DNA from: Phycisphaerae bacterium
GTDB taxonomy: Bacteria > Planctomycetota > Phycisphaerae > Sedimentisphaerales > Anaerobacaceae
Assembly: GCA_030619925.1 (NCBI GenBank)
Contig: JAUXAL010000024.1
Span: forward strand, 1 to 46,527
DNA length: 46,527 bases
Reading direction: 5' to 3'
Every line of letters starts with the position of its first letter. Positions within the stretch are counted from its first letter, which is position 1. The translations under genes were made by a program, and so were the position numbers. Of this stretch, positions 1 to 46,527 are shown one piece after another. The notes beneath the pieces are model-generated. The model searched no databases. It was not told the origin of the DNA and saw only the letters and a program-made list of their open reading frames with translations.

Positions 1-1
1 G

Positions 2-976
2 CACGTTGTTTATCGCTGGGGCCACCGTTGGATAGTGTTGGCTATCTCGGTAAAGCTGCCCTTTACTTCGCGGCGTTGGGCTCTGCCGGTGCTGGCCGCC
101 TTGTATCGCCCCGAGGAACTGAACCTTGCTGAAGGTCGCCGACACAAAACCCCTCCCCACTTGGCCCGCCAATTGATGGCGGTGTTGATCCACTGGTTTC
201 CCAAGCGAAAATTCGTGTTTTTGGGCGATGGGGGTTACGCCTCGCATGAGTTGGCGAAGTTCTGTTATCGCCATCGACGTCATGCCACGCTGGTCAGCCG
301 CTTTCATGGCGACGCCAATCTCTACGCTCCAGCGCCGAAACGAAAACCACGAATGGGTCGGCCACGAATCAAGAGACGTAAACTGCCAACGCCCCAAGAA
401 GTGGTGGTACATCGTCAACTCACCGAAGCTACGGTCAGTTGGTATGGTGGCTCTGACCGTCGTGTCCAACTTACCAGCGGCACCGGCCATTGGTACAAAG
501 GGGGTAAGGGCTTGGTGCCGATTCGTTGGGTCTTCGTCCACGATATTCAAGGCACGCATCGGGACGAATACTTTTACACCACCGATACGAGCCTCAGTGG
601 TGGGCAAATTGCCAGTTGGTTTACGTCCCGCTGGCCTATCGAAACCACATTTCAAGAGGTGCGTGCCCACTTGGGTTTTGAAACGCCGCGACAGTATGTC
701 GCCAAGTCGGTATTGCGTACCGCCCCGTGTCTGCTGGGCCTGTTCAGTGTGGTCTGCCTGATTTTTGCTGAGCATACGCGGTGTCATCGTATCCAAGTAC
801 GACGGACAGAATGGTATGTCAAAGCCGAGCCTACCTTCTCTGATGCCATCGCAACCGTACGACGACTGTTTTGGCAAAAAACTATTTTTGAAAAGGCTTC
901 GTATCATAAGGGTTTCAAAAAACTATCGCCCAAATTAAGGAACTTGCTGCTGGACTACCTGAGTCAGGCAGCGTGA
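2..976 (+). CDS. DDE transposase, 3' part (IS701/DDE_5-like)
   Basis: This is the C-terminal part of an insertion-sequence transposase that would cut and join DNA ends. The frame is open to the window edge (codons from base 2, reading HVVYRWGHRWIV before the first possible internal start at 35), so the true start lies upstream. A block around GDGGYASHELAKF carries the likely second catalytic Asp, and WPIETTFQEVRAHLGFE carries the likely catalytic Glu with the HLG-ET context usual for these enzymes. The TGTGHWYKGG and GTHRDEYFYTTD blocks are familiar from planctomycete DDE transposases. The gene ends cleanly in TGA. The 190 bases that follow hold no gene and probably include the right end of the element, but no terminal inverted repeat can be matched because the left end is missing. 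The family assignment is from memory of motifs. Confidence 0.85.
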   Translation, partial: HVVYRWGHRWIVLAISVKLPFTSRRWALPVLAALYRPEELNLAEGRRHKTPPHLARQLMAVLIHWFPKRKFVFLGDGGYASHELAKFCYRHRRHATLVSRFHGDANLYAPAPKRKPRMGRPRIKRRKLPTPQEVVVHRQLTEATVSWYGGSDRRVQLTSGTGHWYKGGKGLVPIRWVFVHDIQGTHRDEYFYTTDTSLSGGQIASWFTSRWPIETTFQEVRAHLGFETPRQYVAKSVLRTAPCLLGLFSVVCLIFAEHTRCHRIQVRRTEWYVKAEPTFSDAIATVRRLFWQKTIFEKASYHKGFKKLSPKLRNLLLDYLSQAA

Positions 977-1167
977 TTATATAAAATGGCAAAAGTCGAG
1001 CTGAGAGCTTATCCGAATCTGGCAAGGATTGCCTTGAACCAATGGTAGGTACAGAATGAACACCAAAGTCCAGACACTTCATATACCGGATTTATCAGCA
1101 AGGTCTCAGCAATCTTTGTTTGAGGCCAGAGTATCAGCGGGATTCCCGTTAAAAGAAGTGTCTTTCG

Positions 1168-3330
1168 TTACTGTCCTGCTATCGCATCATCAATAGCTTT
1201 TTTAACCATATCCACGGCTGGTGACTGGGGCATCTTTTCGTAAGCTATGTCTATCGCCTCTTTGGCCTCCTGGAGTTTACCCATCCGGTAATAAACATAG
1301 CCTAAGAGAAACTGCAACTGGCCCGAACCGCTTTTTTCCAGCCATTCCTTGACATCGGCTATCCTGCTCTGGAGCTTATCCATGCCGCCTAACGTAGCCA
1401 CAAAGTCGATTTCGGACCGTGCATATTCAGGGTCAACCTCGATCGCTCTGGAAATAAACAGAGCACTGCTCATATATTCGCCGGCGGCGAATAACGCATG
1501 GCCCCTACCGGCAAGACTCAGCCCCAGGCCGAAGGCCTGAACCGGGTCCGACCCGGCTTCGCCGGCGTCCACTTTATAAATGGACGCCAGAGCGAAAGAG
1601 TCTGCAGCCCGATAGTACATTCCTTGTCTTAGATAGTCTTCCGCAGCCCAGATGTGCTGATTGAATTTAGTTTCCGAGAAAGATTCAATGCTCTTGTGTG
1701 GACCCATAATGCGTTTAGCCCTGGACTGGATCATGCCGGCCTTCGGCCGGTCGGCTTGCGAAAGTTCATCCAACCCGTCCAACACAAAACTTCTCTCACC
1801 GGAACTCCCCCGGGTTCCCGTTTCGCCAAGCATCTCAATAAAATAAAGTTCGTCCTCGCTTACCTCCATTTCACCATCAACAGCTTCCCGGGGTCCGTAA
1901 AGGGGGCCCTCTTTAAGGGAATCGAGGCCGACAAAGTCGGTTGTTGACCGGACCGGCCGGTGGCCGGCTCGTTTGGTACTTGTGGCTCGGCGTGTCTCAT
2001 CCGGTCCGGCCTGCAGACGCGCATCAACGGACTTCGTTAAATCATTGAGTTGCTGTCTTATGCGCTCAAGAACCTCGGGACCCCCGACGTGTTCTTTCGC
2101 GTTTGGGAACCCTTCACGTTGCCCCTGTTGTTGCAGAGGCCCCAGAGTTCTCAAACGCCATGTATCGCGTTTGCCGGGCTCGGCTATTCCCTCATCTATT
2201 TTAGGTTCGCCTTCCCATTCCGGGGCTTGTTGCAGGGGCTCGGCAAACGTGACCCCCCGAAGGCGCGTATGATCAAGCCCGGTGCTGCCGGGTGCGTTTG
2301 GGAGTCCCCACATAATGGGGCCCTCCTGCAAAGCCGAATCCCTTGCAGCGGTAAACTCGTCCCCGCGAAAGCGGGCAGCACCGAGCGCCGAGCGCCGGGT
2401 GAAAGTTTCCTTCATCTGCTCCTTTGGCACCTGCATCACAAACCCGCCCTCGGCGGACCAAGCTCCCTCGCTCACCCCGCCTGTTGGAAATAGTCTCAAA
2501 GAGTCATCCTTTTCTGCCAGGCTTTGTTCTAATTCGGCCGCTTCATTTCCCATCTGCTTCAGGCCGCGCCCGAGCAGTTCGGGTTCCCAAACGCTTTTTA
2601 TCCCGTTTGCGGTTCCTTCCATCTGGTTCTGGTATTGCTTCCTGATGCCCTCGGTCCGGTCTAACTTTTCGCCTCGTCGGTATAGGCTGAGTTCACGCCG
2701 AGCCAATTGCTCTATTTCCTGCGGACTTAGCGACATTGACCGGCGCTGCCCAAGCGCACTATATTGCGTTTGGGGTCCCCACAATCTTATATCAGAGACA
2801 GAAGTATCCCGGCTGGACAAAGCTTGTGTCTTAGGCAAAGGTTCCAAACCAAACACGTCCGGTGCACGGCTGCTAATCCTTGTGCCTGCCGGCCTGAAAA
2901 CACCGGAGTGACCCGGCCTTGTAGTAGTTACCGTCTCTGTCGGTGAATAATATGGCCGAGCCCTGTATTTGCCGGTATAACGGCCAAAATCCTCTGCGCC
3001 GGCTGAATCCCTCAAAAAAGACTGAAGCGATGTTGAACCAAGAGTTGTCCTGAAACTCGTAGCCGACCGATACGGCATAGTGCCGCGGAAGTGCCTGCCG
3101 CGGCGAACATTGCCGGTAATTACAAGATTACTGCTGGCATCAATCGGGTTAGGACTGGCAATCAAACCGCTTTGGATACTGCTCGGCGGAACAGTGCTCA
3201 AGCCAACTGGATTTCTTATCGCAGGATTTTCGACCCCTGAACCAGTCTGGGGCCAGCCTGCTGCCGAACCAAGTGCAAAAAATAACACTATCGCAATAAT
3301 GAGTGGCCGATTCTTCACAATATTAGACAT
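1168..3330 (-). CDS. secreted TPR-containing protein of unknown function
   Basis: I do not recognise a specific family. The N-terminus is a clear export signal (basic KNR, then the hydrophobic stretch PLIIAIVLFFALGSAAG). About 500 residues of low-complexity, charged and Gly/Pro-rich sequence follow. The last ~160 residues look like tetratricopeptide repeats (AAEDYLRQGMYYRAADSFALA, LFAAGEYMSSALFISRAIEVDPEYA, LQFLLGYVYYRMGKLQEAKEAI), suggesting an envelope scaffold role. The middle region carries several short GP-containing segments (EGPIMWGLPN, EGPLYGPREA, RLWGPQTQY, RIMGPHKSI) whose DNA resembles the GGGCCC/GGGACCC palindromic repeats found elsewhere in the window, so part of its length may come from inserted repeats. 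ATG at 3330 is preferred over GTG at 3342. It lies 43 bases after nadK on the same strand and is probably co-transcribed. Confidence 0.7.
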   Translation of the reverse strand: MSNIVKNRPLIIAIVLFFALGSAAGWPQTGSGVENPAIRNPVGLSTVPPSSIQSGLIASPNPIDASSNLVITGNVRRGRHFRGTMPYRSATSFRTTLGSTSLQSFLRDSAGAEDFGRYTGKYRARPYYSPTETVTTTRPGHSGVFRPAGTRISSRAPDVFGLEPLPKTQALSSRDTSVSDIRLWGPQTQYSALGQRRSMSLSPQEIEQLARRELSLYRRGEKLDRTEGIRKQYQNQMEGTANGIKSVWEPELLGRGLKQMGNEAAELEQSLAEKDDSLRLFPTGGVSEGAWSAEGGFVMQVPKEQMKETFTRRSALGAARFRGDEFTAARDSALQEGPIMWGLPNAPGSTGLDHTRLRGVTFAEPLQQAPEWEGEPKIDEGIAEPGKRDTWRLRTLGPLQQQGQREGFPNAKEHVGGPEVLERIRQQLNDLTKSVDARLQAGPDETRRATSTKRAGHRPVRSTTDFVGLDSLKEGPLYGPREAVDGEMEVSEDELYFIEMLGETGTRGSSGERSFVLDGLDELSQADRPKAGMIQSRAKRIMGPHKSIESFSETKFNQHIWAAEDYLRQGMYYRAADSFALASIYKVDAGEAGSDPVQAFGLGLSLAGRGHALFAAGEYMSSALFISRAIEVDPEYARSEIDFVATLGGMDKLQSRIADVKEWLEKSGSGQLQFLLGYVYYRMGKLQEAKEAIDIAYEKMPQSPAVDMVKKAIDDAIAGQ

Positions 3331-3373
3331 CTTTCTGTCCACAAATATGTTCGTAATTAAACAATCAACTATT

Positions 3374-4363
3374 TCAGACGTTCGGGTCCTGCTTATACTT
3401 CGGCTTTTCAGCCCAGTTAAGTTTGCTCGCCAGAGTATCCCATTGGCTCCGAAGCGGATTATTCACGATCAGAAAATCGCAGCTCTGCTTCTCGACCCTC
3501 ACCACATCATCAATTGACAGCCTCAACGAAACCTGGCCATCAACAGAAACGGTCGTGCCTTTATTGACCCGGATGCCAAAGACCTCTACTCTGCTGTCGG
3601 CGTTGATAACAATCGGCCGAAAGCTCAGCGAATGAGGACACATCGGCGTAATAACCATTGCCTCCATCTTAGGCGATAGTATCGGGCCCCCTGCCGATAG
3701 ATTATAAGCCGTTGATCCTGTCGGCGTGGAGATTATCAACCCATCACTAACACAACCGGCGAGCGGTTGACCATCCACCGATATCTTAAGCTCAATCATT
3801 TTAAAGGGCGGCCCCGCCGTGATAAAAATGTCATTGAGAGCTGCTGAGCAAAATTTTTCGGTTCGGTCCCCTTCCCGGCCATCGCTGAAAACTCTACAGC
3901 CCAGCATCATCCGCCTCTCTATCGCAGCCTTTCCCGACGTTAAGCAAGAAAAATAATCTTTAAGTTCGCCAACGCTGAATTCCGCCAGGAAACCAAGCTT
4001 GCCGACGTTAACGCCTATCACCGGCACACTTACTTTACTCAGACTCCTCGCCGTCGCAATGATGCTCCCATCGCCGCCGAAAACAACCGCAAAATCGCAT
4101 TTTTTTGGAATCTCGGCTTTTCTAGGTGTCCGGACAACCGTTTGGGCGTTCGGATCATCCACGACCACCGACTCGGACGAATTGCCGCTGGCGTTCCTTA
4201 AATCCTCAATGCTGTAATTTGCTACTATATCGGCCTTATCTTTCGCAAAACCGACAAATTCCTCAATTGCCTCGCCGACTCCCTCTTTTTTCGGATCACC
4301 GAAAATAACCAATTTGGGCGGAGATTTCGTATCTCGCATCTCGTATCCCTCACCGCGATTCAC
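3374..4363 (-). CDS. nadK: NAD kinase
   Basis: It phosphorylates NAD to NADP in the cytoplasm. The GGDG motif of the NAD kinase/diacylglycerol kinase fold is at residues 96-99 (VVFGGDGSII), the conserved ND pair at about 177-178 (AALNDIF), and the STPTGSTAY/AGGP nucleotide-binding segment at about 212-226. The C-terminal half shows the SFRPIVI and VSVDGQ segments typical of the family. GTG at 4363 overlaps the dxs stop codon, which suggests translational coupling. A better-spaced start is ATG at 4339, behind GTGAGGGA. That ATG lies inside a short repeat (GATACGAGATGCGAGATACG) seen elsewhere in the window, so the extra residues [12 protein letters not shown] are probably repeat-derived. The protein is slightly longer than the usual ~290 residues. 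Identity is firm; the start is uncertain. Confidence 0.93.
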   Translation of the reverse strand: MNRGEGYEMRDTKSPPKLVIFGDPKKEGVGEAIEEFVGFAKDKADIVANYSIEDLRNASGNSSESVVVDDPNAQTVVRTPRKAEIPKKCDFAVVFGGDGSIIATARSLSKVSVPVIGVNVGKLGFLAEFSVGELKDYFSCLTSGKAAIERRMMLGCRVFSDGREGDRTEKFCSAALNDIFITAGPPFKMIELKISVDGQPLAGCVSDGLIISTPTGSTAYNLSAGGPILSPKMEAMVITPMCPHSLSFRPIVINADSRVEVFGIRVNKGTTVSVDGQVSLRLSIDDVVRVEKQSCDFLIVNNPLRSQWDTLASKLNWAEKPKYKQDPNV

Positions 4364-5877
4364 ACTTTCAGCAACTCTTTTGCCGTCTCTACTATTTTAT
4401 CGGCATTTACACCGGCCTCCATAAGCTGAGCATCGCGCGAATTGTGCCCGATAAATCTTCTCGGTGCACCAAGCACCGCTATCGGTTTTGTAATTGCCGT
4501 CCCGAGAGTTGTCGCAGCCAATTCGAGCACAGCCGAGCCGAACCCGCAGGCGATGGTGTGGTCTTCTACCGTGATTATACCCTTGCCCTTGTTGGCCAAC
4601 AGAAAGATCTTCTTATCGACAGGGGCAGCGAACCGCCCATTAATCACATCAACCGCAATCCCCTCCTTAGCCAGCAACGCCGCTGCTGTCAATGCTTCTG
4701 TCAGGACGCTGCCGTAACTGACAATTGCAATAGCTGAATCCTTTGCCTTTTTGACGACCACGCTTTTGCCTAACTTAAACGGCTTGGCACAGGCGGCTCT
4801 GATGAACTTCCGCGGTGGAACAAGGTCCTTCGGATACCTTATGACAACCGGCTTATCTTCACCCAGAGCAAATTCCAGAGCCAGTCTCATTTCAATATCA
4901 TTTGCCGGTGCCGTCAATACCATATTCGGCATCATCCGCAAAAATCCAATATCCATCAAACCGTGATGTGTCGGGCCGTCCGAGCCAACGACCCCAGCCC
5001 TGTCGATGCAAAAAACGACCGGCAGTTTTTGTAACGCCACCTCCTGAACTATCTGGTCAAAGCTCCGCTGTAAAAAGGTCGAATAGATACAGACCACCGG
5101 CTTTAAGCCGCTTCTGCACAGCCCTGCTGCAATATCCACAGCCGCACTCTCGGCAATACCCACATCGTAGAACCTCTCAGCGAACCTTTTGCGAAACTCC
5201 ACCAGCCCCGTGCCATCACACATCGCCGAGGTGATAGCAACAATTCTATTGTCCTTTTTCGCTAACTCTGTCAGATGCTTACCGAATACATTGGTGAAGT
5301 TCTGCCTGCTCGGTGCCAAGGTTGACTCAACAGCACCTCTGTTTGTCTTGAACGGGCCGGTCGAATGAAATTTGCTTGGACGGGAACCGGCTGGCCGAAA
5401 ACCTTTGCCCTTCTTTGTGTAAACGTGCAGAATTGCCGGGTGATTCAACTCGGCCAACGCCCTGAACAACTGTATAAGTGAGCCGATATCATGTCCGTCA
5501 ACCGGACCAAAGTACGGGATATTCAGGCTCTCAAACATCTGACTGGCCGGCAGAACCATTCGAATACTTTTCTTAATTCTTTCAATGGCTTCCTCAACAC
5601 TTTTGCCGATAACGGGCATGTGCTCTAAAATATTGCGGGTGGTCTTGCGCAAATCCTCATAGGTCTGGCTTAGCCGCACTTTGGAGAAGTATTTCGCCAC
5701 TGCCCCCTGAGTAGGGTCTATCGCCATCGAGTTGTCATTGAGCACGATTAGCAACTGCCTCTTGACCAATCCGAGATTATTGAGCGCCTCGAAAGAAATG
5801 CCGTTAACGATACTGGCATCGCCAACTACTGCGACGATTTTATTCGTATTGCGTATTGCGCATTGCGTTTCTGTTTT
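4360..5877 (-). CDS. dxs: 1-deoxy-D-xylulose-5-phosphate synthase, C-terminal part (frameshifted)
   Basis: This is the larger part of DXS, the thiamin-diphosphate enzyme that condenses pyruvate and glyceraldehyde 3-phosphate in the first step of the MEP isoprenoid pathway. The first ATG is at 5769, but homologous sequence is open back to 5877 and includes the thiamin-binding block [13 protein letters not shown] followed by VLNDNSMAI. The Glu of the IAEQH motif is kept ([10 protein letters not shown]) although QH is replaced by SA. The Asp and His of the DGQTH motif are kept (SDGPTHHG). The transketolase pyrimidine and C-terminal domains are complete to the stop, which overlaps nadK. It is one frame off the N-terminal part (5826-6323), so full-length DXS needs a -1 shift or a sequence correction near 5870-5880. 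Either a pseudogene, recoding, or a one-base assembly error is possible. Confidence 0.88.
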
Positions 5878-6323
5878 TTATTATTTAATTGTTCATTTTT
5901 TATTTTTAATTCTTCACCTATCGCCATCCCAATTGCCGTCGCTATCGAGGTCCCGGCATGTCCGACGACGAACTGGTCATACACACTTTCAGCCGGATTT
6001 GGAAAGCCACTTATCCCATCAGCCCGGCGAAGATGCTCGAATTTGTCTTTTCTTCCGGTAATAATCTTATGCGTATAGCATTGATGGCCAACGTCCCAGA
6101 GCAGCTTGTCGGCTTTGAAATCGAAGACATAGTGCAGTGCCAGTGTCAGCTCCACTACACCGAGGTTACTTGCCAGATGTCCGCCGGTTTTACTGACCGA
6201 GTCGAGAATAAACTGGCGTATTTCGTCGGCCAGTGTCTTTAGCTCCGGCACTGACAGTTTCTTCACGTCCGCTGGACTTTCAACCCCGTTTAGAAACTTC
6301 CTCTTTTCGTTCGATTTTTGCAT
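5826..6323 (-). CDS. dxs: 1-deoxy-D-xylulose-5-phosphate synthase, N-terminal part (frameshifted)
   Basis: This is the N-terminal portion of DXS. It has the typical order [17 protein letters not shown], then the [14 protein letters not shown] block with the conserved His, [16 protein letters not shown], and [19 protein letters not shown]. After GEEL the frame enters a Lys/Asn/Gln-rich low-complexity stretch ([19 protein letters not shown]) and stops at 5826. The expected continuation ([10 protein letters not shown]) is read from the neighbouring frame. ATG at 6323 is the plausible start; the TTG at 6335 lacks a ribosome-binding site, while AAGGG precedes the ATG at somewhat long spacing. The start region and residues KFLNGV lie inside an inverted-repeat element (6284-6362). 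Together the two parts make a DXS of normal size plus about 24 inserted residues. Confidence 0.85.
5843..5917 (-). repeat. low-complexity repeat inserted in dxs
   Basis: On the coding (minus) strand an A-rich stretch (TTAAAAATAAAAAATGAAC) runs into a GCAATGCGCAATACGCAATACG tandem motif (quoted here in parts: GCAATGCG, CAATACG twice). The stretch matches the AT-rich and short tandem repeats seen between genes in this window (9.3, 14.8 and 41.9 kb). DXS homologues have no such segment between GEELK and KIVAVVGD. It contains a run of six A at the point where the reading frame changes. I infer an insertion; the exact borders are approximate. Confidence 0.7.
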
Positions 6324-6362
6324 AATATTATTCAACCCTTTTCAATCAAGTTTCTAACGGGG
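6284..6362. repeat. inverted-repeat element spanning the dxs start
   Basis: The arms CCCCGTTTAGAAACTT (6284-6299) and AAGTTTCTAACGGGG (6348-6362) match over 15 bases with one extra T. The 48 bases between them contain the dxs start codon and the AAGGG upstream of it. The same arm sequence (CCCCGTTAGAAAT / ATTTCTAACGGGG) bounds a 59-bp insertion in the thymidylate-synthase-like gene at 13647-13705, which makes this a dispersed element. No terminal target duplication is evident by eye. Confidence 0.75.
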
Positions 6363-6759
6363 CCGGTTTGCTCTAATAATTTACCCATCAAGCACTCTTT
6401 CAATTATCTTTATACCAATATTTTCAATCAAATGTGCAGGTAGTTGTAATGAAATCTCAGTATTTTAAAAAAAATTTAAGCCCTTTTACTATAGCAGGTT
6501 AACTCAAAGAGCACCAATGAAAAAATAGTCTTTTTCGCATCAAACGTGCAGGTTGATCTAATTATGGAGGGAGTCGATGCTGGATGCTCGATACTCGATG
6601 CTGGAGCAAAGCGGAAGTCCGCCTATGGCGGGCTCGATATTTTTGAGATTGCTTCCCGCCTGTGGCGAATCTGACGCAGAACAAACGAGGTTTGTTGCCC
6701 GATGCTCGCTGAGGTTGCCAACTGTCGAGCCGACGGATTGGCATAGAAAGTCCAAGTTG
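6363..6759. other. gene-poor stretch with short repeats
   Basis: I see no convincing gene in these 397 bases. The left part is AT-rich. The right part holds dispersed repeats: GATGCTGGATGCTCGATACT-type tandem sequence (6576-6605), GCGGAAGTCCGCC (6611-6623) overlapping the palindrome CCGCCTATGGCGG (6619-6631), and a related CCGCCTGTGGCG near 6655. An open frame continues from 6577 into the zinc-ribbon gene, but its first 61 codons read through these repeats and look non-native. Confidence 0.6.
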
Positions 6760-7023
6760 ATGGCAAGAAAGTTATTGGTCGGCTGGTTTATGGAGTGTCT
6801 GGCGTGTAAGGCAACCTTTATTCGTTCTACGCCGGCGAATTGGGCAATTGGACAAAAAGGCAGGATTTTCGCGAACGACACGCGGCAACAGACTCCCGGC
6901 CAAGACACCGGAGTTGTCAGGCAATATTTTTTTACAAGTAAACGAAAATTTGTGGGATTTGTCAGATGCCCTGATTGCTTATCTGCGAATGTTCGATTGA
7001 TGGAGATTGGTGATGGAAAATAA
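6760..7023 (+). CDS. small zinc-ribbon-like protein
   Basis: This is a short protein (87 residues from ATG 6760, or 77 from ATG 6790) with two CxxC pairs: MECLACKATFIRS near the start and FVRCPDCLSANVRLME near the end, a plausible zinc ribbon. I do not recognise a named family. It overlaps the start of the HNH-AP2 gene by 11 bases (its TAA is at 7021-7023), a typical coupled arrangement, which suggests the two act or move together. The frame extends upstream to 6577 through repeat sequence, so the start is uncertain. No strong ribosome-binding site is visible. It could be a nucleic-acid-binding partner of the endonuclease or a decayed mobile-element gene. Confidence 0.5.
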   Translation: MARKLLVGWFMECLACKATFIRSTPANWAIGQKGRIFANDTRQQTPGQDTGVVRQYFFTSKRKFVGFVRCPDCLSANVRLMEIGDGK

Positions 7024-7603
7024 GCGATTCATCTTTCTTAGTACTAAGGAAAGCGGACGCAACAGCTCTTTTGCGGAGAACGGAGAGGATTTCAGGCTCA
7101 TACCTTTAACGCAAGGCCAATTCGCTATTGTAGATGCCGAGGATTACGATCGGCTGGCGCAACACAAATGGTGTGCCGTGAAGGGCAGAGATACTTTTTA
7201 CGCCCAGCGATTTAAAGATGGAAAAATAGTAGGCATGCATCGGGAGATTATGCGGGCGCCGAAAGGCATGATGTGCGACCATAGAAATCACAACGGGCTT
7301 GATAATCGCAAAAGCAATCTTCGTCTTTGTACGAGTGCACAGAATCAGTACAACAAGAGGCCCAAAAAAGGCTGCACATCGAGATACAAGGGTGTGGTTT
7401 TAAGAAGTGATTGTAAAAGATGGCGTGCGAAAATTGGTTTTAACAGGAAGCGGATGCATCTGGGTGATTTTGCCAATGAGACACAGGCAGCGATGGCTTA
7501 TGATGATAAAGCAATTGAGCTTTTCGGCGAATTTGCCTGGCTCAACTTCCCGGAAAGAATAGACCTGCGAAACTGGATACGAAAGATTGTGTGGGCAGCG
7601 TAA
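7013..7603 (+). CDS. HNH endonuclease with AP2 DNA-binding domain
   Basis: This is a homing-endonuclease-like nuclease of 196 residues. After an N-terminal NUMOD/HNH-associated region (IPLTQGQFAIVDAEDYDRLAQHKW) comes the HNH core (HREIMRAPKGMMCDHRNHNG, then LDNRKSNLRLCT) with the expected His, Asn and His. A C-terminal AP2/ERF domain follows (SRYKGVVLRSDCKRWRAKI, then HLGDFANETQAAMAYDDKAI and LNFPE). ATG at 7013 is chosen because GGAG lies 7 bases upstream; the TTG at 7007 is less likely. HNH-AP2 proteins are common in phages, introns and free-standing mobile loci. Here the gene lies on the strand opposite to dxs and ispA, between them, which suggests an insertion. No intron or intein is visible beside it. 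Confidence 0.88.
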   Translation: MENKRFIFLSTKESGRNSSFAENGEDFRLIPLTQGQFAIVDAEDYDRLAQHKWCAVKGRDTFYAQRFKDGKIVGMHREIMRAPKGMMCDHRNHNGLDNRKSNLRLCTSAQNQYNKRPKKGCTSRYKGVVLRSDCKRWRAKIGFNRKRMHLGDFANETQAAMAYDDKAIELFGEFAWLNFPERIDLRNWIRKIVWAA

Positions 7604-7683
7604 CAACAGACTCAGTGCCGGAGCGTTTCTGCCCAGTATCAACATATCAAAGGCAATTAGCAAGAACGTGTAAATAAAAAAAA

Positions 7684-7708
7684 GGCCGTAAGCATAATGC
7701 TTATGGCC
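7684..7708 (-). terminator. Rho-independent terminator of the small membrane gene
   Basis: GGCCGTAAGCA and TGCTTATGGCC form an 11-bp stem with one G-U pair and a TAA loop. On the minus strand it is followed by a run of about eight T (plus-strand A-run 7675-7683). It lies 14 bases beyond the stop of the minus-strand gene at 7722-7931. There is no T-run on the plus strand, so it is not the HNH gene's terminator. Confidence 0.75.
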
Positions 7709-7721
7709 CGTTGGTTCGTAA

Positions 7722-7931
7722 TTAGGAATACATCATAGTACAAAAGACTTTGAACCCAAAAGCCGCCATAGGCGGTGGTCGGATCTGAATGGGCCAATGG
7801 TATTTCTTCGAAAAATTGCCCTGCTGTATCGGCTGATGCTCAAATCCGCTTATCTGCCCCCCTGCAAACCAACAAATCAATACAGCAAGAATTAACCACG
7901 TTACTATAAACGGAATCATTCCTATTGTCAT
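7722..7931 (-). CDS. small membrane protein of unknown function
   Basis: This is a 69-residue protein with a single N-terminal hydrophobic segment (MIPFIVTWLILAVLICWFAGG) and a polar tail. I do not recognise a family. ATG 7931 has GGGGAT about 7 bases upstream, and the gene is followed at once by a good terminator (7684-7708). These two signals are the main reason to believe it. The tail segment RPPPMAAFG is encoded by a CCGCCATAGGCGG palindrome (7763-7775) that recurs elsewhere in the window, so the C-terminus may be repeat-derived. TTG at 7952 is an alternative start. Confidence 0.45.
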   Translation of the reverse strand: MTIGMIPFIVTWLILAVLICWFAGGQISGFEHQPIQQGNFSKKYHWPIQIRPPPMAAFGFKVFCTMMYS

Positions 7932-8376
7932 AACGTATCCCCAAAAGACCAACTAATTGTATCGGCTTAAGTTCAATTTTTTCCTTAATCAAATCACCAT
8001 CGTAATTTGCCCACCGCTCGCACCTGCGGTAACGCGAGTGCAGGCGAAGACGGGTATGCTCAACCCGGCCGGTGGCCAGCACGGAACTCAAAAAAAAAAC
8101 GTCGACATCCCCACTAAAGGGCCGATGCCAGTATCTAAAATGCAGTATTTTTCTATGGGATTATTTGCCGCCGGTTCCCGCCCGTCTTGGCTCGGCCAAG
8201 CCGAGACAGGCGAAGCGGGGGGCCGTCCTTTTTCTACACAATCTGCAAATCAAGGTTTTCAATACTGATATGTGGCTTTTTTGAATAAATGCTCTGGGTG
8301 CATTGGTTGAACCATATCCACCAACCAATTAGAAAATGCAAGGGAAGTGAGGCGTGTATTTCCGCCTTTTCGTCAA
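7932..8376. other. non-coding stretch with two palindromic repeats
   Basis: I see no supported gene in these 445 bases. A palindrome-like unit with CTCGCACCTGC and GCGAGTGCAGG lies near 8009-8045. A GC-rich element at 8173-8224 begins GGTTCCCGCCCGTCT, contains the nested hairpin TTGGCTCGGCCAAGCC and ends GCGGGGGGCC; it closely resembles the copy at 32683-32727. ATTGGTTG (8302-8309) and CAACCAAT (8322-8329) form a perfect 8-bp hairpin downstream of ispA but without a T-run, so it is not a classical terminator. Confidence 0.6.
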
Positions 8377-9294
8377 TTACTTTGTTCTTTCCAGCAAGGC
8401 CATAGCCAATTGCCGCAGCGTATCGGCTTTTTTCCCAAAAGGCTCCAATACTGCCACAGCCTCATCGGCCAGCTTCTTCTGCAACTCTTTTGCCTTTTCA
8501 ATTCCCACTACCGCTGGGTAAGTGCACTTGGCCGCCTTGGCGTCTTTACCGGCTGTCTTGCCTAACTGCTCGCTCGAGGCGCTTACATCGAGAATGTCAT
8601 CAGCTATCTGAAAACCCAGGCCAATTTTTAAGCCATATTCACACAAACAGTCGAATTGCTTCTTTCCTGCGCCGCCACAGATGGCTCCCATCGCAGCAGC
8701 GCATCGGAACATCTTGGCCGTCTTGTTGGTATGAATATATTCTAAGATTTCCTCACCGCCGGTGCTTCTTTCAGCTTTCAAATCCGCCATTTGCCCTGCA
8801 ATCATACCGGACGGTCCGGCATCCTGCGCCAATTGACCAATTAATTTTACCGCGATAGTCGGCTCGTCAATCTCTTTTGCCAGAATCTCAAAGGCAAGTG
8901 TCAAAAGGGCATCACCAGCCAGAATAGCCGTCGCCTCATCGAAAACCTTATGGCAGGTAGGTAACCCTCGCCGAAAGTCGTCATCATCCATCGCCGGCAA
9001 ATCGTCGTGAATAAGCGAATAAGTATGTACCATTTCAATCGCCGCCGCCGCGATCTCAGCGTTGTGGTTGGGTTCGGGCCCGCCTTTTTTTGCGGGCGGG
9101 GTCCCGTTTACTTGCCCGCCGACAAGCTCGCAGCACCAGAGCACCAATACCGACCGCACTCTTTTGCCCGGCGCTTCAAGGACGTACCTAAGCGCTTCTT
9201 TCAAATCGCCGTCTATCTGCTGGAAAGCTAAAAGTCGCTGCAAAGTATCATTCACGAACTGCGCCTTCTTGCGTAACCGAGCATTGAAGTCCAT
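8377..9294 (-). CDS. ispA: polyprenyl synthetase (farnesyl/geranylgeranyl diphosphate synthase)
   Basis: It elongates allylic diphosphates with isopentenyl diphosphate downstream of the MEP pathway. The first Asp-rich motif is SLIHDDLPAMDDDDFRRG, followed by PTCHKVFDEATAILAGDAL. The second is GLGFQIADDILDVSAS. GKRVRSVLVLWCCELVGG is the diphosphate-binding N-terminal region. The DDxxxxD form of the first motif and the length of 305 residues match bacterial FPP synthases. Between ELVGG and the helix AAAAIEMVHTYSLIHDD sits an extra segment (QVNGTPPAKKGGPEPNHNAE) encoded by a GGGCCCGCC...GGCGGGGTCCC palindrome (9070-9105), an in-frame insertion. dxs is on the same strand about 2 kb further on, separated by the HNH locus. 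Product chain length is not certain. Confidence 0.92.
   Translation of the reverse strand: MDFNARLRKKAQFVNDTLQRLLAFQQIDGDLKEALRYVLEAPGKRVRSVLVLWCCELVGGQVNGTPPAKKGGPEPNHNAEIAAAAIEMVHTYSLIHDDLPAMDDDDFRRGLPTCHKVFDEATAILAGDALLTLAFEILAKEIDEPTIAVKLIGQLAQDAGPSGMIAGQMADLKAERSTGGEEILEYIHTNKTAKMFRCAAAMGAICGGAGKKQFDCLCEYGLKIGLGFQIADDILDVSASSEQLGKTAGKDAKAAKCTYPAVVGIEKAKELQKKLADEAVAVLEPFGKKADTLRQLAMALLERTK
9070..9105. repeat. palindromic element inserted in ispA
   Basis: The plus strand reads GGGTTCGGGCCCGCC, then seven T, then GCGGGCGGGGTCCCGTT. CCCGCC (9079-9084) and GGCGGG (9095-9100) pair, flanked by GGGCCC and GGGTCCC boxes. The same boxes bound elements at 11588, 32683, 33720, 41993 and 44691. The extra residues keep the ispA frame open. 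Confidence 0.7.
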
Positions 9295-9329
9295 TATCGA
9301 CCTACGATTTTCGATTTCAGATTGCCCCC

Positions 9330-9404
9330 TGACGGTTCACTATTGACAACTGAGCATTGATTATCGATTATTGAAAATAGTAAATAGTAAATAGTGAATA
9401 GTAA
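9330..9404. repeat. AT-rich short tandem repeat between ispA and miaA
   Basis: The ispA-miaA divergent gap is largely made of near-repeats such as GATTATCGATTATTGA and AATAGTAAATAGTAAATAGT. Similar sequence occurs at 14.83-14.88 and 41.94-41.99 kb and inside dxs. Any promoter for the two genes would have to lie in or next to it; none is clear. Confidence 0.6.
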
Positions 9405-9412
9405 ATGGAAAA

Positions 9413-10336
9413 ATGGTTCTAATTCTCGGCGTTACCGCATCCGGCAAAGGGCGATTGGCCTTTGGTCTGGCCAAAAGCGTGGGTGCTGAAATAATCAGCA
9501 TCGACTCGATGAAGGTCTATCGGCGAATGGACGTCGGCACCGCCAAGCCGCCCAAAGAGGCCCGCGCGGCGCTAAAGTATCATTTAATCGATGTGGTTGA
9601 GCCAAGCGACTCATTCAGCGTAGGGGCCTTTCTCGAATTGGCTTACAAAGCAATAGAGCAGATAAAGAGTCGCAAGAAACCCATAATCGCGGTCGGCGGA
9701 ACTGCCTTATATATAAAGGCCCTGCTCTACGGCCTTTTCGAAGGCCCCGGAACTAACGAGCAAATACGTGCTGAACTGAGAGCACGAGCACAAGCCGAAG
9801 GTTTGGCACAACTCCATCGCGAATTAACGAAAATCGACCCCGTAGCCGCCGACCGCATCAGCCCCAACGACTCCAAACGTATAATCCGAGCCCTGGAGGT
9901 TTACAAAACTACAGGCAAACCTATCTCAAGTCTCCAGAAACAATTCAACGCTAAAAAACCTGTACACGACTGGACGATAGTAGGCCTACGGAGAGAAAAA
10001 ACCGACGCCAACAACCGAATAAACAGAAGGGTAAAAAAGATGATTGCCGCCGGTCTTGTCGATGAAGTCAGATCCCTTCTGGCCGAAGAAAAACCTTTAA
10101 GCCCGCAGGCCCGATGTGCCATCGGTTACGCTGAAATAATCGATTACCTCTCCGGCCAAATAGGGCTGGAAAACGCAACAGAACTGATAAAGAAGAACAC
10201 CCGACGTTTAGCCAAGAACCAGCGCACCTGGTTCAAAACCTTTAAAAATGTCCACTGGCTCGATATCGAGCCGGAAGAACCCCCGGAAAAAATCCTCGAC
10301 CGCACGAAGACATTATTGAGCGGTCTTTTCACTTAG
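9413..10336 (+). CDS. miaA: tRNA dimethylallyltransferase
   Basis: It transfers a dimethylallyl group to A37 of tRNAs reading UNN codons, consuming an isoprenoid made through the dxs/ispA route. The P-loop GVTASGKG lies at residues 6-13, followed by IISIDSMKVYRRMDVGTAKP with the catalytic Asp and the substrate-binding DSMQVY-type motif. HLIDVVEPSDSFSVGAF and GGTALYIKALLYGLFEGP are family signatures, and ARCAIGYAEIIDYLSG with KNTRRLAKNQRTWFK closes the protein. The length of 307 residues is normal. Its stop overlaps the stop of the convergent ATP-cone gene by four bases (TTAG read from both sides). Confidence 0.95.
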   Translation: MVLILGVTASGKGRLAFGLAKSVGAEIISIDSMKVYRRMDVGTAKPPKEARAALKYHLIDVVEPSDSFSVGAFLELAYKAIEQIKSRKKPIIAVGGTALYIKALLYGLFEGPGTNEQIRAELRARAQAEGLAQLHRELTKIDPVAADRISPNDSKRIIRALEVYKTTGKPISSLQKQFNAKKPVHDWTIVGLRREKTDANNRINRRVKKMIAAGLVDEVRSLLAEEKPLSPQARCAIGYAEIIDYLSGQIGLENATELIKKNTRRLAKNQRTWFKTFKNVHWLDIEPEEPPEKILDRTKTLLSGLFT

Positions 10337-10914
10337 ATGGTTTGCAATTGCCGTTGTGCTCGCAGCACAGCAGCGGCGTCACCCAGAACAAGTTGCTTTA
10401 TCAAACTGGCCGGAACCAGGGTAATTCCCATACTGAAGATTTTCTCTTCAACCATCGAAGCAATCATCCGTGCCGTTTGCTGGCAAAGGCTGTACTTCGT
10501 TACCAGGTCTTCAACTATTCTGGACTTGTCCCACCGACATCTGCCGCCGGATTGCTCGGCCCCGGCAAGCAACTCGGCATCTGCAAGTTCCTGAATATCA
10601 ATCGAAACAACCTCAATTCGGGAACGCTTAAGCTTGCGCTCGAAATGATGTTCGCTTAGCACAATGGCAGCATCTTCATAGCTGGTGGCCGTCAGAACCG
10701 CCTTAATTATGGAAAAGACCTCGTTACTGGTTACGCTACGACGGCTTTGTCGATGATAAAGAAAATATGTCACCACCTCGGCAAGCTGTTCGGCAACGCA
10801 TATATCCGCCTGGTCGATCTCACCGAGAGCGTTACTGATAGTCCCTATGACTTTGGTGTGCAGGTATTCTTCGACACTGCCATCTTCCTTTATGACTTTA
10901 AGTTGTGTCTGCAT
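10333..10914 (-). CDS. twin ATP-cone domain protein
   Basis: This is a 193-residue protein that appears to be made of ATP-cone domains, the nucleotide-sensing module of ribonucleotide reductases and NrdR. Residues 1-90 show the pattern VIKEDGSVEEYLHTKVIGTI...ALGEI. The second half (WDKSRIVEDLVTKYSLCQQT, then ARMIASMVEEKIFSMGI and VPASLIKQLVLGD) looks like a second cone. No catalytic or zinc-ribbon domain is visible. It lies 124 bases downstream of nrdR on the same strand, with its own strong GGGAGGAG ribosome-binding site in front of ATG. A link to dNTP-dependent regulation is inferred from domain and neighbour; the precise role is unknown. Confidence 0.75.
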   Translation of the reverse strand: MQTQLKVIKEDGSVEEYLHTKVIGTISNALGEIDQADICVAEQLAEVVTYFLYHRQSRRSVTSNEVFSIIKAVLTATSYEDAAIVLSEHHFERKLKRSRIEVVSIDIQELADAELLAGAEQSGGRCRWDKSRIVEDLVTKYSLCQQTARMIASMVEEKIFSMGITLVPASLIKQLVLGDAAAVLRAQRQLQTI

Positions 10915-11038
10915 CTCCTCCCTTTTGCCTCCTTACAAAATTTAATAACAAAAAGCAAAGAACTGCGAAACTTTACCTCTGTTTGTTGTTGGCGGGAGCG
11001 ACAGTTTTCATTTTTTAGCTTTAAGCTCCCCCTGCTCG

Positions 11039-11527
11039 CTAATCAAAGAGCGTCGGCTGCCCAATAGGCTCGGCTTCCTTAATTACCTGACTGACTTCCT
11101 TAATCAATTCGCCTGCATCTCTGAAGTCCCGATAGACACTTGCAAAACGAATATACGCCACCTTGTCAACTCTACGGAGCTGCTTCATTACGCTATCCCC
11201 GACAAAAGCTGTTGAAACCTCCTTATCGAAATTCCGGAAAATATTTTCCTCAGCCTTGTCGGCTATTTGCTGAATCTTCTCTGCCGAAACGGGCCTCTTG
11301 TAACAGGCCTTCTGTAAACCGCTAATGATTTTGTCTCTGTCATAAGGAACTCGAGAGTTGTCTTTTTTGATTACATAGAGTTTAGAGCCCTCACCTATCT
11401 TTTCGTAGGTAGTAAAGCGCCTCCTGCACATCAGACACTGACGGCGGCGCCTGATTACTCTGCCTCCATCACTTGAACGCGAATCAATAACCCTATCTCG
11501 ATCTTCCTTGCAAAAAGGACATCTCAT
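11039..11527 (-). CDS. nrdR: transcriptional repressor NrdR
   Basis: It is the zinc-ribbon/ATP-cone repressor of ribonucleotide reductase genes, which binds NrdR boxes when loaded with (d)ATP. Zinc ligands are C3, C6, C31 and C34 (MRCPFCKED and RRRRQCLMCRRRFTTYE). The ATP-cone follows (LYVIKKDNSRVPYDRDKIIS, then ACYKRPVSAEKI) and the C-terminal VAYIRFASVYRDFRDAGEL is diagnostic. Length 162 is slightly above the usual 150. No ribonucleotide reductase gene is in the window; the neighbour is the twin ATP-cone protein. A GATACGAGATGCG-type repeat overlaps the region just upstream of its start (11525-11545). Confidence 0.95.
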   Translation of the reverse strand: MRCPFCKEDRDRVIDSRSSDGGRVIRRRRQCLMCRRRFTTYEKIGEGSKLYVIKKDNSRVPYDRDKIISGLQKACYKRPVSAEKIQQIADKAEENIFRNFDKEVSTAFVGDSVMKQLRRVDKVAYIRFASVYRDFRDAGELIKEVSQVIKEAEPIGQPTLFD

Positions 11528-12043
11528 TTCGTATCTCGCATCTCCTGTTGAATATTGCGCTCGAGATACACTTGCGACCTCGTAATTGGGTTCCCATTTT
11601 GCTGGGGCCCCTTCACAAAATACGCTCCCTGAAGCCCATCAAGACAACACCACATTTGGTCTATCTCAATATTCTAAACGCAACATATAGTATGTCAAAG
11701 AAAATCTTAAAGCAAGTTATTAACTTGCCCGAATCAAAAGTTCTTAAATTTTATCTTCGCTGCTCTTAATTTATGGCTTGATAAGCACTAAAGTTAAGAG
11801 CTCAAACTGACCGATTTAAGTTCAAATATTGATATAAGTGTCGCCCTGAAAAGAACATAACATAATTTGTCATTCCCGCGAAGCTTGTCCCGCAGTAAGG
11901 CGTCCTGCGGACCGCGAAGGTGGGGGGCAGAAACCCAAATCTCCTCGGATGCATTCATCGCTGCTCCAGGCACAAACTTTATCAAAACCAGTCAGTCTGA
12001 GTTAAGAAAAACCCACAGACTTTTTGCCGGCGTTTTTTTTCAC
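11528..12043. other. gene-free stretch upstream of nrdR
   Basis: I find no credible gene in these 516 bases. It holds the CGTATCTCGCATCTC repeat at its left end, a short GGGTTCCCATTTTGC...GGGGCCCC element (11588-11611), AT-rich DNA to about 11860, and a degenerate CATTCCCGCGAAGCTTGTC repeat (11870-11930) with a CCGCAGTAAGGCGTCCTGCGG hairpin (quoted arms CCGCAG and CTGCGG). Confidence 0.6.
11588..11611. repeat. short GGGTTCCC/GGGGCCCC element
   Basis: GGGTTCCCATTTTGC is identical over 15 bases to the left half of the palindrome inside the RNase P RNA gene (44691-44705). It is followed after TG by GGGGCCCC, so it looks like a deleted version of the same element. Confidence 0.65.
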
Positions 12044-12075
12044 AAAAAAAAACCTCTGCGCCGAGAGCGCAGAGG
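12044..12075 (-). terminator. intrinsic terminator of the candidate small RNA
   Basis: On the minus strand CCTCTGCGC, loop TCTCG and GCGCAGAGG form a perfect 9-bp stem followed by nine T. This is the strongest terminator in the window. Confidence 0.85.
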
Positions 12076-12187
12076 CCAACTCGGAAAGAAACTTATACAG
12101 CCCCCCTAAGGCCTACACAAAGCCTTCACGTAGCCGCGAAAGCATTGTTCCCACTCCTGCCTGAGTGCTATCGTTCCGGCCCCATAC
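12044..12187 (-). ncRNA. candidate small RNA of about 145 nt
   Basis: This is a minus-strand transcription unit without an open reading frame. It has a perfect TATAAT at 12199-12194 and a strong intrinsic terminator at 12075-12044. Between them several stems can be drawn: CACTC/GAGTG, GCTTTCGC/GTGAAGGC (8 bp with G-U pairs) and AAGGC/GCCTT. I could not match it to 6S, SRP or tmRNA signatures by eye. It follows the parvulin gene by about 200 bases and precedes nrdR by about 500. It could instead be the 3' end of a longer transcript. Confidence 0.5.
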
Positions 12188-12193
12188 GGCAGG

Positions 12194-12222
12194 ATTATAA
12201 AGTCAGGCTAATCTTTTAACCA
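12194..12222 (-). promoter_or_regulatory. promoter candidate for the small RNA
   Basis: TATAAT lies on the minus strand at 12199-12194 with TGGTTA (3 of 6 to TTGACA) 17 bases upstream. The -10 is perfect and the -35 weak. The predicted start is near 12187. Confidence 0.45.
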
Positions 12223-12270
12223 GGCGGCCATACCTAAAGACAAACAAATTAAGCTGATTTCGCCCGCTTC

Positions 12271-12319
12271 ATTTGCCCAACCCTATTAAAGTCTAACATA
12301 AAAATCTCAAAGGGCAAAT
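12271..12319. repeat. spaced inverted repeat downstream of the parvulin gene
   Basis: ATTTGCCC (12271-12278) and GGGCAAAT (12312-12319) are perfect complements separated by 33 AT-rich bases. It lies between the parvulin stop and the small-RNA promoter. No T-run follows, so a regulatory site or repeat is as likely as a terminator. Confidence 0.4.
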
Positions 12320-12396
12320 CAAGACAGCTACTTTTTTGCTTTTTTTAATAGCCCGATAAAGCCAAGGATACTATTTTTCGCCTTTTGGCAATCCGA

Positions 12397-13263
12397 TCAC
12401 ACCTCTTCGATTTTGGCCTTACTTCTTAACCGGTCTATAAACTCATCAATAGCTTTTCCTCGCATCTGTTCTTTAAGTGTGCCTACTATGTCGCCTTTCA
12501 CTTCTTCAAGGCTGAGCGCAGCCGCCGGCTCCCTTTCATACACCTTGGCTATATGAAACCCGAAACGGGTGCGAAAAACGTCACTAACCTCTCCGACACC
12601 TAAATTAAAAACTACATCCTCAAACTCTTCGACCATTTGTCCTCTCGTAACACGGCCCAAGTCACCACCGCTGTCGGCACAATCAGTATATTTATCAACC
12701 ACCACTTCAAAAGCCACACCGTTTTTCAATTCATTATGCGCTTCTCTTATCGCGTTATAAGCGGTTTCTTCGTCCGTTTGCCAGTTTAGATATTTTACTA
12801 TATGAGCGACTCTGGTTTGCTCACCGGTCCTGAACTGCTCCTTATTTTTCTCATAATATTGTCGGATAGCAGCCTGCGATGGCTCCGGCAAATCCTTGCA
12901 AAGCTCCTCCAGTCTTCGCTCAACTCTCATTTGCAGCTCAATACGCTCTCGTATTTTTTCATCATCCTTGGCGTCAAATTCTTTGTATAACTGCTTCTGG
13001 TCTTCGTATTGTTCCTTTAGTTTGGCTAAAACAGAATCAACCTGTGCTCCGGGAATTTTGTCGCCCTTGTTCTTCGCTTCCTGATTGATAAGGACCCTCT
13101 CAATCACATTTTCTCTGGACCAGTCAAGCAGTTGAGCTTCTCGCTCCTTGGGGTCCTTGTCAGTAAACACTCGTTCATAATCCGGCCTTAAGCGCTCAAC
13201 TTCCTGCCGTATTGCCGAATCTTCGATTTTTTCACCGTTAACAATCAAAGTCATATTTTGCAC
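12397..13263 (-). CDS. PpiC-type peptidyl-prolyl cis-trans isomerase
   Basis: This is a parvulin-family foldase of 288 residues. An N-terminal SurA-like helical region (VNGEKIEDSAIRQEVERLRP) is followed by a parvulin domain at about residues 145-245, with TRVAHIVKYLNW, TDCADSGGDLGRVTRGQM and FNLGVGEVSDVFRTRFGFHI matching the core motifs. No signal peptide is visible, so it may act in the cytoplasm, unlike periplasmic SurA/PrsA. It is the last gene of a three-gene minus-strand group with the TS-like protein and a membrane protein. A GTATTTCGTATCTTG repeat sits just upstream of the start. Confidence 0.88.
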   Translation of the reverse strand: MQNMTLIVNGEKIEDSAIRQEVERLRPDYERVFTDKDPKEREAQLLDWSRENVIERVLINQEAKNKGDKIPGAQVDSVLAKLKEQYEDQKQLYKEFDAKDDEKIRERIELQMRVERRLEELCKDLPEPSQAAIRQYYEKNKEQFRTGEQTRVAHIVKYLNWQTDEETAYNAIREAHNELKNGVAFEVVVDKYTDCADSGGDLGRVTRGQMVEEFEDVVFNLGVGEVSDVFRTRFGFHIAKVYEREPAAALSLEEVKGDIVGTLKEQMRGKAIDEFIDRLRSKAKIEEV

Positions 13264-13296
13264 CTCGTATTTCGTATCTTGTACCGCGTTTGACGT

Positions 13297-14259
13297 TCAA
13301 TCCTTTGCCTTTGCATACCAGTCTGGGTCCTGTGCCAACTTTTCCCTGGCCTCTTGCGTCATCATCTCAAAAGCCGGATGCGTGCTTTCCCAGGCCCGCT
13401 CGGTAAAGGGGCTTGCTCGCATCTTTTCTATTTCGGGAGCAACTTCTTCAAAATAACTGCCGTAAATATGCAGCGAATCGCTTATGTCAACATACCTGCC
13501 CACACTCACCGGCTCGCCCCTGTTTTTGGCTATCCCCTCGGCAATTATCCTTTGAAGGTCGGTAAGGGCATAGACATTCATAAACCACGCTTTGTAAAGG
13601 TCTCTGCTGCGCCAGTGCGTATTCATGTTAAGTGACAGTTTGCCCGCCCCGTTAGAAATCTCCCCTTTTCGTATCATATCCCCCCTTGTAGAATTTCTAA
13701 CGGGGCCCGCTTCGTTGTGCCCATGACGGACCAGCCGGCACCATATCCTCTGAAGGCAGGGCGGGTCATCCGTCTGTGGGTCAGCGGTCGGCATCCAGGT
13801 TATCGCCTGAGCCCTGCGGCTGTGCCCAGCCTGCGAGAGGTAATCGATAATATACTGAATCTGATTTACTTTCCTCAACGGCTTCGGCGATTCAGCGTTT
13901 CGTATATCTTCTACCGGACAGTATGAAAATAGCCTTTCGTGATATGTATAGGTCCACTTACCGGCAGCAGGATCAATCCAGTGGTCGTGAATACCGCTGA
14001 CTACTTCCAGTCGATACGCCTCAAGCTCCTCGGGTCCGCCCGGAAAATTCTTGTGAATCCTCGGCTCATTGAAAGGGTCGGTGACGGTAATCACAACAGT
14101 TGCATCCTTGCTTGGGGGGTCTTCGGGCTTATCATATTGAGTTCTGACCTCGAGACCCTTATCCCAGACCGCTAAAACAGCTTTCTCCCACGCCTCGGGC
14201 AGACAGTCAGCAGCGATTGAAATGACGGGTATATCACCAGTAGATACAGTAGCAGCCAT
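13297..14259 (-). CDS. thymidylate synthase-like protein
   Basis: It resembles the ThyA superfamily (reductive methylation of dUMP, or related pyrimidine hydroxymethylases) but diverges from classical ThyA. The catalytic Cys motif is DPPCLQRIW (C168). RSRD at 217-220 with LYKAWFMNVYALTDLQ matches the RSCDVFLGLPFN region, and SDSLHIYGSYF (D261, H264, Y266) matches the DxHIY motif. Residues about 180-206 (GPVRNSTRGDMIRKGEISNG) are encoded by a 59-bp inverted-repeat element (13647-13705) that splits the conserved block between the Cys motif and GKLSLNMNTHWRS. The frame stays open. ATG 14259 directly follows the TGA of the upstream gene, implying coupling. Whether the enzyme still makes dTMP cannot be judged here. 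Confidence 0.75.
   Translation of the reverse strand: MAATVSTGDIPVISIAADCLPEAWEKAVLAVWDKGLEVRTQYDKPEDPPSKDATVVITVTDPFNEPRIHKNFPGGPEELEAYRLEVVSGIHDHWIDPAAGKWTYTYHERLFSYCPVEDIRNAESPKPLRKVNQIQYIIDYLSQAGHSRRAQAITWMPTADPQTDDPPCLQRIWCRLVRHGHNEAGPVRNSTRGDMIRKGEISNGAGKLSLNMNTHWRSRDLYKAWFMNVYALTDLQRIIAEGIAKNRGEPVSVGRYVDISDSLHIYGSYFEEVAPEIEKMRASPFTERAWESTHPAFEMMTQEAREKLAQDPDWYAKAKD
13647..13705. repeat. inverted-repeat element inside the TS-like gene
   Basis: CCCCGTTAGAAAT (13647-13659) and ATTTCTAACGGGG (13693-13705) are perfect 13-bp inverted arms around 33 bases that include GTATCATATCCCCCC. The arms match the element at the dxs start (6284-6362), and the flank GGGCCCGC recalls the other palindromic elements. 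It is in frame with the host gene. Confidence 0.8.
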
Positions 14260-14814
14260 TCAGCGAGATTCCTTCATGTTGAAAGGTTTGGTTCCTGGTC
14301 TGGGTTCCGCAAATCTGCTTACGTCCAGCTCTTCTTGCGTGATGTTGTACCGTTGCCGATCGCGCGGCGGCATATCCGCGAGCATCTGCTTGGCCCTGTA
14401 AGCATACCAACTGTCCGGCCACTTCCGGATAATTTCCCGACAGCTGTCGACCATAAGCTTAAAGCCCATCATCGGCAATCGCCCGATGCTGCGGCCCGGC
14501 ACCGCCACGCCCAGCAGCCTTTCAGCCTCTATCTCGTCTATCTCCGAAAGCGGCTTGAAATACAGCTGAGCCGGCCTGGCCTGCTCTACAGGCGGCTCGA
14601 CTGCTGTTTTATCATGAGCCACCGAGTCCTGCTCCCGGACTTGTTGCGGTTCAGCCAAAAATCTCCTCTTGTCTTCTTCGGCCTGGTCATAAAAGGTTTT
14701 CGGCGGCGGCTTGGACTCGGTTCGTGTTTTTCCACCTCTGATGACACTTATCAAGAAAATCACGCCCACCACTACAACTGCAAGCCCAGCTATTTTCAGC
14801 CAGAATGTATTCAC
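14260..14814 (-). CDS. single-span membrane protein of unknown function
   Basis: The N-terminus is one transmembrane helix (IAGLAVVVVGVIFLISVI) followed by a long charged, Pro-rich soluble region. I recognise no domain. The C-terminal part (GFKLMVDSCREIIRKWPDSW, YAYRAKQMLADMPPRDRQRY) resembles helical repeat sequence, perhaps a degenerate TPR. GTG at 14814 is the likely start, with AAGGAG upstream at somewhat long spacing; TTG at 14844 is an alternative. It is the first gene of the group with the TS-like and parvulin genes, and its stop abuts the next start. Confidence 0.6.
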   Translation of the reverse strand: MNTFWLKIAGLAVVVVGVIFLISVIRGGKTRTESKPPPKTFYDQAEEDKRRFLAEPQQVREQDSVAHDKTAVEPPVEQARPAQLYFKPLSEIDEIEAERLLGVAVPGRSIGRLPMMGFKLMVDSCREIIRKWPDSWYAYRAKQMLADMPPRDRQRYNITQEELDVSRFAEPRPGTKPFNMKESR

Positions 14815-14828
14815 AATTATTCCCAGCT

Positions 14829-14941
14829 CCTTACTAATTGCCAATTGATTATTGATTATTGACCACCGATTATTTATAATTGATTTTAGCGTTTAGTTTT
14901 CTTTTTTTCAATAATAAATATCGAAGAACCGCCTGTGGCGG
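14829..14941. repeat. AT-rich tandem repeat and CCGCC palindrome
   Basis: ATTGATTATTGATTATTGA-type repeats (14840-14880) are followed by the palindrome CCGCCTGTGGCGG (14929-14941). The latter recurs as CCGCCTATGGCGG at 6619 and CCGCCATAGGCGG at 7763. The stretch separates two divergent operons. Confidence 0.6.
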
Positions 14942-14968
14942 AATTAGTAAGTAAGTAGTCAATTTCAA

Positions 14969-15616
14969 ATGTTCACAGGGCTCATAGAGGCAATTTGTAC
15001 AGTAAAGTCGGTTTCCCAGCGTGCCGGCGGAGATGGGCTTTCGCTGACCATAGATTTGGGCAAGCTGGCCAACGACAGCAAAATCGGCGATAGTATAGCG
15101 ATAAACGGCGCTTGTCTGACGCTCGCCAGGCTCGAAGGCAATCTCGCAGCCTTCGACCTTAGCACCGAAACGTTAACAAAATCGAACCTGGATAAATTAA
15201 GACCATCATCGCAGGTCAACGTCGAACGCGCCATCAAGGCCGGTGACCGGCTCGGCGGACATATCGTTCAGGGCCATATTGACGGTATAGCAACGATTAA
15301 GGCGATTAAAAAAATAGGCCAATTTGCCGATATAAAATTTGCAGCTGATGCCGAACTGCTCGAACAGATGGTCGTCAAAGGTTCAGTCGCTGTTGACGGA
15401 ATTTCTTTGACGATAGCGAGTATGGACCAGAACAGCTTCAGCGTGGCTATAATACCCGAAACGCTGAAGAAAACTACCTTAGGCAGGGCAAAAATTGGTG
15501 ATGAGGTTAATATAGAAACTGATATAATTGTAAAGACGATAAAAAAACAGCTTGGAAAGATTTTGCCACAGACCCAGTCCCTAACAGCCGAAAAACTAAA
15601 AGAGTTGGGCTTTTAA
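14969..15616 (+). CDS. ribE: riboflavin synthase alpha subunit
   Basis: It dismutates two 6,7-dimethyl-8-ribityllumazines to riboflavin. It has two lumazine-binding repeats: residues 1-90 beginning MFTGLIEAICTV with SIAINGACLTLA, and residues 95-195 with GGHIVQGHIDGIATI, GSVAVDGISLTIAS and FSVAIIPETLKKTTL. The length of 215 is normal. It begins a plus-strand run with pdxA and rsmA. No FMN riboswitch is visible in the short leader, which is repeat DNA. Confidence 0.95.
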   Translation: MFTGLIEAICTVKSVSQRAGGDGLSLTIDLGKLANDSKIGDSIAINGACLTLARLEGNLAAFDLSTETLTKSNLDKLRPSSQVNVERAIKAGDRLGGHIVQGHIDGIATIKAIKKIGQFADIKFAADAELLEQMVVKGSVAVDGISLTIASMDQNSFSVAIIPETLKKTTLGRAKIGDEVNIETDIIVKTIKKQLGKILPQTQSLTAEKLKELGF

Positions 15617-15652
15617 ACAACGTACAGCAGATAGCAAAAACTAAACGCTATT

Positions 15653-16711
15653 ATGAAAACTAACGGCAACAATTCGATAGCTCAGCAGATGGTCATCGGC
15701 ATAACGATGGGCGATGCCGCAGGTATTGGCCCGGAGATTATCGTAAAAGCGCTGGCTGACCCGAACATACGCCGGGCCGCAAAGTTTATTATTTTCGGGA
15801 TGAACGAACAGCTTTGCTACGCTGCTGACGCCGCTGAGATTGAGCCTTTCTGGGGTCGACATCAGCACGAAAAAATCAGCAGAAACTACCCATATAAGGT
15901 TGTCGTGGCCGATTATGACGAGTACTCCGTTCCGTCCTGGGTTAAAGGCCCCAGTAAGTTTTCCGGCGAGGCATCCTTAAGGTTTTGCCTCGATGCTATC
16001 GACGCCGCGCGAGATGGTATTATAGATGCCGTGGTAACCGCGCCAATCAGTAAGACAAGCTGGAAGCTGGCCGGCACAGAATGGCCGGGCCACACCGAAA
16101 TGCTCGCCGCTCGCTGCAAATCCAGACGAAAGGTGATGATGTTTATCGCCGGCCCATTAAAACTGGCGCTGGCGACAATTCACGAGGCACTGTTTGAAGT
16201 CAGGCACAAGTTTACCATCGGCTGTGTCTTCGAGCCGATAGATTTATTAGATACAGCATTGAAAGAATATTTTCACATTGACAACCCCAAGATTGGCGTT
16301 GCTGCGTTAAATCCGCACGCCAGCGAGGGCGGTCAATTCGGCGATGAGGAGCAGCGCATAATATCGCCTGCTATTTTATTAGCACAGCACCAAGGGATAA
16401 ATTGCCTCGGCCCATTCCCGGCCGACACGCTCTTTTTGCGGGCCGTTCACGGCGAATTCGACGGCGTCGTTGCAATGTATCACGACCAGGGTATGATTCC
16501 TGTAAAACTGCTCGATTTCGAGAAAGCGGTTAATGTAACTATCGGCATACCAATTATAAGAACATCGCCTGCTCACGGAACGGCTTTCGATATCGCAGGC
16601 CGAAACCTTGCCAACCCCGCGAGTATGAAATCGGCCATAATCACTGCGATACAAATAGCCAAAACAAAAAAAGCTTACGAACTTGCCCACGCCAACGCAA
16701 CGAATCCTTGA
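15653..16711 (+). CDS. pdxA: 4-hydroxythreonine-4-phosphate dehydrogenase
   Basis: It catalyses the NAD(P)-dependent oxidation step of the DXP-dependent pyridoxal phosphate pathway. GITMGDAAGIGPEIIVKAL opens the enzyme (DAAG in place of the common DPAG). Metal-binding His residues appear in WPGHTEML, LNPHASEGGQFG and AMYHDQGMIPVK, and RTSPAHGTAFDIAG is the C-terminal signature. At 352 residues it is near family length. The DXP-dependent PLP route uses 1-deoxyxylulose 5-phosphate, the product of the broken dxs, which adds weight to dxs being functional. Its stop overlaps a possible TTG start of rsmA. Confidence 0.94.
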   Translation: MKTNGNNSIAQQMVIGITMGDAAGIGPEIIVKALADPNIRRAAKFIIFGMNEQLCYAADAAEIEPFWGRHQHEKISRNYPYKVVVADYDEYSVPSWVKGPSKFSGEASLRFCLDAIDAARDGIIDAVVTAPISKTSWKLAGTEWPGHTEMLAARCKSRRKVMMFIAGPLKLALATIHEALFEVRHKFTIGCVFEPIDLLDTALKEYFHIDNPKIGVAALNPHASEGGQFGDEEQRIISPAILLAQHQGINCLGPFPADTLFLRAVHGEFDGVVAMYHDQGMIPVKLLDFEKAVNVTIGIPIIRTSPAHGTAFDIAGRNLANPASMKSAIITAIQIAKTKKAYELAHANATNP

Positions 16712-16716
16712 AACAG

Positions 16717-17601
16717 ATGCAGACTAAGCGGCAAATCCAGCAGTTGCTTGCATCAGCAGGCGCCTCTCCAAACAAGCGACTCGGTCAGCATTTCCTCATC
16801 GACCTGAACTTGATGCGCCTGCTCATCAATTCGGCGAATATTCACAATAACGATATTGTGCTCGAGGTCGGCTGCGGCACAGGCTCCTTGACCGAAGCTT
16901 TAGCCCAGCACGCCAGCTATTGTCTCGCAGTCGAGCTTGACCAGGGCCTGGCCAAAATAGCAAAAAGGCAACTGGCGAAAGTCAAAAACCTCGAGATTAT
17001 CAATATCGACATCCTCGATAACAAAAACACCCTCAGCCAGGTCGTCGCAAATACGTTGGCCCTTGCCCGCAAAAAGTACGCCGGCCGAATCCTGTTGGTG
17101 GCAAACCTGCCTTACAACGTCGCTTCGCCTGTAATGTTGAATTTGGTTACAGGTCCGACCGTAGCAGACAGCATGTACGTCACCGTCCAAAAGGAGGTCG
17201 CTGACCGAATGACAGCCACCCCCGGTAGCAGTGATTACGGTACTTTGAGCATCCTTTTAGGCGCTACAGGCGATGTAAAAACGATACGGGTTTTGAAACC
17301 GATGGTTTTTTGGCCCCAGCCGCAGGTTGATTCAGCAATGGTCAGCTTTGTCCGCAAAGAGGCAAAGTTGGGCCGGATTCAGAATATGGAATTCTTCAGC
17401 GAGGCCGTAAATCTTTTTATGGGTCATCGCCGCAAGATGCTAAAGGCCTGCACAAAACTGGCCCGCGGCAGACTTGCAAAAATTGACAACTGGCCCGAAA
17501 TATTTGCGCGATGTCGCATCGACCCCACACAACGCCCCGAACAACTGACGCCGAAAGACTATATCGCCATCGCGAACTTGTGCTACGGCGTCCCGCCGTA
17601 A
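16717..17601 (+). CDS. rsmA: 16S rRNA (A1518/A1519-N6) dimethyltransferase
   Basis: It dimethylates two adjacent adenosines near the 3' end of 16S rRNA. NKRLGQHFLIDLNLM is the N-terminal signature, VLEVGCGTGSLTEAL is SAM motif I, and VANLPYNVASPVML is the catalytic NLPY motif. KPMVFWPQPQVDSAMV and HRRKMLKACTKLA close the family pattern. ATG 16717 is chosen; TTG 16708 would overlap the pdxA stop (TTGA). Neither has a strong ribosome-binding site, consistent with translational coupling. Confidence 0.94.
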   Translation: MQTKRQIQQLLASAGASPNKRLGQHFLIDLNLMRLLINSANIHNNDIVLEVGCGTGSLTEALAQHASYCLAVELDQGLAKIAKRQLAKVKNLEIINIDILDNKNTLSQVVANTLALARKKYAGRILLVANLPYNVASPVMLNLVTGPTVADSMYVTVQKEVADRMTATPGSSDYGTLSILLGATGDVKTIRVLKPMVFWPQPQVDSAMVSFVRKEAKLGRIQNMEFFSEAVNLFMGHRRKMLKACTKLARGRLAKIDNWPEIFARCRIDPTQRPEQLTPKDYIAIANLCYGVPP

Positions 17602-17893
17602 GGCGGACTACGAATACGTAGCTCAAAAATAGATTATTTCATAACCTGAATCCTATGCGCCGGATTAGTTTGTGGTCGGCAGCAGATTGCAACCTGCTTG
17701 CGGATAATCGCCATACACTCTGCAAATTACAAACAATGGAGGTAGTCTTTGCTATCAGATGAGCCATTTGCAGTTTGCTAAGTATTAAAACTGCTGATAT
17801 TTGCAAAAAATGAGGATTCACGGCAAGCTTCACGAAGCGGACGCTCTATCCTGCCACAGCCACATTCGCATCCGGACAGAAAAGCCCAATCTG

Positions 17894-17922
17894 TTGTAAA
17901 TTGCTCGATAATTTGCTATAAT
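17894..17922 (+). promoter_or_regulatory. upstream promoter of the prepilin array
   Basis: TTGTAA (17894-17899), 17-base spacer, TATAAT (17917-17922): a good sigma-70-type promoter. The predicted start is near 17929. Confidence 0.65.
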
Positions 17923-17946
17923 GCTAATAATATTCGGACTTTAATG

Positions 17947-17975
17947 TTGCAAAAAAATCAGGTATAAGGTATAAT
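17947..17975 (+). promoter_or_regulatory. second promoter of the prepilin array
   Basis: TTGCAA (17947-17952), 17-base spacer, TATAAT (17970-17975). The same hexamers and spacing occur upstream of the TPR gene at 31637-31665. Confidence 0.65.
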
Positions 17976-18077
17976 ACCCATCCGGTATATGAGATTAACA
18001 ACGGAACAGAAGGTCGATTTTGCGCATCTTACGGGACGGCAGCGGAACGTTGGACAAGATTGAGGAGCATTATTATT

Positions 18078-18896
18078 ATGAGCAAACGACGTGGATTCAC
18101 TTTAATCGAACTTTTGGTGGTAATCGCCATTATTGCACTATTAATGGCGATATTGATGCCGGCGCTGCAGCGGGTAAAGGAACAAGCCAAAACAGTTGGC
18201 TGCCTGGCAAACCTCAAACAGTGGAACTTTGTCTGTGCAATGTATACTGAAGACAACGATGGTAAATTCTGGTCCGGCTTTGGTAGTACAGGTTATTGGT
18301 GGGTGTTGCAATTAGAACCTCGGGTTAAAGACTGGAAGACGAATAAAACCTGGTTCTGTCCGACGGCAAAAAAACCGATAATTGACGAAAATGGCAACAT
18401 GATACCGTCATTCAACATCTTTAACGCATGGGGAATCTTTGAAAAGCAGCGCGATGGATATGACTCTGGTCCAAACGGTGTGGCCGGAAGCTATAGCATC
18501 AATGGCTATGTTCTTACTATACCTACCAACGCTACATTTGAAGGGGGCAGACCTGCCGCAGACGGCTGGAGGACGCCCAACACAGCCGGCGCAGGCAATG
18601 TGCCATTGTTCGTAGATGCCCTCCGCTTCGACCTCTGGCCGTTAGAAACCGCTGGTCCTGCCGAGTATGAGTTCGCGGCCTGGTCCGACAACAATTTCGG
18701 CCGCTGCTGTATTAACCGACACGCGGGTTTTGTGTGCTGCTCTTTCCTGGATTATTCTGCCAGAAAAGTCGGTCTTAAGGAGTTGTGGACCCTAAAGTGG
18801 CACAAGACATTCGATACAACGGGCCCTTATACGTTGGCCGGTGGTATCCAGTCCGCCGGTTGGCCAGAATGGATTAGACGTTTTAAAGACTATTGA
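18078..18896 (+). CDS. prepilin-type N-terminal cleavage/methylation protein, copy 1
   Basis: This is a pseudopilin-like protein, first of nine in a row. A short basic leader (MSKRRG) ends in Gly(-1), followed by [20 protein letters not shown], the hydrophobic helix with Phe+1 and Glu+5 recognised by a prepilin peptidase. The ~240-residue globular part ends in [20 protein letters not shown], an H-X9-D block in which the usual DG of planctomycete H-X9-DG proteins is DY. ATG 18078 has AGGAG 10 bases upstream. It is followed by a terminator (18919-18945), so it may form its own transcript from the two promoters upstream. A type II secretion/pilus-like envelope role is inferred. Confidence 0.85.
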
Positions 18897-18918
18897 AAAT
18901 GACCCATGCACATAAAAG

Positions 18919-18945
18919 GCTGGCCTTTTGGGCCTGGCTTTTTTT
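18919..18945 (+). terminator. terminator after prepilin copy 1
   Basis: GCTGGCC and GGCCTGGC pair with one bulge and two G-U pairs around loop TTTTG, followed by seven T. Confidence 0.65.
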
Positions 18946-19001
18946 GCTGACCGGTTTTTTAAAAAAACATTTTTGGGCGTAGAAGAAAATAAGATATTAT
19001 T

Positions 19002-19793
19002 ATGTGCGACAGAGAAGGGTTCACGCTAATAGAACTCTTGGTGGTAATCGCCATCATCGCGGTATTGATGGCCATCTTGATGCCGGCACTAAACCGGGTC
19101 AGAGAACAGGGCAAGCGGGCCGTTTGTCTTAACAACCTCAGGCAGCTGGGCCTTACGTGGAATGCGTATGCAGACGATAACGATGAAAAGATGGTCAACG
19201 GCGATACGGGTGAGTACACTTCCATGTACAGCCCGGGCGGCGGCCACTATAATGAGACTCCCTGGGTACTCAAAGATTGGCGCACCGAAGATATAGACGC
19301 GAAAAGAAATGCCATACTGGACGGAGCCCTATTTCCATATTGCAAGGACCTAAAACTTTACAAGTGCCCTACCGGTGTGCGAGGAGAGTTGCGTACGTAC
19401 GCTGTGGTTGATTCTATGAATTGTAGAGGCTGGACCCATCGTTCGGACATGCCAGGTTCAGTGATGCTGAAAAAAAGAACGGACATTCGCAGGCCAGGCG
19501 AAAGATTCGTTTTTCTTGATGATGGCGGCGTCGGTGACGCCCACCTGGGTGGTTGGACCACTTATGTCAAGGAGGAGAAATGGTGGGATCCGCCGCCAAT
19601 TCGACACGGTGTCGGAACGAATTTTTCCTTCGCAGACGGGCACAGTGAATACTGGAAATGGAAAGACCCGCGTACCCTGGAGCTTGGCTGGCGGGCGATT
19701 GAAATAAAGAGGGCTATAAGAGACTTACAGCCGGGCAATGAGGACATCCGAAGGTGCCAATATGCCCTGTGGGGCTCGGCGGCGTTAAGGTAG
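19002..19793 (+). CDS. prepilin-type protein with canonical H-X9-DG motif, copy 2
   Basis: It has a very short leader (MCDREG) then [20 protein letters not shown]. It is the most divergent member with copy 9. The C-terminal region has [18 protein letters not shown], an intact H-X9-DG motif, unlike the eight other genes. At 263 residues it is the shortest. It probably represents a separate subfamily interleaved in the array. No good ribosome-binding site is visible before ATG 19002. Confidence 0.85.
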
Positions 19794-19886
19794 AGTGTAA
19801 ACGGCACAGTCGCGGCAATAAGCGTACTTTTTTGTGCCGGTTAATTCTTGGAAAACGTTTTTGAGAGGGAAGGAGAAGAACGTATC

Positions 19887-20720
19887 ATGCGCAAACGAAA
19901 AGGCTTCACGCTAATAGAGCTGTTGGTAGTGATCGCTATCATCGCGTTGTTGATGGCAATATTGATGCCGGCGCTGCAGCGGGTAAAGAAACAGGCAAAA
20001 ACAGTCATTTGTCAGGCCCACCTCAAAGAATGGGCCGTTATCTTTGCAATGTATACCGACGATAACAACGGCAATTTCCCCGAGCGCAGGAGCGGCAGCA
20101 GCGGTTACGGGCGCTGGATGGACTCAATGCGGGAATACTACATTAGCGCCCCAGACATACGCCTCTGCCCCGTGGCCAATAAACTCGCGAACCCCAGCAT
20201 GGAAACAACGGGGGTCGACTGGTGGGGCAGCACTTTTGTAGCCTGGGGCAGGATTCCTTATTGGGATGCCGGAGGAGGGCGTACAGCAAGTTATTACGGC
20301 AGCTATGGGGTAAATGGCTATATTTATGTGCCGATCGGCGCTGACGTCTATGGAAAACCGCCCGAAAGATTCTGGAGAACTCCTAATGTTAAAGGTGCAA
20401 ACAATATACCGATGTTCATGGACTGCTATTTCTGGTGTGGATGGCCGGATGACACCAACACCCCTCCGGAATACGATGGCTGGCAAAATCGCAGTGATAC
20501 GGATGCAATAAACCGTTTCTGCCTCAACCGCCACGATGGATTCATAAACGCCGCTTTTGTGGACTATACCGTCAGAAGAGTGGGGCTTAAGGAGATGTTC
20601 ACGCTCAAGTGGAGTCGTGTATACAACACAGCCAACGCGTGGACTACAGCCGGCGGCATCTTGCCAACCGACTGGAGAAATCATGGGACCGGCTGGTTGG
20701 CAAAATTTAAGGACTATTGA
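19887..20720 (+). CDS. prepilin-type protein, copy 3
   Basis: Leader MRKRKG with Gly(-1), then [23 protein letters not shown] 19887 is preferred to 19848 because AGGGAAGGAG lies upstream and it gives a normal leader. The C-terminal block is NRHDGFINAAFVDYTVRRVG (H-X9-DY). The globular domain is close to copy 4 (shared [28 protein letters not shown]), and both end FKDY. Confidence 0.85.
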   Translation: MRKRKGFTLIELLVVIAIIALLMAILMPALQRVKKQAKTVICQAHLKEWAVIFAMYTDDNNGNFPERRSGSSGYGRWMDSMREYYISAPDIRLCPVANKLANPSMETTGVDWWGSTFVAWGRIPYWDAGGGRTASYYGSYGVNGYIYVPIGADVYGKPPERFWRTPNVKGANNIPMFMDCYFWCGWPDDTNTPPEYDGWQNRSDTDAINRFCLNRHDGFINAAFVDYTVRRVGLKEMFTLKWSRVYNTANAWTTAGGILPTDWRNHGTGWLAKFKDY

Positions 20721-20817
20721 GAAGAACCGCTGCTGCACTAAAGCAGGCAAAGAAACGCTGTTTTGCCGGACTCATAATTAATACAGAATTGCGAAAAATA
20801 AAACAGTCAGAAGATGA

Positions 20818-21651
20818 ATGACGAATATTATGATAAAGCAAAAAGGGGCGTTCACGTTAATAGAGCTTTTGGTAGTGATTGCTATCATCGCGTTGTTGAT
20901 GGCAATATTGATGCCGGCGCTGCAGCGAGTAAAGAAACAGGCGAAAACAGTTATTTGTCAGGCCCACCTCAAAGAATGGGCCACTATCTTTGCAATGTAT
21001 ACGGACGATAACAACGGTTATTTCCCCGAGCGCAGGGGCGGCGGTAGCGCTTACGGGCGATGGATGGACTCGATGCGGGAATACTACATTACCACAGAAG
21101 ATATACGCTGCTGCCCAACGGCCACAAAACTGGCAAATCCAACCGGAGAAGTCGGCGCGAACATCTGGGGCGGACCGTTTACGGCCTGGGGAAAGCTCTA
21201 TGCCACGTCCGGGCGGACACCAGGTTATTATGGCAGCTATGGGATAAATGGCTACCTTTATGTGCCCATCGGCACAGTCTATGGAAAACCGCCCGAAAGA
21301 TTCTGGGGAACTGCTAATGTTAAAGGTGTAGGCAATATACCGATGTTTCTGGACTGCTGGGCATGGTGCGGCTGGATTGATGATACCGACACGCCTTCGG
21401 AATATGATGGCCAGATAAGAACTGGTGACGTAGATTCAATAAACCGTTTCTGTCTCAACCGCCACGAAGGATCCATAAACGCCGCTTTTCTGGACTATAC
21501 TGTCAGAAAAGTAGGGCTCAAGGAGTTGTTCACGTTCAAGTGGAGTCGTATATACAACACAGCCAACGCCTGGACTACAGCCGGCGGCGTCACGCCGGCC
21601 GACTGGAAAAATCATGGGACCGGCTGGCTGGCAAAATTTAAGGACTATTGA
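20818..21651 (+). CDS. prepilin-type protein, copy 4 (Ala at -1)
   Basis: It is close to copy 3. The leader is MTNIMIKQKGA with Ala, not Gly, immediately before FTLIELLV, an unusual cleavage site for prepilin peptidases. The C-terminal block is NRHEGSINAAFLDYTVRKVG. By alignment with copy 5 the start may be ATG 20830, but the GGAGG seen there has decayed here (GAATGACG). Confidence 0.85.
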   Translation: MTNIMIKQKGAFTLIELLVVIAIIALLMAILMPALQRVKKQAKTVICQAHLKEWATIFAMYTDDNNGYFPERRGGGSAYGRWMDSMREYYITTEDIRCCPTATKLANPTGEVGANIWGGPFTAWGKLYATSGRTPGYYGSYGINGYLYVPIGTVYGKPPERFWGTANVKGVGNIPMFLDCWAWCGWIDDTDTPSEYDGQIRTGDVDSINRFCLNRHEGSINAAFLDYTVRKVGLKELFTFKWSRIYNTANAWTTAGGVTPADWKNHGTGWLAKFKDY

Positions 21652-21759
21652 AAGAGTCACTGCTGCGCTAAAGCAGGCAAAGAAACGCTGCTTTGCAAAA
21701 CTAATAATCAATACATAATCGCGAAAAATAAGACAACCTGAAGATAAGGGAGGAATATT

Positions 21760-22578
21760 ATGAAAAAACAGCAGAGGGCATTCACGTTAATAGAGCTCTT
21801 GGTAGTAATTGCTATCATCGCGTTGTTGATGGCGATATTGATGCCGGCGCTGCAGCGGGTCAGGAAACAGGCAAAAACTGTCATGTGCCTGTCAAACCTC
21901 AAGCAATGGGGCACTATCTTTGCCATGTATACCGACGACAACAACGGCTTCTTTCCCAGACGCACAAGCGGTTCAGGGCGCTGGATAAATGTCCTGTACG
22001 ACTACTACTATCGAGATGCCAAGATACGCTGCTGCCCAGCAGTGACAAAAATTAAGAATCCGGTTTACCCGCCCGGGGGCAGCGGCACATTTGGAGTAGG
22101 TGGCGACACGTTTACGTCCTGGGGCAAGGTGGGTGTAACCGGCTCGCGGCCAGCCGGCGAGTACGAGCCAGCCGGTACGTGGGGCAGCTATGGAATCAAC
22201 CACTGGGTCTATGTGGCCGCGCAAGACCCACTTTACAACCAGGCCGCCAAGGACTACTGGGGAACAGTCAATGTGAAGGGCGTCGCCAGCATTCCGCTGT
22301 TCCTGGACTGCTGGTTCTGGTGTGCCGGGCCGGAGAATGACGATACGCCCCCCAGCTTTGACGGCGAACGGTTCGACCCTCATATAGATTCCATGAACCG
22401 GTTCTGCCTCAACCGTCATCAACAGGGCATAAACGGCGTCTTTTTGGACTACTCGGCCCGGAAAGTCTGGCTGAAGGAATTGTGGCACGTGAAATGGGCC
22501 AGGAACTTTAATATAAATTACCCCGAACCGTACTGGCCAACCGAAGCACCTTGGATGGCAAACTTCAAAGACCATTGA
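21760..22578 (+). CDS. prepilin-type protein, copy 5 (Ala at -1)
   Basis: The leader is MKKQQRA, again with Ala(-1) before FTLIELLV. A strong AAGGGAGG precedes ATG 21760, the best ribosome-binding site in the array. The globular domain belongs to the copy 5-8 subgroup ([43 protein letters not shown]). The C-terminal block is [20 protein letters not shown]. It ends FKDH. Confidence 0.86.
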   Translation: MKKQQRAFTLIELLVVIAIIALLMAILMPALQRVRKQAKTVMCLSNLKQWGTIFAMYTDDNNGFFPRRTSGSGRWINVLYDYYYRDAKIRCCPAVTKIKNPVYPPGGSGTFGVGGDTFTSWGKVGVTGSRPAGEYEPAGTWGSYGINHWVYVAAQDPLYNQAAKDYWGTVNVKGVASIPLFLDCWFWCAGPENDDTPPSFDGERFDPHIDSMNRFCLNRHQQGINGVFLDYSARKVWLKELWHVKWARNFNINYPEPYWPTEAPWMANFKDH

Positions 22579-22658
22579 AAATAACAGCTGCCCAAAGGCA
22601 AACATAGAAGTCCTGATTCGGTTGAACCCGTGTAACGGTATTATGAAAAACTGAATTA

Positions 22659-23501
22659 ATGAGAAAATATGCAAGGACTATTACTGTAAACAGGCAAAGA
22701 GGTTTTACGTTAATAGAACTTCTGGTAGTGATTGCTATCATTGCGTTGTTGATGGCGATATTGATGCCGGCGCTGCAGCGGGTAAAGAAACAGGCAAAAA
22801 CGGTTATCTGCCAGTCAAACCTCAAGCAGTGGGGCACTATCTTTGCCATGTATACCGACGACAACAACGGCTTCTTTCCCAGACGCATGAGCGGTTCAGG
22901 GCGTTGGATAAATGTCCTGTACGACTACTATTATCGGGATGCCAAGATACGCTGCTGCCCAACGGCGACAAAAATTAAGCACCCAGTTTACCCACCCGGG
23001 GGCACCGGCACACTTGGAGCAGGTGGTGACGCGTTTACGTCCTGGGGCAAGATAGGTGTGACCTCCGGGCGGCCAGCCGGCCCGTATGAGCCAGCCGGCA
23101 CGTGGGGCAGCTATGGAATCAACCACTGGCTCTATGTCGCCGCGCAAGACCCACTTTACGACCAGCCCGCCAAATACTACTGGGGAACAGTCAACGTGAA
23201 GGGCGGTAATAACATTCCGCTATTCCTGGACTGCTGGTTTTGGTGTGGCGGGCCGGAGAATGACGATACGCCCCCGGCATGGGATGGCCATAGGATAACC
23301 GGTCATACAGAATCCATGAACCGGTTCTGCATCAACCGACATCAACAGGGCATAAACGGCGTCTTTTTGGACTATTCGGCCAGGAAGGTTTGGTTGAAGG
23401 AATTGTGGCACGTGAAATGGGGCAGGAACTTTAATATAAATGCCCCCGAACCATACTGGGAAACCGAAGCACCTTGGATGGCACACTTCAAGGCGCATTG
23501 A
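22659..23501 (+). CDS. prepilin-type protein, copy 6 (first 923-bp repeat unit)
   Basis: The leader is the longer [15 protein letters not shown] with Gly(-1), then FTLIELLV. Where copy 9 has GAGGAGTATTATGAAC, this gene has AAGGACTATTACTGTAAAC, so the ancestral start and ribosome-binding site are mutated and translation presumably begins at the upstream ATG. The protein is nearly identical to copy 7, including [20 protein letters not shown]. Its start lies exactly 923 bases before that of copy 7. Confidence 0.86.
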
Positions 23502-23581
23502 AAATAACGACTGCCCAAAGGCAAACATAGAAGTCCTGATTCGGCTGAACCCGTGTAACGGTATTATGAAAAACTGAATTA

Positions 23582-24424
23582 ATGAGAAAATACGCAAGGA
23601 CTATTATTGTAAACGAACAAAGAGGTTTTACGTTAATAGAACTTCTGGTAGTGATTGCTATCATCGCGTTGTTGATGGCAATATTGATGCCGGCGCTGCA
23701 GCGGGTCAGGAAACAGGCAAAAACTGTTATTTGCCAGTCAAACCTCAAGCAGTGGGGCACTATCTTTGCCATGTACACCGACGACAACAACGGCTTCTTT
23801 CCCAGACGCATGAGCGGTTCAGGCCGTTGGATAAATGTCCTGTACGACTACTACTATCGGGATGACAAGATACGCTGCTGCCCAATGGCGACAAAGATTA
23901 AGAACCCGGTTTACCCTAACTCGGTCAGCAACGGGCTTGAAGTAGGTGGCGACGCGTTTACGTCCTGGGGCAAGATAGGTGTGACCTCCGGGCGGCCATC
24001 CGGCCCGGACGGGCCAGCCGGTACGTGGGGCAGCTATGGAATCAACCACTGGGTCTATGTGGCCGCGCAAGACCCACTTTACGACCAGCCCGCCAAATAC
24101 TACTGGGGAACAGTCAATGTGAAGGGCGGTAATAACATTCCGCTGTTCCTGGACTGCTGGTTTTGGTGCGGCGGGCCGGAGAATGACGATACGCCCCCGG
24201 CATGGGATGGCCATAGGATAACCGGTCATACAGAATCGATGAACCGGTTCTGCATCAACCGACATCAACAGAGCATAAACGGCGTTTTTTTGGACTATTC
24301 GGCCAGGAAGATTTGGTTGAAGGAATTGTGGCACGTGAAATGGGGCAGGAACTTTAATATAAATGCCCCCGAACCATACTGGGAAACCGAAGCACCTTGG
24401 ATGGCACATTTCAAGAACCATTGA
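23582..24424 (+). CDS. prepilin-type protein, copy 7 (second 923-bp repeat unit)
   Basis: It is almost a duplicate of copy 6; visible differences cluster in one short stretch ([18 protein letters not shown] versus the copy 6 [13 protein letters not shown]) and a few scattered residues. The leader is [15 protein letters not shown]. The C-terminal block is [20 protein letters not shown]. The upstream spacer is also nearly identical to that of copies 6 and 8, so the duplicated unit includes the intergenic DNA. Confidence 0.86.
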
Positions 24425-24504
24425 AAATAACAGCTGCCCAAAGGCAACCATAGAAGTCCTGATTCGGTTGAACCCGTGTAACGGTATTATGAAAAACTGA
24501 ATTA

Positions 24505-25338
24505 ATGAGAAAATACGCAAGGACTATTATTGTAAACAGGCAAAGAGGTTTTACGTTAATAGAACTTCTGGTAGTGATTGCTATCATCGCGTTGTTGATG
24601 GCAATATTGATGCCGGCGCTGCAGCGGGTAAAGAAACAGGCAAAAACGGTTATTTGCCAGTCAAACCTCAAGCAGTGGGGCACTATCTTTGCCATGTATA
24701 CCGACGACAACAACGGCTTCTTTCCCAGACGCACGCAGTCGGGCGGTCGTTGGATAAACGTCCTGTACGACTACTACTATCGGGAAGAGAAGATACGCGT
24801 CTGCCCCATGGCGACAAGAATTAAGGTCCCGACTTACCCGCCCGGGGCCAGCAGCACACTTGCAGCAGGTGGCGACACATTTACGTCCTGGGGCAAGGTG
24901 GGTATGACGCCAAACGAAAGCTGGGGGCCAGTCGGTACGTACGGCAGCTATGGAATCAACCACTGGGTCTATGTGGCCGGGCAAGACCCGCTTTATGGCC
25001 AGTCCGCCAAATATTACTGGAGGACGGTCAATGTCAAGGGCGGCGGTAACATTCCGCTGTTCCTGGACTGCTGGTTCTTTTGCGGTGGACCGGAGAATGA
25101 CGATACGCCCCCCAGCTATGACGGCGAACGGCTCGCGCCTCATGTAGAATCCATGAACCGCTTTTGCATTAACAGGCACCAGCAAGGCATAAACGGCATC
25201 TTTTTGGACTATTCGGCCAGGAAAGTGTGGCTCAAAGAATTGTGGCACGTGAAATGGGCCAGGAACTTTGATATAAATGCCCCCGAACCCCACTGGGAAA
25301 CCGAAGCACCTTGGATGGCACACTTCAAGGCCCATTGA
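24505..25338 (+). CDS. prepilin-type protein, copy 8 (third repeat unit)
   Basis: The first ~65 codons and the last ~90 are close to copies 6 and 7; the middle differs more ([40 protein letters not shown]), as expected for an older duplicate or one reshuffled by gene conversion. The leader is [15 protein letters not shown]. The C-terminal block is [20 protein letters not shown]. Confidence 0.86.
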
Positions 25339-25442
25339 AAATAACGGCTGCTCAAGAACAAACATAAAAGTCCTGGTTCGGCTGAACGCGTGCTACGGCA
25401 TTGCGAAAAACTGAATTAGTGATAAAATATGTGAGGAGTATT

Positions 25443-26255
25443 ATGAACAAGCAAAGAGGTTTTACGTTAATTGAACTTCTGGTGGTAATCGCTATCATTG
25501 CCGTATTGATGGCGATATTGATGCCGGCGCTGCAGCGGGTAAAGGAACAGGCAAGAGAGATGACCTGTAGGGCGAACCTGCGTCAATACGGCCTGGCACA
25601 GACCGTATACCTGGACGACAATGACGACCGCTATCCTTATTCATGGACCTCGCTCGTCGCCAATGAGCGTCCTGTGAGCGGGTACGAGCGTTACTGTCGA
25701 TGGCACGACCCGAGATATCCGCCTGACGGACCATTTTGGTCCTATCTGCCGGAAGCGAAGGTCCACCTCTGCCCATCGTTCAAAGTCCTTGCCAAGTCCG
25801 AGGGTACAAGGCATCCCAGACATGTTGCTTCCAATCCGGTTATTCCTCAATACAGTTACAGCATGAACTCCTGGTTAGGCTCGAAGTCAGGCGACCCAGG
25901 CGGCTCTTCCAAAACAGACTCCAAAGGACGGGGCGGAGTTCGTAAACGTTCCGAGATAACGAGAAGCAAAGCGGAGGTATTTTTTTTCGCTGAGGAGAAT
26001 ATGTGGCCCAGGTCGGGCAATAGCAATGTACTCAACGACAACGCCTTGTGTCCCGATGGCCGCGACTGGTTTGGTACCTTTCATAGTGCATCGAGCGCAG
26101 ACCTCAACAGCGGAACAATCAATGCGGTCTTTGTGGACGCCCATGTCGAAGAAGTGCGGTCGGCCTTAAAAGAGGACCCTTACGACCACTCAGAAAAGGA
26201 GTTCGGCATGTTCGAGAAACACGGCTGGCCAAACAAACAGCCGTTTCAACAGTGA
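25443..26255 (+). CDS. prepilin-type protein, copy 9 (divergent)
   Basis: The leader is MNKQRG, then [26 protein letters not shown] precedes ATG 25443, which is preferred to the upstream ATG 25401. The globular domain differs from copies 3-8 ([42 protein letters not shown]), and the C-terminal block is [15 protein letters not shown], another departure from DG. It resembles other planctomycete H-X9-DG relatives more than its neighbours, so it is probably an independent family member that flanks the amplified block. Confidence 0.84.
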
Positions 26256-26310
26256 AAAATACTGTCGATTTTCGATTTCAATCGTCAATAGGAGTTGGGT
26301 TCTCTGCTGT

Positions 26311-26336
26311 GGCGGTTTTAGATGACCGCCGTTTTG
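26311..26336. terminator. hairpin between prepilin array and fumarase gene
   Basis: GGCGGT and ACCGCC form a perfect 6-bp stem with an 8-base loop, followed on the plus strand by GTTTTG. It overlaps the stop codon of the convergent fumarase gene. It may end the array transcript; the T-run is short. Confidence 0.4.
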
Positions 26337-27205
26337 TGCCTGTGGCTGTGGCATTCAATGTTCACCGCCACAGGAAGTGATGCAATATGACACGCAGCGG
26401 TCTCGACCAGAACAGCCAGAGCGGTAGTATCACCGCCAAGACCCTGCGGACCCAGGCCAAGCGCATTGATTCTCGAAAGCAAATCCGTCTCAAGCTCAGC
26501 GTAAAACTTATCGCTGTTTCTTTGGTCTAATTTTCGACACAGGGCCATTTTGCTCAGCAGACAGCTCATTTCAAAATCGCCCCCAATCCCTACGCCAACA
26601 ACAAACGGCGGACAGGCATCGGCACCGGCTGTTCTTACAACATCAACAATCCAATCAATTATCTTGTCTCTCTCTGCCGTGGGCCTGAACATCCAGAACC
26701 GGCTCTTATTCTCACATCCACCGCCTTTGGTCATAACGGTCAGCTTTAACTGGTCGCCTGCTACGATTTGTTGATGAATTATAGCAGGTGTATTTGAACG
26801 GGTATTCTTGCGTTTATTTAAAGGGTCGGCTACAACGCTTTTACGCAGATAACCTTTTTGGAAACCTGCCGCGACACCGGTGTTGATTGCATCGAACAGG
26901 TCCCCCGCTTTGCGGAAATTAGACGTCGCCTGCTTCCGGCCGGAAGCGGGCTTAACGGCAACTTCAGAACCCCGCTGGACAAAGACTACCGCAAGTCCTG
27001 TATCCTGACACAACGGTATCCTTTCATCCTTTGCTATGCGTGCATTTTCGATAAGCTGATTGAGTATTTTCGCAGCCGCTGGGTCGGATTCTTTTTGCGC
27101 CGCCTCCTCAAGAGCAGCTAAAACATCACATGGAAGCTCGTAGCCGGCTGATACACATAGCGATTCAACCGTCTCAGCGATTTTTTCAAATTCGATATAT
27201 CGCAT
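26318..27205 (-). CDS. class I fumarate hydratase/tartrate dehydratase, alpha subunit
   Basis: This is the 4Fe-4S hydro-lyase N-terminal (alpha) subunit. Cluster cysteines are in RIPLCQDTGLAVVF, MTKGGGCENKSRF and GDFEMSCLLSK. GGDTTALAVLVETAACHIASL is the C-terminal signature. The beta subunit normally adjacent is absent, so the partner must lie elsewhere or be missing. Between the VVFVQRG strand and the LFDAINTGVAAGF helix is an extra segment (KPASGRKQATSNFRKAGD) encoded over the palindrome GCTTCCGGCCGGAAGC, probably another in-frame repeat insertion. Fumarate versus tartrate specificity cannot be told from this. Confidence 0.88.
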   Translation of the reverse strand: MRYIEFEKIAETVESLCVSAGYELPCDVLAALEEAAQKESDPAAAKILNQLIENARIAKDERIPLCQDTGLAVVFVQRGSEVAVKPASGRKQATSNFRKAGDLFDAINTGVAAGFQKGYLRKSVVADPLNKRKNTRSNTPAIIHQQIVAGDQLKLTVMTKGGGCENKSRFWMFRPTAERDKIIDWIVDVVRTAGADACPPFVVGVGIGGDFEMSCLLSKMALCRKLDQRNSDKFYAELETDLLSRINALGLGPQGLGGDTTALAVLVETAACHIASLPVAVNIECHSHRHKTAVI

Positions 27206-27215
27206 TGGAAGCTTG

Positions 27216-27281
27216 AAGTGCCTAAAATTTGAAATGACTAAAGTGAAATTAACATATAACTTTAGCTCACTTTAGGCACTT
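27216..27281. repeat. nested inverted repeat upstream of the fumarase gene
   Basis: AAGTGCCTAAA (27216-27226) and TTTAGGCACTT (27271-27281) are perfect 11-bp arms. Inside, CTAAAGTG (27238-27245) and CACTTTAG (27268-27275) can also pair. It fills the 86-base gap between two co-directional genes. No T-run is present. Confidence 0.6.
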
Positions 27282-27291
27282 TCTAATTTCG

Positions 27292-29562
27292 TCAAGTATT
27301 GACCTCGAAAGTCTTATATGTTGTATTACCGACCGCATCGCTGACTTTAATGGTGAGTACATGATCGCCCTTCGGCAAATCTTTTTCCGCATCTATTTTG
27401 ATGGTGAAATTCTCGTCCGTAGTATCATAAACCAAATCGTCCGGCACAGTACCTATCCAGTCAGCGTTACTGTCGATTGTATATTCCAGTTTCCCAATCG
27501 CACTGAGTTCATCTGAGACCTCGAACTCGAAAACTCTGTACTCTGCGCCGTTTTCAATGACGGACATCGTCTTCATGCTCTCAATAACCGGCCCGGTGTT
27601 ATCAACTACTACCGGCTCACTAACTCTACTGCCGGTCAATTTAGTTGAAGTAGTGTTACTTCTCTCGTCGCTTGCGGTTATCCTGACTTCATATCGACCG
27701 TCTTCAATGGTCTTTCCGTCCCATTCGAAGCTGGCAGCTTCGAGTTCGTCTTTCAGTTCGATCCAGTTTGTCCTTGCGATCTTTCTGAAGTCTATTTTGT
27801 AAATCAGCTTGTCGCCATTGTCGTCTTTGGCCTTATAGCTGATTTTGAAAAAGCCTTTTTTGCCGGCCGTCTCGATTCGACCAACAGTCACCGATTCGAC
27901 TTTCGGCGCCAAATTGGGCACAGTACTGGCAACGGCGATCTCTCTTATAATCGGACTTTTGTGACCATCTTTGCTTTGCAACACAAGTTTATACTGACAG
28001 AACCTGCCCAAAGGGCACCGCAGTTGTACCGGCTCTGTAACTTCCACCAGCTCGGTCCAGTCCGAAAAAGTCGGGTCGTTTGCATCCTTGACATTTCCGC
28101 TGCGAGAAGCCACCTGAACCCCGCATCCTTGCGGAATATCTGCTTCGATTTGCAGCTTACCCCACTGCGCCGGCTGACCGGCGTCGATAAGGTCAGAAGT
28201 GTAAGTTCCCTCAGAAGCGAAGTCGGAGTCCAACTTCATCAACTTCGCAGGATTCGCCGTCCCGAGATACACATCATCACCGGCCACAGCTATCGCCGTT
28301 ATTTGTGATGCCTGCTCATCTTCATAAATAACTGCTTCCTGCTCGGCGACCGGGTCAATGCTAAAAAGCTGGGCGCTGTTTCCGGTTCCGACAAGCAGCT
28401 TTCCATTTTCTTCTGCCAGGCAGAAGAAAACAACAGCCTCGCTGAATATATTGTTCACAAAACCGTCTTTAGTCACCTTGTATATTTGACTGGCTTTACC
28501 CGGTTTTGTTCCTTTTTGGGGCGGCGACGGTCCCTTGCCAGATTTACTATCGCCTGCCTTTTTTGTATTTGCAATTGAAAGTTTACGTCCGCCATCGTTC
28601 TTGCTGGAACTCTTGCCCTTTTCCTCCTTGGCCTCGGGCCGACCAGCAGAAGGCAGTTGGGCGGCAAATTGCGTTTGGGCCTGGACAATCTTAGCCGATG
28701 TCGCCGCCGCATACAAAACATCGTCAGCTTCAAATAACAATGCCGTAATCTCCGGCTGGTCGCTGTCATATAAAACCGTTGCTTTTTTGGTACGCGGGTC
28801 TATCTTATATACGAGTCCTCGGCTGTCACTTCCTGCATAAATATAGCCGTCCTCGCCGGTCGTGAGTGAAAGTATGTTTTTGTCGAGACTATCGTAAATA
28901 AGCTGAGCTTTTTTGCCGAGAGAATTGAGTCCGTAAACCTTACCTTCCGGCCCGGTCCCCAAATAAATATTACCGCTATAATCAATAGTTATCGCGAAGA
29001 TATATTTGGCGTCATTCGGTTCATAAACAGTTTCCATCTTGTCGGCTTCGAACCGGCACAGTCTGCAATTTTCACCGCTTATACCAGCTAAGAGTCTGCC
29101 GGACACATCGGTTGCCATAGCGAAAATATGCTCGTTTAACAGATGCTCCTCAGTCTCGACGATTTTGCTGTCGGGTTCGTTTGCATCGTTTGGTTTTTTC
29201 TTTGCTTGGCTTTGCTCTGATTCCAACGGATAAATCTTTGTCAGTTTGTTAAGGCTGTATTTATAGATGCCGCCGTTAGGGCTTGTGCCGAAGTAAACCG
29301 TCCCACCGCTTACAACCATACTGTTTATCGACCAAACGTCTTCAAACCCCTCAAGTTCCTCAATTAACTCCTCGGCCGCCCGCCCGAGTTGAATAGTCCC
29401 TCGCGAACCAATCACGGTGCCTTCGGCCTGGCCCTTCAATAAATCCGAACTGCTGGTATGACGCGTAATCTTACTGCTAACCGCTGAACACGCTGAGCTC
29501 AAAACCAGACAGACTAAAACTGCAAAGGTTAATCTGCAATTAAGGTGAAATTTATCTCTCAT
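27292..29562 (-). CDS. beta-propeller lipoprotein with C-terminal Ig-like region
   Basis: This is a secreted lipoprotein: hydrophobic LTFAVLVCLVLSSAC ends in a lipobox Cys. ATG 29562 is chosen because GGGGAG precedes it; the longer frame to 29661 reads through a repeat. Residues from about 80 to 480 show recurring propeller-like units (IYLGTGPEGKVYGLNSLGK, IYAGSDSRGLVYKIDPRTKK, LLVGTGNSAQLFSIDP, VYLGTANPAKLMKLD), interrupted by a Lys/Ser/Pro-rich linker. The C-terminus has beta-sandwich sequence (ISYKAKDDNGDKLIYKIDF, YEVRITASDERSN, HVLTIKVSDAVGNTTYK) like bacterial Ig/FN3 modules. It immediately follows the S55 protease gene. A surface role in binding or sensing is plausible; no enzyme motif is visible. 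Confidence 0.75.
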   Translation of the reverse strand: MRDKFHLNCRLTFAVLVCLVLSSACSAVSSKITRHTSSSDLLKGQAEGTVIGSRGTIQLGRAAEELIEELEGFEDVWSINSMVVSGGTVYFGTSPNGGIYKYSLNKLTKIYPLESEQSQAKKKPNDANEPDSKIVETEEHLLNEHIFAMATDVSGRLLAGISGENCRLCRFEADKMETVYEPNDAKYIFAITIDYSGNIYLGTGPEGKVYGLNSLGKKAQLIYDSLDKNILSLTTGEDGYIYAGSDSRGLVYKIDPRTKKATVLYDSDQPEITALLFEADDVLYAAATSAKIVQAQTQFAAQLPSAGRPEAKEEKGKSSSKNDGGRKLSIANTKKAGDSKSGKGPSPPQKGTKPGKASQIYKVTKDGFVNNIFSEAVVFFCLAEENGKLLVGTGNSAQLFSIDPVAEQEAVIYEDEQASQITAIAVAGDDVYLGTANPAKLMKLDSDFASEGTYTSDLIDAGQPAQWGKLQIEADIPQGCGVQVASRSGNVKDANDPTFSDWTELVEVTEPVQLRCPLGRFCQYKLVLQSKDGHKSPIIREIAVASTVPNLAPKVESVTVGRIETAGKKGFFKISYKAKDDNGDKLIYKIDFRKIARTNWIELKDELEAASFEWDGKTIEDGRYEVRITASDERSNTTSTKLTGSRVSEPVVVDNTGPVIESMKTMSVIENGAEYRVFEFEVSDELSAIGKLEYTIDSNADWIGTVPDDLVYDTTDENFTIKIDAEKDLPKGDHVLTIKVSDAVGNTTYKTFEVNT

Positions 29563-29583
29563 AGCAACTCCCCAAATTAAACT

Positions 29584-29648
29584 TATCCTGAACGAAGTGA
29601 AGGAACTTTTCTTGTCCCATATCCTTCGGCTTCGCCTCAGGATGACCG
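29584..29648. repeat. imperfect palindromic repeat at the lipoprotein start
   Basis: TCCTGAACGAAGTGAAGGA and CCTTCGGCTTCGCCTCAGGA are related opposite arms of a dispersed repeat type common in bacterial genomes. It lies between the S55 protease stop and the lipoprotein ribosome-binding site and creates a spurious upstream extension of the lipoprotein frame. Confidence 0.55.
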
Positions 29649-29657
29649 CAAAATCGG

Positions 29658-31583
29658 TCATTTTTCTACCGTTATACGCATAACTTTCTTGTCAATAATG
29701 ACCGTGCCGGTTTCCAAACTTCTCTCGACCCAATGTCGATACGGCTGGATTTTCAGCGTCCTCTTTGCATTCTGCAGAACCAGCGCTTTCGTCGCCGGCA
29801 AATCGGGCAGCTCAGCCTGCTCAACCGTAACACCCCGAGACGGCAGAACCAAAAGATAATATAACTTATCTCTGTCAATCCCCAGAGAATAATTAAGTGC
29901 CTCAATCAAACGCGGCATACTCGACGCAATAAATCTGTAGGGAATAGTTTTCAGAAGAAACGATATGTAATCCTGCCAGCCGCACACAGTCAGCTCATAT
30001 TTCCCAGCCGCCAAATCTTCCGGTATCTTCAGACTACACTGGTATTCTTTCTTTTCCGTTCGGACAGATTCCACGACCACTCCAATCTCGATATTCTCAC
30101 CGGCCTTGACCTTCGTATCGGACAAATCCACTGACCATATATGTGAAATAATACTTCTCGGCACTATACGAATGTCGAAATCGATGGACTCTATATCAAC
30201 TTCTTTGTATGGATTATTCATAAGAAGCGCAACCGAGCCCATACTTTCCATTATCAGCTCAGCCAGACCCCGGCCGGTTGAGACATTTTCAAAGGTTATC
30301 GATTCGGCGCCACCTACGCCGATAGCCACCTTGTACTCAATCATATGCTCCGGCGGAAAATCACCGAGGTAAAGAGCTGCTCCAACCACAGCCAAACGAA
30401 GCACCGTTGGAGTAAGCAGCCGATTATTAGCGAGCTGGCAGTTGTACAGGCGTTTCTCGGTGTCATTGTAGCGGTCTACCCGTATCGTCAGTGGTATCAT
30501 TTTGGCCTCTGCACCAATCCGTCCAATAACCCCCGCGCTCTCATCCGTCATCAAGGCACCTATTGTTTCCACCACGCTGGCTACCTTAAAGGAAATAACC
30601 ACATTTCGCACCACTGTGTGCACTTTCCCTATGGCCATTGGCAAATCAACCGGACCGTAACCAAGGCTGTGCCCGAAGCCATAAACCTTATCACCCATAA
30701 CCTCGGTTACTGTCCCATATATGCTCATCGTTATGTCACCACTTACCAGTGGCACGGCAAGACAGGCTCCCGGAACTAATCGCACATCCTGCTCATCGCT
30801 TCTCGATTCAGGCTTCTGGCCCCGCGCTTGGCGCTTCATGCTACCACCGAGACCGGGAACAGCCATAAGTCCTAAATGTCCAACTAAGGCATTGGCCTGC
30901 TCACAAACATCAGCCGGCAAACCAGAGATAATCAACGGACAAGGCAAATTAGTAACACCAGTTAAGCTGTTGTTTCCTGAATGTCGCGGAGTTGTAATTT
31001 GCTTGTCAATTTCAGCAAAGTCAATAGGTTTGGAAAAGTCAAACACATATCCGGCATCTCGTATCTGGTATCCAGTATCCAGTCTTTCGCTTTTCTCATC
31101 GCCTACTTTAAGCATTTCCTCTATTGGCGTCGCTCCGTAAACCGGGTCCTTGCTGAAAGCCCACGCGAAAGCCAGCGCGCCGGCCAATCGGCCGTCGATA
31201 TAGACCGGCGAACCGCTGCACCCGGCCACTGGCCCTGCGTCGATAAAACGCTCATCGGTTCCCCTAACCAAAATCGCATCCCTGCCCGGCTCCATATTGC
31301 GTACTACATCCACAACTTCCATACCAAACTTCTCGACCCCGGCAAGGCCATACTCCGTCAGGCAATACGCCTCCATCCCCGGCTTAATTTCATCAAGGCT
31401 GATATATTTCGCCGGGTCCCAAACGCCGCTGCCGCCAACCGGGGTCCCCTCTGCAGCACTTGAGCCGGCCGCCTTGTTGACGCTTAAAGTGGCGGGCCCC
31501 GCACAGAGCGAACCTATCAAAACCAGCACGCAAAATAAAAAAAAGCCTGTTTTTGGCTCTTTAAAAGGCGAAAATTTTGACAT
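29658..31583 (-). CDS. SpoIVB-like (S55) serine protease domain protein
   Basis: This is an exported protein of 641 residues with a signal peptide (TGFFLFCVLVLIGSLCAGPA). After YISLDEIKPGMEAYCLT comes the S55-type Ser motif AGCSGSPVYIDGRLAGALA (about residues 117-135). A His-containing GFGHSLGYGPVDLPMAIGK segment lies near residue 320. The rest is beta-rich and unassigned. In Bacillus SpoIVB the His precedes the Ser; here the Ser motif comes first, as I recall for other non-sporulating homologues. RLDTGYQIRDAGYVFDFSK contains a TATCTGGTATCCAGTATCC-type repeat inserted in frame (31050-31083). No PDZ domain is obvious. It is paired with the propeller lipoprotein downstream. Confidence 0.75.
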   Translation of the reverse strand: MSKFSPFKEPKTGFFLFCVLVLIGSLCAGPATLSVNKAAGSSAAEGTPVGGSGVWDPAKYISLDEIKPGMEAYCLTEYGLAGVEKFGMEVVDVVRNMEPGRDAILVRGTDERFIDAGPVAGCSGSPVYIDGRLAGALAFAWAFSKDPVYGATPIEEMLKVGDEKSERLDTGYQIRDAGYVFDFSKPIDFAEIDKQITTPRHSGNNSLTGVTNLPCPLIISGLPADVCEQANALVGHLGLMAVPGLGGSMKRQARGQKPESRSDEQDVRLVPGACLAVPLVSGDITMSIYGTVTEVMGDKVYGFGHSLGYGPVDLPMAIGKVHTVVRNVVISFKVASVVETIGALMTDESAGVIGRIGAEAKMIPLTIRVDRYNDTEKRLYNCQLANNRLLTPTVLRLAVVGAALYLGDFPPEHMIEYKVAIGVGGAESITFENVSTGRGLAELIMESMGSVALLMNNPYKEVDIESIDFDIRIVPRSIISHIWSVDLSDTKVKAGENIEIGVVVESVRTEKKEYQCSLKIPEDLAAGKYELTVCGWQDYISFLLKTIPYRFIASSMPRLIEALNYSLGIDRDKLYYLLVLPSRGVTVEQAELPDLPATKALVLQNAKRTLKIQPYRHWVERSLETGTVIIDKKVMRITVEK

Positions 31584-31636
31584 CTGTACCCTTTCGACTG
31601 ATTATTAATTAATATTTTAACAGACAGACAAGCTCA

Positions 31637-31665
31637 TTGCAAGATAAAAGAAATTTTGCTATAAT
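31637..31665 (+). promoter_or_regulatory. promoter of the TPR/rluD pair
   Basis: TTGCAA (31637-31642), 17-base spacer, TATAAT (31660-31665), identical in hexamers and spacing to the prepilin-array promoter at 17947. The leader to ATG 31796 is about 125 bases and includes a GCGGACTTCTGTCCGGCGG repeat. Confidence 0.6.
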
Positions 31666-31795
31666 GTATCTTGTCGTGCGTATTGACTATGTACGCATCA
31701 TGATACTTGACGAAGGCCGGTTTGATCGAGACCGGCAGCGCCGAGGCGGACTTCTGTCCGGCGGATACGCGATATGAGACAATGGGGAAAAGAAT

Positions 31796-32674
31796 ATGAA
31801 AGCTGACCATCGGCATGAACTAAAAACCAATGAATTGGCCGAATGGCTGGGCAACCTGCCACAATGGACAAAGGAAAATCTCACAACGATTATCGTCATT
31901 TCAGCAGTGATTGTTGCGGCCGCAACCTTTTACATCCATAGGAGCTACAGCAAAAGCACAGTAGCCGCAGAACAGCTCGAGTTTACTAATCTGCTTAACC
32001 AGCTATCAGGTAGCAAAACGCAAATCCTCAGGGCCCAGGCTCTGGGAAGAGACCTTTCATTTATGCTCCTCCAGCCCGCCAGCAATCTCAGAACCTTTGC
32101 GCAGACCGCAAATAACGACAGGATGGCAGCTTTGGCACTTATTAAACAAGCAGAAGCCCTGCGGACAGAGTTGCATTACCGCCCTGGGACTGTAAGCAAG
32201 GAGGATTTAACAGCGCAAATAAATCAGGCCAAGGCCGGCTATGCCGACGCTATCGAGAGATCCTCGTTCAATCCGTCTTTAATGGCTAAAGCCAAATTCG
32301 GCCTGGGGCTCTGTGAGGAAGAACTCGGCAACTTCGCCGAGGCAGAGCAAATATACCGCGATATTGTGGCAAACCCCAATTTCGAAGGCACTGTAGCGGC
32401 TGTCCAGGCAAAGTACCGCCTTGACACAATGACCGATTACAAGCAAAAGGTGGTCTTCAAACCATCACCCAAAGAACCAACACCTGCTGAACTTCCACAG
32501 CCGATGATCCAAATAGAGCCCGGTGACACCTATCAGCCTGCTGATGCCAATTTACCCGTTGACACTAATCGGCCTGTTGATGTCAACCTTGGTGCCCAAG
32601 CTCCAAATAGTGTCCCTGAGGTACCTGACGGGGTTCCCGTAGAGCCGGATCCTGTCAGTACGCCCGGCAAATAG
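31796..32674 (+). CDS. membrane-anchored TPR protein (YfgM-like)
   Basis: It has a cytoplasmic N-terminus, one transmembrane helix (LTTIIVISAVIVAAATFYIH, about residues 29-48), then helical repeats outside. The clearest TPR is KAKFGLGLCEEELGNFAEAEQIYRDIV. The topology matches YfgM-type ancillary factors of the Sec translocon, but sequence similarity is only general. The tail is Pro-rich with small repeats (PADANLPVDTNRPVDVN), perhaps wall-spanning or disordered. It has its own promoter (31637-31665) and precedes rluD. Confidence 0.65.
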   Translation: MKADHRHELKTNELAEWLGNLPQWTKENLTTIIVISAVIVAAATFYIHRSYSKSTVAAEQLEFTNLLNQLSGSKTQILRAQALGRDLSFMLLQPASNLRTFAQTANNDRMAALALIKQAEALRTELHYRPGTVSKEDLTAQINQAKAGYADAIERSSFNPSLMAKAKFGLGLCEEELGNFAEAEQIYRDIVANPNFEGTVAAVQAKYRLDTMTDYKQKVVFKPSPKEPTPAELPQPMIQIEPGDTYQPADANLPVDTNRPVDVNLGAQAPNSVPEVPDGVPVEPDPVSTPGK

Positions 32675-32682
32675 TTCACGAA

Positions 32683-32727
32683 GGGTTCCCGCCCGTCTGG
32701 GCGCCGAGCCTGGCAAGGCGGGGTCCC
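32683..32727. repeat. GGGTTCCC...GGGGTCCC palindromic element
   Basis: GGGTTCCCGCC and GGCGGGGTCCC are the outer arms around CGTCTGGGCGCCGAGCCTGG. It closely resembles 8173-8224. It sits directly between the TPR stop and the rluD start. Confidence 0.7.
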
Positions 32728-32734
32728 AAGCAAG

Positions 32735-33751
32735 ATGCACCAGATGCGAGATACCAAATATGAACCGTTGACGCTTCAAGCAGGAAATTTCATCAAAGAA
32801 CGCAGGGTCGATAAATACCTTCACAGCCGGCCCGAATTATCAGAATTCAGCCGCAGTTTCATCCAAAGCATAATCAAGGAAGGTGCCGTTAAGGTTAACG
32901 GCAAAATCGTCAAGCCCAGCTTTAAGCTGAGCCCGGGTGATAAAATTGATTTGACAGTCCCCGAACCGCCCAGCAAAGAGATTCTGCCCGAGGATATCCC
33001 ACTGAATATCATTTACAAGGACGACGATATAATCGTCCTCAATAAACAGTCTGATATGCTTGTGCACCCGGCACGTGGCAATACACACGGCACTTTGGTA
33101 AACGCCCTTGCGTTTTATTCGGATAAGCTATCAAGCGGCCTTGGTGAATTTCGCCCCGGCATCGTACATCGGCTCGACAGGAATACTACCGGTGTTATGG
33201 TCGTTACAAAAAACGACACCGCCCAGTGGAAAATTGCCAAACAATTCGAACGACGCCAGGTAAAAAAAACCTATCTCGCCATTGTCCACGGCACGCCTGA
33301 ACTAACAGCCGACCGCATAAACGCACCATTGGGCGTCCACCCAAAGGTAAGGGAAAAATACGCAATCAGGCCGGAAGTCGGCAAAGAAGCAATCACTTTT
33401 TATGAGGTGCTCGAAAGTTTTCGTGGTTTTTCCCTGTTGAAGATGACACCTAAAACCGGCCGAACACATCAGATACGGGTCCACCTTTCATACATAAAGC
33501 ACCCAATCGTCGCTGATGATATGTACGGCGGCAAATTGGTCTATCCGTGGCAGTTGGCTGACGCCGAACCGGCTGTGCAGGAGCCGGTTATAAGCCGAGT
33601 CGCGCTCCACGCCTCAACCCTCGAATTCAAACACCCAACTACCGACGAAATGGTAAAATTTGAAGCCCCCCTCCCCGAAGATATGCAGAACCTGCTCGAT
33701 ATGTTAAGAAAGTATCGAAGGGACCCCACTTCGCGGGAACCAAAAGCTTAA
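32735..33751 (+). CDS. rluD: RluA/RluD-family rRNA pseudouridine synthase
   Basis: It converts uridine to pseudouridine in 23S rRNA. An N-terminal S4 domain (RVDKYLHSRPELSEFSRSFI, then IKEGAVKVNGKIVKPSFKLS) is followed by the catalytic domain with GIVHRLDRNTTGVMVV (Asp of HRLD) and KTGRTHQIRVHLSYIKHPIV. The first residues (MHQMRDTKYEP) come from a GATGCGAGATACCAAATATG repeat, and the last (DPTSREPKA) from a GGGACCCC...GCGGGAACC element, so both ends carry repeat-derived codons. The choice between RluD and a paralogue such as RluC is uncertain. Confidence 0.9.
   Translation: MHQMRDTKYEPLTLQAGNFIKERRVDKYLHSRPELSEFSRSFIQSIIKEGAVKVNGKIVKPSFKLSPGDKIDLTVPEPPSKEILPEDIPLNIIYKDDDIIVLNKQSDMLVHPARGNTHGTLVNALAFYSDKLSSGLGEFRPGIVHRLDRNTTGVMVVTKNDTAQWKIAKQFERRQVKKTYLAIVHGTPELTADRINAPLGVHPKVREKYAIRPEVGKEAITFYEVLESFRGFSLLKMTPKTGRTHQIRVHLSYIKHPIVADDMYGGKLVYPWQLADAEPAVQEPVISRVALHASTLEFKHPTTDEMVKFEAPLPEDMQNLLDMLRKYRRDPTSREPKA
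33720..33742. repeat. short GGGACCCC/GGGAACC element at the rluD end
   Basis: GGGACCCCACTTCGCGGGAA reads as a compact form of the GGGTCCC-bounded elements; it encodes the last residues of RluD before the stop at 33749-33751. Confidence 0.5.
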
Positions 33752-33769
33752 GAATCCCGGCCGAGTTCC

Positions 33770-33808
33770 TTTATTCCTGCGGCAGCTTTACCAAATCGGC
33801 GTCGGAGC
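33770..33808. repeat. direct repeat of the trkA 3' end (left copy)
   Basis: These 39 bases match 35399-35437, the last codons of trkA, with one mismatch (TTTATTCCTGCGGCAGCTT shared). Read on the minus strand they would encode SDADLVKLPQE and stop, but no gene precedes them. They lie between rluD and higA, so the two toxin-antitoxin modules are bracketed by trkA-end copies. Confidence 0.85.
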
Positions 33809-33814
33809 TGGCGC

Positions 33815-34147
33815 TTAGTTATGCACAGCCAATTTTGCGTCTTCAGGAACAAGACGAACCTCGACCTTGCAGTGTAATGCCCTTGCGATACGGCGAAGCA
33901 TATTAAGGCTGTGGCTGTCATAATCTGCATCCTCCAGCCGGCTAATAACAGACTGCGTGGTTCCGACAAGCTTAGCCAATTGTGCCTGACTCAAACCAGC
34001 CTGTGTCCGAAGATTGTAAATTTGGCCTGCTATATAAGCTTTTTCTCGTTCCTCTTTAAGAGACTCAAGTCGCTTTGAGTCATCCTTAATATATCGATTG
34101 TGCAAAATCTTAACAGCATCAGTTGTAGTTGGGGGTTTCTTTGCCAT
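33815..34147 (-). CDS. higA: HigA-like antitoxin, XRE-family HTH
   Basis: It is the likely antitoxin and autorepressor of the preceding toxin. A helix-turn-helix of the XRE type is clear at about residues 45-100 (LRTQAGLSQAQLAKLVGTTQ, SVISRLEDADYDSHSLNMLR, RIARALHCKVEV). An N-terminal extension (ILHNRYIKDDSKRLESLKEE) is typical of HigA proteins encoded after the toxin. Its ATG shares a base with the toxin's TAA stop (TAATG), so translation is coupled. A palindromic operator candidate lies ahead of the toxin gene. Confidence 0.88.
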   Translation of the reverse strand: MAKKPPTTTDAVKILHNRYIKDDSKRLESLKEEREKAYIAGQIYNLRTQAGLSQAQLAKLVGTTQSVISRLEDADYDSHSLNMLRRIARALHCKVEVRLVPEDAKLAVHN

Positions 34148-34521
34148 TATCGTAACGCACCTTTATATGTGTGAGCCCTTGGGTTTTGAATATAATTATT
34201 ACGATGTCTTATAGCTTTGTTAATTTCACTTTTAGGAACCTTTTTTTCCTTAGTGCAACCGTGTGAAACAATAACTGCATTTTTGCCTTCAAAAAAGTAC
34301 AATATACGGTAATTAACCCGCTTGAGCTTGGCTCGCAACTCATAAATTCCTTCTTCCAGCGAGTCACAATGAGGTCTCCTCAGATCATATCCAAATTCCT
34401 CAAGCAACTCTATTTTCACAATGCACTTATCTACAACTTTTTGAGACAAATCATCGAACCATTCAAACAATGGGATAGACCCATCTTCGTTTTGGTATAT
34501 GACAATATCCGTTTTCGGCAT
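34147..34521 (-). CDS. higB: HigB-like toxin (RelE superfamily, Gp49-like)
   Basis: It is likely a ribosome-dependent mRNA interferase. The pattern IPLFEWFDDLSQKVVDKCIV, GIYELRAKLKRVNYRILYFF and VIVSHGCTKEKKVPKSEINK is characteristic of the phage-derived Gp49/HigB family. ATG 34521 is chosen since it follows AAGGCGGCAAAG and lies clear of the operator palindrome, whereas ATG 34548 falls within it. Toxin-first order fits HigBA. The toxin precedes the antitoxin directly. Confidence 0.87.
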   Translation of the reverse strand: MPKTDIVIYQNEDGSIPLFEWFDDLSQKVVDKCIVKIELLEEFGYDLRRPHCDSLEEGIYELRAKLKRVNYRILYFFEGKNAVIVSHGCTKEKKVPKSEINKAIRHRNNYIQNPRAHTYKGALR

Positions 34522-34540
34522 CTTTGCCGCCTTCATAAAG

Positions 34541-34558
34541 TATCGCATATTTGCGATA
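34541..34558. promoter_or_regulatory. palindromic operator candidate of higBA
   Basis: TATCGCA, TATT, TGCGATA: a perfect 7-bp inverted repeat located 20 bases upstream of the chosen higB start, where an autorepressing HigA would be expected to bind. Confidence 0.6.
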
Positions 34559-34669
34559 ATAATTCAAGTAAAATCTTGGAATTTCAGAAAATTATTTTTT
34601 CACCGCCGCTGGCGAGATATGTCGAGCCTTTCGTAATCCGGCCTTTTCCTTTACCTCTCCCAAATCTTT

Positions 34670-35083
34670 TTACTCTTGCGGTAGTTTTTCCAAGTCTGGC
34701 AACGATTTCAATATGAATTCATAGATACTGCGAGCCGTTTCTATTGCTTCCCTGGCCTGCAACTTATTGACTTCAATGCGCGGCGCTGGATAGCGTGATT
34801 CTATGGCATAAGCCGTTAACACGCCACCTGCATCAATGAACTTCTCAATATCAGGCACGATTGTCATACAAAGCCCGAGCAGAAACTCGATGTCATGGGT
34901 TTTCTCAACGTGACGTTCGTGGTAAGCCAAAAACGCCTTGAGCGATTTTTCCGCTGCCTGCTGACAATGGAATGCCGCTGCCCAGCAAACCGGTTCAGAG
35001 TCCTTCATAGTCAGTTCAGCTATACGCAGGTTATCATCAGCAAGCGTGAGCCATTCTCTCACCAGTTCGACCTTGGGACTCAT
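34670..35083 (-). CDS. HEPN domain toxin-like protein
   Basis: This is an all-helical HEPN protein of 137 residues, the likely RNase toxin of a HEPN/MNT pair. EWLTLADDNLRIAELTM and CWAAAFHCQQAAEKSLKAFL are the hallmark helices. AYHERHVEKTHDIEFLL contains R-x5-H, within the RX4-6H motif expected at the active site. It overlaps the MNT gene by 47 bases on the same strand. Its last residues, DLEKLPQE, resemble the TrkA terminus DLVKLPQE, apparently through a degenerate copy of the same direct repeat (34669-34700). Confidence 0.87.
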   Translation of the reverse strand: MSPKVELVREWLTLADDNLRIAELTMKDSEPVCWAAAFHCQQAAEKSLKAFLAYHERHVEKTHDIEFLLGLCMTIVPDIEKFIDAGGVLTAYAIESRYPAPRIEVNKLQAREAIETARSIYEFILKSLPDLEKLPQE

Positions 35084-35396
35084 ATATCAGCCTGCCTTTG
35101 CGAATTACCGTATAAATGAGTGTACATTTCACGTCTGACCATTTTTGTATTTGAGACTGAGTGTAAACTATGAGGTCCACCGGGAACATGAGGCCTCGAA
35201 GACTAGCTCTGCCTCGCAGTGCAATTTCACGAGGTGATTCTTCCGTATCGGCAACCACAACCAACAGGTCGATGTCGCTATCTGTATCAGAATCACCACA
35301 AGCGTGTGAGCCGAATAAGTATATTTTTAATGGATGCAAAGCATCTTTTAGACGACTTGTTATCTCATTTATCAACTCTGCGGACAGTTCTTTCAT
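35037..35396 (-). CDS. MNT-type minimal nucleotidyltransferase (antitoxin)
   Basis: This is the likely antitoxin that AMPylates or otherwise neutralises the HEPN partner. The nucleotidyltransferase motif is IYLFGSHACGDSDTDSDIDL (GSxxxG...SDxDL), with a third acidic residue in MFPVDLIVY. The 119 residues include a C-terminal tail (SQGRTGERMAHAC) that overlaps the HEPN start. The first codon lies next to the trkA stop and the right-hand direct repeat, at the border of the inserted segment. Confidence 0.87.
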   Translation of the reverse strand: MKELSAELINEITSRLKDALHPLKIYLFGSHACGDSDTDSDIDLLVVVADTEESPREIALRGRASLRGLMFPVDLIVYTQSQIQKWSDVKCTLIYTVIRKGRLIYESQGRTGERMAHAC

Positions 35397-35398
35397 TT

Positions 35399-35437
35399 TT
35401 TATTCCTGCGGCAGCTTCACCAAATCGGCGTCGGAGC
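35399..35437. repeat. direct repeat at the native trkA 3' end (right copy)
   Basis: This overlaps the last 12 codons and stop of trkA. It matches 33770-33808 with one mismatch over 39 bases; a more degenerate copy (about 24 of 31 matching) forms the 3' end of the HEPN gene at 34669-34700. Confidence 0.85.
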
Positions 35438-36089
35438 CGACCACCATTAGGATATCATCCTGATAAATAATGGTATTGGGCATAGGAACGTTTATAATCC
35501 TGCCCTTCTCGCTCTTCTTGCTTTTGCCGTGTTCACCCCGCTTAATTAAAACCAAATTCACATTGTATTTCTGTCGCAGTTGCAAATCCATAACCGTTTT
35601 GCCATCGAAGCTGGCCGGCGCCTTTATCCGAGCCAGGCTGTAGCCGTGTGCAAAGTCTATTTTTTCTCCGATTTGCGGTGCGATAAGCTTATATGCCCAT
35701 CTTTGAGCCGATTCGATTTCAGGATAGATAACTTCCGCAGCGCCTACTTTGGAAAAGACCTCGCCTGCCATCAACTCCTCTGCTCTTGCATATATTTGCT
35801 TGACCCCCATTTGCCGCAGGTTCACAACCGTCAGAACCGCAGACTCAAAACCGCGTCCCGTGCCTTGTCCTATACCGATGATAGCAACGTCAACCTTATC
35901 AACGCCTTGTGCCTTAAGCGCCCCTTCATCAGTGCTGTCGAGCCTGACGGCGTGACTTACCTGGTCCCGAATCAGCTCTATCTCTTCTCTGTTTTTGTCA
36001 ATTGCGATAACCTCCGCCCCGCTCATCGCCAAAGCTATCGCTAACTTCTTGCCGAATCGTCCCAATCCTATTACAGCAAACCGTTTCAT
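35400..36089 (-). CDS. trkA: potassium uptake regulatory subunit TrkA/KtrA
   Basis: It is a peripheral RCK protein gating the TrkH channel. RCK_N spans residues 1-125 with the Rossmann motif VIGLGRFGKKLAIAL, VIAIDKNREEIELI and VDVAIIGIGQG. RCK_C follows (ARIKAPASFDGKTVMDLQLR, then NVNLVLIKRG and YQDDILMVVGSDADL). At 229 residues it is the single-RCK KtrA type. It lies downstream of trkH on the same strand with a 47-base gap, a standard two-gene K+ uptake operon. Its 3' end is the source of the direct repeats around the toxin-antitoxin modules. Confidence 0.94.
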   Translation of the reverse strand: MKRFAVIGLGRFGKKLAIALAMSGAEVIAIDKNREEIELIRDQVSHAVRLDSTDEGALKAQGVDKVDVAIIGIGQGTGRGFESAVLTVVNLRQMGVKQIYARAEELMAGEVFSKVGAAEVIYPEIESAQRWAYKLIAPQIGEKIDFAHGYSLARIKAPASFDGKTVMDLQLRQKYNVNLVLIKRGEHGKSKKSEKGRIINVPMPNTIIYQDDILMVVGSDADLVKLPQE

Positions 36090-36136
36090 AGCATTAGCTC
36101 CTACAAAAAAACCGAAATTCGAAAATCGAAAATATT

Positions 36137-37930
36137 TTATCCGACAATTACCGCTTCATCCGGATAATTATATCGAACCGGCTTCAAGTTAAACGTCAGC
36201 GCCGCCAACAGCGTCAACGGCCCAAGTCTGCCGATAAGCATCACGGCAATAATAATCAATTTACCGGCATTTGTCAAAGAAGGCGTTATGCCGGTCGTCA
36301 GGCCAACAGTCCCCAGCGCCGAACCCGCTTCGAACATAATATCCGACATAGTAAAGCTGCTTGAATTCTCGGTAACACTAAGTGTCAATGTGGCAGCAAA
36401 CAAAACCACAACGAAGAGCAGCGTAACAGTTATCGCCCGGCCAACGACAACTATCCGAACCGAGCGCTTGAACATCTCAACTTCGCTGCGCTTCCGCAGA
36501 GCAGCGACAGCCGTTATTATCACAACTGCCAATGTTACCGTCTTGATCCCGCCCGCCGTCGAGCCGGGCGAGCCGCCGACGAACATCAGCAAAATCAAAA
36601 CAAACCTGCTCGAATCCGACATTTCCTTAATATTGACCGTGTTGAACCCGGCCGTCCTGGCTGTGACCGACTGAAACAATGCACCCAGAACGCCCGTTTT
36701 TTCGGTAGAATCGCTTTGGCTCGCATAACGCTCAAACAAAAGGATGGCCAACATCCCCAAGACTATCAGGCAGGCACTTACGCTAAGAACAATCTTGGTC
36801 TGCAGCCGCATTCTTTTCGGTGCTTCCATCGAAAACCGATAACGCTTATTGAACCGCTTTTTGAAGAATCGTTTCACCCTGTCAGCCACAATGTTGATAA
36901 GATCGTAAAGCACCCCGAAGCCAAGTCCGCCTAAGACTATCAGCGGACAAACCACCAAATACACTTCCGGCCTTTTATTATAGCTGACAAAGCTATCGCT
37001 GAATAAACTAAAGCCCGCATTACAAAAAGCGCTAATCGAATGAAAGATACTGTAAAACCACTGCTCGTGAACATTAGCAACCCGGCCGGGCACATCATCC
37101 CACATCCCGAAGAGGCTGACCGATCCAACGGCTTCGATAAGCACTGTTCCGACAAATATAAATGCTATCATATTACCTATTCGACTAAGCGTGCGGGCAC
37201 TGAGCAAATCCTGCATTGCCACCGACTCACGCAAGGAGAGCGCCTGGCCCAATAGCAGCGCAAAGACTGCACCGAACACTACTATTCCCAAGCCGCCAAG
37301 CTGAATCAGTACCAGAATTACCAGCTGACCCATCAGACTGAAGTCTCGGCCGGTATCTTTCACAATAAGCCCGGTAACACAAGTGGCACTGGTCGCCGTA
37401 AACAGGGCATCAACAAAGCCCAGGTTTTCGCCGGTCGATGCCCTGGGCAACATCAATAAGCCAGCTCCGGAAATTATCAGAACCAAAAAGCTTGCGATTA
37501 GTGTTCGTGTCGGACTCCTGCCCGATGCCGCCAAATTCACGCACGTCCTGCAAAGCTTGGTGGCAACCTGTAGGACAAGATAAATACCTACTGCGAAATG
37601 TCGAACTGCCGCAGCTTCTGCTTTCTCAGGGGCAAACCACCGTCCTGCTCCGAACACAGCAACACCAAGCGCAAGCAAAAGCGGGATTTCAAACCAGTTT
37701 GCCCGCCAGAATTCGAGCTTTGAAACTGCGTTAAACAGCCGAATTATTTTCTCCGCAACGAAGATGCAAAGCAAAGCAATCTGAACGGCATATAAAATCA
37801 CCTCCGGCAGTAAGGGCTTCTCAAAACCGCCGACCAGCATAACAAAAGACGCTGCGACCACTGCCGCTGTCAAGGTGTTAACACCGATTAAAACCTTCTC
37901 CAGACGCTTGTTTTTGTAATCTATCCGCAT
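36137..37930 (-). CDS. trkH: potassium uptake channel subunit TrkH/KtrB
   Basis: This is a polytopic membrane protein for K+ import. The selectivity-filter glycines are seen in TATSATCVTGLIVKDTG, AFCNAGFSLFSDSF, ARTAGFNTVNIKEM and ALGTVGLTTGITP (four pore loops). GGSPGSTAGGIKTVTLAV is a further signature. The N-terminus has about four extra hydrophobic helices before the channel core, making it 597 residues, longer than plain KtrB at about 450. It forms an operon with trkA. Confidence 0.94.
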   Translation of the reverse strand: MRIDYKNKRLEKVLIGVNTLTAAVVAASFVMLVGGFEKPLLPEVILYAVQIALLCIFVAEKIIRLFNAVSKLEFWRANWFEIPLLLALGVAVFGAGRWFAPEKAEAAAVRHFAVGIYLVLQVATKLCRTCVNLAASGRSPTRTLIASFLVLIISGAGLLMLPRASTGENLGFVDALFTATSATCVTGLIVKDTGRDFSLMGQLVILVLIQLGGLGIVVFGAVFALLLGQALSLRESVAMQDLLSARTLSRIGNMIAFIFVGTVLIEAVGSVSLFGMWDDVPGRVANVHEQWFYSIFHSISAFCNAGFSLFSDSFVSYNKRPEVYLVVCPLIVLGGLGFGVLYDLINIVADRVKRFFKKRFNKRYRFSMEAPKRMRLQTKIVLSVSACLIVLGMLAILLFERYASQSDSTEKTGVLGALFQSVTARTAGFNTVNIKEMSDSSRFVLILLMFVGGSPGSTAGGIKTVTLAVVIITAVAALRKRSEVEMFKRSVRIVVVGRAITVTLLFVVVLFAATLTLSVTENSSSFTMSDIMFEAGSALGTVGLTTGITPSLTNAGKLIIIAVMLIGRLGPLTLLAALTFNLKPVRYNYPDEAVIVG

Positions 37931-38032
37931 AATTGGCGTTTAGCATATAGCCTATGGCAAAAAACTGGAAGCTAAAAAACGAAAAACCATAATTCGAAAT
38001 CTTTTCATCTTTAACCTTACGCTATCGGCTTT

Positions 38033-40147
38033 TTAAGCTACATCTGCTAATCCGAGCGAATCGCCGAACTTAACCAACAACGCCTGGCGAATATTCCTGT
38101 TCTCCGGCCTTGTTAACATCGGGTCTTGTGAGACCAGCTCGAACGCGTTTTTCCTTGCCATAACCAGCAGGTCGAAATCATCTACGATACTTGCGATTTT
38201 CAGATCCGGCAATCCATGCTGTCGCGTGCTAAACAATTCTCCCGGTCCGCGCAGCCGCAAATCATGCTCAGCTATCTCAAAACCATCATTGCTTCTGATC
38301 ATTACTTTGAGTCTGCTTTTAGCTGTTTCATTGTCGGTCTCGGCGAACAAAAGGCAATACGATTTAGCTTCTCCTCTTCCGATACGCCCTCTTAACTGAT
38401 GCAGCTGTGCCAATCCAAATCTGTCCGCTCCTTCTATGACCATTATTGTTGCGTTCGGCACATCTACCCCGACCTCAACTACGACGGTTGACACCAGCAC
38501 ATCAATTTTACCTCTGCGAAACTTCGACATAATTTGCCGCTTTTTGGCCGAGGGCATCTGCCCGTGCAGAAGCTCAACGGTAAATTCCGGAAAAACTTCC
38601 GTAGATAGATACTCCCACTCATCAGTTGCAGCCCTGACATCGCTGTCCTGCTCAACTGCAGTAATCCGTGGATAAACAAAATACGCTTGCTTTTTTGCCT
38701 TTAGACGCTCGCGGATAAACTCGTGCGCTTTCCGCCGATTTTGTCGGTCAACCCAGCGTGTAATAACAGCACCTCTGCCCGGCGGCGAGTGCCTGATAAC
38801 AGAGACGTCCAAATCACCGAAAGCAGTCATCGCCAGCGTTCGAGGGATAGGCGTAGCCGTCATAACGAGGCAATGCGGAGTGGTTTGCTTCCGCAGTTGT
38901 GCCCTTTGTGCGACTCCGAATTTATGCTGCTCATCAATTACCACCAGGCCGAGCTTTTGAAATTCTATATCGGCCTGCAACAATGCGACCGTCCCGACGA
39001 CAATATCAATCACTCCGTTTCTTATCCGGTCCAACAGCTCTGTCCTTTTCTTACCGGTCAATCCCCGCGTTAGCAAAACCCTCTTTACTTCACTATTTTT
39101 TAAATATCTTTCGATACTTAGAGAATGTTGGCCGGCCAAAATCTCCGTAGGTGCCATAATTGCCACTTGTTTCTTGTTGGCAACGGCCAGCAAAGCCGCA
39201 TAAAGTGCCACCACCGTTTTGCCCGACCCCACGTCACCCTGCAACAGGCGATTCATCGGTCCTGACTTGCCCATATCCGCAGCAATTTCAGTGATGCAAT
39301 TGTTTTGGTCCTCGGTAAGCAAAAACGGAAAACGCTTCCTGATTCGGCTATCGATTTCGTCTGTGCAAACGCACGGAGTCGCCGTTGAAAAATGCTGCAC
39401 TTTATATCGGCGAAGCGCCAATCCCAACTGCATTAGAAATAATTCGTCATACTTCAATCTGCGTTTTGCCTGTGCCAGTTTTTTCTCGTCCGGCGGTAAA
39501 TGTATCCAAGCAAATGCCTCCTTTCTGCCGACCAGATTCGCCTTCTTCAGAAAGTTTCTGTCATAAAACTCCGGCACAAGCTTATCGGCTGCTTGCCGCA
39601 CACATCCAATTATCTTTTTGATTTGTCTGCTGGTCAGTCCTTTACAGGCCGGATAAACCCCGCCGCTAAAATACTCGGCCGACTGCGGATGTTCCTCATC
39701 GAGTACCACAAACTTAGGATTGGTCAGTTGCAACTGATGTTTGTACACAGTAACCTTGCCCGATGCTATTATTATTTGGCCGGGTTCTAATTGATTGCGG
39801 AGGAACCCCCCATGAAACCATATAATTCTGCATACTCCCGTATCATCACTGATTACAGCTTCAAATATCGGTTGCCTGTGATAACCCTGGTAGTCTATCG
39901 ACTCGACCATACCGATAATGGTTGCTGGCCGGCCGGGCCGTGTCTGGGCTATTTTTGTCGACTCGGGCAAAAAGTTCCAGTCACGCGGAAAATACTCTAA
40001 TAAATCCCCGACTGTCTCAACGCCCAACTGTGCAAAGGTTTTAGCCCTGGCCGGCCCGACACCTTTGAGATACCGCACCGGCATCGACAAATCGAGCCTA
40101 CTTTGTGATTCTTCGCGTACCTCTGCCTTTACCCTAAGTTCATCCAT
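38033..40147 (-). CDS. recG: ATP-dependent DNA helicase RecG
   Basis: It reverses stalled forks and branch-migrates Holliday junctions. The N-terminal wedge region with an OB fold includes [20 protein letters not shown] and [10 protein letters not shown]. Walker A is [20 protein letters not shown] and the DExH-type box is [34 protein letters not shown] and [19 protein letters not shown] are conserved helicase motifs. At 704 residues it is full length. Confidence 0.96.
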
Positions 40148-40224
40148 GAACTTAGGATATTAAGGTACTCCTACTTGTCAAGGCTAAAAAAGTGGTTGTT
40201 TAAGGTGTTAAGCTGTGCCTTTAT

Positions 40225-40293
40225 GTCATTCCCGCGAAAGCGGGAATCCAGTCTTTTATCTTTTGTCTGGACTCCTGCTTGCGCAGGAGTGAC
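40225..40293. repeat. dispersed palindromic repeat (GTCATTCCCGCGAAAGCGGG type)
   Basis: The ends GTCATTCC and GGAGTGAC are near-complementary, with internal hairpins CCCGCGAAAGCGGG and CTCCTGCTTGCGCAGGAG. This is the widespread element whose translations read FPRKRESS or HSRESGN. It ends seven bases from the pcm stop, and a second partial copy lies in the pcm N-terminus. Confidence 0.75.
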
Positions 40294-40299
40294 ACTTTG

Positions 40300-41046
40300 C
40301 TATTGCTCGAAACCGTATTCGCCGAGCAGCTTAACAAACCGAACGTCACAGATTAATCTTTCGATGATTTTATTTGCTTTTTTTTCACAGGCCACCAGTT
40401 CCTGCACTCCTCCGTAACCGACAGGGGCGACTATAAGACCTCCATCGGCAAGTTGCTTGGCCAAAGGCTCCGGCATCTTCGGCACCGCAGCGGTAATCAT
40501 AATCCTGTCAAAACATCTCGATGTGGGCAATCGGGACTTCGGCCAGCCGCAACTGCCGTCACCGACATAAAATTCAACATTACTTACACCGAATCTGCCC
40601 AGAACCGCCTGGGCCGACTCAGATAGCTGGGCGAATCTCTCTATAGTATAGACTTTTTTTACCAGCTTACTGAGCACCGCAGTCTGATATCCGCTGCCCG
40701 TTCCAATCTCCAGAACCTCACAGTCCCTATTGACCCGCAGCTCCTGAGTCATCAGGGCAACGATATATGGTTGCGAAATAGTCTGGCCCATCCCGATAGG
40801 CAGCGGGCCGTCAGCATAAGCTTGCGACTGCCAAGACTGCGGTATAAACTCTTCCCTTGGAATCTCAGCCATTACTTTGAGCACACGAGGGTCGGTAATA
40901 TCCCGCCCCTCCAGATCCCGTTTGAGCATGCGCCGGCGAGCTTTAGCCAATCTGTTCGAACTTCGAAGTTCGTTCCCACTTTCGCGGGAATGACGCCCCT
41001 GCTCGTTTCCGGCAGGGGTCGAATTTTCAAATTCCCCGCTATCCAT
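40300..41046 (-). CDS. pcm: protein-L-isoaspartate O-methyltransferase
   Basis: It methylates isoaspartyl residues for protein repair. VLEIGTGSGYQTAVLSKLV is SAM motif I, GRDITDPRVLKVMAEIPREE is the N-terminal family signature and PIGMGQTISQPYIVALM the substrate region. The first ~50 residues are extra; STPAGNEQGRHSRESGNELR is encoded by stacked palindromes (CCCCTGCC/GCAGGGG and TTCCCGCGAAAGTGGGAA-like), so the N-terminus appears built from a repeat. An internal start at ATG 40929 is possible. No ribosome-binding site favours either. Confidence 0.9.
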   Translation of the reverse strand: MDSGEFENSTPAGNEQGRHSRESGNELRSSNRLAKARRRMLKRDLEGRDITDPRVLKVMAEIPREEFIPQSWQSQAYADGPLPIGMGQTISQPYIVALMTQELRVNRDCEVLEIGTGSGYQTAVLSKLVKKVYTIERFAQLSESAQAVLGRFGVSNVEFYVGDGSCGWPKSRLPTSRCFDRIMITAAVPKMPEPLAKQLADGGLIVAPVGYGGVQELVACEKKANKIIERLICDVRFVKLLGEYGFEQ

Positions 41047-41117
41047 AGCAAAAAGTATCGCTTTTCAATCGAGGTTTTGCAAACCAATTTTGCTTCGCTT
41101 ATCAACACGGCTGCCAG

Positions 41118-41858
41118 CTAAAATAAAAGCTTGATGGCCGCGGCAGCCGCCAAAATCCGCACAACCGCAGTAAATGCTTTTTGTGGGATTCGTTTCAGAA
41201 CCAGTATCCCCACTGCCGCGCCGGCCGCAATAAACGGCAGCATTATCAAATCAAGCTTCACAGACTCTGCTGTCATCAACTCCAGATTCGCGCTGAACGG
41301 CACCTTAAGCCAGTTAATAACGAAAAAAAACCATGCCCCCGTTCCCACAAATTCAACTTTGGGCAGTCGCATAGCCAGCAGATAAATAATCATTATTGGC
41401 CCGGCTGCATTGGCCATCATCGTCGTAACCCCAGCCAAAAAACCAAGCCCCGCCACAAACCACCATTGCGTTGGAACTGGTGTATCTTGCCCTTTAGCCC
41501 TGGTCCACCAATAATTGACGCTCAACATCACCAATACTATCCCGCCAATAATCGGCTTAAGCTGTTGGTCATTGACCACCTTCAATCCGAAGTACCCGGC
41601 TACAATCCCTGCAAAAGCAGCCGGCAGCAGCCGCAGCACATGACCCCACCTGGCGTTACGCCTGTGGTACACGATGGCAAACAAATCCGCTAATATCAGG
41701 ATACCAAGCAGCACACCAACGGATTGCCGCGCTGGAATCGCAATCGCCATCAAAGGTACCACCAAAATCCCAAGGCCAGGAATTCCGGTCTTCGTAATCC
41801 CCACCATAATCGCACACAACGAAACTACAACCCAGCCGACAAGGTCCAGATCCAACAT
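41118..41858 (-). CDS. TauE/SafE-family membrane transporter
   Basis: This is a multi-span protein (about eight hydrophobic helices) of the sulfite exporter TauE/SafE (DUF81) family. GITKTGIPGLGILVVPLMA and GFLAGVTTMMANAAGPIMII are the two conserved half-repeats. Substrate is unknown; family members move sulfur compounds or organic anions. It is 71 bases upstream of pcm on the same strand. Confidence 0.88.
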   Translation of the reverse strand: MLDLDLVGWVVVSLCAIMVGITKTGIPGLGILVVPLMAIAIPARQSVGVLLGILILADLFAIVYHRRNARWGHVLRLLPAAFAGIVAGYFGLKVVNDQQLKPIIGGIVLVMLSVNYWWTRAKGQDTPVPTQWWFVAGLGFLAGVTTMMANAAGPIMIIYLLAMRLPKVEFVGTGAWFFFVINWLKVPFSANLELMTAESVKLDLIMLPFIAAGAAVGILVLKRIPQKAFTAVVRILAAAAAIKLLF

Positions 41859-41941
41859 ACTCCATCCTTTATTAAAGTTTCCTCATCGCCAGCACAACCT
41901 CTTAATTTCTGCAATCTATCGGTTTTGAATCCTCTTTGCAA

Positions 41942-42029
41942 TTGACAATTAGCAATCGAAAGTGATAATTGATAATTGGAAATAATCAATAAGGGCCCCC
42001 AAACGCAATAAAATGCGTCTGGAGTCCCT
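41942..42029. repeat. AT-rich repeat and GGGCCCC...GGAGTCCC element
   Basis: AGTGATAATTGATAATTGG-type repeats are followed by GGGCCCCCAAACGCA (41993 on), a TGCGT arm, and GGAGTCCC (ending 42029). The boxes and CAAACGC echo the minus-strand sequence at 2290-2325 inside the TPR gene. Confidence 0.6.
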
Positions 42030-42062
42030 AATAAAAATAGTCAATGGTAAAGGAAGAGCGAA

Positions 42063-42698
42063 ATGAATACCAGAAAGCTTCTTTTTTATCTGTTAGCTGT
42101 CCTTTTAGGTGGTTGTGTACCTGTTATGTCGCTACATCCGCTTTTCACCAAAGAACACCTTGTTTTCGAAGAAAAACTACTCGGCACCTGGGCCGATGAC
42201 CCCAACAGTCCCGAGGTTACTTGGGAGTTCAAGCGTATCGGCGAGTCGGAAAAAGCTTACAAACTGATTTTCTCCGATGATAAGGACAAGAAAGGCTTGT
42301 TTGTTGCACATCTGGTAAAGCTGGAGGACAAGCTTTTTCTGGATGCTTACCCGGCCGAACTCCCGTGCGAACCGGAGGACCCAAACAAGATAAACTGGCC
42401 ATATAACTCCTTGTTCTTAATACCTGCTCACACATTTATAAAAGTAGAATCCATCGAACCCCAGTTGAAGATCCGATTAACGTTAGAGTCTAAAATGGAG
42501 GAACTGCTCAAGGAAGACCCCGATGCAGTGAAGCATACGTCAGTTGAGGATAGACTTGTCTTAACAGCATCGACAAAAGAACTCCAGGGGTTTGTCCTCA
42601 AATACGCCGATGACAACAGAGTATTCACCGGTGAAATCGTCTTGAACCGCAAAAAGAGCAAAGACCGGGTTCCCGACAACATCGGCCCCCAACAGTAG
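42063..42698 (+). CDS. lipoprotein of unknown function
   Basis: The 211-residue protein begins MNTRKLLFYLLAVLLGGC, a lipoprotein signal with the Cys at residue 18. The mature part (HPLFTKEHLVFEEKLLGTWA, then VTWEFKRIGESEKAYKLIF) recalls a small lipocalin-like or stress-associated lipoprotein fold with a GTW motif, but I cannot name a family. AAAGGAAGAG precedes the ATG. It lies 27 bases before nadB, perhaps co-transcribed. Confidence 0.7.
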   Translation: MNTRKLLFYLLAVLLGGCVPVMSLHPLFTKEHLVFEEKLLGTWADDPNSPEVTWEFKRIGESEKAYKLIFSDDKDKKGLFVAHLVKLEDKLFLDAYPAELPCEPEDPNKINWPYNSLFLIPAHTFIKVESIEPQLKIRLTLESKMEELLKEDPDAVKHTSVEDRLVLTASTKELQGFVLKYADDNRVFTGEIVLNRKKSKDRVPDNIGPQQ

Positions 42699-42725
42699 CC
42701 CAAAAGTAAGATAGGTATCAGGTCT

Positions 42726-44345
42726 ATGGCCGAGAAATCAGAATTTAGACGCTATCTGGTAAATATGGACTCTATCTCCACACACCAGCTTTTTACCGAT
42801 TGCCTGGTGATTGGAGCCGGCATCGCAGGTCTTCACGCTGCTATCGAGGCCGCCAAGCACCGCAACGTTATCATCATTTGCAAGGATACTCTGGAAAACA
42901 GCAACACCTGGAAAGCCCAGGGCGGCATCGCTTCAGTGCTTGATAAGGCAGATACATTCGAATCACACATAGCCGATACACTTAACACCGGCTGCGGGAT
43001 ATGTGACGAAGGTATAGTCGACTCGGTCGTTCGCCAGGGACCGGAACTGATAGAGCAACTACTCCGGTGGGGTGCTGAGTTTGATCTAATCGACGGTCAT
43101 ATCGCTACTACGCTCGAAGGCGGCCACAGCCACCCGCGTGTTGCTCACGCTCACGGCGATGAAACCGGGCGGATAATCGCAGAGGCACTCATAAAAGAAG
43201 TCAAGCAGAATTCGAATATAAAGATATTTGAAAACTTCTACACTATCGATCTGCTCACAAACGACGACAACGAGTGCGTGGGAATAATCGGCCACGATAT
43301 TCAGAATCCGCGTAAAGCGGACCAGATAATCTGGGCTGCAAACACAATCCTGGCAACCGGAGGGGCAGGCCGACTCTATCGTGAAACTACAAACCCGGAA
43401 GTTGCAACCGGCGACGGCATTGCCATGGCTTACCGGGCCGGTGCCGTATTGCAGGATTTGGAGTTTGTGCAGTTCCATCCGACTACGCTCTACGTTGCAG
43501 GTGCCACGCGGGCCTTGATTACCGAGACACTTCGCGGTGAAGGGGCGGTTCTGCTTGATAACAAGGGCCAACGTTTTATGACAGACTATCACGAAGCCGC
43601 CGAGCTGGCCCCACGTGATATTGTCAGCAGAGCCATCCTGACCCAGATGCGGAAAACAGAATCAACGCACGTCTATCTGGATGTTCGACACTTCGATAAA
43701 GCACATTTTGCAAAAAGATTTCCATTTATTAGCGAACTGTGCGAAAGTTTCGACATAGATGTCAGCCGGGACCTGATTCCCGTCCGCCCAAGCGCACACT
43801 ATATGATTGGCGGGCTTAAGACCGACAGCTCAGCCAAAACAAGCATCGAAAATCTTTACGCCTGCGGTGAAATTGCATCCACCGGTCTGCACGGCGCAAA
43901 CCGGCTCGGCAGTAACTCCCTGCTTGAAGGGCTGGTATTCGGGAAAATAGCCGGACAATTTGTTTCCCAACACGAAAAAACAGCTGTTTCTCTGCTCAAG
44001 CACCCTCTAATAAAATATCAAATCCCGCACTCAGACCGCACGCGTTTGGATACCGCCGACGTTAGAAATTCACTTCGAGCCCTTATGTGGCGAAATGTCG
44101 GCATCACGCGAAGGGCTCAGCCACTCACAGAGACCCAGGAGATCATCAGATTCTGGCAGCGGTATGTGATGGATAAGATCTTTGATTCACCCCAGAGCTG
44201 GGAATGCCAGAACATGCTCACCGTTTGCCTTCTTATGGCGCAATCGGCCCAAATGCGACAGGAGAGTCGGGGCGTCCACTTCAGAAGCGATTTCCCCGAT
44301 ACCGACGATGAGAACTTCAAAAAACATATCGAAATCACACGGTAA
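42726..44345 (+). CDS. nadB: L-aspartate oxidase
   Basis: This FAD enzyme oxidises aspartate to iminoaspartate, the first step of de novo NAD synthesis, with nadK in the same window downstream in the pathway. VIGAGIAGLHAAIEAAK is the FAD-binding motif. NTWKAQGGIASVL, EGGHSHPRVAHAHGDETGR, LRGEGAVLLDNKGQRFM and RPSAHYMIGGLKTD are active-site regions, and GLHGANRLGSNSLLEGLVFG the C-terminal FAD motif. The length of 539 is normal. nadA and nadC are not in the window. Confidence 0.94.
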   Translation: MAEKSEFRRYLVNMDSISTHQLFTDCLVIGAGIAGLHAAIEAAKHRNVIIICKDTLENSNTWKAQGGIASVLDKADTFESHIADTLNTGCGICDEGIVDSVVRQGPELIEQLLRWGAEFDLIDGHIATTLEGGHSHPRVAHAHGDETGRIIAEALIKEVKQNSNIKIFENFYTIDLLTNDDNECVGIIGHDIQNPRKADQIIWAANTILATGGAGRLYRETTNPEVATGDGIAMAYRAGAVLQDLEFVQFHPTTLYVAGATRALITETLRGEGAVLLDNKGQRFMTDYHEAAELAPRDIVSRAILTQMRKTESTHVYLDVRHFDKAHFAKRFPFISELCESFDIDVSRDLIPVRPSAHYMIGGLKTDSSAKTSIENLYACGEIASTGLHGANRLGSNSLLEGLVFGKIAGQFVSQHEKTAVSLLKHPLIKYQIPHSDRTRLDTADVRNSLRALMWRNVGITRRAQPLTETQEIIRFWQRYVMDKIFDSPQSWECQNMLTVCLLMAQSAQMRQESRGVHFRSDFPDTDDENFKKHIEITR

Positions 44346-44349
44346 GAAG

Positions 44350-44378
44350 TGGAAAATAAAGCCAATCTCTGTTATAAT
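44350..44378 (+). promoter_or_regulatory. rnpB promoter candidate
   Basis: TATAAT at 44373-44378 lies about 22 bases ahead of the RNase P RNA 5' end. The -35 (TGGAAA) is weak. Confidence 0.45.
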
Positions 44379-44690
44379 AGTTAACTAACCAATTGAAAAG
44401 AGTGGGTCGGGCGGTTGCCCCCGTCGTTTTGCTTAGCAAAAGCGAAGCAGCGGGGGAGGAAAGTCCGGGCAGGACAGGGCACGGTGGTGGCTAACAGCCA
44501 CCGGGGGCAACCCCAGGGAAAGTGCCACAGAAAATACACAGCCGATGTCCAACACCAAGAAGAGCTTCGGCTCACGCCGTTTTGGTGCTGGAACAGGCAA
44601 TGGTGAAATGGTGCGGCAAGAGCGCACCGCAGTGCCGGTGACGGTACTGGCAGGGCAAACCCCACCGCCTGCAAGACCAAGTAGCTGGCT

Positions 44691-44727
44691 GGGTTCCCAT
44701 TTTGCGACTGCTTGCAAAATGGGGCCC
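44691..44727 (+). repeat. palindromic element inside RNase P RNA
   Basis: CCCATTTTGC (44696-44705) and GCAAAATGGG (44714-44723) are perfect 10-bp arms bounded by GGGTT and GGCCC. The first 15 bases equal 11588-11602 upstream of nrdR. Confidence 0.8.
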
Positions 44728-44841
44728 GCTACTCGGCCCGAGTGTGAGCGGCTAAACTTAGCGCTCGGCCAGCGGGTAGGTCGCTTCCCGATGTATCGGG
44801 AGAGCTAACTGGTAACAGTTGGTCAAGATAAATGGCCGCCG

Positions 44842-44945
44842 CCCCGCACCAAAAGTTTATTCAATTGAAAACTTTGAAGAACAGATAAATGGCAATGCAA
44901 CCACGTTGAAACAAAACGAAAAACGGATGAACTTTTGGTGCGGGG
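44842..44945 (+). repeat. 16-bp inverted repeat extending RNase P RNA
   Basis: CCCCGCACCAAAAGTT (44842-44857) and AACTTTTGGTGCGGGG (44930-44945) are perfect complements around 72 AT-rich bases. AAAGTTT/AAACTTT can form an alternative inner hairpin, and AGATAAATGGC occurs both just before the first arm and inside the loop. Confidence 0.8.
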
Positions 44946-45166
44946 ATACAGAACTCGGCTTACAGACCCACTCTTTTTTTTCATATCTCGTATTTTGCCT
45001 CACACGTCGTGCTCCACGAGATGCGAATTTATGCGCAAGCGCACCTGAGCGGATTTTGACTGTGACAATATCGTCCTCAACGACCATTTTGCAAAAAATC
45101 GCAGGACGGGGCCCGAACCCACGTGAGAATTCATGGACCACGAACTACAAACTGTGAGTTACAAAA

Positions 45167-46171
45167 TCAGACTTCTTTCGAATCAATCCACTTCATCATG
45201 TCGCGCAATTCCCTCCCGATTGTCTCCAGATGGCTGTCGTGGTCTTTTTCATACAACTCGTTGAACTTTTTCAGGCCCAACTGGTATTCATTTACCCATT
45301 CCTTGGCGAACTCGCCGGATGTGACCTCCGAGAGTATCTTTTTCATTTCAGCTTTGGTTTGCTCAGTGATAATCCTCGGCCCGCGGGTCAGATCACCGTA
45401 CTCGGCGGTGTTGGATATGCTGTATCTCATATAGCTCAGCCCGCCCTGATACATAAGGTCAACTATCAGTTTCACCTCATGCATGCATTCGAAATAGGCA
45501 ATCTCAGGTTGATATCCTGCTTCTATCAACGTTTCGAAGCCGGCTTTAATTAGTGAGGTAAGGCCGCCGCAGAGAACACACTGCTCGCCGAACAAATCCG
45601 TTTCAGTTTCTTCTTTGTATGTGGTTTCAATAATACCTGCGCGGGCGCCGCCGATCCCGTTTGCCCAGGCAAGGGCAATTTGCTTTGCATTGCCGGTTGC
45701 ATCCTGCTGGACAGCTACAAGATTTGGCACACCGCCGCCTTTTTCAAACTCACTGCGAACCAAATGCCCCGGGCCCTTCGGAGCAATCATCACAACGTTA
45801 ACATCTTTCGGCGGCACGATATACTTAAAATGAATATTAAAGCCGTGACAAAAACCAAGCGTCTGGCCCGCCACTAAATTGGGCGCAATTTGCTCGGTGT
45901 AAACTTTTGCCTGAATTTCATCCGGCACGGTTACAACAATCAGCGTCACACCATCCATAGCTGCTTTTATATCGGTCGGCGTAAAGCCGTGTTTGACCGC
46001 GAGTTTAAAGTTATCCGTTCCCTGCAGCTCAGCCACTGTCACTTCTATGCCGCTGTCGCGCAAGTTCAGGCTGTGTGCGTGCCCCTGACTGCCATAACCA
46101 ATCACCGCTACCTTCTTACCCTTTAACGCGTCTATCGGAGCATCTTTTTCGTAATAGATTTTCGCTGCCAT
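45167..46171 (-). CDS. ilvC: ketol-acid reductoisomerase (class I)
   Basis: It makes dihydroxy-isovalerate or dihydroxy-methylvalerate for valine, isoleucine and leucine synthesis. [20 protein letters not shown] is the NADP-binding Rossmann motif. Metal ligands are in [13 protein letters not shown] and in [34 protein letters not shown] is also conserved. ATG 46171 ([11 protein letters not shown]) is chosen since GGGAAA precedes it and homologues begin here; the frame extends to 46201. No ilvB/ilvN is adjacent. Confidence 0.95.
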
Positions 46172-46527
46172 AATATTTCCCTTTTCATCCAGTTTTTTCA
46201 AATTGTTTTATTATTCGACATTCTCCCAGCAATTATATTAAACTGACATTTCCCATTTAGACACTTAAAAAATACAATTTTCTCCGTACGACATCCCCAG
46301 CAAAAAGTTTGAAATTGGGTTTGTTTGGCTTTGAATTGGGTTTGAATTGGGTTTGTTTTTTCGGGGCCTGAAAGCGGTTTCATTTCCATAATCCTTTGTG
46401 ACAAAGACGTTTGCGTTCATTTTAGGCTTTACGGAAATTGGGTTTGAATTGGGTTTGTTTTTTCGGACTGCGAAATCATCTTTTTTTATGTAATCCTTTG
46501 TTAAAGTTAAGTTTACATTCATTTGGG
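46172..46527. repeat. repeat-rich non-coding region upstream of ilvC
   Basis: I see no gene. From about 46300 the DNA is built from copies of GAATTGGGTTTGAATTGGGT and a longer unit with GGTTTGTTTTTTCGG, then about 30 bases, then ATCCTTTGT. That longer unit appears twice (from about 46345 and 46455). Minus-strand translation reads KPNSNPIQ-type repeats. The window ends inside it. Confidence 0.65.

Follow-up and report, generated by a model that had tools for sequence, protein, structure and literature searches.

The STRRs of cyanobacteria are dispersed heptanucleotide repeats, and the palindromic elements of Rickettsia (~100–150 bp) insert in frame in protein genes. Dispersed heptanucleotide repeats of other bacteria include the LSSRs (Mrazek 2007, via PMC4679880), the GGGAATC and GGGGA(C/T)T heptads of Xanthomonas and Nostoc (PMC4692102), and the TAACTGA heptads of marine Beggiatoaceae (PMC4679880). 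A heptad tract within a coding sequence is present in neuO of the E. coli K1 phage CUS-3; its full-length protein is produced only when the count of repeats is a multiple of 3, and neuO was out of register in 42 of 64 genomes (PMC13001214). Among the matches listed in literature searches that included Planctomycetota together with tandem repeats, there was no description of heptad tracts from Planctomycetota.

Here, we describe the dxs gene of a Phycisphaerae bacterium, which encodes an enzyme for the synthesis of isoprenoid building blocks and whose frame is broken, in the present assembly, inside a heptanucleotide insert. The window, i.e., the whole stretch of DNA that was analysed, comprises 46,527 nucleotides and belongs to a genome of 4.02 Mb in 141 contigs that is 92.8% complete.

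Results

Organization of the dxs Locus

The dxs gene was found on the minus strand as two open frames, which are offset by −1 and overlap by 52 nt at 5826–5877. The features of the locus are as follows:

5826..6335, minus strand: N-terminal part of dxs in frame 1 (ORF list; Pfam DXP_synthase_N, profile positions 1–134)
4360..5877, minus strand: C-terminal part of dxs in frame 2 (stop-free from 5877; Pfam)
5826..5877, minus strand: overlap of the two open dxs frames (52 nt), within which any switch must occur
5874..5879, minus strand: A6 run within TAAAAAAC, the slip site of the original prediction, with no in-frame X_XXY_YYZ
3374..4363, minus strand: nadK (NAD kinase), downstream neighbor of dxs (ORF list, Pfam)

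Frame 1 (6335–5826) extends from GGHLASNL to a terminal TAG, the first listed start being TTG at 6335 with an ATG at 6323. Frame 2 is bounded upstream by a TAA stop at 5880–5878, and TAAAAAAC is located at 5880–5873 on the dxs coding strand. The Pfam profile DXP_synthase_N is shared out between both ORFs (positions 1–134 and 161–274 of 274), and TIGR00204 is covered by the two parts at model positions 4–134 and 130–614 of 616. A single open frame across all domains, as in a functional dxs, is missing, while both parts are homologous over nearly the whole model with a divergence not above that of the relatives, and no further stops occur in either part. The original prediction of two complementary DXS parts is in agreement with the ORFs, Pfam and the TIGR00204 coverage; the −1 offset and the switch of frames inside a repeat insert were likewise confirmed, the tract being more exactly 7-bp periodic than had been described.

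The first ATG/GTG/TTG of frame 2 is TTG at 5769, and since this lies downstream of GDASIVNG, a separate start there would lose the motif. A C-terminal part translated as a protein of its own was rejected owing to the absence of any ATG/GTG/TTG before GDASIVNG, and a naturally split DXS was rejected because the break falls inside the ThDP domain and the relatives are unsplit. The Pfam scan of the 44 window ORFs of ≥110 aa assigned a family to 40 and none to 4, and no other gene split over two frames was seen among them.

The Heptanucleotide Insert and Its Most Similar Counterpart

The dxs insert is ∼76 nt long, of low complexity, and made of 7-bp tandem repeats. Tandem Repeats Finder reported arrays of period 7 at 5841–5868 (4.1 copies) and 5875–5911 (5.3 copies, 73% matches). 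The tracts at this locus are as follows:

5841..5868, minus strand: 3′ heptad block made of CGCAATA/TATTGCG, with one 7-nt unit fewer than the most similar insert (G003/L102)
5874..5916, minus strand: 5′ A-rich block with 7/21-bp periodicity (repeat finder, L102 alignment)
4327..4347, minus strand: another heptad array (TCGTATC, 3.0 copies) at the beginning of nadK, shortly after dxs (repeat finder)

Similar to neuO, dxs thus harbors tandem 7-bp units in its coding sequence. Heptad DNA of uniform units encodes the same 7-residue peptide in all 3 frames and can be free of stops; a tract of this kind is therefore harmless if its length is in frame.

The most similar insert was that of G003 (locus L102), a genome of another genus, in which dxs is in frame. 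When the junction was aligned with L102, the only internal gap measured exactly 7 nt and fell within the heptad block, outside the A-run, which does not support the earlier suggestion of a base error in the A-run. The two inserts aligned globally with a score of 99, whereas shuffles reached 49.5 at most and the composite uvrC tract of the same genome scored 64; the first 46 nt of the insert align with L102 without gaps at 36/46 identical positions. The gap with respect to the insert of L101 was 14 nt. The search of the genus returned this genome alone, and the gap lengths come from inserts of other genera. One 7-nt unit is a length change of 1 mod 3 and hence equals the offset observed in dxs.

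In separate trees of the two dxs parts, L079, L076, L078, and L101 were nearer to the window than G003, and the loops of these nearer relatives differ, with L079 sharing only the 5′ half of the insert. Since G003 is not the closest dxs and the loops turn over, the ancestral loop length is itself a matter of inference. We infer that the dxs ancestor had an in-frame length and that the length change would be a real deletion, either recent or polymorphic.

The Expanded Loop of DXS in Relatives

The insert lies in the turn that precedes GDAS, the ThDP/Mg motif. The extra residues of G003 DXS relative to E. coli DXS (2O1S) likewise fall in the turn between a helix and the strand leading to GD(G/A). 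The stretch from GHAGT to GDAS was taken from 122 dxs loci, giving 80 distinct DNAs after 4 loci without the motif pair had been dropped. The ancestral-type loop of 90 nt was found in 43 of the 80, and 35 were longer than 99 nt. The frame is kept in 34 of these 35 distinct expanded loops, the window (140 nt) being the sole exception. Hence, the insert itself need not split dxs, contrary to what had first been supposed. A complete single-frame dxs was counted by hand in the rows for 71 of 90 family genomes, the other 19 being the window and 18 genomes with a partial or absent dxs.

The 35 expanded loops, when summed, showed an identity of 0.433 for lag 7 and 0.415 for lag 14, the remaining lags between 4 and 13 giving 0.275–0.294; the lag-7 identity of the 43 loops of 90 nt was 0.255. 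Taken singly, 19/35 expanded loops carried a 7-bp signal at p ≤0.05 (shuffles, uncorrected), with 14/35 reaching the smallest possible shuffle p (0.002). The remaining 16/35 had no significant 7-bp signal (p > 0.05, same shuffles, uncorrected), and therefore not every loop expansion need be heptad-born. The structure model of G003 DXS was poor (mean pLDDT 65.2, pTM 0.55, 31 sequences), with pLDDT <50 for residues 139–160 around the insert and likewise for other segments, and so gives nothing firm on the loop.

Heptad Tracts in the Genome and the Family

The genome shows an excess of tandem arrays with a 7-bp period on a genome-wide scale, as do systems of the STRR/LSSR type. Period 7 accounted for 10 of the 24 Tandem Repeats Finder rows of the window. 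In 12 further stretches (219,570 bases), the period was 7, 14, or 21 in 21 of 44 arrays; a second-order Markov control yielded 8 arrays, none with period 7. The units are diverse in sequence (CAATACG, GAAGGCA, CGAGGGA, and TCGAGCA), and their common feature is the length of 7 bp. The pattern ACGMDATACGMDATACGMDA matched the genome 277 times with ≤2 mismatches, compared with 11 times for the reversed control. With ≤1 mismatch, it gave 155 matches in this genome, 137 in G003, 250 in G013, and 211 in G023. At least one match was present in 28/41 genomes, but most of those from other families had no match or only a few. Matches were more numerous in genomes with expanded loops than in those with 90-nt loops (9 vs. 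7 genomes, Mann–Whitney p 0.003, kinship uncorrected).

The tract survey covered 142 tracts in 71 partly overlapping stretches of the same genome (52 extracted stretches, 18 loci from searches, plus the window). A strand-frame ran through the tract with ≥60 codons on each side in 24 cases. Among the 17 two-frame rows, dxs alone appeared by eye to be one gene in two frames, the others resembling gene junctions, antisense, or non-coding stretches on the same inspection. Pfam placed in-frame tracts inside or between the domains of UvrC, MutL, LpxK, and IleRS. Some of the through-running frames read as PolA, O-antigen-ligase-like, and prepilin-peptidase-like proteins, these names being given by reading alone. 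Heptads in the RNase P RNA gene (44399–44978) were also considered and rejected, as insertions are present there with no heptads by eye.

Constraint on dxs and Pathway Context

The C-terminal part of the window dxs differed from that of seven relatives at 81–127 of 493 amino acids, and four pairs of in-frame relatives differed from each other at 104–144 of 493–508. In the comparisons with the window, third codon positions change most in both dxs parts. The terminal branch of the window was 0.088 against a median of 0.128 in the tree of the C part and 0.066 against 0.153 in that of the N part. No excess divergence indicative of relaxed constraint was found in either part of dxs, nor were there more disruptions, and since the divergence of the two halves does not exceed that seen among the relatives, dxs is not a decayed pseudogene.

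The search for another dxs copy, which the original prediction had proposed as a check, revealed none in this genome (92.8% complete), one gene alone exceeding the family cut-off; the other matches to the profile were weak (20–75 bits) and correspond to other ThDP enzymes. An intact redundant copy, as would accompany a recent pseudogene, was thus not found. Genes for ispG and ispH were present above the cut-offs, and HMG-CoA reductase had no match in the genome. The view that loss of DXS would be costly is in line with these three results. No match to dxr was obtained in this genome (92.8% complete), whereas dxr was matched in 80/90 family genomes and lacked a match in 10/90. The window itself encodes users of isoprenoid precursors:

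8380..9294, minus strand: polyprenyl synthetase family gene, isoprenoid-precursor user (Pfam)
9413..10333, plus strand: IPP transferase (miaA family), DMAPP user (Pfam)

Discussion

Repeat slippage or a slip of the assembly seems a better account of the dxs offset than a programmed frameshift. We tentatively favor, with a confidence just short of even, a real and recent slipped-strand loss of one unit from a tolerated insert, a reading drawn from sequence comparison. The dxs loop before GDAS carries a heptad insert, such tracts being accepted there in many relatives, and slipped-strand loss of one 7-nt unit in the sampled population would have put the two halves out of register. The loss would not have been fixed long enough for dxs to decay, and DXS function would be provided by those cells whose unit number keeps the frame. 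Evidence against a one-unit loss comes from the block itself, which has only about three imperfect units and is short for high slippage rates, from the missing dxr, which would fit a loss of the upstream pathway, and from the position of G003, whose dxs is not the closest, leaving the ancestral length uncertain.

An artefact of assembly or consensus, in which a tandem unit was dropped or a minority path chosen in metagenome assembly while the real gene is in frame, is a substantial possibility, held with somewhat less confidence than the real loss. Repeat collapse in assemblies is described in a review (PMC6868369); the offset is one tandem unit, the assembly is in 141 contigs, dxs shows no excess divergence, and the other internal tracts of the genome that were read are in frame. 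However, a tract of ∼30 nt of heptads, or ∼76 nt in total, would be expected to fit within one short read, and non-identical units would presumably collapse less easily. The missing dxr could instead indicate that dxs is a young pseudogene in a lineage where the first MEP steps are bypassed or externally supplied. This seems very unlikely, as ispG and ispH are retained with no HMG-CoA reductase, isoprenoid users lie within the window, and dxs has not diverged in excess; the dxr gap may itself be one of assembly, considering the 92.8% completeness and the 10/90 family genomes that also have no match. The original suggestion of a recent pseudogene beside another dxs copy found no support in the copy search or in the divergence.

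Recoding, by which −1 ribosomal or transcriptional slippage on A6 would join the frames and leave dxs functional as it is, was the other proposal made for the A-run, and we consider it very unlikely. The A6 run does lie at the 5′ edge of the overlap, a single tRNA that slipped on AAA AAA C would resume in frame 2 immediately beyond the TAA, and dxs is as conserved as in the relatives, without a second copy in the genome; rescue of genes by transcription slippage on long poly(A) is moreover reported from insect endosymbionts (PMC5009743). Yet the overlap and its 5′ edge contain no in-frame slippery heptamer X_XXY_YYZ, tandem re-pairing would put the tRNA of the preceding codon on TAA, and the run has six As against the nine As or Ts that the same review names for efficient bacterial transcription slippage (PMC5009743). 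Nor is the offset conserved in relatives, 34/35 expanded loops being in frame; programmed −1 frameshifting in dxs is accordingly poorly supported by the sequence. Adaptive phase variation, in which dxs would act as a contingency locus turned on or off by the unit number, could draw on an architecture like that of neuO (PMC13001214), but it appears highly improbable since DXS belongs to core metabolism, its tract is short with imperfect units, and 1/35 distinct expanded loops is out of frame here compared with 42/64 genomes for neuO.

If the length change is real, as under the favored one-unit loss, an essential enzyme gene would be toggled by slippage of a 7-bp tract in a natural population, an unusual situation. 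Should the change prove to be an assembly slip, the comparison still shows a recurrent process in which 7-bp tandem DNA fills one DXS loop, and likewise loops of UvrC, LpxK, IleRS, and MutL, while keeping the frame. A broader and doubtful reading would have a family-wide process, specific for length and independent of sequence, that makes 7-bp tracts invading the loops of core enzymes, the tracts serving as new protein loops and reversible frame switches, with dxs caught in the OFF state. A preference for 7-bp units has been related to polymerase contact (Mrazek 2007, as reported in PMC4679880), and a lineage with many tracts under selection for reading frame makes testable the question of why bacterial repeats favor 7-bp units. 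For annotation, it is a warning that split genes in this lineage may be tract-length differences.

Compared with canonical DXS (E. coli 2O1S), the gene described here has the full domain order, the ThDP motif region, and alignable C-terminal domains; it differs by an enlarged turn ahead of the GD(G/A) strand, where that of E. coli is short. Similar to the Rickettsia palindromic elements, the repeats of this genome insert in frame in protein genes and are kept as peptide inserts; unlike them, they consist of tandem heptads. The genome resembles those with LSSR/STRR systems in its many short tandem tracts of 7-bp units scattered genome-wide. However, the repeats of that type that have been described are mostly intergenic or of one consensus per genome, whereas the planctomycete tracts have many unit sequences, share only the 7-bp length, and lie in frame within housekeeping enzyme genes. 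With neuO, dxs has in common the 7-bp tandem units within the coding sequence, and in both the unit number modulo 3 determines if the frame continues downstream of the tract. The neuO gene is a dispensable surface-modifying gene with 3 to 53 near-perfect repeats at its 5′ end and frequent OFF states (PMC13001214), while dxs encodes a core enzyme and has roughly three imperfect units, placed in an internal loop of which 34/35 distinct expanded forms are in frame.

Absence of a dxr Match in the Genome, and Features of the Window

The MEP-pathway gene dxr was searched for across the whole genome of the Phycisphaerae bacterium, and no TIGR00243 match was found, while a match was present in 80 of the 90 family genomes surveyed. 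The absence reflects either an assembly gap or a real loss.

Features of the window
7007-7600, HNH endonuclease, with dxs on one side and the polyprenyl synthetase gene on the other
18060-26252, plus strand, nine consecutive genes, 263-290 aa each
44399-44978, RNase P RNA (class A), 580 nt
46307-46524, 11-bp/102-bp tandem

The HNH endonuclease showed a weak match to the AP2 domain, and the prepilin-type N-terminal methylation motif was found in all nine successive plus-strand genes. Compared with the 367-position model, the RNase P RNA has several insertions.

Repeats in the Genome and in a Related DXS

A peptide-coding stretch, FMQNKANFRKSQ...ENKSDWTLGENKPN, was repeated among the own-genome loci L187, L208, L211, and L219, forming a dispersed repeat family of which the 11-bp/102-bp tandem may be a member.

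A heptad (7-bp repeat) tract was observed at the start of nadK, the downstream neighbor of dxs (window 4327-4347), and such tracts also lay at or shortly before the starts of pheS and hisG (L209 and L255; genes named by reading). Heptad tracts may cluster at gene junctions. The in-frame DXS of G003, a genome of another genus (locus L102, 2545-4569), harbored another low-complexity insert, also in-frame and close to the C-terminus (KQKRNMQSWPQAKRRHDIRNTG), which appeared heptad-like by eye.
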